A DNA stretch of 35,407 nt. Origin: Spirochaetota bacterium (GTDB taxonomy: Bacteria > Spirochaetota > UBA4802 > UB4802). The stretch is from positions 1 through 35,407 of the forward strand of contig JAOAIH010000027.1 of the NCBI GenBank assembly GCA_026414805.1. The letters run 5' to 3'. Below are positions 1 to 35,407 of the stretch, piece after piece; position 1 is the stretch's first letter; each line of letters starts with the position of its first letter. The translations under genes and the position numbers were made by a program. The notes below the pieces were generated by a model. That model saw only the letters and a list, made by a program, of their open reading frames with translations, was not told the DNA's origin and made no database searches.

Positions 1-112
1 CGGCAATAGTTAGAGTCATAATATTAATACCTTCATCTGCTAGAACTTTTAGTGCGTTCTGAAGATGCCCAGGTTTATTTTCTAAAAAAAGTGACAGCTG
101 AGTTACATTCAT
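1..112 (-). CDS. ACT-domain protein, N-terminal part (cut by window edge)
   Basis: The minus strand reads 37 codons from an ATG at 110-112 to the window edge without a stop. The visible peptide begins MNVTQLSLFLENKPGHL and continues with NALKVLADEGINIMTLTIA. The pattern 'FLENKPGHL...L...GINI' is the start of an ACT domain, a small ligand-binding fold usually sensing amino acids. A strong ribosome site, GGAGG, lies just upstream at about 118-123. The gene follows the phenylacetate-CoA ligase by 24 bases and is probably in its operon. In many anaerobes an ACT-domain protein sits beside a PaaK-type ligase and indolepyruvate ferredoxin oxidoreductase genes; those genes would lie outside the window. 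The family call is well supported, but the ligand is unknown. Confidence 0.8.
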   Translation of the reverse strand, partial: MNVTQLSLFLENKPGHLQNALKVLADEGINIMTLTIA

Positions 113-136
113 TGTTTTCCTCCATCCCATTATAAA

Positions 137-1441
137 TTATATTAGTTGCCGCTTATCAATCACACGTTTTGCCTTGCCTTCACTGCGCTGCAATGTACTT
201 GGCTCAACAAGCGTAATCTTTGCACTTATTCCAAGAGCACTTCGTATACGCTGTTCAATACGTTCAGCAAGCCCCTTTAAGGCACCAAGCTCATCGGTGA
301 ATATCTTTTCATTGACCTCAACCATTATTTCAACATCATCAAGAGCCCCCTTGCGGTCAACAATAATCTGATAATGCGGTTCTGTACCTTCTATTTCCAT
401 CAGTACTGCTTCTATTTGCATAGGGAATACATTGACACCGCGAATAATAAGCATGTCATCACTTCGACCAGTAACTTTTTCCATCTTAATCAACGTTCGC
501 CCACATTTGCACGCATCTCGATAAATTCGTGTGATATCTCTTGATCGGTACCGTATTACTGGGCATGCTTCTTTTGTCAGGGATGTATAGACTATTTCGC
601 CTTTTTCACCTTCTGGCAACACCTCTCCTGATTCAGGGTCTATCACCTCAACATAAAAATGGTCTTCAAACACATGCAATCCGGACTTCTGGCTGCATTC
701 ACATGACACGCCGGGGCCAATCACCTCGCTTAATCCATAGATATCATATGCATCAATACCCATACGGGTTTCAATCTCTTTGCGCATGCTTTCCGTCCAT
801 GGCTCTGCGCCAAAAATGCCAGCTTTTAACTTTGTTTTCTTAAAATCATATTCAGGCATTTTCTTTTCAACAAAATCAGCCATATTTATGGCATATGATG
901 GCGTACAGGCTAACATTGTGGTTCCAAAATCTTTTATCAACATCAGCTGTCGCTCAGTATTGCCACCCGAAATTGGTATAACCGTTGCACCTAACTTTTC
1001 AGCACCATAGTGTACCCCCAACCCTCCTGTGAAAAGACCATAGCCATACGCTACCTGGATTATATCCTTTTCGGTACCTCCTGCTGCTGCAATAGTACGC
1101 GCCATAACTTCAGCCCATACTTCAATATCGTTTTTTGTGTACCCAACAACAGTAGCATTTCCTGTTGTCCCTGATGAGGAATGTATACGAATAACCTTCT
1201 CCATTGGTACAGCAAAAAGCCCAAATGGGTAGTTATCGCGCATTGCCTGTTTCATCAAAAACGGTACATGCTTTAAATCATCAAGAGAAGAAAATTTGTC
1301 AGGATTAAACTTTGCTTTGTCAAATGACTGGCGATAATATGGTACATTATTATACGCATGTTTAAGCGACCACTTTAAACGCTCAAGCTGTAGTTCTTTC
1401 AATTTTTTAATATCCATTGCTTCATATTGTTTATTAAACAT
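137..1441 (-). CDS. paaK: Phenylacetate-CoA ligase
   Basis: This 434-residue adenylate-forming enzyme activates phenylacetate or a related aryl acid to its CoA thioester using ATP, in the cytoplasm. It has the usual PaaK length. The P-loop-like motif [15 protein letters not shown] lies near residues 88-102, the adenylation motif [11 protein letters not shown] near 237-247, and [15 protein letters not shown] near 328-342. The C-terminal domain ends with EGKAKRVID, whose second Lys (EGKAKR) is the likely catalytic Lys. Four cysteines at CECSQKSG and CKCGR suggest a structural metal site as in other anaerobe PaaK proteins. GGAG stands 6 bases before the ATG. The ACT-domain gene follows in the same direction. 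With such an ACT partner the enzyme often works in aromatic amino acid fermentation, so its true substrate may be an aryl acid made from an indolepyruvate-type pathway. Confidence 0.9.
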
Positions 1442-1490
1442 TGCCTGCTCCTTTTTTATGGCTATTTATTTTTTACATCCAAGAAAGTAA

Positions 1491-1519
1491 AATGTATTTA
1501 TGTTTATTAAAATTGTCAA
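1491..1519 (-). promoter_or_regulatory. Promoter of paaK
   Basis: On the minus strand a perfect -35 box TTGACA (1514-1519) is followed after 17 bases by TACATT (1491-1496). It lies about 50 bases before the paaK start. The match to the sigma70 consensus is good; the transcription start is inferred. Confidence 0.6.
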
Positions 1520-1522
1520 TAA

Positions 1523-1538
1523 CCTTGCAATTGCAAGG
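1523..1538. promoter_or_regulatory. Perfect 16-bp palindrome, candidate operator of paaK
   Basis: CCTTGCAATTGCAAGG is a perfect inverted repeat of two 8-base arms with no spacer. It lies 3 bases upstream of the paaK -35 box, so its centre is near -46 relative to the inferred start. That position suits a dimeric activator. No regulator gene is next to it. Confidence 0.45.
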
Positions 1539-1557
1539 AAAAAATTTTAAAATTTAA

Positions 1558-1587
1558 TTGAGTTTTTTATTATACCATTTGTATACT
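1558..1587 (+). promoter_or_regulatory. Candidate promoter of the HEAT-repeat gene
   Basis: TTGAGT (1558-1563) and TATACT (1582-1587) are separated by 18 bases and face the HEAT-repeat gene. The untranslated leader would be about 130 bases. The rest of the 1442-1724 gap is AT-rich, apart from the sites listed here. Confidence 0.35.
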
Positions 1588-1626
1588 TGAACAATTCATG
1601 CACGGTAATTTTAATTCATCTTTTAG

Positions 1627-1640
1627 GGCGATAGTTACTG
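1627..1640 (+). repeat. Non-coding copy of dispersed motif GGCGATAGTTACTG
   Basis: This 14-mer in the leader before the HEAT-repeat gene is repeated exactly at 10441-10454, inside the histidine phosphatase gene. Its core GCGATAG recurs about 15 times in the window on both strands (see findings). This copy is outside any gene, so it cannot be explained by protein sequence. Confidence 0.5.
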
Positions 1641-1724
1641 TTACAAGATGCATGCATACAAATATATTTATGGTTAAGATTATTCTAACACATTTGATTG
1701 CAATTACAGTGAGGAGATTACGCC

Positions 1725-2552
1725 ATGAAATTCCGTATACTATCAGTAATTGTTTCACTTTTTATTTTTGCTGGATTATTGCATGCTGATGATTACCTTG
1801 AAATGCTGAAAAATGGCACCTGGGAACAGCGAATTACCGCGATGTATACCCTAGGTTACTCAGGGAATAAAAAGGCTTTTTGGTATCTTGTTAAGTATCT
1901 TGACCAATCATTCCAATCGGATAATCAGAGTCTTGCTGTAAGGGTACGACAAGCAGCTGCTATTTCCCTTGGAAGGCTTAAGGATGATAGGGCAATTCCC
2001 TACTTAGTTGATCGATATAAAAAAGAAGAAAATACCGAAGTAAAACGCGCAATTCTTTTTGCACTTCGTTTTTTCAAGCCAACACCTGAAGCAATAGCAG
2101 TAGTCAAGCAGGGCCTGGCTGATTCCAATAAGGATATTAAATGGGAAGCACTCATGGCATCCTGTGCATATTGCGACAGTTCCCTATCAGGGGAGATTGG
2201 TCAACTTGCACAAAGCGATGACCCAGAAATTAAAGTAATTACTGCATATATTCAGTATATGCTAAACCAAAACAAACAAGAGAACGAATCAATTATGCGA
2301 AAGTCATTAACACATAAACAGCCACTGGTGCGTTACTGGGCATCGCATTTTCTTACCAAATCAGTTGGCACTGCCGCACTTGAGGATATCATGAAAGCAC
2401 TGGAGATAGAATCTGTGTGGTGGGTTGCAAACGAAATGGAAAACAGCATCTATATACTTGCTCGTAAAAAGTTTAATGATGAGATGGTGGAACAACTTGG
2501 ATCTTTCAGATTTGTTGTAGATAAAAAAGAAAAACAAGAACAACAAAAGTAA
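1725..2552 (+). CDS. Exported HEAT-repeat protein
   Basis: The 275-residue product has a signal peptide: a basic start, a hydrophobic core at about residues 5-18 and a likely cut after GLLHA before DDYLEM. The mature part is helical and shows HEAT or PBS-lyase-like repeats: VRVRQAAAISLGRLKDDRAI near residues 75-94, VKRAILFALRFF and IKWEALMASCAYC. Such repeats form a curved protein-binding solenoid; no catalytic motif is seen. The C-terminus is Lys/Gln/Glu-rich. GAGGAG lies 8 bases upstream of the ATG and fixes the start. The gene stands alone on the plus strand and ends tail to tail with the signal-peptidase-like gene. Its role is probably scaffolding in the periplasm; the partner is unknown. 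Confidence 0.75.
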   Translation: MKFRILSVIVSLFIFAGLLHADDYLEMLKNGTWEQRITAMYTLGYSGNKKAFWYLVKYLDQSFQSDNQSLAVRVRQAAAISLGRLKDDRAIPYLVDRYKKEENTEVKRAILFALRFFKPTPEAIAVVKQGLADSNKDIKWEALMASCAYCDSSLSGEIGQLAQSDDPEIKVITAYIQYMLNQNKQENESIMRKSLTHKQPLVRYWASHFLTKSVGTAALEDIMKALEIESVWWVANEMENSIYILARKKFNDEMVEQLGSFRFVVDKKEKQEQQK

Positions 2553-2723
2553 TAGAAGCTGGAATAAAAGCAGTTGTTACGTTTATCGCATGAGCATTTG
2601 ATTAAAACATTTTCTCATATATAACAATAACGCTACATACCGTGTCACTCTTGCTCAATGAACAATACAAAATTTGAATTTAAAATGCCATTTTAAAGCA
2701 ATACCAATTATTCAACTTACTTA

Positions 2724-3242
2724 TCAATTTCTAAAAGAAAATTTAAATGCATATTTCCCAACAATATTTTCAATTGGGATTGTCCCAAATAGCCTGCTAT
2801 CGTCTGGCTGGTCCCAGTTGTCATTCAATACAAATATATGCCCATCAGGAATTGTTATTGCATTCATGTTATCCCTGCTTACAAAACGCGAGGGGAAAAA
2901 CCTTGTATCAGTGCTTTTAATTTTCCATCTTGCTGTTGCTTTAATGCCATTTATATACAGCTGTTTATTTATAATTTCAACAGTTTCACCCGATTTTGCA
3001 ACTACTCTGCTTACTAGATTACCCGCATGAGGGCTTTTATAAAGAACTATAGAACCTGATTCAATTCTTTTAGTTTTATAAAACCATACGTAGTCAGTAA
3101 TCTGTAGCGAAGGTTCCATTAGACTATTACTGATTTTTACAGGAACAAAAAAAAGTCTAATGACAATAAACCCTATTATAACTCCCAGCACCACAAACAG
3201 GATTTTTGCATAGATAGTAAATGAATTTTTCTGATCTATCAT
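2724..3242 (-). CDS. Signal peptidase I-like protein lacking the catalytic Ser and Lys (probable pseudoenzyme)
   Basis: The product of 172 residues has one N-terminal membrane helix (about residues 12-32) and then the S26 peptidase fold. The box B region reads SNSLMEPSL (38-46). Aligned on the Met-x-Pro frame, the residue at the catalytic Ser place is Leu41, and Ser40 is shifted by one. In box D the usual Lys-Arg pair is Ser78-Arg79 (LVSRVVAKSGETVEI). Box E is well kept as LNDNWDQPDDSRLFG (139-153). The fold is therefore that of LepB, but the Ser-Lys dyad appears lost. The start lacks a clear ribosome site. The gene lies 24 bases after the aminotransferase gene and may be read with it. It might bind signal-peptide-like substrates without cutting them, or use a shifted Ser. 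Confidence 0.75.
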   Translation of the reverse strand: MIDQKNSFTIYAKILFVVLGVIIGFIVIRLFFVPVKISNSLMEPSLQITDYVWFYKTKRIESGSIVLYKSPHAGNLVSRVVAKSGETVEIINKQLYINGIKATARWKIKSTDTRFFPSRFVSRDNMNAITIPDGHIFVLNDNWDQPDDSRLFGTIPIENIVGKYAFKFSFRN

Positions 3243-3266
3243 ACGTTGAGCTTTGTTGCATAGTAA

Positions 3267-4445
3267 TTATAGAGATTCAAGAGCTTTTTTAAACTGAGGT
3301 ATGGATTTTTCAATCACCTTTTCAGGCACACAGAAAGCCAGCCTGAAATATCCAGGCCCACCAAATCCAACACCTGGAACTGCCAGTATATTGAAATTAA
3401 GTAGATGCTTCACAAACACTACATCATCTTCCAGAGGTGATTTACAGAACACATAGAATGCTCCTTTGGGTTTAATAAATGAATACCCTGCTTTTTGTAA
3501 CCCCTCACAAATCATATCACGCCGTGTAGAATATGCTTTTACGTCAACGATATCAAAAGCAATTTTTTCTATCACACGTTGCATGAGTGCCGGAGCATTC
3601 ACAAATCCAAGTATTCTGTTACATAATATTAGTCCTGCCATAACTATATCAGCTTCGGGCATAGATGGATTTATCGCAACATACCCTATCCGCTCACCTG
3701 GTAGCGACAATGTCTTTGAAAATGATGAGACCACGATTGAATGCGCATAATGAGACAGAATGCTTGGCACATCAGTATTATCATAGACTAACTCCCGGTA
3801 GGGCTCGTCCGAAAGTAGATAAATTGGTTTGCCATATTTTTCTGAATAGCGTTGAAGCAACGCGGCCAGCTTTGTTATATCTTCATGTGAATATATTACT
3901 CCGGTTGGATTATTAGGAGAATTTATGAGTACTGCCCGTGTTTTTTCATTGATTGCCTTTTCTATTGCATCAATATCCAGTGTAAAATCAGATTTGGTTG
4001 GAACAAGGTTAATAACACCATTATGATTAGCTACATAAAACCCATACTCCACAAAATATGGTTTAGGCACTATTACCGCTTCGCCAGGATTTAATATTGT
4101 CTTCAATGCAACATTGAGGCCTCCAGCTGCACCACAGGTAAGTATAACATAATCGCCACTGATATCTATGGAATGGTCCTTAGCAACTTTTTTTGCAATG
4201 CTTGATCGTGTCGAAGCAAATCCTGCATTTGGCATATACCCATGCGCCTTTGGTTCCGGTTGCGATGCTAAAGTTTGTAATGTGGTGAAAAATGATTGAG
4301 GTGGTGTAACGTCTGGATTTCCTAAACTAAAATCAAATACATTCTCTTCGCCAAATTGTGCTTTAAGACGAGCCCCCTCTTCAAACATTTTTCTTATCCA
4401 TGAGGACCGCGTCATAGCTTCAGCAATATAGGTAGCAACCGACAT
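3267..4445 (-). CDS. Class I/II pyridoxal-phosphate aminotransferase (aspartate aminotransferase family)
   Basis: The product has 392 residues, the usual length for this family, and works in the cytoplasm. It transfers amino groups between amino acids and 2-oxo acids. The PLP lysine is Lys244 in SSFSKTLSLPGERIG. SPNNPTG (176-182) and SDEPYRE (212-218) hold the cofactor. A Gly-rich turn TCGAAGGLN (103-111) binds the phosphate, and Arg in YFRLAF near the C-terminus binds the substrate carboxylate. The N-terminal signature WIRKMFEEG...FDFSLGNPDV marks a subgroup common in Clostridia and Spirochaetes and often labelled aspartate aminotransferase. AGAGG lies 5 bases before the start. Exact substrate is not shown by the sequence. 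Confidence 0.88.
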   Translation of the reverse strand: MSVATYIAEAMTRSSWIRKMFEEGARLKAQFGEENVFDFSLGNPDVTPPQSFFTTLQTLASQPEPKAHGYMPNAGFASTRSSIAKKVAKDHSIDISGDYVILTCGAAGGLNVALKTILNPGEAVIVPKPYFVEYGFYVANHNGVINLVPTKSDFTLDIDAIEKAINEKTRAVLINSPNNPTGVIYSHEDITKLAALLQRYSEKYGKPIYLLSDEPYRELVYDNTDVPSILSHYAHSIVVSSFSKTLSLPGERIGYVAINPSMPEADIVMAGLILCNRILGFVNAPALMQRVIEKIAFDIVDVKAYSTRRDMICEGLQKAGYSFIKPKGAFYVFCKSPLEDDVVFVKHLLNFNILAVPGVGFGGPGYFRLAFCVPEKVIEKSIPQFKKALESL

Positions 4446-4496
4446 GATAACCTCTCAAAATAATTAATAATGAACTTTAATAAATTGTACTGAAGA

Positions 4497-4524
4497 ATAT
4501 TACAGCATGCAATATTTTTATCAA
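4497..4524 (-). promoter_or_regulatory. Promoter of the aminotransferase gene
   Basis: On the minus strand TTGATA (4519-4524) and TAATAT (4497-4502) are 16 bases apart, about 50 bases before the aminotransferase start. Confidence 0.5.
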
Positions 4525-4678
4525 GTGTTTTTTATCTTGGATACATATAAAAACAAGCAAATTAATTTTTTCCATGCTTATTATTCATTCCTTTTTTTGT
4601 TCACATAAATATTAATTAGCAAAGAAGTGACATTACATTTTTTCAACAACTACCTATTATTCTAATAGCAATTTTTTA

Positions 4679-4731
4679 GGGTTTAAACCCATATTATATG
4701 AATATTTATAACTTTAGGTATGAATATTTAT
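4679..4731. repeat. 12-bp palindrome and tandem-spaced 13-bp direct repeat
   Basis: GGGTTTAAACCC (4679-4690) is a perfect palindrome. It is followed by two exact copies of TATGAATATTTAT at 4697-4709 and 4719-4731, 22 bases apart (about two helical turns). The second copy covers the stop codon of the STAS gene. The rest of the 4446-4727 gap is AT-rich without other clear signals. Confidence 0.45.
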
Positions 4732-5030
4732 TTTATTTGCAAAATTGCATCAACTCTTATAGAACGAAACATCCTCAAAATATCGGATGGTATATTTAGT
4801 ATCTCACATTTCTTTTGGTGCTGGATTGTACTTTTTTTTATATCTATCAAAAAAGCTATCCCAGCCGAATCAATATAGTTTAAACCAGATAGATCAATTG
4901 TTATATTGTCAGGTTTTGATAAAAATACATTTTTTACATCCTCCCGTAAATTATAGGAAGAGTAAAGGTCAAGATCCCCTTCAATTTTCAAAAGATAGCC
5001 TGATTCACTTTTATTAAATGAATAAATCAT
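4728..5030 (-). CDS. STAS-domain anti-sigma factor antagonist
   Basis: A 100-residue single-domain STAS protein of the SpoIIAA/RsbV type. The core signature ITIDLSGLNYIDSAGIAFLI lies at residues 43-62, with the phosphorylatable Ser at residue 55 (DSAG). Such proteins bind an anti-sigma kinase and free a sigma factor when dephosphorylated. The gene is last in the minus-strand cluster cheD, HDOD, zinc-ribbon, methyltransferase, STAS, 80 bases after the methyltransferase gene. No ribosome site is visible; an extended -10 element lies directly upstream, so it may be read from its own leaderless transcript. No sigma factor or RsbW-type kinase is in the window, so its partner is unknown. Confidence 0.85.
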   Translation of the reverse strand: MIYSFNKSESGYLLKIEGDLDLYSSYNLREDVKNVFLSKPDNITIDLSGLNYIDSAGIAFLIDIKKSTIQHQKKCEILNIPSDILRMFRSIRVDAILQIK

Positions 5031-5036
5031 ATGTTG

Positions 5037-5045
5037 ATTATACCA
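5037..5045 (-). promoter_or_regulatory. Extended -10 promoter element before the STAS gene
   Basis: The minus strand reads TGGTATAAT here, an exact TGn-TATAAT extended -10. Its end is 6 bases before the STAS ATG (5028-5030), so transcription would begin at or within a base or two of the start codon. Confidence 0.4.
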
Positions 5046-5110
5046 CTAATTATGTTACTGTTCTGATTTTCGGACATATGTGGCAACTCATTGAGCAATT
5101 TATACATACA

Positions 5111-6028
5111 TTAGCGGGTACAGAGAAGATACTCATAGGTGAACATATCACCTACAAATTGCCGTAATATTTCATACTCATCTTTTACATTTACAGTACT
5201 GTTAAGAATAAACTGCAATTTGGGAGTCATGCAACACCCAAATATATCATTGTAAACACCTCTGTGTACCGTATACCCCCACCTTCTTGCTACTTTTTCA
5301 AGATGTGAAAACTGTATAGTAAATTCACTATGCCCAAACAAACGTATCTCATAAGGATTAAATGTGGGACTCACAGTAATACATTCTTTGAAATCGCCCT
5401 GTGATTCTGATTCGCAACTGTGCTCACTAACATATATATATCTGGTTTGTGCCTTGCACATCTTTTCAACTGCAAGGAGTGCTCCAAGATTAATATTGCA
5501 TGGTATGGAGTATATTTCAAGATTGTACTCGTCAATAAATCGTTTGCATTGCTTTATCTCCCATGATTCTGAAGTTTCCAGTACTTCCCGTGTAAGATTA
5601 CACACTGTAATAAAATCTCCAAAAATTTCATTGCAAATAATAAGATCAGCTTTTGACAATATTTGAGCATCTATATCAAGAAAATCCGAAAGTATAAACG
5701 TAGCGTTACCCTTCACATTTTTCTTTTGTTCATCTAGCATTGCTGGTGAAATATCAACCATTATAACCTTTGATTCTTTAAGGCATGTTAAAAAATCCTT
5801 CATCAGATAACCATATCCACCTCCCACTTCCATTATTGTCCCAATCTTTTTCATATCTATATATTGAGATAGAAATTCAAACAACAATGTTCCATACGAG
5901 GCATTCTTCTTTACAATCTGCCTGCAGGGACTGTTTTCCGGATAGAGCATATTACATACCGTAAGCTCCCATCCTAAAGTGGTGATGTGCTCTTTATGGT
6001 ATGCGCGTGTATCATTTATATGGATCAT
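5111..6028 (-). CDS. Class I SAM-dependent methyltransferase
   Basis: The product has 305 residues. The SAM-binding motif I is IMEVGGGYGYL (65-75), followed by the acidic loop VDISPAML (about 89-96) and LIICNEIFGDF, which takes the place of motif IV. The pattern 'E-GGGxG ... DISPAMLDEQKK ... NE-FGD' resembles the MidA/NDUFAF7 family of protein arginine methyltransferases, but the match is only suggestive. The C-terminal half (after about residue 180) is not recognised. The ATG overlaps the stop of the zinc-ribbon gene as ATGA, so the two are translationally coupled. The context of CheD, HDOD and STAS suggests a regulatory rather than metabolic target; this is inference. Confidence 0.7.
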   Translation of the reverse strand: MIHINDTRAYHKEHITTLGWELTVCNMLYPENSPCRQIVKKNASYGTLLFEFLSQYIDMKKIGTIMEVGGGYGYLMKDFLTCLKESKVIMVDISPAMLDEQKKNVKGNATFILSDFLDIDAQILSKADLIICNEIFGDFITVCNLTREVLETSESWEIKQCKRFIDEYNLEIYSIPCNINLGALLAVEKMCKAQTRYIYVSEHSCESESQGDFKECITVSPTFNPYEIRLFGHSEFTIQFSHLEKVARRWGYTVHRGVYNDIFGCCMTPKLQFILNSTVNVKDEYEILRQFVGDMFTYEYLLCTR

Positions 6029-6405
6029 ATAATAATACCATTTTCAGGGGGCTGCGAATGCGACAGTAATATAGAGTATACAATGAGGCATACTATCAAC
6101 AGAACAATTATAAAAATAGCTATAATTTTTATTTTATCTTTTGTTGGCAACAATTTAAAATTTCCAACTGCATACCAGTATGAATACAACTTTTCAATAA
6201 TGTGTTTTATTATGCTTTCACTTAAAAACTTCTTTTTTTGCTTTTTTCTCAATGAAAGATCAAATACAGCATCAGAATACAATCCCGGGTCGTCCGGGTT
6301 TGCCAAAAATGAATAACCACAGCGGCATCGCACTTTTACTATTCCAGAATCAATTGGGAAGCGGAGTTTTATACCACAGGAAGGGCATGGTTTGATAATA
6401 TGCAT
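6025..6405 (-). CDS. Zinc-ribbon protein with one membrane helix
   Basis: The product has 126 residues. The N-terminus holds a zinc ribbon with CPSC (7-10) and CRC (27-29), as in MJ0042-type zinc-finger domains. A strongly basic patch LRKKQKKK (52-59) follows. One membrane helix lies at about residues 92-114, and a short tail (SHSQPPENGIII) follows it. The cytoplasmic ribbon and membrane anchor resemble small bacterial proteins of unknown role found next to signalling genes. The start is 9 bases after the HDOD stop, and the stop overlaps the methyltransferase start by 4 bases. Confidence 0.7.
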   Translation of the reverse strand: MHIIKPCPSCGIKLRFPIDSGIVKVRCRCGYSFLANPDDPGLYSDAVFDLSLRKKQKKKFLSESIIKHIIEKLYSYWYAVGNFKLLPTKDKIKIIAIFIIVLLIVCLIVYSILLSHSQPPENGIII

Positions 6406-6414
6406 GTGAAGAAC

Positions 6415-7275
6415 CTAAAGAATATCCTTTGCTCTGGCCATTAATTCGGGAATATCACTATAAAAATTTTCCAGCTGTACATCATGCAATCCTAACAGAT
6501 TGACAGCATCCTGATTCAGCTCATGGTATAATCCATCGCTTCCTATACCAATACCTGCCATCAGGCAAAGTGTATTTGCTATATGAACTATCGATACTAT
6601 CTTTTTATGTTCATCAGGAGCATTCATTGGTTCATGGTGATACCGTACAATAGATTGCAGCACTCCAGGGAATTTCCACTTTATTGTTACCTGTTGCCCA
6701 ATCTGCTGATGGTCAAACCCCATTACTGATTTTTCCGCTTCCTGAAATGTTATATTTTTTTCAGTTACAGTAGCAAGTATTTCTTTAAAGGAGTTCTGTA
6801 CAAAAAGAGCAAGGACAGTTTTCCCAACATCATGAATTATTCCACCTGTGAAGGCAATATCAGCAACCGTTTTGTGGTTGCATTCCGTTGCAATTTTTTT
6901 TGCAAGCATGGCAACTGCAACACCATGTTTCCACAATTCACCCCGCGCCAGGTCATACCCCACAATAACTTTGTTCAATACAGCTTTTGTGGTAGCAAGT
7001 ACAACGATATCTTTAACCTCTTTAAGTCCTAAAATGACGATAGCCCTGTCAATTGATGAGATTTCCTTGCCTTTGCTAAAATATGCTGAATTGCACAGTT
7101 TTAATATATTAGCGGTGATGGCCTGATCTTTAGCAATTTCATCGGCAACTTGCTTGAATGATACATTAGGGTCATTGACCATATTAATTATCTTGCTTAC
7201 CACATCAGGTAAAGAAGGTAACTGATCAACATTCTGAATTATGGACTGAATTCTTTTTTGTATATGTTCATGCAT
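6415..7275 (-). CDS. HDOD-domain signalling protein
   Basis: The 286-residue product is an HDOD protein, a relative of HD phosphohydrolases without a proven enzyme function, common in signalling and chemotaxis clusters. The N-terminal HDOD core shows QLPSLPDVVSKIINMVNDP, then DEIAKDQAITANILKLCNSAYF, SIDRAIVILGLKEVKDI and a kept HD pair in GGIIHDVGK. A second His-Asp-like segment RYHHEPMNAPDEHK lies further on. I chose the ATG at 7273-7275 because GGAG stands 9 bases before it. A TTG nine codons upstream overlaps the cheD stop and is less likely. The gene follows cheD by 23 bases. Confidence 0.85.
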   Translation of the reverse strand: MHEHIQKRIQSIIQNVDQLPSLPDVVSKIINMVNDPNVSFKQVADEIAKDQAITANILKLCNSAYFSKGKEISSIDRAIVILGLKEVKDIVVLATTKAVLNKVIVGYDLARGELWKHGVAVAMLAKKIATECNHKTVADIAFTGGIIHDVGKTVLALFVQNSFKEILATVTEKNITFQEAEKSVMGFDHQQIGQQVTIKWKFPGVLQSIVRYHHEPMNAPDEHKKIVSIVHIANTLCLMAGIGIGSDGLYHELNQDAVNLLGLHDVQLENFYSDIPELMARAKDIL

Positions 7276-7298
7276 AATTATTATCTCCAATCCATCAA

Positions 7299-7778
7299 TC
7301 AAACCTTATAATATATCTGTTCCTGGCCATTGGCCTTCACCTTTAGTCTCCCGTCATCAAGAAAAAAGTCAATAACCCTGCCCGAACTACCACCAACATC
7401 CTCCGCTACAATAGGAATGCCAAATTTTTCCAATGCTTTTCGCGTTGCCTCAATGTTATTTTCGCCAATATTTGCCAAGGTAGTAGTCGATTTAAATTTA
7501 AACATTGATGCGCCACCAGCAATTTTTGCAGACATAAATTCCTTTTTGCAGCCTTTTTTCAACAGTTGCTGCACAAGTATAGGTATTGCTGTATCGGCAT
7601 ACTTTTCAGGGTTGCTATCGCCTGGGTTTTTGGGCAGTAAAATATGGGCAAGACCCCCTATTTTCTTATTTCGCTCATAAATACATATGCCTACACAACT
7701 ACCAAGAATTGTGCGCATGATAGCAGGGTTTTCTGCAACTGCCAGCTGTGCAACACCAATGTTGATAAGATTATCCAT
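7299..7778 (-). CDS. cheD: Chemoreceptor glutamine deamidase CheD
   Basis: The 159-residue product matches CheD, which deamidates glutamines of methyl-accepting chemotaxis proteins and can bind CheC. The catalytic Cys28 is in TILGSCVGICIY and His45 in GGLAHILLP. The segment EKYADTAIPILVQQLLKKG and the C-terminal IVAEDVGGSSGRVIDFFLDDGRL are typical of the family. The cell is therefore probably chemotactic, although no receptor or other che gene is in the window. It is the first gene of a minus-strand cluster and has its own promoter. Only a weak ribosome site is visible. Confidence 0.92.
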   Translation of the reverse strand: MDNLINIGVAQLAVAENPAIMRTILGSCVGICIYERNKKIGGLAHILLPKNPGDSNPEKYADTAIPILVQQLLKKGCKKEFMSAKIAGGASMFKFKSTTTLANIGENNIEATRKALEKFGIPIVAEDVGGSSGRVIDFFLDDGRLKVKANGQEQIYYKV

Positions 7779-7833
7779 CCTTATCTACCAATAGTAAAAA
7801 AATTGCCTTAAGCTAAAATATTATCTTGATAAA

Positions 7834-7861
7834 AAATTACTTCATTATGTATATTTGTCAA
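7834..7861 (-). promoter_or_regulatory. Promoter of the cheD cluster
   Basis: On the minus strand a consensus TTGACA (7856-7861) is followed after 16 bases by TAATTT (7834-7839), about 55 bases before the cheD start. Confidence 0.5.
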
Positions 7862-7907
7862 GGCAAAACATATAATTTGATAAATTAAATTTTGAAAGGC
7901 ATACAAC

Positions 7908-8825
7908 ATGTCGGTTTCCCGCATCAACCACAGCATCCACCATATAGATCCAAACAGCAAAAATCAAACCGGTAATATATATATAAATATTTTAAAAAAT
8001 GAATTTATAATGCTTAATAAAGAAATAATCATTCCAAAAATACCTGTATCACATTTATCGTACGATGACGCATTTCCCATAGTTCAAACTATTATTCCCT
8101 TCATCCCTTTGTTTTTATTACACCACACGTTGCTTAATGAGCGAAACCCTCAACATGAGCTTCATAGCCTTCATTTTGCCACCTTACTTGAAGGTACACT
8201 AATTAATTTTTACCATGTATTACGTATTGATTTTAAATTTGGAGGCGATAGCTCAACAATAATAGAACCCGGGAACAATGACTACTACCCTTCGTACCGA
8301 ACAAGCAGGCTCTATTATAAATCACGGCTTGTACCAACACTTAAAATACCTTCACCACCAATAACTCCAATAAAGCTTATACAATCAATTACTACCGAAT
8401 CAGACCAGTATTTTCATACTTACGCAATGTTTGATGATATTGATACATCTCATATAACCAACAAGTTTATAACAATGTTGCCTGACATCTTTTCAATACC
8501 GGCTCATCTATACCCTTTTATAGTTATGGATTACTATACTGCATGTATGAATATCCCCAACCCTCTGCCTGAAGAACTTACTACCGCAATTACAATTTTT
8601 GAACCGCTATTTTTAGTCATAGCATCGCGCTGTATTCCAATTGAATCAATTATTCAGATAAAAGATGTTATACAAAGTTTCCCCGAGCTTCTTGAAATAA
8701 AAGATCAAGAGTTTATCCCAACCAACAACCTGATCCACATAGCAAAAGAATACTTTGGAAGATATTCGCTCAGCCGCGATGAGCAATGCATGGTGAAAGG
8801 ATGGTGGCAGATTGGTATCAAATAA
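7908..8825 (+). CDS. Hypothetical protein of unusual composition
   Basis: I do not recognise this 305-residue protein. It has no signal peptide, no clear membrane helix pair and no catalytic motif. It is rich in Ile, Pro, His, Thr and Tyr and poor in Gly, Ala and Val. The coding strand has about twice as many C as G over long stretches, unlike neighbouring plus-strand genes. AAAGG lies about 10 bases before the ATG. A hydrophobic segment FPIVQTIIPFIPLFLLHH (about 56-73) might be a buried helix. It overlaps the following lipoprotein gene by 14 bases, so the two are probably made together. No long frame runs on the opposite strand, so the plus reading is the best one. Confidence 0.6.
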   Translation: MSVSRINHSIHHIDPNSKNQTGNIYINILKNEFIMLNKEIIIPKIPVSHLSYDDAFPIVQTIIPFIPLFLLHHTLLNERNPQHELHSLHFATLLEGTLINFYHVLRIDFKFGGDSSTIIEPGNNDYYPSYRTSRLYYKSRLVPTLKIPSPPITPIKLIQSITTESDQYFHTYAMFDDIDTSHITNKFITMLPDIFSIPAHLYPFIVMDYYTACMNIPNPLPEELTTAITIFEPLFLVIASRCIPIESIIQIKDVIQSFPELLEIKDQEFIPTNNLIHIAKEYFGRYSLSRDEQCMVKGWWQIGIK

Positions 8826-9324
8826 ATTTCCATTGCTACTTCTGATTGTCCTGTTGAGTACATGTACTGATACACCACTACAAATAGTGAGTGCACGATG
8901 TGGAAGCAGCGTAGCAATGAACGGAGCTATCGTCAATACATCGCTAACCTATACGTTTAATCCATGTACTCATTGCAGGTCATGGAAAGATATATGCAAC
9001 TATATCTATTTTCAGGGCGATACTGTGTGCTTCAGCATACAATGTAACCAAAATATTGAGCATGCGGTTATAACAGCATATTTTGAAAACCCTTTAACCC
9101 ACACAACGTATAAAGCTGAACGAATAGAAAAAATAAAAAACACCGTATATGGCTTTTCACTTGTGGGTAGCCTGATGGAAAAAATATTTTTTGATACTAT
9201 TAACGCACGCCATTTGTTTACCACGATGGCACTTCCTTTTTCCGTTCACATCAACATCGCACTGCACAACAAGAAAGTACACTATGCGCTTTCAGATACC
9301 ATACAGTTGCAGTTTATCAAATAA
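8812..9324 (+). CDS. Cysteine-rich putative lipoprotein
   Basis: The 170-residue product begins at a TTG (8812-8814) inside the end of the upstream gene. Its N-terminus is hydrophobic (FPLLLLIVLL) and ends in LSTC, a relaxed lipobox with Cys18 as the likely lipidated residue. Six more cysteines follow within residues 30-78 (Cys30, 52, 55, 62, 73, 78), including a CxxC in NPCTHC. The C-terminal half looks like a beta-rich domain (ending LSDTIQLQFIK). It may be a disulfide-bonded or metal-binding surface lipoprotein; the family is not recognised. GGTGG lies a few bases before the TTG. Confidence 0.6.
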   Translation: MVSNKFPLLLLIVLLSTCTDTPLQIVSARCGSSVAMNGAIVNTSLTYTFNPCTHCRSWKDICNYIYFQGDTVCFSIQCNQNIEHAVITAYFENPLTHTTYKAERIEKIKNTVYGFSLVGSLMEKIFFDTINARHLFTTMALPFSVHINIALHNKKVHYALSDTIQLQFIK

Positions 9325-9393
9325 TATAATTTTGAAGAATAGCATTATATTTGTCGAAGAATGTAATAAAACAAGGAGTCTTTTAAAACATCA

Positions 9394-10251
9394 ATGAGGA
9401 AACATAAAAAAAGCAACATGTATGTCCGCTTCTGGGGTGTGAGAGGCTCTATCCCTACTCCAGGGAAAGATTTTATTACTTATGGTGGTAACACTTCATG
9501 TGTGGAGCTGCGGTGCGGTTCTACTATTCTTGTTTTTGATGCTGGAACTGGCATACGAATGTTGGGCAAAGCGTTAACAAAGGAATTTTCTTCAAAGCCT
9601 GTTGAGGTTCACTTATTTATAAGCCATACTCACTGGGATCATATTCAGGGCTTCCCATTCTTTGAGCTGGCATACAATAAACAGGCTTCTATTTTTTTTT
9701 ACGGAGGTCACAGTGTCTCTACGCTTGAAAAGCTTATTTTAGGACAGATGGACAGAGAGTATTTCCCTGTAACCTTATTTGAACTATCATCCAACATACA
9801 TTTTGTTGAGCTATCGGACAACCCTTTTACTATAAATGATATCACCATTTACTACACACATCTTTTCCATCCGGGATTATCATTGGGGTTTCGCATTGAA
9901 TACAACAGCCATGTGTTTGTTTATGCCAACGACAATGAAGTATTAAACGACCCTGAATTAGGTGACTACAATCTGAAAAATATTGGCAATCTTATACATA
10001 ATGCGGATATCCTTGTTGCTGACTGCCAGTATACCCCTGAGGAATATGCAACCCATATAGGGTGGGGACATTCATCAGTTGAATCCGTTGCACGTGTTGC
10101 ATCTTGCTTTAATGTGAAACATTTAATCACATTTCATCATGATCCCAACCATACTGACCGCGATATCACCAGAGCTATCAAACAAGCCCGATCCCTTTCA
10201 CTTCCAATAAAAATATCTGCTGCAAAAGAAGGGCAAATTATTTATATTTAA
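9394..10251 (+). CDS. MBL-fold metal-dependent hydrolase
   Basis: The 285-residue product is a metallo-beta-lactamase-fold enzyme. It opens with VRFWGVRGSIPTPG and YGGNTSCVEL, the standard start of this subgroup. The metal site HTHWDH is at residues 78-83; further ligands are likely in HLFHPG, DADIL-like NADILVADCQY, GWGHSS and FHHDPNHTD. Known relatives include cyclic-nucleotide phosphodiesterase-like and phosphorylcholine-type hydrolases; the substrate cannot be told. The start is uncertain: ATG at 9394 has AAGGAG 15 bases upstream, while ATG at 9418 would begin exactly at the conserved MYVRFWGVRG and has GAGGAA 16 bases upstream. Confidence 0.85.
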   Translation: MRKHKKSNMYVRFWGVRGSIPTPGKDFITYGGNTSCVELRCGSTILVFDAGTGIRMLGKALTKEFSSKPVEVHLFISHTHWDHIQGFPFFELAYNKQASIFFYGGHSVSTLEKLILGQMDREYFPVTLFELSSNIHFVELSDNPFTINDITIYYTHLFHPGLSLGFRIEYNSHVFVYANDNEVLNDPELGDYNLKNIGNLIHNADILVADCQYTPEEYATHIGWGHSSVESVARVASCFNVKHLITFHHDPNHTDRDITRAIKQARSLSLPIKISAAKEGQIIYI

Positions 10252-10294
10252 AAAATATTGATTTTATAATTTCTTTATCTACTGTGGCTGGTGT

Positions 10295-10906
10295 ATGAAA
10301 TCAATTGTATTGCACAACACCTATCTTTGCATGCGCCATGCACAAAGTGAAGCCAATGAACAGCACATTATCAAAAGCGATCCTGCTACAGCTATAGGCA
10401 GCTTTGGGCTGACAAAAGAAGGGGAAAAGCAGGTTTTACAGGCGATAGTTACTGATAAGAGGCTTTGTTCTATTACTCACATCTATTCATCGGATTTTTT
10501 GCGTGCATATCAAACGGCAGAGATTATTGCAAGGTACTTAAACAATATTCCAGTTATCACTGATTCAAGACTTCGCGAGCGTTATTTTGGCCAGTTTGAA
10601 GGCACAAATAGCGAAAATTATCATATAATTTGGGATATGGACTGCAAATTAGAAAATACTACTGACTGCTATGATGTTGAACCCATTCATGCAGTTGCAA
10701 AAAGGATGTTGTCATTTTTGCAAGATTGTGAGAGAATTCATCGTCACCATACTATACTCATAGTATCACATGGAGATCCTTTACAAATTCTATATGCTAT
10801 TGCAAATGGACTTGCACCACAACAGTTTACATCATTACCGCATTTTGCAAATGCTGAGATACGACAATTACCAAAAACATTTGCCATTCAGGAGGAATAT
10901 GCATGA
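10295..10906 (+). CDS. Histidine phosphatase superfamily protein (phosphoglycerate-mutase-like)
   Basis: The 203-residue product has the branch-1 histidine phosphatase pattern. The catalytic His15 sits in LCMRHAQSEAN, where the usual RHG is RHA. IYSSDFLRAYQTAEII is the second core motif, RERYFGQFEG follows, and IVSHGDPLQI holds the second active-site His. These enzymes remove phosphate from small molecules or proteins through a phospho-His intermediate; the substrate is unknown. The stop overlaps the next small membrane-protein gene as ATGA, placing it in one transcription unit with the symporter. Confidence 0.82.
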   Translation: MKSIVLHNTYLCMRHAQSEANEQHIIKSDPATAIGSFGLTKEGEKQVLQAIVTDKRLCSITHIYSSDFLRAYQTAEIIARYLNNIPVITDSRLRERYFGQFEGTNSENYHIIWDMDCKLENTTDCYDVEPIHAVAKRMLSFLQDCERIHRHHTILIVSHGDPLQILYAIANGLAPQQFTSLPHFANAEIRQLPKTFAIQEEYA

Positions 10907-11106
10907 CACACTCACCCTGGTTACCTTTTTGTTATCAGTATGGTATTTTTACAGTATTTTTCATTTTCACTACAACGGTAGCAATTAAAAAACAGGTTAT
11001 TTCGATTTCACATCCAACTGAACGACGGATTCTTTTTGAAATTATAGCCGGCTATCTCTTTTTTATAATTTTCCATGCTTCAATGATCATTCTGGCTGGA
11101 GTGTAA
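10903..11106 (+). CDS. Small two-helix membrane protein, probable symporter accessory subunit
   Basis: The 67-residue product has two hydrophobic segments, at about residues 12-29 and 43-64, joined by a polar loop (KKQVISISHPTERR). The ATG overlaps the stop of the phosphatase gene by 4 bases, and the stop is 2 bases before the symporter ATG. That packing suggests a fixed ratio with the symporter. Small membrane proteins encoded directly before sodium:solute symporters are known in several bacteria, though I do not recognise this sequence. A role as a subunit is inference from position. Confidence 0.6.
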   Translation: MTHSPWLPFCYQYGIFTVFFIFTTTVAIKKQVISISHPTERRILFEIIAGYLFFIIFHASMIILAGV

Positions 11107-11108
11107 GT

Positions 11109-12923
11109 ATGATTAAAGGTACTATACTTGATTTTTCAATTATTGTATTTTATTTTCTTTTTATATTAGGGTTTGGCACTTTCTTTGGCAAATATGTGAA
11201 AACCACAAAAGATTTCTTTTTTGGCGGGCAGCGGTTTACCTGGTGGCTAATTGGCTTTAGCTGTGTAGCTACTACAGTGGGATCCTACAGTTTTATTAAA
11301 TATTCAGCCGTTGCATTCCAATATGGATTTTCTTCAACTATGACATATCTCAATGACTGGTTCATATTGCCCTTATTTGTATTTATATGGCTACCAATTA
11401 TATATTACTCGCGAATAACTTCAATACCTGAATACTTTGAAAAACGTTTTGATAAAACCACGCGCACTATTAGCGTTATTATTCTTTTGATTTACTTATT
11501 AGGGTATATAGGTATTAATCTATACACAATTGGAGTTGCCTTCAATGCCATGTTTGGCTGGGATGTAATGGTCACTGCCATACTAATATCATTTGTTTGT
11601 GCAGTATACATGCATGCCGGAGGCCAGACATCTGTTATCATGACAGACCTTGCACAGGCACTGCTGCTACTATCAGCTGGATTTTTGATTTTTTTTCTTG
11701 GAATAGATAAAATAGGCAGTCTATCATCATTCTGGAATTCATTGCCATATCAATTCAAATTACCGTTTTCCCCTTTTAATTCACCCCCTGATTTTAATTT
11801 TGTAGGCATCTTCTGGCAGGATGCCTTCGGCAGCTCAATGGCATTTTATTTTCTAAACCAGGGAATTTTAATGCGTTTTATGAGTGTCCGTTCTCCCCGT
11901 GATGGAAGAAAGGCAATGTTCCTAGTATGCCTTGTTCTTATGCCACTTGCTGCGTTTGCTGTAGCAAATGCAGGCTGGATAGGCCGCTCTATGCAGCAAT
12001 TAGGTTTACTTCCTGATACCCTTGACCCCAATCATATTTTTGTTGATGTAGCATTTGCAATCACTAAACCCGGTATCTTTGGTTTTATTATGGCAGCTTT
12101 GATAGCAGCACTCATGTCAACAATAGATACATTGATTAACGGCGTTGCAGCTATAGGCGTTAATGATATTGTAAAAAAAATTGTTCCCAATAAAGAAGAT
12201 AGATTTTACCTCACATGGGCCCGTACCATTTCACTTGCAGCAGCAATCATTGGTGTGGCTTTAGTACCACTTTTCATGCAATTTAAATCAATATATCTGG
12301 CACATGGAACATTTATTGCTGCAGTTACTCCACCAATGATTGTCACAATACTGTTTGGCATCTTGTGGAAACGGTATACCACTCAAGCTGCCACCGCTAC
12401 TTTAATTGTGGGCAGTATTGCAATGCTTATCTCCATTAAATGGCCCGGAATTTTAACAATGTTATCACATGGTGTTGCTCCTGAAGGGCTGCAATACATG
12501 AGAGCTTTATATGGACTAATTGTGTGTACTGCCATCAGTATTGTAGTGACAGTAATTACCAAGCAAAAAGAACTATCTACTATTCCCGGCCTTGTTGTAG
12601 ACAGTATCTATGATGGTAAAGTGTTATTCAAAGGTGGCCAACCAGATGATTTTGACGAAGGTAAGATTGTACATTGTTATATAGCAGAAACTAATGAAGG
12701 TGTTTCCTTAAGCACAAAAATGATGGAATATCTACAGGCAAAACCAGGAGATATCCTCTACATTGCTGATGAACGCTGGTGGTTAGGTGGCTTGAGATCT
12801 ATACATGCTAAAGCCGGTATCCCTCATCAGGGGGATGATAATGTTATTTTTTTAGGAACTGAACTTATTCACCAGGGAAATTTAGATGTAAACAGGCGTG
12901 TATCTGTGGTAAAGATTATTTAA
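11109..12923 (+). CDS. Sodium:solute symporter with extra C-terminal domain
   Basis: The 604-residue product is a LeuT-fold transporter of the SSS family with about 13 membrane helices. The start region DFFFGGQRFTWWLIGFS and the helix AALIAALMSTIDTLINGVA, which carries the Ser-Thr pair of the second sodium site, are characteristic. After the last helix (about residue 490) comes a soluble domain of some 110 residues, with GGQPDDFDEGKIVHCYIAET and GDILYIADERWWLGGL, which ordinary SSS members lack. GGAG lies 7 bases before the ATG. The substrate cannot be inferred. The gene is third in a unit with the phosphatase and the small membrane protein. Confidence 0.88.
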   Translation: MIKGTILDFSIIVFYFLFILGFGTFFGKYVKTTKDFFFGGQRFTWWLIGFSCVATTVGSYSFIKYSAVAFQYGFSSTMTYLNDWFILPLFVFIWLPIIYYSRITSIPEYFEKRFDKTTRTISVIILLIYLLGYIGINLYTIGVAFNAMFGWDVMVTAILISFVCAVYMHAGGQTSVIMTDLAQALLLLSAGFLIFFLGIDKIGSLSSFWNSLPYQFKLPFSPFNSPPDFNFVGIFWQDAFGSSMAFYFLNQGILMRFMSVRSPRDGRKAMFLVCLVLMPLAAFAVANAGWIGRSMQQLGLLPDTLDPNHIFVDVAFAITKPGIFGFIMAALIAALMSTIDTLINGVAAIGVNDIVKKIVPNKEDRFYLTWARTISLAAAIIGVALVPLFMQFKSIYLAHGTFIAAVTPPMIVTILFGILWKRYTTQAATATLIVGSIAMLISIKWPGILTMLSHGVAPEGLQYMRALYGLIVCTAISIVVTVITKQKELSTIPGLVVDSIYDGKVLFKGGQPDDFDEGKIVHCYIAETNEGVSLSTKMMEYLQAKPGDILYIADERWWLGGLRSIHAKAGIPHQGDDNVIFLGTELIHQGNLDVNRRVSVVKII

Positions 12924-12947
12924 CCTATAATACAACTATTTTTTGAT

Positions 12948-13535
12948 TCATTTTTTCTTTGAGATTAAAGAAGCAAACTTTTGAATAAAACCATTATGAA
13001 CAGTAAAACCGCTCAGATGTTGTTTCACATCTTCTATTGTGATAAACGCATTTGGTTCTAACATCTGTACAACCTCAACAACTTTTTTCACATCTCTTTT
13101 AGGTACTACTGTAAAGAGTAACGTAATAGGACCTTTCATACCCACACCGTCAATCTGTGTGACACCATAGCCTTCTTGCCGCAACACCAGTGGAAGTGCC
13201 GAAACCATTTTACTGGTAATAATTCGTACCGATTGATAGCCTATGGCAATTTTTTCTTCCAATAACATTCCCACATAATTGCCTGTTGCAAATCCCGCAG
13301 CATATACCACATAACTAATAGCTCCATCAAAATGCTTCAACGCTGAATTTATGGCAACAAGCCATATTAACACTTCAAAAAAACCCAGTACAGGAGCTAT
13401 TGACCTATATCCACGTGCCATTAAAATAATGCGCATGGTACCAATGGATACATCAAAGATGCGGGCAATGAATATTAAAAAAAGTGTCCCGTAATCTGAA
13501 AAAAATGAATGCAAAAAATTTATTATATGTTCCAT
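12948..13535 (-). CDS. UPF0316 membrane protein (DUF5698/DUF2179)
   Basis: The 195-residue product matches the UPF0316 family. It has three membrane helices in the first 95 residues, with IFIARIFDVSIGTMRIILMARG and GFATGNYVGMLLEEKIAIG as family signatures. A cytoplasmic DUF2179 domain follows from about residue 100 (VVPKRDVKKVVEVVQMLEPNAFITIEDV). The function is unknown; related DUF2179 domains occur at the ends of other membrane proteins. The gene faces the first symporter tail to tail (24 bases apart) and is divergent from the second. No ribosome site is clear. Confidence 0.85.
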   Translation of the reverse strand: MEHIINFLHSFFSDYGTLFLIFIARIFDVSIGTMRIILMARGYRSIAPVLGFFEVLIWLVAINSALKHFDGAISYVVYAAGFATGNYVGMLLEEKIAIGYQSVRIITSKMVSALPLVLRQEGYGVTQIDGVGMKGPITLLFTVVPKRDVKKVVEVVQMLEPNAFITIEDVKQHLSGFTVHNGFIQKFASLISKKK

Positions 13536-13649
13536 TTTAGTAAAAATTTATTTTGTTTATTGTACTTTTTTTAGTATATTACTTGAAAAAATATATATAT
13601 TATTCAGTGTCAATATTATTTTCATTACCCGTTTGATAGGTGAAGGAAG

Positions 13650-15071
13650 GTGTCAGGATACCTGATCGGAATTTTAGCCTACATTATATTTCAGCTTATC
13701 TTAGGGATACTTGTTTCCCGTAAGATCCATTCCGATGATGACTTTATCCTTGCCGGCAGGAAATTAGGATATCTTTTAGTGACGTTTTCCATATTTGCTA
13801 CCTGGTTTGGAGCTGAATCCTGCATTGGCACTTCTGGTGCAGCATATTCAGACGGGCTTGTTGGTGTTACGGCTGATCCTTTTGGGTATGCGATAGTTCT
13901 TTTCATATTAGGCCTATTTTTTGCAGCCCGCCTGTGGAAAATGCAGCTAACAACTATCTCCGACTTTTTTAGAAATGTATACGACAGCACCGTAGAAAAG
14001 CTCACTGCAATTATTCTTATTCCCACATCCTTGCTGTGGGCAGCAGCTCAAATACGTGCATTTGGGCAGGTTCTTTCTGCTTCATCTGAAATAGAACTAA
14101 CTATATCCATTACTATATCCGCAATTGTAGTTATCCTGTATACTGGATTAGGTGGTTTACTTGCTGATGCAATAACTGACATTGTCCAGGGAGCAATTCT
14201 TATTATTGGCCTTTTTATTATTTTTTACTCAGTACTTGATGATGTTGGCGGATTAACAAGCGCTTTGGGAATGCTTGATACAACCCGCTTAACATTTGTG
14301 CCGCATTCAATCACTGATCCATTACACCGACTGTTAACTATGGCAGAATCATGGGCTGTGCCAATCTGTGGATCACTTGTTGCACAGGAAGTCATATCCA
14401 GAATGCTTGCTGCACGGTCAGCAACGGTTGCTCGCAGGAGCTCATTATTAGCTTCACTCATGTATATTTCCATTGGAATAATCCCTCTTTTTATTGGTCT
14501 TATTGGGTATCACGTCATGCCAGGCTTGCAGGATCCAGAACAAATTTTGCCCAAAATGGCACAATTCCACTTTCATAAATATCTTTACATTATCTTTGCA
14601 GGAGCATTGGTATCAGCAATTCTTTCCACAGTTGACAGCGCTCTTTTGGCATCGTCAGCTCTGCTCAACCATAACCTTATTTTCAGCTTCTACCCCAACT
14701 TAAGTGATAAAACAAAACTTATCGCTGATAGAATAGGAGTTATTATACTGGGCATAACCTCATATGTGTTAGCTCTTCATGCCGAAGGGATATATTCGCT
14801 GGTAAAAGAAGCCTCGGCATTTGGCAGCGCTGGTGTGTTTGTAATATATATTATTGGCATGTATTCAAAAAACACAAGCGTTACGGCAGCTATAGTAACA
14901 CTTGCAACAGGAGCATCCACCTATTTTATTGGAAAATTTTTCATTCATTTTGAATATAGCTTTCTGCTATCAGTACTAGTTGCGGTGCTAAGCTATTATA
15001 CAGTCTATCTGATAACAAAGGCAATAACACCTGCAACACTACCAGTTGCAATAAAAGATACGGATAGTTAA
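13650..15071 (+). CDS. Sodium:solute symporter (SSS family)
   Basis: The 473-residue product is a second SSS transporter with about 13 membrane helices. Characteristic parts are DDDFILAGRKLGYLLVTFSIFATWFGAES near residues 29-57, YTGLGGLLADAITDIVQG near 164-181, and FAGALVSAILSTVDSALLASS near 315-335, which forms the sodium-binding helix. It ends without the extra domain seen in the other symporter. It starts at GTG; AGGTG is 7 bases upstream. Sequence around the pore does not identify the substrate. The gap before it (13536-13649) is very AT-rich and must hold divergent promoters, but none is clear. Confidence 0.88.
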   Translation: MSGYLIGILAYIIFQLILGILVSRKIHSDDDFILAGRKLGYLLVTFSIFATWFGAESCIGTSGAAYSDGLVGVTADPFGYAIVLFILGLFFAARLWKMQLTTISDFFRNVYDSTVEKLTAIILIPTSLLWAAAQIRAFGQVLSASSEIELTISITISAIVVILYTGLGGLLADAITDIVQGAILIIGLFIIFYSVLDDVGGLTSALGMLDTTRLTFVPHSITDPLHRLLTMAESWAVPICGSLVAQEVISRMLAARSATVARRSSLLASLMYISIGIIPLFIGLIGYHVMPGLQDPEQILPKMAQFHFHKYLYIIFAGALVSAILSTVDSALLASSALLNHNLIFSFYPNLSDKTKLIADRIGVIILGITSYVLALHAEGIYSLVKEASAFGSAGVFVIYIIGMYSKNTSVTAAIVTLATGASTYFIGKFFIHFEYSFLLSVLVAVLSYYTVYLITKAITPATLPVAIKDTDS

Positions 15072-15169
15072 AAATTTCTTGCATTTATACTCAATAGATG
15101 TTCATACTATCACTACAACAGAGAATAGTACTATCAATTCTGTTATGATTAACATTTAAAAGGCATTGT

Positions 15170-15457
15170 ATGAACTTAAAACTTAGTAGTATTGTAATAA
15201 TTGTACTTCTTGTAATACGGCCATTACATGCGTACTACTCATTTCTTGGTAATTTAATTACGTACGCGCATTTACCACTCCTTGTACAAGATAGCACTAC
15301 AAAAAAAGACAAGCCACCCGCATCAAAAGGCAATGATGAAAATCCCGATGACAATCATACAAACGATGACACATTTGACCATGATGACAATGACATCGAT
15401 GAGTATATGGAAGATATACCAGATGACTTTTATGATTATCAGGAAGAAAACTTTTAA
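15170..15457 (+). CDS. Small exported aspartate-rich protein
   Basis: The 95-residue product has a signal peptide (hydrophobic residues 6-16, likely cut after RPLHA). The last 43 residues hold 14 Asp and 5 Glu, with runs such as DDNHTNDDTFDHDDNDIDEY. This tail would be disordered and highly negative, and could bind Ca2+ or other cations. AAAGG lies about 9 bases before the ATG. The stop shares the bases TTAA with the stop of the convergent universal stress protein. The family is not recognised. The clear signal peptide and ribosome site argue for a real gene. Confidence 0.55.
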   Translation: MNLKLSSIVIIVLLVIRPLHAYYSFLGNLITYAHLPLLVQDSTTKKDKPPASKGNDENPDDNHTNDDTFDHDDNDIDEYMEDIPDDFYDYQEENF

Positions 15458-15900
15458 GCTCTTTTAATGACAAGGCATGGTATTGTAGATTTTCGTACAA
15501 CTTTTTCAGTAACAGATCCCAATAACATTTCTTCAATATTGCTTTTACCATGTGAACCCAATACAATACATGAAACATTATGCTCCTGAGCTATTTGTAT
15601 TATTTCCCTAAATGGAATACCTTCAATAATTAATGGGGTAACTCTATACAGTTTGGAAAATTGCTTGATTAATTTTGTCATCTGGGCTTGTGCTTCTTTT
15701 TTTAGAATATCTCCTATATCATAGGGATAGATAAAAGTTTCGCCAAATGCTGTTGTGTCTATTATAGTACTTTGCCGTATATCGATGACATGGAGGATGA
15801 TCAAATCCTTTGTCCCAATTTTTTTCATGGATTTTATATATGGAATGGCTGCCTGTGCACATTCAGAAAAATCTGTTGGGTAGAGAATTTTCTTAAACAT
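15454..15900 (-). CDS. Universal stress protein (UspA family)
   Basis: The 148-residue product is a single UspA domain. It starts with MFKKILYPTDFSECAQAAIP and ends with the nucleotide-binding motif GSHGKSNIEEMLLGSVTEKV (G-x2-G-x9-G-S), which marks ATP-binding members. The final strand is STIPCLVIKR. Such proteins act as dimers in the cytoplasm under stress. GGGGAAG lies just before the ATG. The gene is divergent from the methyltransferase gene at 15956 (55 bases) and overlaps the stop codon of the Asp-rich gene. Confidence 0.92.
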   Translation of the reverse strand: MFKKILYPTDFSECAQAAIPYIKSMKKIGTKDLIILHVIDIRQSTIIDTTAFGETFIYPYDIGDILKKEAQAQMTKLIKQFSKLYRVTPLIIEGIPFREIIQIAQEHNVSCIVLGSHGKSNIEEMLLGSVTEKVVRKSTIPCLVIKRA

Positions 15901-15955
15901 TTTCTTCCCCTATGAAGGATATATTCGACAAATATTGTACTATTAGAATACTGTT

Positions 15956-16702
15956 ATGTGCGATAGTAATCAAGTAAAAAAATCCCCGTTTGATGATTAC
16001 AGTTTTGCTTTACTATATGAGAAACGTAATGCTGAATTTGGATACCCTGGTAAGTTGTTAGATTACCTCATAGAACATCTGTATAAATACAATGTCACCT
16101 CAGTTATTGATGTTGGTGCTGGCACAGGTGCTTTCAGCATTCCACTGGCACAAGCCGGTTTCAGAGTTCATGCCATTGAGCCTGCTACAGGAATGCGTAG
16201 TATTTTATCTAGCAAAATAAAAGATGTTTCAGGCAATTTATCAATATACCCATATACCCTAGAAGAAATGCCAGCAATAAAGGCAGATGCCTGTATTGCA
16301 ATGCACTCATTATATGGTATGAAGCCAATAGAAGGAGCTATCGCCAAAATGATGCATAGTGCCCCACTGGTAATGATAGCAGTTAGAACAGAAAAGACAT
16401 ATACTTTAAGTGATGTTGTAAGAAGCTACTTTAAAAAAGAAAGACCCAAACATTATCACAAAAAAATTATTGAATATCTTCAGGAACATTCAATATCTCA
16501 TAAACAATATTTTATACACCAGTCTCACAGAGTGATAATCAGAAATTTGTTTCAGGAAGCGTTATTTCATTGTCAGGCAATGGGCTGTGATGAAAGTCAT
16601 GTTGATGCAATTCTACATATTCTTGAAAATAACCTTCATAAAGATGACGAGTATTGGTTTGAAAATATTCATGATGACGCAATGATTATTATTCATCCAT
16701 AA
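15956..16702 (+). CDS. Class I SAM-dependent methyltransferase
   Basis: The 248-residue product has motif I VIDVGAGTGAFSIPLA (50-65) and the acidic loop IEPATGM, then CIAMHSLYGM in the motif IV place. It resembles small-molecule or tRNA-type methyltransferases, but the acceptor is unknown. The C-terminal third is rich in His and charged residues. The copy of the dispersed motif at 15960-15966 lies across its start codons. It ends one base before the stop of the convergent lipoprotein gene. Confidence 0.75.
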   Translation: MCDSNQVKKSPFDDYSFALLYEKRNAEFGYPGKLLDYLIEHLYKYNVTSVIDVGAGTGAFSIPLAQAGFRVHAIEPATGMRSILSSKIKDVSGNLSIYPYTLEEMPAIKADACIAMHSLYGMKPIEGAIAKMMHSAPLVMIAVRTEKTYTLSDVVRSYFKKERPKHYHKKIIEYLQEHSISHKQYFIHQSHRVIIRNLFQEALFHCQAMGCDESHVDAILHILENNLHKDDEYWFENIHDDAMIIIHP

Positions 16703-16703
16703 G

Positions 16704-17708
16704 CTATTTTGCCATACCACAACATGTAGTACTCTTGGCAATTTTTACAATCTTTTGGAAAAATTTTTCTGAGTTACAGAGTACCAGGCCTCCATTATCA
16801 ATCACCATGCTAGTGCGCGTTTCACCCTTAACACTGTACACAAAGGGGAAGACATACAATTCCTGACTGTATAAATAGACGTACATATGTTCACCAGCAT
16901 TTATTATACAGCCATGCTCTGTCATATGGATATCAGTGACATTGGAAAAGCTTTTTATTTGAATTTCCTGCTTTGTTTTTATATGTATGCGTTTAAAATC
17001 CCAGTTGCCAGCACTTCCTTTAATTACATACAGTTCATCATTGTGCAAAAAATGTTTCCATGAGGCTATCCTCACACCCGAAAGCAGAACATCACCTTTG
17101 GTGTTTAAAACCCATAGGTTATAGGTCCCTGCTATGCCTGTAATAACTATAAGTTTATCATCAACGATATCTATATATGCATTATAATACTTCAAGGCTT
17201 GAGGTGGGGCAAACTCAGTTGTACAAAATTTTTTTGTCTGCTCATCTGTGGCAGTATATATAAATAATTCTTTCCCGCATAAGAAATATGTATGCTTTGC
17301 ATGTGCAACTGCTTTAATTGGTTCCTGTGATGGATTATTTATTATAGATTCTTTCTTATTTTTTGAAAGGTACACTACCATACCGTCAGTTGCTACACAT
17401 ACATCCTCGTCTGGATTATACCATACACTCACAACTTCACGGGGAAAGTTGTAGTCATGTTTATGTGGATAAATAGCAGTTAAAAGATTTTCTGAAGAAA
17501 AAATTGCATGAGGTGTCACATATATCTTTTTTGCATCGATCCTCTCTACTTGTGAATACTGGACTAATCCTTCTTTGAATTTTACATATGCACTTTGAGT
17601 AAGACCTTCATTGTACAGTCGTATGCCTTCATCAATGTTTTTTTCCCTGGAACATGAAATGTGAAGTATCACCACACAACATAGAAGAAAACATATAAAT
17701 TTTTTCAT
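16704..17708 (-). CDS. Putative lipoprotein with propeller-like repeats
   Basis: The 334-residue product starts MKKFICFLLCCVVILHISC, a signal peptide with a relaxed lipobox ending at Cys19. Residues 24-52 (EGIRLYNEGLTQSAYVKFKEGL) look like one TPR-type helix pair. The rest is made of short beta-rich units (VVSVWYNPDEDVCVATDGMV, KAVAHAKHTYFLCGKELFIY, IDIVDDKLIVITGIAG), as in a beta-propeller. No enzyme motif is seen. The ATG overlaps the stop of the TPR gene by one base, so they form a unit. It is likely a periplasm- or surface-facing partner of that TPR protein. Confidence 0.65.
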   Translation of the reverse strand: MKKFICFLLCCVVILHISCSREKNIDEGIRLYNEGLTQSAYVKFKEGLVQYSQVERIDAKKIYVTPHAIFSSENLLTAIYPHKHDYNFPREVVSVWYNPDEDVCVATDGMVVYLSKNKKESIINNPSQEPIKAVAHAKHTYFLCGKELFIYTATDEQTKKFCTTEFAPPQALKYYNAYIDIVDDKLIVITGIAGTYNLWVLNTKGDVLLSGVRIASWKHFLHNDELYVIKGSAGNWDFKRIHIKTKQEIQIKSFSNVTDIHMTEHGCIINAGEHMYVYLYSQELYVFPFVYSVKGETRTSMVIDNGGLVLCNSEKFFQKIVKIAKSTTCCGMAK

Positions 17709-19063
17709 CAGGCTTTTTTCCCTTTGATCTTTTCCATAGTTTTCTGCAAAAACCTTCCATCCATTATTTCAATCATCTTATTTGCAGCCTGCGATTTTGC
17801 ATTAATACTGAATTTTGATGTTGTAATATATATACCACTTCGACATTTTTCTTCCAGCATCCTTTGATAAAACGCATTAATCTGGCCTTCAGTAATGTCG
17901 CGGGTTGTTCGTATGAAGTTAATAAGGACAGGGGGTTCGTTAATCCTCTTTACACTGAAGCATTTATACATATATTCATTGGGTGACACTTCCTTTTTAT
18001 ACACAATACTGTAATTAAGCTGGGCAATTATTTCGGTTATTAGTGGCTGCAATTCTGACATAGATGATGTGAATAAAAATTTAAGGTTCTTATTTTCCAG
18101 TATTGCTTTATAATCATCTAATTTAAGTTGTGTACTGCGATAATTTGGATTGATGGCAGCAACTTTTTCCCAGTGATGGACTGCCTCCTGAATTTTATTT
18201 TCCATTTCATAACATTCAGCAAGTAAATAGCGATATGCCAGCCCTTCATCGGTGTTATCCTTTATGTAGGAAAGGCCCTTCTCAAGTTCCTCAATAGCTC
18301 TTGTGTATTCGTCATTATCATAATATATCTGCCCAATTGCATACTGACTTTTTGCAAAATAACGTCTGTCATTACGCGCTTTTGTTAACATGTCTAATGC
18401 GGCAACATAATCCTTCTTCATTTTAAAAATTATCCCCAAATAATAATGGGGTTCATAATTTGTGGGGTTGCTTTCAATAGCTTTAGTAAGAAAATTTTGT
18501 GACAGTTCATAATCTGCAAGATGAAACAAACATATCCCAAGCGGTGCATAAATATCAGCCAAAGCAGGATCCAAGGTTACTGCTTTGAGCAAATAGTCCT
18601 TTGCACCAATGTAATCGTGCTGCCTGTAGAGCACTATGCCAAGCCTGTGATTTGCATTTATGTCATCGGGATTGAACTGTAAAATAATTCTGTACTCCTC
18701 TACCTCCTTTTGCCATTGTTGTGTTTCGTGATACAGATCCGCAAGCATATAATGGATATCCAGCTCATTAACATATTTTTTAAATTCAGGTAGGGCAAGG
18801 ATGCCATTGAGTTCAGAAATAGCCAGAAGGTATTGTTTCTGTTTCACTAAAATTTGTGCTCGTAGGTATCGGGCTGGCACATAATCCTTTTTGCGTTCAA
18901 GAACAAGCTTGACAATTTCGCTTGCCTTTGCAATGTCTCCATTATCAAGGTACTCCTGGGCCTTGCGAACCTTAGCAGGATATTGGTGCGCGCGTATAAC
19001 TAAAAGCAATGCACCTACGATAGATGCACCCACAATAAAAAATGTTATGCTCAATAATGACAT
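17708..19063 (-). CDS. Membrane-anchored TPR protein with degenerate Mrr-like C-terminal domain
   Basis: The product is about 451 residues from the ATG at 19061-19063. A 14-codon-longer form starting at 19105 is possible; neither has a ribosome site, and a TATAAT lies over the upstream ATG, favouring the shorter form. One membrane helix (SITFFIVGASIVGALLLVI) is followed by about eight TPR units (for example NANHRLGIVLYRQHDYIGAK, HYYLGIIFKMKKDYVAALDM). The last 110 residues resemble the Mrr restriction-endonuclease fold: SGIYITTSKFSINAKSQAAN matches the 'GvfvTtsgFt..A' strand and IMDGRFL the final strand. The usual catalytic Asp and Q/E-x-Lys are not visible (LINFIRTT). It may be a binding rather than a cutting domain. 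Confidence 0.7.
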   Translation of the reverse strand: MSLLSITFFIVGASIVGALLLVIRAHQYPAKVRKAQEYLDNGDIAKASEIVKLVLERKKDYVPARYLRAQILVKQKQYLLAISELNGILALPEFKKYVNELDIHYMLADLYHETQQWQKEVEEYRIILQFNPDDINANHRLGIVLYRQHDYIGAKDYLLKAVTLDPALADIYAPLGICLFHLADYELSQNFLTKAIESNPTNYEPHYYLGIIFKMKKDYVAALDMLTKARNDRRYFAKSQYAIGQIYYDNDEYTRAIEELEKGLSYIKDNTDEGLAYRYLLAECYEMENKIQEAVHHWEKVAAINPNYRSTQLKLDDYKAILENKNLKFLFTSSMSELQPLITEIIAQLNYSIVYKKEVSPNEYMYKCFSVKRINEPPVLINFIRTTRDITEGQINAFYQRMLEEKCRSGIYITTSKFSINAKSQAANKMIEIMDGRFLQKTMEKIKGKKA

Positions 19064-19138
19064 AGAATTTATACATTTAAAATTTGATTTTATTACTGCA
19101 TGCATTATATTTTAAGTCAAGCATTATAGTGTACGATA

Positions 19139-19155
19139 GCTCTTAAAAGAAGAGC
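19139..19155. promoter_or_regulatory. Inverted repeat upstream of purE
   Basis: GCTCTT-AAAAG-AAGAGC is a perfect 6-base inverted repeat with a 5-base spacer, 24 bases before the purE start codon. It could be an operator or weak hairpin. Not enough is seen to name a regulator. Confidence 0.25.
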
Positions 19156-19179
19156 ATATAATTATAAAAGGAGGTATTC

Positions 19180-19710
19180 ATGCCACAGGTGGGAATTATT
19201 GTAGGAAGTGATTCCGATTTGCCAAAGTTGAAGGGATGCTTTCAAACTCTTGATGATTTTGGCGTATCATACGATGTCAAAGCATATTCTGCTCATAGAA
19301 CACCTCATCTAGTAGCCCAATGGATACAAAATATGGAAAGAAGCGGAGCAAAAGTTATTATTGCTGCAGCAGGTGGAGCAGCGCATCTACCCGGTGTTGT
19401 TGCTTCACATACTGTGTTACCTGTTATTGGCATACCTATTGAAACTCAGGTAGCCGGCGGTCTTGATTCACTGTTATCCATTGTACAGATGCCTGGCGGT
19501 ATTCCTGTTGCAACCGTGGCAACAGGCAAAGCTGGCGCAACAAATGCAGCGTTGCTTGCCATTTCTATTCTAGCAACTTCTGATTCTGCACTTAAAGATG
19601 CCTTAATGAGCTATCGCCAGAAAATGCAAAATACAATTATTGAAAAAAATGAAGCGCTTACCAAACAAGGCATATACAGTTATATTCAATCTTTAGAGGC
19701 TAAAAAATGA
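19180..19710 (+). CDS. purE: 5-(carboxyamino)imidazole ribonucleotide mutase, PurE
   Basis: The 176-residue product is the PurE catalytic protein of purine synthesis. [15 protein letters not shown] (5-19) binds the ribonucleotide phosphate, SAHRTP (37-42) carries the active-site His, and [20 protein letters not shown] and [20 protein letters not shown] follow. The LSIVQMPGG form suits class I PurE, which needs N5-CAIR made by PurK; no purK is in the window. AAAAGGAGG lies 5 bases before the ATG. The stop overlaps the guaA start as ATGA, so purine and GMP synthesis are coupled here. Confidence 0.93.
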
Positions 19711-21275
19711 TTGAACATGGCTTTGGGGTATCTTCTCAAAATAAAGTACTCATTTTAGATTTTGGGTCTCAGTATACACAACTCATTGCACGAAAGATAA
19801 GGGAACTTAACGTCTATGCGGAGATAGTCCCCTACAATATACCAACTGAAGAAATCAAAAAGGAAAATCCTGGAGCCATAGTGCTTTCAGGCGGTCCGTC
19901 ATCGCTGTACGAAGAAGATGCCCCAAAGATAACTACAGAGATATTTTCTCTGGGAATACCTGTACTTGGGATATGCTATGGCCTGTATGTGGTAGTTGAC
20001 GCGTTTGGCGGGATTATATCACCGTCTCCATTTAAAGAATATGGCCGTGCCGATATAACCATTGTTGCAGATTCGCCTCTTTTCAAAGGATTACCGCAAA
20101 CTCAGACAGTGTGGATGAGCCATGGCGACAAGGTTGAAAGTGTGCCACACGAATTTACAGTTATCGCAAGTTCCCGTAATGCAAAGATAGCTGCAATAGA
20201 ATACAGACAAAAAAAGATTTATGGTGTTCAATTCCATCCTGAAGTATACCATACACAGTATGGCAAAGAAATGTTACATAATTTCCTCTTTGATATTTGT
20301 AACTTCAAACCCACATGGACAATGCAATCGTTCATTGATTCGGCCATTAACGATATACGCACAGTTGTAGGCAATGGCACTGTGTTACTAGGGCTTTCCG
20401 GTGGAGTAGATTCTTCGGTAACTGCTGTACTTTTGCAAAAAGCTATTGGAAATCGTTTATATTGTGTTTTTGTCAATAACGGCCTTTTGCGTAAAGATGA
20501 ACACACAAAAGTAATTGAGCGTTTTAAAAAACATCTTAATCTCAATCTCATTTATGTTGATGCTGAGGATTTATTTTTGGAAAAACTTAAAGGTATTACC
20601 GATCCAGAACATAAGCGAAAAATTATTGGCAAGGAATTTATTACTGTATTTAAAGCAGAAGCAGCAAAAATTGGCACCTTTGATTTCCTAGCACAGGGTA
20701 CATTATATCCCGATGTCATTGAATCTGTATCTACAAAAGGGCCTTCCGATACCATTAAAAGCCACCATAACAGAGTGCCTGAAGTACTTGAGTTGATAAA
20801 AGAAGGCAAGGTAATAGAACCATTGAAAGAGTTATTCAAAGATGAAGTGCGTGAATTAGGCAGGCAGCTTGGTATGCCTGAAGAACTGATACAAAGGCAT
20901 CCATTCCCAGGCCCTGGACTTGCCATACGTATCATTGGAGAAGTAACAAAAGAAAGATTAGCAATTTTAAGGGAAGCTGACGATATTCTCATCGAAGAGA
21001 TAAAAAAAGCTGACTATTACACAAAGCTTTGGCAGGCATTTGCAGTGTTTTTGCCCATAAAATCTGTAGGAGTTATGGGCGATAAGCGAACCTACGAAAA
21101 TGTCATCGCGCTACGAGCAGTAACTTCACTTGATGCCATGACTGCTGACTGGGCATATTTGCCAGAAGATTTAATGCGAAGGATTTCAACACGCATTATC
21201 AATGAGGTCAAAGGCGTTAACAGGGTAGTGTACGATATTTCATCCAAGCCACCATCAACCATAGAATGGGAATAA
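19707..21275 (+). CDS. guaA: GMP synthase (glutamine-hydrolysing)
   Basis: The 522-residue product has both parts of GuaA. The glutaminase domain (about residues 10-200) has [20 protein letters not shown], the nucleophile Cys in GICYGLYVV, and FHPEV with the catalytic His. The ATP pyrophosphatase domain has [17 protein letters not shown]. The C-terminal dimer domain includes [18 protein letters not shown] and ends STIEWE. It amidates XMP to GMP. The residues after the nucleophile, GLY, replace the GMQ found in most GuaA proteins. The ATG overlaps the purE stop by 4 bases; an internal start near residue 13 is less likely. Confidence 0.95.
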
Positions 21276-21291
21276 AAATTTGTATCACCAC

Positions 21292-21320
21292 TTGACAAAA
21301 TATAAAATAATCATTATATT
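21292..21320 (+). promoter_or_regulatory. Near-consensus promoter of the 96-residue protein gene
   Basis: TTGACA (21292-21297), exactly 17 bases, then TATATT (21315-21320). This is among the best sigma70-like matches in the window. It would give a leader of about 90 bases before the ATG at 21418. Confidence 0.65.
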
Positions 21321-21417
21321 TTAAAATTAAATTATATTCTTAATTACAATGACTATTATAATATGACAAAACCATAATGAAATTTAAATATTTTATTTAA
21401 GGAGGACTCCACGTTAC

Positions 21418-21708
21418 ATGCTATTGCGTGAATATGATGCTGAAGCAATTAAAGACGAAATTGCACAATGTGTGGCTCAAAATGTATTTGAATCAGAGAA
21501 GGACAGCTATAAAAAAGCAATTGAACTTCTTCATGAGTTGTTTACTATTGCAGGTGGCAATTTTAATAAACCTGATTATGAGTCAATATTAAAAGTGTTA
21601 AAGTTAATTGCTGCTCGCCAGCTTAAAAAAGGAAAAGATACAAAAAAAATAGCAGAAAAATTCAAGGAGATAGCAAAAAAAATTGAATCAGTAGCAGTAT
21701 ATACGTAA
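21418..21708 (+). CDS. Small helical protein of unknown function
   Basis: The 96-residue product is not recognised. It is predicted to be soluble and mostly alpha-helical, rich in Lys, Glu, Ala and Ile (for example SEKDSYKKAIELLHELFTIA and KGKDTKKIAEKFKEIAKKIE). There is no signal peptide or enzyme motif. AAGGAGG lies 12 bases upstream of the ATG, a somewhat long spacing. It has its own strong promoter, so it is probably abundant. The stop codon is directly next to the stop of smpB on the other strand. Confidence 0.7.
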   Translation: MLLREYDAEAIKDEIAQCVAQNVFESEKDSYKKAIELLHELFTIAGGNFNKPDYESILKVLKLIAARQLKKGKDTKKIAEKFKEIAKKIESVAVYT

Positions 21709-22161
21709 TCAACGCATTCGTTTGTACCGCTGTAATTCTCTATCAGATTCACGCTTCTTTATATCATGTCGTTTGTCATACTGGGTTTTGCCTCGAGCAA
21801 GTCCCAGTAATACTTTTACTTTTCCATTTTTCCAGTACAGCTTCAGCGGAACAAGCGTGAGACCTTTTTCCTGTTGTTTGCCTGTCAAACGCTTTATTTC
21901 CTGTTTGTGCAGCAATAGTTTACGTACTCTCAACGGGTCGTGATTAAAGATATTACCCGCTTCATAGGGTGATATATTCATACCATACAGGAACGCTTCG
22001 CCATCCTTAATACGAGCATAAGAATCCTGTATGTTCACTTTTTTTTGCCGCAGTGATTTTACTTCAGTCCCTTTTAACACTATGCCTGCTTCTAATGTAT
22101 CAAGTATCTCATACTCAAAGCGTGCTTTTTTGTTGACTACTATTTCTTTTTCCTCTTTCAT
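21709..22161 (-). CDS. smpB: SsrA-binding protein SmpB
   Basis: The 150-residue product is SmpB, which binds tmRNA and brings it to stalled ribosomes. Signatures are NKKARFEYEILDTLEAGIVL near the start, GTEVKSLRQKKVNIQDSYA, and LLGLARGKTQYDKRHDIKKR followed by the basic tail ESDRELQRYKRMR that enters the mRNA channel. Length and order are normal. AAGGG is 4 bases before the ATG. It lies 35 bases after ccmF in the same direction and may share that transcript. No tmRNA gene was seen in the window. Confidence 0.95.
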   Translation of the reverse strand: MKEEKEIVVNKKARFEYEILDTLEAGIVLKGTEVKSLRQKKVNIQDSYARIKDGEAFLYGMNISPYEAGNIFNHDPLRVRKLLLHKQEIKRLTGKQQEKGLTLVPLKLYWKNGKVKVLLGLARGKTQYDKRHDIKKRESDRELQRYKRMR

Positions 22162-22196
22162 ACACCCTTATTTTTCTTAACATTGTTGAGTAGTTT

Positions 22197-24353
22197 TCAT
22201 TGTCGCTTAAATAGTGGTATTGCTGTACCAACACCTATAAGCAGTGTTCCAAGCCACACAAGCCATACTAAACGTTTAAATGATATATCAACAATAACAG
22301 AATCTGCAGGTACAGTTGCATTGCGTGGTGGATCAATATGAAGCACAATTATTTTTTCATGTATATCAAAGTCCATTAATGTAACAGTGCGATCAGTACC
22401 CGGTATAATCGCTGGGATAGATTGTTTGTTATTGTTAGCAAACTGAACTCCTGGCTTCACCGTGTATCGTGTTCCCTTATACACAACCATACACTCAGCA
22501 TATACTTTGGCATTCCCCTGCATCATTGCCGCACGGTCAATATCAAAACCATCAAAGCGAATTGTAAGATCAACAAACTGCTGTACAGCACCCTTTGACA
22601 CCATAACTTGCGTGAGCTTGTCATGACCACGAATATATTCAACCGGCGATATATACACATCATATCCAATAGAATAATCAATGTAAGGTTCTCTGAACAG
22701 CTGGTTTGTACGTGTATCAATAAAATACGGAGTCTGTATCACATACGACGAGTTACCATATTCATAGTTAAATACAATGCTAGTCTTTTCAGCTTCTTGT
22801 GTCATCCCTAACAGCTGCAATGTTACCGGAGGAATTGACTTTTTCTCGCCCCGGCTTATCTCTACATGATGCTCAAGAGATTGTGTGTATGAGGTAATAA
22901 TACCCACTATCATAACAGCAACTCCAATATGTGCAATCCGTGCTGGCAGACCAACAGGAATATGTGGTAAAAAACCTTTGATATTAGAAAATATTACAAT
23001 AAACGATAATGTCATCAATGCAAATGGGATAATTGTAATCCTATGACCAATGTAAATAATGCTGGATGCCAATACAGCACATATGCCAATTACTACTGCC
23101 CTAGTAACTTTTGGTGGTTTAATAAATGGTACCAGTATGAGCAATAGTACTACTAAAAATGCAATTGGCCTTGCAATGCTGGTATAGTATGTTTGTTGAA
23201 CCGTTGATGATTGACCTAACATATCAGTGATAAGAGGCATACAGGTGCCAATACAAACGAATGCAGCAAAAAATACTAACACAGCAATACCGTACACAAG
23301 TACATTGTCCCGTGATAGTACACTCGTGCTCAGCTCTTTTCCCTTTGCTTCATTCTTGCGGTAAAACAGCAAACCTATGCTTACCATTATGATAGTAACA
23401 ATAAAAAAAAGCAGATCAGTAAAATGCCCGGCACCACTGAATGAATGCACCGAAAAATCGGAAAGGATTCCGCTGCGGGTTAAAAACGTACCAAATAGTA
23501 TCAATATAAAAGTAACTATCGCCAAAACAAGATTACAACGAATAAGCGCAGAATGCCATTTCTGCAGCAATAATCCATGTAAAAGTGCAATGCTCGTTAG
23601 CCATGGTATCAGTGAGGAGTTTTCAACAGGATCCCATCCCCAATATCCTCCCCAGCCAAGTACTTTATATGCCCAATAGCCACCTAAAAAATTCCCTGCA
23701 CCAAGCAATAAAACCGTTGCAACAACAAAGCGATAAGAGGAAAGCAAAACAGAGTAGTTATTGTATATAAGTGCTATCAGCGCATAGACAAATGGTACCG
23801 CAGCAACTGCATACCCCAAAAACATAACCGGCGGATGAATCACCATCCAAAAATCCTGCAATAGTGGGTTTAGACCATTACCATCGGCAGGTCTTACTCC
23901 CGGTGTAAAACCGGTAACCGTATTCCACACAAGTGTAAATGGATTATTATTAACAATGTGCACAATAAATATAAGCGATACCAGCCCTACAAGTGTAAGC
24001 CTCACTACTTCATAGTTATCCTTTTTTTGTAATACTGCAATACCAGTACACATAATAAAAAAAGCCCACAGTACAAATGAGCCCTCCTGACCTGCCCACA
24101 GTGCTGCAATCCTGTATACCAGTGGCAAATCAACTGAAGAATGGTTATATACATAGGTAAATTCAAACCAGTTGGCAATAAAGCCAGCAATCAGTATTCC
24201 AAGCATTATTCCCACAACAGCAGTTGCACTGATGTAAAAATATTTTGCAAGTTTCAATAATGATCCCTTTTTAAAGGATTGTACTGAGAATACAAGTGAT
24301 GCTGCCACAAGTACAGCACTAAGCCATGGTAAGTGATATACTATAGAATACAT
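22197..24353 (-). CDS. ccmF: Cytochrome c haem lyase subunit CcmF
   Basis: The 718-residue product is a multi-pass membrane protein of the haem-handling family. The WWD motif WGGYWGWDP is at residues 234-242, His173 in VIHPPVMFLG and later His residues are likely haem ligands, and HGLLLQKWHS follows. A large periplasmic segment comes near the C-terminus (about residues 500-690), then a final helix. CcmF takes haem from CcmE and attaches it to apocytochrome. The start overlaps the ccmE stop by one base. It is the last ccm gene of the operon. Confidence 0.93.
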   Translation of the reverse strand: MYSIVYHLPWLSAVLVAASLVFSVQSFKKGSLLKLAKYFYISATAVVGIMLGILIAGFIANWFEFTYVYNHSSVDLPLVYRIAALWAGQEGSFVLWAFFIMCTGIAVLQKKDNYEVVRLTLVGLVSLIFIVHIVNNNPFTLVWNTVTGFTPGVRPADGNGLNPLLQDFWMVIHPPVMFLGYAVAAVPFVYALIALIYNNYSVLLSSYRFVVATVLLLGAGNFLGGYWAYKVLGWGGYWGWDPVENSSLIPWLTSIALLHGLLLQKWHSALIRCNLVLAIVTFILILFGTFLTRSGILSDFSVHSFSGAGHFTDLLFFIVTIIMVSIGLLFYRKNEAKGKELSTSVLSRDNVLVYGIAVLVFFAAFVCIGTCMPLITDMLGQSSTVQQTYYTSIARPIAFLVVLLLILVPFIKPPKVTRAVVIGICAVLASSIIYIGHRITIIPFALMTLSFIVIFSNIKGFLPHIPVGLPARIAHIGVAVMIVGIITSYTQSLEHHVEISRGEKKSIPPVTLQLLGMTQEAEKTSIVFNYEYGNSSYVIQTPYFIDTRTNQLFREPYIDYSIGYDVYISPVEYIRGHDKLTQVMVSKGAVQQFVDLTIRFDGFDIDRAAMMQGNAKVYAECMVVYKGTRYTVKPGVQFANNNKQSIPAIIPGTDRTVTLMDFDIHEKIIVLHIDPPRNATVPADSVIVDISFKRLVWLVWLGTLLIGVGTAIPLFKRQ

Positions 24354-24724
24354 TATTTATTCTCCCTGGTATATTTTGAAGGGCATTTAACTAAAATTTT
24401 ATCAGCTTCAAAGATGTGTGTATCTTTGTTAAATCTGCCAATTGCAACAACACTTGTTGCATGTTCAAAATTAAGCGGTTTTGAACCCCTGTGAATAATG
24501 TGCAAGCGCTGTGAATGTTCATCTTCAATGTAAAATGCAAATCCTTCCGGAGTATTTACAACAGGTATTGATTTTACTAAATTCCCAATGACCTGTACGT
24601 ATGCAGAACCACTTTTTGCCTCTTCAAATGGTACATACGGTGTTAAAAGTCCCTTGAATGAAAAGAGCGCCACACACGCACTTACTACAATAATCACAAT
24701 GATTACAATACTACTTTTTTTCAT
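24353..24724 (-). CDS. ccmE: Haem chaperone CcmE, Cys-type (CxxxY)
   Basis: The 123-residue product has one N-terminal helix (residues 5-22) and a small beta-barrel (YVQVIGNLVKSIPVV, FAFYIEDEHSQRLHIIHRG). Near the end it has KCPSKY, so the haem-binding motif is CxxxY with Cys114 and Tyr118, instead of HxxxY as in E. coli. The Cys form is known from the variant System I* of archaea, Desulfovibrio-like bacteria and some others. It carries haem from the CcmC/D complex to CcmF. It overlaps ccmD by 14 bases and ccmF by 1. Confidence 0.9.
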   Translation of the reverse strand: MKKSSIVIIVIIVVSACVALFSFKGLLTPYVPFEEAKSGSAYVQVIGNLVKSIPVVNTPEGFAFYIEDEHSQRLHIIHRGSKPLNFEHATSVVAIGRFNKDTHIFEADKILVKCPSKYTRENK

Positions 24725-24878
24725 TGAGCCTCTTTTCTAATTTGTTTACTTTAGTATGAAGAAGTATTAAATAACATACAATTCCCAGCCATACCACCAC
24801 CGAAACTGTAAATAGCACCGTAGTTTGTTCAATACCTGTGATTGCATGAGCGATAGTTACCAGATAAAAATTCTTCAT
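24711..24878 (-). CDS. ccmD: Small membrane protein CcmD
   Basis: The minus strand holds a 55-codon frame between ccmC and ccmE. The protein starts MKNFYLVTIAHAITGIEQTT, has one membrane helix (about residues 21-41) and ends with a charged tail KVNKLEKRLNEKK, as CcmD proteins do. GAGGA lies 7 bases before the ATG. The ATG overlaps the ccmC stop by 4 bases, and the stop lies inside the beginning of ccmE. CcmD helps release haem-loaded CcmE from CcmC. The identity rests on position, size and topology, because CcmD sequences are poorly conserved. Confidence 0.8.
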   Translation of the reverse strand: MKNFYLVTIAHAITGIEQTTVLFTVSVVVWLGIVCYLILLHTKVNKLEKRLNEKK

Positions 24879-25528
24879 GATTTATCCTCATTTAGTAAAT
24901 ATTCTAGCATCATCATCCTTGAAAACAAACGTAGTATGATAGCATACAATATGGTAAATGACACCACCGATAAAATTAAAACCAGTCGCATATCAGTATC
25001 AAAATGTATTTGTCCACCTGTATTTATTATGGGGTCAGGATGCAATGATGGATACATTCGTGGAGCAACAAATATCAAAAAGGGTGATGCAACAAATGCA
25101 ATAATCAAATATACACTTTCAAGCATTGGCGCCTGTGCAGGGTTTGTTACTATCTGATGCAAACTGAAATAGGCAATATACATTAACAGCAATAACACAA
25201 TTGAAGTTTGGCGGGGGTCCCAGTTCCAATAACTTCCCCACATAACTTTTGCCCACAGTGAACCTGTTATTACAGTAAGTATACAAAAGAAAAAACCAAT
25301 ATGTACTGAGCTTCGTGCATAATGAATATATACAATCTTCTTTTTCCGCACATACTGTATTGCAGCCCACCCTGCAACAGCAAATGCAAGAGTAGCAACC
25401 CATGCCAATGGCACATGAAGGTACACAATCCTGCTGGTTTCACCCAGTATGGATGCAGGCGGTACCCACATGAAAATACAATACAAAGATAAAAGCATTA
25501 ATAGTGCATCAATTATTATTAAAATCAT
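24875..25528 (-). CDS. ccmC: Haem-handling protein CcmC
   Basis: The 217-residue product has six membrane helices. The WWD motif WGSYWNWDPRQTS is at residues 97-109. His38 in YLHVPLAW is the first haem ligand, and His163 or His175 in the SLHPDPIINTGGQIHFDTD segment is a likely second. It loads haem onto CcmE at the periplasmic face. The stop overlaps the ccmD ATG by 4 bases. Confidence 0.93.
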   Translation of the reverse strand: MILIIIDALLMLLSLYCIFMWVPPASILGETSRIVYLHVPLAWVATLAFAVAGWAAIQYVRKKKIVYIHYARSSVHIGFFFCILTVITGSLWAKVMWGSYWNWDPRQTSIVLLLLMYIAYFSLHQIVTNPAQAPMLESVYLIIAFVASPFLIFVAPRMYPSLHPDPIINTGGQIHFDTDMRLVLILSVVSFTILYAIILRLFSRMMMLEYLLNEDKS

Positions 25529-25558
25529 TGGTACTCCACATTGAAAAAATTCATCCAG

Positions 25559-26221
25559 TTAAAACTGTCGCCATATATGGGGAAACAGCATATATGATAC
25601 CACCCCAAGCAATACCGAAAATGCAAGTAGAAAAAGTATAGCGCTATAAGAAGAAAAAATCACTTTTGAAAAGCACTGTGATGTTGTTTTTATTACCACA
25701 GTTATAATTGGGAGGGTAATAGGAAAAGATAATATGGTAAAAAGTCCTCCACGAGCTTGTGCAATTGCTGTTATTGCCGCAATGATGGTGGTACATACTG
25801 CCAACGCCACGCTTCCTGTCAAAAGTACCAGTGCAAAATCCCTCACGTTAAATACAAAAACATCCATAACAAATAGATACAGCAATCCTGTAACAATGGC
25901 AACTGCAACCATAACTATACAGTTTATTAGTAGTTTGGATACAAATATAATTTCAGCACTGTAGTACATAAGATTGAATAACGCTGTTCCTTCTTCTATT
26001 TCCCTATAAAATATATGTGACAAAGTATTCATACCAGAAAAGAATATAATAACCCACAACAGTATGGAATGTACCACTGGGGTGCCAGCAATACCTCCTG
26101 AAGCAAATCCAATTGATACTGTCACAATAACACTGAACGAAAGTATAAGCGAAATAACAATTCTACTTCTAAAATCAATCTGGATATCTTTTACAATATT
26201 ACGCAAAATTGCTTTTATCAA
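25559..26221 (-). CDS. ccmB: Haem ABC exporter permease CcmB
   Basis: The product is about 220 residues with six membrane helices and the CcmB pattern DFRSRIVISLILSFSVIV, SHIFYREIEEGTALFNLM and LTGSVALAVCTTIIAAIT. I chose the TTG at 26219-26221 because AGGAG stands 8 bases upstream and the length then fits the family. A longer reading from an ATG at 26270-26272 adds 17 residues inside ccmA. It overlaps the end of ccmA. CcmB pairs with CcmA and CcmC to drive release of holo-CcmE. Confidence 0.88.
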   Translation of the reverse strand: MIKAILRNIVKDIQIDFRSRIVISLILSFSVIVTVSIGFASGGIAGTPVVHSILLWVIIFFSGMNTLSHIFYREIEEGTALFNLMYYSAEIIFVSKLLINCIVMVAVAIVTGLLYLFVMDVFVFNVRDFALVLLTGSVALAVCTTIIAAITAIAQARGGLFTILSFPITLPIITVVIKTTSQCFSKVIFSSYSAILFLLAFSVLLGVVSYMLFPHIWRQF

Positions 26222-26810
26222 GCACAATACTCCTATGGCAAAGATTTGCTTCCCTGCTGTCATTTGTTGCAATTATGATAACGGTGAAGGGTTTTATTTC
26301 CTCAATCATTTCAAAAAGGATTTTTTTTGCAGCATCATCTAAGTTTGATCCCGGTTCATCAAGCAATACTACATCCGGCTTTTTTGCCAGTGCCATCGCT
26401 ATCTTACAGCGTTGCACCATGCCAGTTGAGTATTCATGCAAAACTTTATCTTTATGCTTGTAAATATCCAGACGCTTTAAAAGCTCTACAGTGGCATCAT
26501 TTACAGAGCCAAATGCAAACATAATATTCTCTATTGCTGTCAGATTGTTGTAACATTGTATATAGGGTGCAACAATACCTACATGCCGTCTACATACATC
26601 ACTATTGATTCTTTTGTGACCATTGTAATATTCCACATAGCCGCTATCAGGTAGCACAATAGTGCCAATAATTTTAAGCAACGTTGATTTTCCACTGCCG
26701 TTTGGACCCATTATGGCAAGTGATTGCCCTTGTGTAAGCTCAAAGGTAATACCTTTAAACAAGGTATGAGTGTATCGTTTTGTAAGATTAAAAGCTTTTA
26801 TTGTTATCAC
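26199..26810 (-). CDS. ccmA: Haem ABC exporter ATPase CcmA
   Basis: The 203-residue product is an ABC ATPase. Walker A GPNGSGKST is at residues 35-43, the signature is YSTGMVQRC near 121-129, and Walker B is VVLLDEPGSNLD near 141-152. It fits CcmA in length and in its place before ccmB. ATP hydrolysis releases haem-loaded CcmE from CcmC. The ATG follows the cytochrome stop by 6 bases, tying the ABC unit to that gene. Confidence 0.88.
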   Translation of the reverse strand: MITIKAFNLTKRYTHTLFKGITFELTQGQSLAIMGPNGSGKSTLLKIIGTIVLPDSGYVEYYNGHKRINSDVCRRHVGIVAPYIQCYNNLTAIENIMFAFGSVNDATVELLKRLDIYKHKDKVLHEYSTGMVQRCKIAMALAKKPDVVLLDEPGSNLDDAAKKILFEMIEEIKPFTVIIIATNDSREANLCHRSIVLDKSNFA

Positions 26811-26816
26811 TCTTAC

Positions 26817-28175
26817 CTACAGTTGTATATCCTTTTTGGCAGTTGCCATTTCTATGATTGGTAATTTTATAGCCTTGTCTTTCATAATATCATCCACCGT
26901 TTTCTGATCAGCCAATCGGTACAGCAATCGTGCATTAATTGTATATCTACCCTTCAATCCTTTTGGAAGTATTATCGTATTGGTAACTGATTCCTTTGGC
27001 AAAATACGGTTATCAAACAGTATTTCCTTTGCTTTTGCTATGTTTGCCACTGGTTTTCCGGTGCCATCACCAAATATTGTTTTAAAGATTATAGTATTAT
27101 CAGGCAGATAGCCCCTTTTATCAGCTTTTCCTATTGCATAGACCTCTTTACCGTATTGATTCACAATAATTATTTCTAGCCACATCTGCCGTACATCAGT
27201 AAGCCCTGTGGGAAGTTTGTGTCCAGCACCTGTATTGGTAACTGTGACGGCGATAGTTCCTGATGAAAGATCGCGCGCATCAATGATAATGGAAGCTGCA
27301 TTCTTTAAACGCTCCTGGGCCATTTGGCCTTTGACTTTATCATTAAATAATCCTGGAATTACACTGTTGCCGCCTACAAAATAGTGCGTAAAAATATGAT
27401 CGCGCTGTGGGCCCCCAAAAGCAGCAAAGCCAGGATTGTTGGGACGTGGTGTGGAACCGGTAGCTGGCACTCCTGGCCTGTGGTACATATGGCAGCCCTG
27501 ACAGGGAACAGTTGTTTTTTCATCACCGGTATTGTAGGGGCTTTTACTCCACTCCTCAAAGGTGGTTTCAAGCTTTGTGCCATACACAACATGGCGCACA
27601 TCATGGCAGGTGCCGCAAAATGCAGCCTGTGTATGGAATTTTGAATATGCGGCCTGATGCCAATCAGGGTTTGAATCCTTAAACGGCCCACGTTTTACAC
27701 CAGGGTCAGCTTCACCATTGCCCGGCTTATAAGTAAAATGAGCATTATAGTTTTTCTTTGCATCAACAATGACATGGCAATAATCGCACTGTATGCCTTC
27801 TTTTGTGATTTCAGGCAAATCTTTTTCTATTGCAAGCTCTTCAGTCACTGTAAGGGGTTTTCCTGTGATATACCCTACCGGTATATGGCATTTCACGCAG
27901 CTTTCTGCCTCTTCCAGTTCATCTTTGTTAACAGTATTTTGTTTTTTTATATCATTCAAATAAAATGCAGCAAACTCTTTATAAATGATATCCTTTTGTG
28001 CAAGGTTATGCATGGAATTTTTCCACTGCTCATAAATTTCATCATGGCACCCACCGCAAGTTGCCGGGTTAATAAATTGAGCCAATTTGTAATGTGGTGT
28101 GGATTGACAGCCTACAAAGAATGCATACCCTGTTAATGTAATAATGATAATTAAAATTATTACCTTTGACTTCAT
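26817..28175 (-). CDS. Five-haem lipoprotein cytochrome c (cytochrome c554-like)
   Basis: The 452-residue product starts at the ATG at 28173-28175, preceded by GGAGGAGTGTTC. A frame 17 codons longer exists but lacks this support. The signal peptide ends in FFVGC, so Cys23 is lipidated. Five CxxCH haem sites follow: CGGCH (40-44), CVKCH (93-97), CDYCH (130-134), CGTCH (187-191) and CQGCH (225-229). The spacing and text NPATCGGCHDEIYEQW, EGIQCDYCH and VPCQGCHMYHRPG fit the cytochrome c554-like family. The last 150 residues form a haem-free beta domain with GAGHKLPTG, whose His may ligate a haem. It is the first gene of the ccm operon and its likely client. Confidence 0.88.
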   Translation of the reverse strand: MKSKVIILIIIITLTGYAFFVGCQSTPHYKLAQFINPATCGGCHDEIYEQWKNSMHNLAQKDIIYKEFAAFYLNDIKKQNTVNKDELEEAESCVKCHIPVGYITGKPLTVTEELAIEKDLPEITKEGIQCDYCHVIVDAKKNYNAHFTYKPGNGEADPGVKRGPFKDSNPDWHQAAYSKFHTQAAFCGTCHDVRHVVYGTKLETTFEEWSKSPYNTGDEKTTVPCQGCHMYHRPGVPATGSTPRPNNPGFAAFGGPQRDHIFTHYFVGGNSVIPGLFNDKVKGQMAQERLKNAASIIIDARDLSSGTIAVTVTNTGAGHKLPTGLTDVRQMWLEIIIVNQYGKEVYAIGKADKRGYLPDNTIIFKTIFGDGTGKPVANIAKAKEILFDNRILPKESVTNTIILPKGLKGRYTINARLLYRLADQKTVDDIMKDKAIKLPIIEMATAKKDIQL

Positions 28176-28210
28176 GAACACTCCTCCAGGAATGTGATTA
28201 ATTATTATCT

Positions 28211-28298
28211 TCACCCTCACGACCATCTCCCAGTAAAGGTGAGAGGCTGCTTACTCTAAGGACTGTCCTACAAGAAAACCTCAGCACAATAGGTGAGG
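28211..28298. repeat. REP-like element with three short hairpins
   Basis: This gap (28176-28405) holds three inverted repeats: TCTCCC-loop-GG(T)GAGA (28226-28244), AGGAC-T-GTCCT (28259-28269) and CCTCA-loop-TGAGG (28279-28298). It is richer in G+C than other gaps. CCCTCACGACCATCTCCC and AAAGGTGAGAGG resemble the dispersed palindromic units of many bacterial genomes. No second copy lies in the window, so the class is inferred from form only. Confidence 0.4.
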
Positions 28299-28405
28299 CG
28301 ACGAACATATTTATCATATCTGTACCTGCACAAATATTACCAGGAGTAAGTCTATAAAAATAACGATTACACAATTTAGCCATAAAACAAAAATGTCAAC
28401 AATGT

Positions 28406-29440
28406 TTACTCCTTAGCAATATGGATAACTCGCTGTGGGAATGGGATTTCAATTCCTTCTTTTTTAAAGCGGTTGAATATTCGCTTCCGCAGTTCCGATT
28501 CTACAGGGAACTGGTCAGCATATTCTTTTACATATACAATAAGGGTAAAATCCAATGAGCTATCGCCAAAACCCGGAATAAACCTGACTACAGGCTCCGG
28601 CTCTAAAATAAGTTCTTTTATGTCATAAGCAGCGCTTATCACTTCATCTAGAATTGTTTCTTCAACATGCTGGGGGTCAGAGCCATAGCTTACGCTTACA
28701 GGAATTCGCACCGCTAAGTGAGGGATAGGCAGGTAAAAATTGGTAATCATGCTCTGTGCAAGTTTGCTGTTTGGTATAATAACAATGTTATTAGGGAGCA
28801 TCCTGATACGGGTTGTTCGCCAGGTGATATCCTCCACATACCCTTCAATACCTTCTTCAATTTTTATAAAATCACCAACACGTACCGAGCGCTCAATTAA
28901 AATCTGCATTCCAGCAAAAAGGTTTGATAAGGTATCCTGCAAAGCTAAAGCAACCGCTAAACCTCCAACACCTAATGTGGTGAGTATTGGGGCAATTGAG
29001 ATACCTAAATAATTTAAAATAATAAGCACACCTATGAGTATAACCAGCCCCTTAATAATGACATAGGTTAAACCAGTAGGAGCAAGGGGAATATTTGCAT
29101 CTTTCACATATTTTTGCAGCGCTGCGCCAATTATATTAGCTACTCCAAGCGTTACAGCAAAGATTATGATGGTATTGACAACTTTGTTAACAACCAACTG
29201 AATTGTGTGGGAAACAGAAACATACTGCATTGCTATAAGAATTGAGATAGCAATGACAATGAAAATTGATGGTTTTTTCAATGTTGCAATAATAATATCA
29301 TCTATAATAATGCTTGTCTTCTTTGCCCATTTTCCAAGAAATGAAAATACCACTGTGCGTATAATTGTAAGAATAATCATTGAAAGGCTGAATACTACTA
29401 TAACGATGACGAAAGAATGGTATTCTTTTATAGCGTCCAT
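28406..29440 (-). CDS. MscS-family mechanosensitive channel
   Basis: The 344-residue product has about five membrane helices in the first 180 residues. The pore helix and following segment read TTLGVGGLAVALALQDTLSN, then LFAGMQILIERSVRVGDFI, the hallmark of MscS. The cytoplasmic beta and alpha-beta domains follow, with YVEDITWRTTRIRMLPNNIV and KLAQSMITNFYLP. It opens under membrane tension to release solutes. AGGAGG lies 6 bases before the ATG. It is longer than E. coli MscS by an extra pair of helices at the N-terminus. Confidence 0.92.
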   Translation of the reverse strand: MDAIKEYHSFVIVIVVFSLSMIILTIIRTVVFSFLGKWAKKTSIIIDDIIIATLKKPSIFIVIAISILIAMQYVSVSHTIQLVVNKVVNTIIIFAVTLGVANIIGAALQKYVKDANIPLAPTGLTYVIIKGLVILIGVLIILNYLGISIAPILTTLGVGGLAVALALQDTLSNLFAGMQILIERSVRVGDFIKIEEGIEGYVEDITWRTTRIRMLPNNIVIIPNSKLAQSMITNFYLPIPHLAVRIPVSVSYGSDPQHVEETILDEVISAAYDIKELILEPEPVVRFIPGFGDSSLDFTLIVYVKEYADQFPVESELRKRIFNRFKKEGIEIPFPQRVIHIAKE

Positions 29441-29766
29441 AATTACCTCCTGAAATCCACTTAAAATTTCAATAAGTATCTCAAATAGATATTTTTAGCA
29501 AGGTAATATCACCTATAAATGCATACTGGAAAACAGATAAAATTGTTGCAAAATTGTATATTTTTGTGTAATCTATCCTAAATCTTTGTTACATAAATCT
29601 ATAAACAATTATTTATCTTAAAATACTATCTATTGTTAGTGTAACTATTTCATGTTTTATTTACATATATTTTTATTTTCAGTAACTATCCATAATTAGT
29701 AGTATTGTTCAGAATAACTTTAACACATTTAGTAAATGTAATAATAATCTTTTCTGGAGGTATTTC
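29441..29766. other. Divergent intergenic region mscS / AsmA-like gene
   Basis: The 326-base gap is very AT-rich. It holds the ribosome site of the channel gene on the minus strand and one good plus-strand promoter (29546-29574). No gene, hairpin or long repeat was found in the rest. Confidence 0.5.
29546..29574 (+). promoter_or_regulatory. Candidate promoter of the AsmA-like gene
   Basis: TTGCAA (29546-29551), 17 bases, then TAATCT (29569-29574). The leader would be about 185 bases. Confidence 0.4.
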
Positions 29767-31209
29767 ATGAAAAAAATATTCAAGTGGGTGGCGATAGTTA
29801 TAGGTAGTATGCTTGCTCTGGTCATTATTGCAAGCATCGTGCTTATGCTGGTCATTTCCAAAGATATGATTGCACAGCAGATGGAAAAAGCATTGAACCG
29901 CCATGTAACAATTGAAAAAATTGATGTGAGCATATTTAGTGTAGTCTCCGGCATTGAGGTGAAAGGAGTAGCTATCTCTAACTTTAAAACCCCAACACAG
30001 TTAGAAGCGCTTAAAGGCAAACCTGTTGATAAGGGTGACCTCTTTGTGGGGCTTGATTCTTTCACATTTAAGCTAAAATTCCTTCCATTGCTACAGGGTA
30101 AATTTGAACTCCGTGAACTTCTGTTGTCTGGCCCAAAAATAAACATTACACGTTATGCAAGCGGTGCATTCAATTTTTCGGATTTGATGAAGCCTTCAAA
30201 AAAAGAAGAAAAGAAAGTTGAAGAAGTTAAAAAAGAAGAACCTTCAAAGCCAGTGACTGCTGACACATTGCCTATTGGCATAACTGTAGGAAAAGTTGGT
30301 ATTGAAAAAGGAATTATCACTTTTGTTGATCAGTCACTACAACAGACATTACAGCTGTATAATATAAATGCGCTTGTACATGATATCGAAATAGATCCAA
30401 AAGACCTTGCAAAGAAGAATCAGATTAAACTTAAGCTTGATATTGGCATTAAAACCATTGGCAAAACTAGTGGAGGCAGCGTAGAGTCATTTGATATTGG
30501 CCTTGCATCACGGGGCACAGTAAAGCCATTTGACCTCAAAACACGAATTCTTAACCCAGAAATTTCCTTAAAAGCCGGCAGCCCTTACGGCACCATGACA
30601 GGCTTACAGATTTTTGATGCTATAAAGAGCAATGAAACTTTGGCAAATTATGCAGGCAAGTTTGAATTTTTATCAAAAGATGTAAAATGGAAAAATGGCT
30701 ATGTTGACATTTGGTATAAAGGTGGTTTGTTAAAAATAACAAATGGCAGAATCAGTACCGATGACTATGCGGGCAATTTCAAAGCGGATATTAATCTCAA
30801 CACAAAAGCTGTAAACTCTGAAATAGACATGACACTCAATGAAAAACACAACAAATCTATCTATAATGGTATAGAAAAGAATGCGTCAAAGCTTATAAAG
30901 GGCAATGTTGCAAAATATGTAAAACCAGATAAGGTAGCCGAAAAGGCATTTGGCTATCTTACCAACAAAGATGGAAAAGTGTTTTTACAATTTTTGGTTA
31001 CCGGCACCATGGATAAGCCAAAAACAAAGCTAGTAGCTCCAAAATTGCCGTCGCTTATGGATGTTATAAAAGATTTAGGCGGCGATGTGGCAGATGTTGC
31101 AAAGGAAAAAGCAAAAGAGAAAGCTGCAGAAACCACTCAGAAGGCAGTGGAAAAAGGCACTGAAAAAGCAAAAGAAAAAGCGACAAAGAAACTTAAAAAG
31201 CTATTCTAA
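29767..31209 (+). CDS. AsmA-like envelope protein with Lys/Glu-rich tail
   Basis: The 480-residue product has one N-terminal helix (about residues 8-30) and a large periplasmic part of AsmA/DUF748 type: LNRHVTIEKIDVSIFSVVSGIEVKGVAISN, LKFLPLLQGKFELRELLLSGPKINI and AGNFKADINLNTKAVNSEIDMTL. Such proteins form long beta-structures thought to move or order lipids between membranes. A Lys/Glu-rich insert (KKEEKKVEEVKKEEPSK) lies near residues 143-159. The C-terminus (VAKEKAKEKAAETTQKAVEKGTEKA...) is a long amphipathic, LEA-like helix. GGAGG is 7 bases before the ATG. A strong terminator follows at once. Confidence 0.8.
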   Translation: MKKIFKWVAIVIGSMLALVIIASIVLMLVISKDMIAQQMEKALNRHVTIEKIDVSIFSVVSGIEVKGVAISNFKTPTQLEALKGKPVDKGDLFVGLDSFTFKLKFLPLLQGKFELRELLLSGPKINITRYASGAFNFSDLMKPSKKEEKKVEEVKKEEPSKPVTADTLPIGITVGKVGIEKGIITFVDQSLQQTLQLYNINALVHDIEIDPKDLAKKNQIKLKLDIGIKTIGKTSGGSVESFDIGLASRGTVKPFDLKTRILNPEISLKAGSPYGTMTGLQIFDAIKSNETLANYAGKFEFLSKDVKWKNGYVDIWYKGGLLKITNGRISTDDYAGNFKADINLNTKAVNSEIDMTLNEKHNKSIYNGIEKNASKLIKGNVAKYVKPDKVAEKAFGYLTNKDGKVFLQFLVTGTMDKPKTKLVAPKLPSLMDVIKDLGGDVADVAKEKAKEKAAETTQKAVEKGTEKAKEKATKKLKKLF

Positions 31210-31212
31210 CAA

Positions 31213-31246
31213 AAAAACCCGCAAGTCTTTTGCTTGCGGGTTTTTT
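31213..31246. terminator. Bidirectional rho-independent terminator
   Basis: The 9-base stem ACCCGCAAG (31217-31225) and CTTGCGGGT (31233-31241) has a 7-base loop and is flanked by A-run and T-run. It can end both the AsmA-like gene and the convergent dienoyl-CoA isomerase gene. Confidence 0.93.
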
Positions 31247-31253
31247 ATCTTTA

Positions 31254-32072
31254 TTATTTACCGGTAAACTTTGGTTTGCGCTTCTCAGCAAACGCAGTGA
31301 ATGCTTCAAACAAATCATCTGATGGAATAATATTGGCACTCATTGACGCAACATACTTCAATGCATCATCAATTGTCTTGCCTATACCATAGTTCAATAC
31401 ATCTTTGGAAGCCTGTACAGCCAGCGGTGAGTTTTCCGCTATCTCCATTGCCATTTTCTCTGCACCCTGATACAGTGCATTTTGATCAGCAAACACTTCA
31501 TTGACAAGAAGTATTTCCTTTGCGCGCTGTGCTGTAATGTATTTTGCAGTGTAAGCAAGCTCACGGGTTATACCCTGCCCCACGATATGTGGCAAGCGTT
31601 GTAATACACCAACATCAGCAACAAACCCTACTGCTGCCTCCCGCAGGCTAAACTGTGCATCAGCACTGGCAAGACGTATATCGCAAGCGGCAATCATATC
31701 AAGACCGGCACCAACACAGTACCCGTGAACAGCAGCAATCACCGGTTTTCGGCATTTTTCAATGCAGGTCATGGTATCCTGCATCCTGTAGATAGTTTGT
31801 AATAACTTTCGCTTAATACCACCTTTTTGATTGGGATCAGCTAATTCTTTTATTTCCCCTGCCATTTCAATTAAATCAATACCAACAGTAAATGCAGGCC
31901 CTTTACCAGCAATAATAATTACTCTAATTTCATCATCAGCATCTAGTTCTTTGAATACCGAAGGAGCTTCCCACCATGCAGGCGGATTCATTGCATTCTT
32001 CTTTTCAGGCCTGTTTAAATACACCCAAGCAATTGGCGGCTTTTTTTCAACTGAATAATATTTATATTCCAT
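31254..32072 (-). CDS. Dienoyl-CoA isomerase (ECH1-type crotonase)
   Basis: The 272-residue product is a crotonase. The oxyanion-hole segments are GKGPAFTVGIDL and AAVHGYCVGAGLDM. The acidic residues match ECH1, the delta3,5-delta2,4-dienoyl-CoA isomerase: Asp in GAGLDMIAACD, Glu in SLREAAVG and Asp in VADVGVLQRLP, spaced 20 and 8 residues apart as in that enzyme. It would move double bonds during breakdown of unsaturated fatty acyl-CoA. I chose the ATG at 32070-32072 because GAGGGG lies 8 bases upstream; a TTG two codons earlier is possible. It stands alone. Confidence 0.85.
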   Translation of the reverse strand: MEYKYYSVEKKPPIAWVYLNRPEKKNAMNPPAWWEAPSVFKELDADDEIRVIIIAGKGPAFTVGIDLIEMAGEIKELADPNQKGGIKRKLLQTIYRMQDTMTCIEKCRKPVIAAVHGYCVGAGLDMIAACDIRLASADAQFSLREAAVGFVADVGVLQRLPHIVGQGITRELAYTAKYITAQRAKEILLVNEVFADQNALYQGAEKMAMEIAENSPLAVQASKDVLNYGIGKTIDDALKYVASMSANIIPSDDLFEAFTAFAEKRKPKFTGK

Positions 32073-32243
32073 AGACAATACCCCTCATGAAAATTTTTAT
32101 ACACACTAATTACAGTACAATTTTTTATCAATCAAAAAATCACAGTGTTATGTTGTATTGATACAAGTGGAGGATTAGTACATTCAAATGTGCTGCTTTA
32201 TAAATAAATTTTTTAACAATTTATTTTTTATTTCTTTTTTTAT

Positions 32244-32272
32244 TTCACATTTTCCCATGATTATTGTATACA
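32244..32272 (+). promoter_or_regulatory. Candidate promoter of the outer-membrane protein gene
   Basis: TTCACA (32244-32249), 17 bases, then TATACA (32267-32272), about 37 bases before the start codon. Confidence 0.45.
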
Positions 32273-32309
32273 TTTCATATAGCGGGTAAATTTTTTATTG
32301 GAGGCTTGT

Positions 32310-33143
32310 ATGTACAAAACACTGGCAACACTTTTTGTATCATCACTTTGTGCATTTGGATTAATTACAGTACCAGTACAGGCACAGGTAAATAGCGGCC
32401 AATTTGGATTAATCCTTAATGGCGGTGTTGGTACAGGTGCTACTATGTATGGAGTTATTTTAAATACCACAAATGACTCCAGCTCAACCTTAGGATCTGG
32501 ACCTGGAAGCAGTTTTAATTTTGGTTTTATGGCAAATTTCAACATTGTTGCTCTGCATTCACAATTCTACTATGCTTCAATAAAGGACTTAGAATGGGAA
32601 GAGCAAGGTAATACCATCAAAACCGAAGGTAGCGGCCATTTCTGGACATGGGATGGGACTATAGGCATAAAAGCACTTACCGAAGAAGGCGATATGGGTT
32701 ATACCCATATATTTGTAGGTTTTAGGATATGGAAAGCATTGCGAGAGGAAGATGCCAGGACATCGAATGGGAGTTCAATTGCACCATTTGGGAAGCAGGA
32801 AATGGTTGGCAATGGATTTATTGTTGGAATAAGGGATCTTTCTACACTGCCACTTGGAGCAGTGTCACTTGCATTACAAACAGGGCTATGGTTATATAAA
32901 GCGCCATTGTCTACGTATAAACTTAATGGAACCGAAAAAAAAACAACAGCTGACCAAAACATAGGATTTGGCTTTGAAATAGCTGGCGGACTTGCATTTG
33001 AAGATATAGGGTTATCAACAATTGTAGGCCTGCGTATGGATGTACAGGCAACAGAGATTGAATTAGCAAGTACCACAGATGCTGTTGCTGGTGCGGGTTA
33101 CGCACAGTTCTTCTTTGCTGTGAGCAAGGAATTTGGATTTTAA
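32310..33143 (+). CDS. Outer-membrane beta-barrel protein
   Basis: The 277-residue product starts at the ATG at 32310, with GGAGG 6 bases upstream; a TTG four codons earlier is less likely. The signal peptide (MYKTLATLFVSSLCAFGLI) is cut after VPVQA. The mature part alternates polar and hydrophobic residues in beta-strand style (SFNFGFMANFNIVALHSQFYYAS, NIGFGFEIAGGLAFED) and ends AQFFFAVSKEFGF with a terminal Phe, the sorting signal of outer-membrane barrels. About 8-10 strands are likely. No close family is recognised. It ends at a strong terminator, so it is a single-gene unit. Confidence 0.75.
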   Translation: MYKTLATLFVSSLCAFGLITVPVQAQVNSGQFGLILNGGVGTGATMYGVILNTTNDSSSTLGSGPGSSFNFGFMANFNIVALHSQFYYASIKDLEWEEQGNTIKTEGSGHFWTWDGTIGIKALTEEGDMGYTHIFVGFRIWKALREEDARTSNGSSIAPFGKQEMVGNGFIVGIRDLSTLPLGAVSLALQTGLWLYKAPLSTYKLNGTEKKTTADQNIGFGFEIAGGLAFEDIGLSTIVGLRMDVQATEIELASTTDAVAGAGYAQFFFAVSKEFGF

Positions 33144-33159
33144 CAAATATAAACTTGCT

Positions 33160-33181
33160 GGGGCGCACTGCAATGCGCCCC
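33160..33181 (+). terminator. Rho-independent terminator of the outer-membrane protein gene
   Basis: GGGGCGCA (33160-33167) pairs with TGCGCCCC (33174-33181) around a 6-base loop, followed by TGTAATTTTTCT. The stem is strong and the T-run is imperfect. Confidence 0.85.
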
Positions 33182-33194
33182 TGTAATTTTTCTA

Positions 33195-33223
33195 TTGCAA
33201 TAATTCTCTTCACACAGTATTAT
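33195..33223 (+). promoter_or_regulatory. Promoter of the adenylate cyclase gene
   Basis: TTGCAA (33195-33200), 17 bases, then TATTAT (33218-33223), about 35 bases before the ATG at 33264. Confidence 0.5.
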
Positions 33224-33263
33224 CCGCATTAAATGCAATAATTAATGTTCAAGGCAATCTGTT

Positions 33264-35333
33264 ATGAAAAAGTTGATCTACTGTACAGTAACTATCGCTA
33301 CCATATTCTTTTGTATAACTCCTTCCTTTAGCAATGAAGCCGTTTATGACATGCAAAACCTTACCTTTGATGATAGTACCACATATAAAATAAAAGCGCA
33401 ATGGCTTTTCTGGTGGAATGAGCTTGTTGCCCCTGCTGCAATTGAAAAAGGCACTGCACCACAACCAACCGACAGCGTCATGATGCCCCAGCATTGGACT
33501 GACTATGTGCTTGACGGCAAAAAGTTGCCAGCAAAAGGCTATGCCACGTATGCAATAAAAATTTTATTGCCCGACAATGCAATTTACGGAATGTACCTTG
33601 ACCACATGGTAACTGCATACCGATTGTTTATCAATGGTGTTGAGGTAGCACGCAATGGCAGGGTGTCTGAGGACCTTTCAAAAATGGAAAATGAATTTAG
33701 GCATCAGGCAATCTATTTCACTCCAAAGAACAAAACTGCTCTGTGTGTAGTACACATTTCTAACAGGGACTACCGCACCGCCGGCATGTGGCAGCCCATC
33801 ATTATTGGAAAGGCTAATGCAATTCTTACACACTACAATACCAAAATCATCCGTGACCTGTTTTTATTTGGGGCTATCCTTATCATTGGTTTATACAACA
33901 TTGCTCTTTTTTTATTCCGAACCAAAGACAGGGCACCATTGTGGTTTGGCCTTTTTTGCCTAACAGTGTGTGCCCGTATCTTAGCAACCGGCAGCACCAC
34001 AATAGCAAATATGTTTCCTGGTTTCCCATGGGAACTACAGATTAAAATGGAACTTGGGGTCTTTTATCTTGGTGGGCTTTTCTTTGGGATGTTCTTCCAT
34101 GAAGTCTATCCACTGGAAATTAAAATGAAGCACCTGCGGTTTTTCAACGCGGTGTTTATTATTGTAACACTTCTTGCCATTGCTACACCTGTTTCATTCT
34201 TCAACAGGCTGGTGCCATTCATGCAGATTGCAGTGCTATCAGGCCTTTTGTATGTACTGGTATGCCTTGTCATAGCAGCAAAGCGAAAGCGACTGCACAT
34301 TAACTATTTTCTGGCAGGGTTTGTGTTATTCATGCTTGCTGCAATTAACGATATTCTGTATGCAAGAAACATTCTCCCCACAATGTACATATTGCCAATA
34401 GGACTATTCATATTTATATTTACGCAAGCAATTGCTATCGCACGCATATTTTCTTTTTCTTTCCTTCAGGTGGAGCATCTGTCCGCACATTTGAGCAATC
34501 TTAATCAATCACTGGAGCGATTTGTTCCACATGAGTTTTTGGCATTTTTACAAAAACAAAGTATTCTTGATGTGCAGTTAGGTGACCAGACGCTCAAAGA
34601 AATTACCATACTCTTTGCTGATATTCGCTCTTTCACAACCCTGTCAGAAAATATGACACCTGAGGAAACATTTAAATTCCTCAACTCATATCTAAACCGT
34701 ATTGGCCCCATCATCCGCAGCCATAACGGTTTTATAGATAAATACATTGGCGACGGTATCATGGCGCTGTTTCCACAATCTCCAAAGGATGCCATTGATG
34801 CAGCAATTGCTATGGTCAATCGTATCCAAGAATATAATGAAGAGCGCAAAAGCTACGGCCTGCAACCCATATCTATTGGTATTGGCATTCATACAGGGAG
34901 CGCTATACTTGGCATAATTGGCGAAACCATGCGTATAGAAAGCACCGTTATTTCTGATACGGTAAACCTATCAAGCCGCATTGAGAGCCTAACCAAACAC
35001 TTCCATACTACAATACTGGTATCTGGCGATGTGTATGAACATGTAAAGGAAACCCCGGGATATCACTTTCGTTACATAAGCAAGGTGATAGTAAAGGGCA
35101 AATCACAGCCAACAACAATATATGAGGTATTATCAATCTATCCTGAGGAATCCATTGATTTATTTATAGCAACTGCCAAACAATTTCAAAAGGCTCTATC
35201 TCTTTATAACAAAAAGCACTATGACAAAGCAATTGCACTATTTAAGGAAATACTATCTGTAAATCCACATGACACAATAGCTAAAAATTTTATTGAAGAT
35301 TGTGAAGAGGAAAAAAATACAGGCAGGGACTAA
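33264..35333 (+). CDS. 7TMR-DISM receptor fused to class III adenylate cyclase, with C-terminal TPR
   Basis: The 689-residue product has a signal peptide (cut near SFS-NEAV), a periplasmic sensory domain (about 25-195, with QHWTDYVLDGKKLPAKGYATY), seven membrane helices (about 197-397), a short coiled linker (VEHLSAHLSNLNQSLERF) and a cyclase domain (about 445-625). The metal-binding Asp residues are Asp453 (ILFADIRS) and Asp497 (YIGDG). Lys493 and Asp565 (ISDTVN) select adenine, and Asn568 and Arg572 stabilise the transition state. All key residues are kept, so it should make cAMP. A TPR-like pair (residues 632-670) ends the protein. This layout is common in Leptospira. Its promoter and a terminator make it a single unit. 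Confidence 0.92.
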   Translation: MKKLIYCTVTIATIFFCITPSFSNEAVYDMQNLTFDDSTTYKIKAQWLFWWNELVAPAAIEKGTAPQPTDSVMMPQHWTDYVLDGKKLPAKGYATYAIKILLPDNAIYGMYLDHMVTAYRLFINGVEVARNGRVSEDLSKMENEFRHQAIYFTPKNKTALCVVHISNRDYRTAGMWQPIIIGKANAILTHYNTKIIRDLFLFGAILIIGLYNIALFLFRTKDRAPLWFGLFCLTVCARILATGSTTIANMFPGFPWELQIKMELGVFYLGGLFFGMFFHEVYPLEIKMKHLRFFNAVFIIVTLLAIATPVSFFNRLVPFMQIAVLSGLLYVLVCLVIAAKRKRLHINYFLAGFVLFMLAAINDILYARNILPTMYILPIGLFIFIFTQAIAIARIFSFSFLQVEHLSAHLSNLNQSLERFVPHEFLAFLQKQSILDVQLGDQTLKEITILFADIRSFTTLSENMTPEETFKFLNSYLNRIGPIIRSHNGFIDKYIGDGIMALFPQSPKDAIDAAIAMVNRIQEYNEERKSYGLQPISIGIGIHTGSAILGIIGETMRIESTVISDTVNLSSRIESLTKHFHTTILVSGDVYEHVKETPGYHFRYISKVIVKGKSQPTTIYEVLSIYPEESIDLFIATAKQFQKALSLYNKKHYDKAIALFKEILSVNPHDTIAKNFIEDCEEEKNTGRD

Positions 35334-35351
35334 CCTGCCTGTGCGTTTTTT
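35319..35351 (+). terminator. Rho-independent terminator containing the cyclase stop codon
   Basis: ACAGGCAGG (35319-35327) pairs with CCTGCCTGT (35334-35342); the 6-base loop contains the cyclase TAA. A run of six T follows at 35346-35351. Confidence 0.9.
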
Positions 35352-35407
35352 CTATCGTGGATACCGTACCACTTATATCCCTGTGGCACGAGTACGTGTG
35401 CCAAACC
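35330..35407 (-). CDS. C-terminal end of an unidentified protein (cut by window edge)
   Basis: On the minus strand a frame runs from the window edge for 25 codons to a TAG at 35330-35332. The peptide GLAHVLVPQGYKWYGIHDRK followed by NAQAG looks protein-like and would end inside the terminator hairpin, sharing bases with the stop of the cyclase gene. It is too short to assign a family and may be chance. Confidence 0.35.
   Translation of the reverse strand, partial: GLAHVLVPQGYKWYGIHDRKNAQAG

Follow-up and report, generated by a model that had tools for sequence, protein, structure and literature searches.

How can a cytochrome c maturation (Ccm) operon of the System I kind do without CcmH? 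CcmH is essential in model System I, and the question of why some System I variants can dispense with this protein dates back to 2006. Here, the question is raised by a ccm operon in the draft genome of an uncultured spirochaete (95.6% complete, 186 contigs). The window that we analysed is a whole contig of 35,407 bases.

The ccmABCDEF operon and its CcmE

All six genes, ccmA-B-C-D-E-F, are located in this order on the minus strand at 22197-26810, and profile matches confirm the single operon that the first-pass annotation had described. The ABC ATPase of the haem-handling complex is encoded by ccmA (26199..26810, GTG start; PF00005, 95.7 bits) and has intact Walker A (GPNGSGKS) and signature motifs, with the sequences LLDEP and STGM. 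It scores 88.8 bits against TIGR01189 (cut-off 131.6) and is by sequence alone not separable from other ABC ATPases, so its identity as CcmA follows from its operon position. The start codon of ccmB, for the membrane subunit (25559..26272; PF03379, 61.2 bits), is uncertain, as the listed TTG overlaps ccmA and alternative TTG or ATG starts lie within the first 23 codons. CcmC (24875..25528), for haem delivery to CcmE, carries its WWD motif as WGSYWNWD at residue 97 and matches PF01578 with 80.3 bits and TIGR01191 with 115.1 bits, below the cut-off of 186. A single-helix protein of 55 residues is encoded by ccmD (24711..24878; TIGR04391, 35.8 bits, above the cut-off of 24), the haem chaperone by ccmE (24353..24724; PF03100, 49.3 bits) and the cytochrome c synthase by ccmF (22197..24353; PF01578, 109.9 bits, and PF16327, 48.6 bits). 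The Pfam matches for CcmB, CcmC, CcmE and CcmF all exceed the Pfam cut-offs, and the NCBIfam models for these proteins match below their own cut-offs, as for divergent members.

Six bases upstream of ccmA ends the gene for a pentahaem c-type cytochrome (26817..28226, minus strand; PF13435, 42.8 bits), with five CXXCH motifs and, by eye, a lipobox-like VGCQS, which is a likely client of the Ccm system. Within the window's genus this cytochrome gene adjoins ccmA, and elsewhere it does so only in genome G210. The operon itself recurs in every other genome of the order that has CcmE, 40 in all (a contig end cuts off ccmA in L097, and in L106 the ccmE sequence runs into N), and is therefore not a product of chance.

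The putative haem-binding motif of CcmE, CPSKY, extends from Cys114 to Tyr118 (codons 24371..24385, minus strand) and is of the CxxxY type, as first read. In the CcmE tree, 92 Cys-type rows are split from 6 His-type rows (SH-aLRT 99), and the window's CcmE groups with the Cys types and not with the HxxxY types, in answer to the phylogenetic check proposed with the first-pass annotation. Short, duplicate or motif-cut rows (12 of 110) were left out of this tree; among them is L260, a His-type row whose CcmF takes an unresolved place near the root. CcmE motifs were read in 81 of 82 cases, the CcmE of G195 running into N.

The gene content supports the assignment to System I*: CcmA, B, C, E and F are present, CcmE lies on the Cys side of the tree, CcmH is missing from the 95.6% complete draft, as in the 2006 definition, and CcmG is missing by a Redoxin search of the draft genome, as in the Desulfovibrio form. 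Neither mark of canonical System I, an HxxxY CcmE or CcmH, is found. The premise that CxxxY without CcmH defines System I* does not hold, however: about a third of the bacteria with the variant CcmE carry CcmH, which means that System I* is not characterised by the lack of it (PMC3601427), and within the phylum CcmH occurs in 32 of the 41 CcmE-bearing genomes outside the order. The suggested extension of the range of System I* stands at the level of this order, but Ccm in spirochaetes is not new, since a Leptospira CcmH already served as a query in 2015 (PMC4429474). A literature search covering few subscription journals found no published report of CcmH-less Ccm in spirochaetes.

CcmF lineage and a second periplasmic beta domain

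The synthase core of CcmF is conserved, with the WWD motif WGGYWGWDP at residue 234 and haem-ligand histidines at 173, 259, 303 and 475. All four histidines are present in 91 of 91 CcmF rows; column counts left out 10 of the 101 rows as cut or duplicate (L096, L102, L106, L175, L028, L031, L018, L038, L014 and L247). The protein matches 6zmq in phmmer (E 1.1e-45), and its predicted model (mean pLDDT 72.5) gives a CcmF structure match with a VIA Z of 30.7 over 542 residues.

In a quick CcmF tree, built with no bootstrap, the window falls into one clade of 51 of the 101 rows (SH-aLRT 99) that also holds Desulfovibrio-like, Zixibacteria and Negativicutes rows, including rows with a CcmE that shares 70, 68 and 59% identity with the 2kct fragment of D. 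vulgaris (the next highest value being 46%). CcmH was seen in none of the 51 in the sequence stretches examined, whereas rows outside the clade mostly, not always, have it. CcmF of the order and of other Spirochaetota have separate histories (p-AU 8e-5).

A tryptophan relay from the transmembrane (TM) haem to the outer haem has been proposed for electrons (PMC10663686). Where E. coli has the relay tryptophan W216, the window's CcmF has Val214 (23712..23714, minus strand), and this tryptophan is missing, except in Sporomusa, throughout the CcmF group with an extra domain described below. Its loss is not a general mark of CcmH loss, since Desulfovibrio-like and Negativicutes rows keep it. The other tryptophan is lost in 12 of 25 CcmF rows of other spirochaetes.

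Next to the canonical periplasmic beta domain (residues 488-572; 22638..22892, minus strand) lies an extra beta domain of about 105 residues (residues 572-690; 22284..22640, minus strand). This domain is not part of CcmF in E. coli or in Desulfovibrio-like rows; Zixibacteria, two deltaproteobacterial MAGs and Sporomusa carry it as well. Of the 48 aligned rows in the CcmH-less clade, 43 have an insert of at least 80 residues at this site, against 0 of 43 rows elsewhere. The extra domain is homologous to CcmF's own beta domain (hhalign probability 94.8, E 5.5e-8; at most 0.7 in five control comparisons) and is predicted with pLDDT 89; its model matches CcsBA 7s9y with Z 9.3 over 90 residues. Rows that ranked lower than CcmF and CcsBA in the fold searches were not counted as relatives. 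The insert was also compared with CcmH and CcmE, and fusion of either was rejected (hhalign probability 0.12 and 0.62). Pfam gave 0 families on the periplasmic region of the window's CcmF and, for nine CcmF members, five families, each in one member (best E 0.0067). The long periplasmic stretch of CcmF in other Spirochaetota is not supported as a second domain copy (insert profile probability 0.4), in a comparison where the window's first beta domain also scored only 14.8.

What might the second domain do? Its confinement, among the aligned rows, to the CcmH-less clade, its homology to the first domain and the confident prediction that matches CcsBA would fit a replacement of CcmH and CcmI by a two-lobed, CcsBA-like chamber that receives the apocytochrome. 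We consider this possible and lean somewhat against it. On the same model, envelope chains of alphaviruses and flaviviruses, which are unrelated, score Z 6.4-8.2. By a spirochaete-built profile (A1), CcmH is missing, too, from nine of the 41 CcmE-bearing Spirochaetota genomes outside the order, and their CcmF, where examined, belongs to the other clade and has no insert. Desulfovibrio-like rows and Pectinatus likewise have neither the insert nor CcmH in the sequence examined, and the Desulfovibrio-like case indicates that the domain is not required for CcmH-independence. A broader proposal is more tentative still, namely that this CcmF subfamily, mostly lacking the first relay tryptophan, is a CcmH-independent synthase by virtue of its doubled beta domain with a CcsBA-like chamber, so that CcmE would pass its haem on to a synthase resembling that of System II.

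The Desulfovibrio System I* described by Goddard et al. in 2010 reportedly has ccm genes without ccmG and ccmH. It shares with the window a Cys-type CcmE (CPSKY being the commonest motif), the lack of CcmH and CcmG, and the CcmF clade with SH-aLRT 99, in which the Desulfovibrio-like rows fall. It differs in phylum and in CcmE, which does not group with that of the window's order in the CcmE tree, and only the window's CcmF has the extra beta domain and misses the W216 equivalent. E. coli System I is alike in operon order, CcmF core and the four haem histidines, but has an HDENY CcmE, CcmG and CcmH, and one periplasmic beta domain. The other Spirochaetota share the phylum and a Cys-type CcmE (theirs mostly CAS[KR]Y) and differ in their CcmH, their separate CcmF clade and a ccmE-ccmF pair near which profiles built on the window detected no ccmB or ccmC. 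Methanosarcina acetivorans, with a CxxxY CcmE, a split CcmF and CcmG and no CcmH, CcmI or CcmD (PMC9084895), resembles the window in its CcmE type and in lacking CcmH and CcmI, whereas the window has CcmD, a one-protein CcmF and no CcmG-like protein that we could find. Finally, CcsBA (H. hepaticus 7s9y/7s9z) has the same WWD/P-His core, and the region that the extra domain resembles is its periplasmic one (chain 100-306); System II works without CcmE and does its own haem export (PMC10663686), in contrast to the window with its CcmABCDE.

CcmH absence, thiol chemistry and host

The absence of ccmG, ccmH and ccmI from the window, and thus from the whole contig, is as first described. A ccmH gene elsewhere in the draft genome was found neither by Pfam nor by the spirochaete profile; the best Pfam score, 11.7 bits on contig C73, is not a real match and belongs to a short membrane protein whose frame has no CXXC. 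As a single absence from a draft is weak, the claim is carried by the absence across the order: Pfam finds CcmH in 0 of 46 genomes, 41 of which have CcmE (four of the five without it make up one whole family). Could CcmH be present but too diverged, or be encoded in the 4% of the genome that the draft lacks? Spirochaetal CcmH is indeed divergent: outside the order, Pfam recovers it in 25 of the 32 genomes that carry it, and scores of 20-30 bits are frequent. However, A1, which detects all 32 (25 used in building it, 7 new), has no real match in the 46 genomes of the order, of which 30 are at least 90% complete; its weak matches (E up to 1) fall in 11 genomes, the best with E 0.089 over 17 columns. 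Besides the ccm genes, moreover, no operon-adjacent gene is conserved across the order at blastp level. A hidden CcmH is thus very unlikely. Frames within 6 kb of the operon were clustered by blastp, and the 25 largest clusters, apart from those inside the operon, contained no neighbour that qualified as a CcmH substitute, with some loci cut by contig ends: the best conserved, smpB, occurs at only 13 of 41 loci, followed by a signalling-like cluster (10 loci, mostly on the other strand) and by NAD kinase-like and recN-like clusters (9 of 41).

As a candidate CcmI, the protein at 17708-19105 was rejected, since it combines generic TPR with a restriction-endonuclease-like C-terminal domain and scores 31.5 bits against TPR_CcmH_CycH (cut-off 42). 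The search of the draft genome with the Redoxin family yielded no CcmG-like protein; its matches, named by eye, are Tpx, Bcp and a selenoperoxiredoxin, together with two leaderless thioredoxins above the TIGR01068 cut-off. Among ten genomes searched in this way, two (G154 and G020) have a TlpA/CcmG-like protein.

How, then, would apocytochrome thiols be reduced? This puzzle, raised by the first-pass annotation, is softened by a DsbD-type protein of 605 residues with a C-terminal CPNC motif in the same genome (137 against NCBIfam DsbD, below the cut-off of 330), and DsbD_TM matches occur in 43 of the 46 genomes of the order. Judging from its presence, this protein would most likely be the thiol reductant. 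Alternatively, a periplasm with no disulfide-making oxidase, in which apocytochromes never need reducing, would make CcmH and CcmG dispensable. DsbB is rare (4 of 80 CcmE-bearing genomes), but VKOR occurs in 75 of the 80 (36 of 41 in the order, 39 of 39 outside; the DsbB and VKOR counts left out G068, with 8% contamination, and G214, 67% complete). With VKOR present in both groups, the loss of CcmH is not matched by a loss of the oxidising route; we reject this explanation as a general rule and hold it to be highly improbable here. The VKOR of the window's own genome is a 115-residue frame near a contig end.

A spirochaetal host, suspected from the outset, is supported by the two nearest CcmF relatives (63 and 61% identical), from a MAG titled Spirochaetota and another titled uncultured bacterium. 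Could the operon sit on a contaminant contig wrongly binned with a spirochaete, as its distance from other Spirochaetota Ccm sets might suggest? The estimated contamination of 0.77% speaks against this, and the idea is refuted by four further genomes of the genus, in which the operon recurs with the same cytochrome upstream and smpB downstream.

Proposed mechanism and implications

Taken as a whole, the operon very probably represents a System I* without CcmH in an uncultured spirochaete, and would work as follows. By analogy with relatives, CcmABCD would load haem onto Cys114 of CcmE, and CcmF would join this haem to apocytochromes with neither CcmH nor CcmI. The working parts of CcmF would be the TM haem held by His259 and His475, the outer site of His173, His303 and the WWD motif, and the periplasmic beta domains. 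The DsbD-type protein would keep the apocytochrome thiols reduced against the VKOR-type oxidase, and the pentahaem protein encoded just upstream is probably among the clients.

In conclusion, the cysteine of CcmE and the loss of CcmH, formerly lumped together, can now be separated: the cysteine does not predict CcmH loss, and the CcmF lineage is the better predictor, one way only. The Spirochaetota hold two Ccm sets with separate histories, and a large CcmF sublineage shows a visible and testable change, a second beta domain together with a missing relay tryptophan. If the doubled domain does act as proposed, the synthase designs of System I and System II would be points on one evolutionary path, and the role of CcmH could be mapped onto one domain.

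A Cys-type ccm operon and the distribution of CcmH

On the minus strand (26810 to 22197), ccmA, ccmB, ccmC, ccmD, ccmE and ccmF lie in the order that the first-pass annotation had described, separated by short gaps or overlaps. The stop of a pentahaem cytochrome gene lies six bases upstream of ccmA. CcmE has 123 residues, a single hydrophobic stretch at its N-terminus (by eye) and the CPSKY motif assigned to it (Cys114-Pro-Ser-Lys-Tyr118). CcmF has a WWD motif and four haem-ligand histidines (173, 259, 303 and 475), and CcmC has a separate WWD motif. Elsewhere in the window, a TPR protein (17708-19105) has a restriction-endonuclease-like domain at its C-terminus (Mrr_cat, 33 bits) and weakly matches the model of the spirochaete flagellar collar protein FlcA (26 bits; cut-off 300).

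The window is a complete contig of a 3.24-Mb draft genome (95.6% complete), in which a search gave no Pfam CcmH match above the cut-off, in keeping with the claimed lack of ccmH. The same model matched none of the 46 genomes of the taxonomic order and 26 of the 392 sampled evenly across the phylum. Because these phylum matches were weak, we built a second profile, A1, from the 26 sequences. A1 detects CcmH in 32 of the 41 CcmE-bearing genomes outside the order (25 had supplied its sequences, 7 are new) and finds none in nine, three of them 67-80% complete. Among the 46 order genomes, 41 of which have a CcmE match, A1 gave no real match (11 genomes at E ≤ 1, the best 0.089 across 17 columns). 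The 26 spirochaetal CcmH rows (L044-L069) carry CxC-G-C or CxC-L-P followed by more cysteines in place of the usual CXXC, and three cysteines are invariant in all 26; metal binding could be one of their roles.

Of the 392 Spirochaetota genomes sampled, 82 carry CcmE, which is of the Cys type in all 81 readable cases. The motif reads CPS[KR]Y within the order (40/40); outside it, 40 of 41 have CAS[KR]Y or CTSKY, and the contaminated bin G068 has CPSKY. The cysteine is thus phylum-wide, and CcmH is limited to genomes outside the order. The proposal that CxxxY without CcmH defines System I* does not hold, as the Cys-type spirochaetes outside the order mostly do have CcmH (32/41), a result that agrees with passages of a 2011 review placing CcmH in about a third of Cys-type bacteria (PMC3601427).

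Contig C154 of G068 (L014, L044), the sole CcmH-bearing spirochaete bin with a CPSKY CcmE, is probably foreign, because the bin is 8% contaminated and its CcmF sits among deltaproteobacterial rows. Family f4 of the order has no CcmE match in any of the four genomes examined (G057, G087, G146, G219; one 66% complete), which suggests that c-type cytochrome maturation was lost there. In L111 (G216, 6109-8262), about 2.1 kb separates ccmE from ccmF, which are nearly contiguous elsewhere in the order.

CcmF and CcmE phylogeny

In a quick CcmF tree of 101 sequences, with some long branches, the 41 order rows form one group (SH-aLRT 99) nested in a 51-row clade (SH-aLRT 99). That clade also takes in Sporomusa, Pectinatus, three Zixibacteria, two deltaproteobacterial MAGs that are nearly identical, and three Desulfovibrio-like rows, their CcmE sharing 59-70% identity with a fragment of D. 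vulgaris CcmE. CcmH was seen in none of the 51 sequence stretches examined around these loci; Pfam CcmH also matched none of the eight whole genomes of L005-L012, with limited model sensitivity and genome completeness not stated. The remaining 30 spirochaete rows form a second group elsewhere (support 100). Its neighbours, at a support of only 85, are Cytobacillus, G068 and 12 rows sampled from the phylum to which L006 (titled Deltaproteobacteria) belongs; in 12 of these 14 a CcmH lies in the same stretch. A single clade for all Spirochaetota CcmF was rejected (log-likelihood lower by 126, p-AU 7.9e-5), with groups named post hoc on a tree already seen. The link between CcmF clade and CcmH holds one way only, because the nine outside-order spirochaetes without CcmH by A1 carry, where examined, CcmF of the other clade.

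The CcmE tree separates Cys from His types (support 99), and the window's CcmE does not fall among the HxxxY types, consistent with the first-pass assignment. The order, Zixibacteria, delta and Negativicutes rows group together (96), and the Desulfovibrio-like CcmE is placed apart from them in this tree of only 127 columns.

A variant CcmF build

The stretch that corresponds to E. coli CcmF 591-607 is 17 residues long in E. coli and has a median length of 119 in the order. Of the 48 rows aligned from the 51-row clade, 43 have at least 80 residues in this insert (residues 572-690 of the window's CcmF); those that fall short are Pectinatus, L099 and the three Desulfovibrio-like rows. None of the 43 rows outside the clade reaches that length (longest 63). 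Profile comparison by hhalign matched the insert to the CcmF periplasmic beta domain of 21 other rows (probability 94.8, E 5.5e-8) and to its neighbouring beta domain (89.7), with five controls (three membrane segments, CcmH and CcmE) at 0.7 or less. Smaller beta-domain sets gave 92.0 (deltaproteobacterial draw), 80.4 (His types) and 58.9 (Desulfovibrio-like); the other-Spirochaetota set gave 0.4, a set that the window's first beta domain itself matched at only 14.8. By these profile matches the insert is a homologue of the first periplasmic beta domain that CcmF carries.

An AlphaFold2 model of residues 488-694 (nine sequences) has two beta units at a mean pLDDT of 89.3 and, compared with the PDB, matches CcmF 6zmq over 94 residues (Z 11.1). 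The insert-covering part matches CcsBA 7s9y (Z 9.3, rmsd 3.4, 90 residues, chain 100-306), a range containing Phe240 and Tyr245, which a review includes, in its passages on CcsBA, in the beta cap (PMC10663686). CcsBA 7s9z scores Z 8.1 and is also the top Foldseek match (E 2.5e-3), with a poor superposition (rmsd 15.4). Because unrelated viral envelope chains reach Z 8.2 on the beta-domain model, the predicted likeness to CcsBA is suggestive, not proof.

Passages of the same review propose E. coli CcmF W216 and W253 as an electron path from the transmembrane to the outer haem (PMC10663686). The order (38 rows), the Zixibacteria (3 rows) and both delta MAGs lack the W216 equivalent without exception (43 of 43), whereas all five Negativicutes and Desulfovibrio-like rows and all 43 other rows keep it. 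W253 is lost only in 12 of 25 other-spirochaete rows, and the four haem histidines are conserved in all 91 CcmF rows. The variant build is only partially linked to CcmH loss, because the Desulfovibrio-like CcmF does without CcmH and without that build.

Thiol chemistry and lifestyle

The question of DsbD, ccdA and ccmG raised by the first-pass annotation is answered in part: the window's genome has a DsbD-type protein, and a Redoxin family search found no CcmG-like protein in it, such proteins being present in order genomes G154 and G020. The DsbD-type protein (605 residues, CPNC motif at the C-terminal end) scores 137 bits with NCBIfam DsbD (cut-off 330) and 162 bits with its closest model, TsoB. 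Of the 46 order genomes, 43 show DsbD_TM matches, in some cases only as short CcdA-like frames. VKOR is found in 75 of 80 CcmE-bearing genomes (36 of 41 within the order; in the window's genome, a 115-aa frame close to a contig end) and DsbB in 4 of 80. A periplasmic oxidase is thus likely, and the DsbD-type protein would be the best candidate to oppose it. In three order genomes (G170:C76, G097:C31, G166:C22) a short CcdA-like gene adjoins the VKOR gene, a reductase channel paired with an oxidase. An AhpC-like peroxiredoxin (L210, G000:C24, frame 1132-2103) has an in-frame TGA at its likely peroxidatic site (FV-TGA-ATEV), and six further order genomes have single TGAs in Redoxin matches, so bacteria of the order probably use selenocysteine.

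The nearest CcmF sequences in the named genome collection are from a Spirochaetota bacterium MAG (63% identity) and an "uncultured bacterium" MAG (61%). We take MAG UBA5368 (Spirochaetia) to be a member of class UBA4802. Passages of one study report syntrophic butyrate degradation for this uncultured class in methanogenic reactors, and expression of multihaem c-type cytochromes by fatty-acid-degrading Desulfobacterota and Spirochaetota species (PMC7382037). Judged by gene content, the window's Ccm set is an ordinary member of System I*, and its CcmF has a variant build that recurs across the order and in a small number of other phyla.
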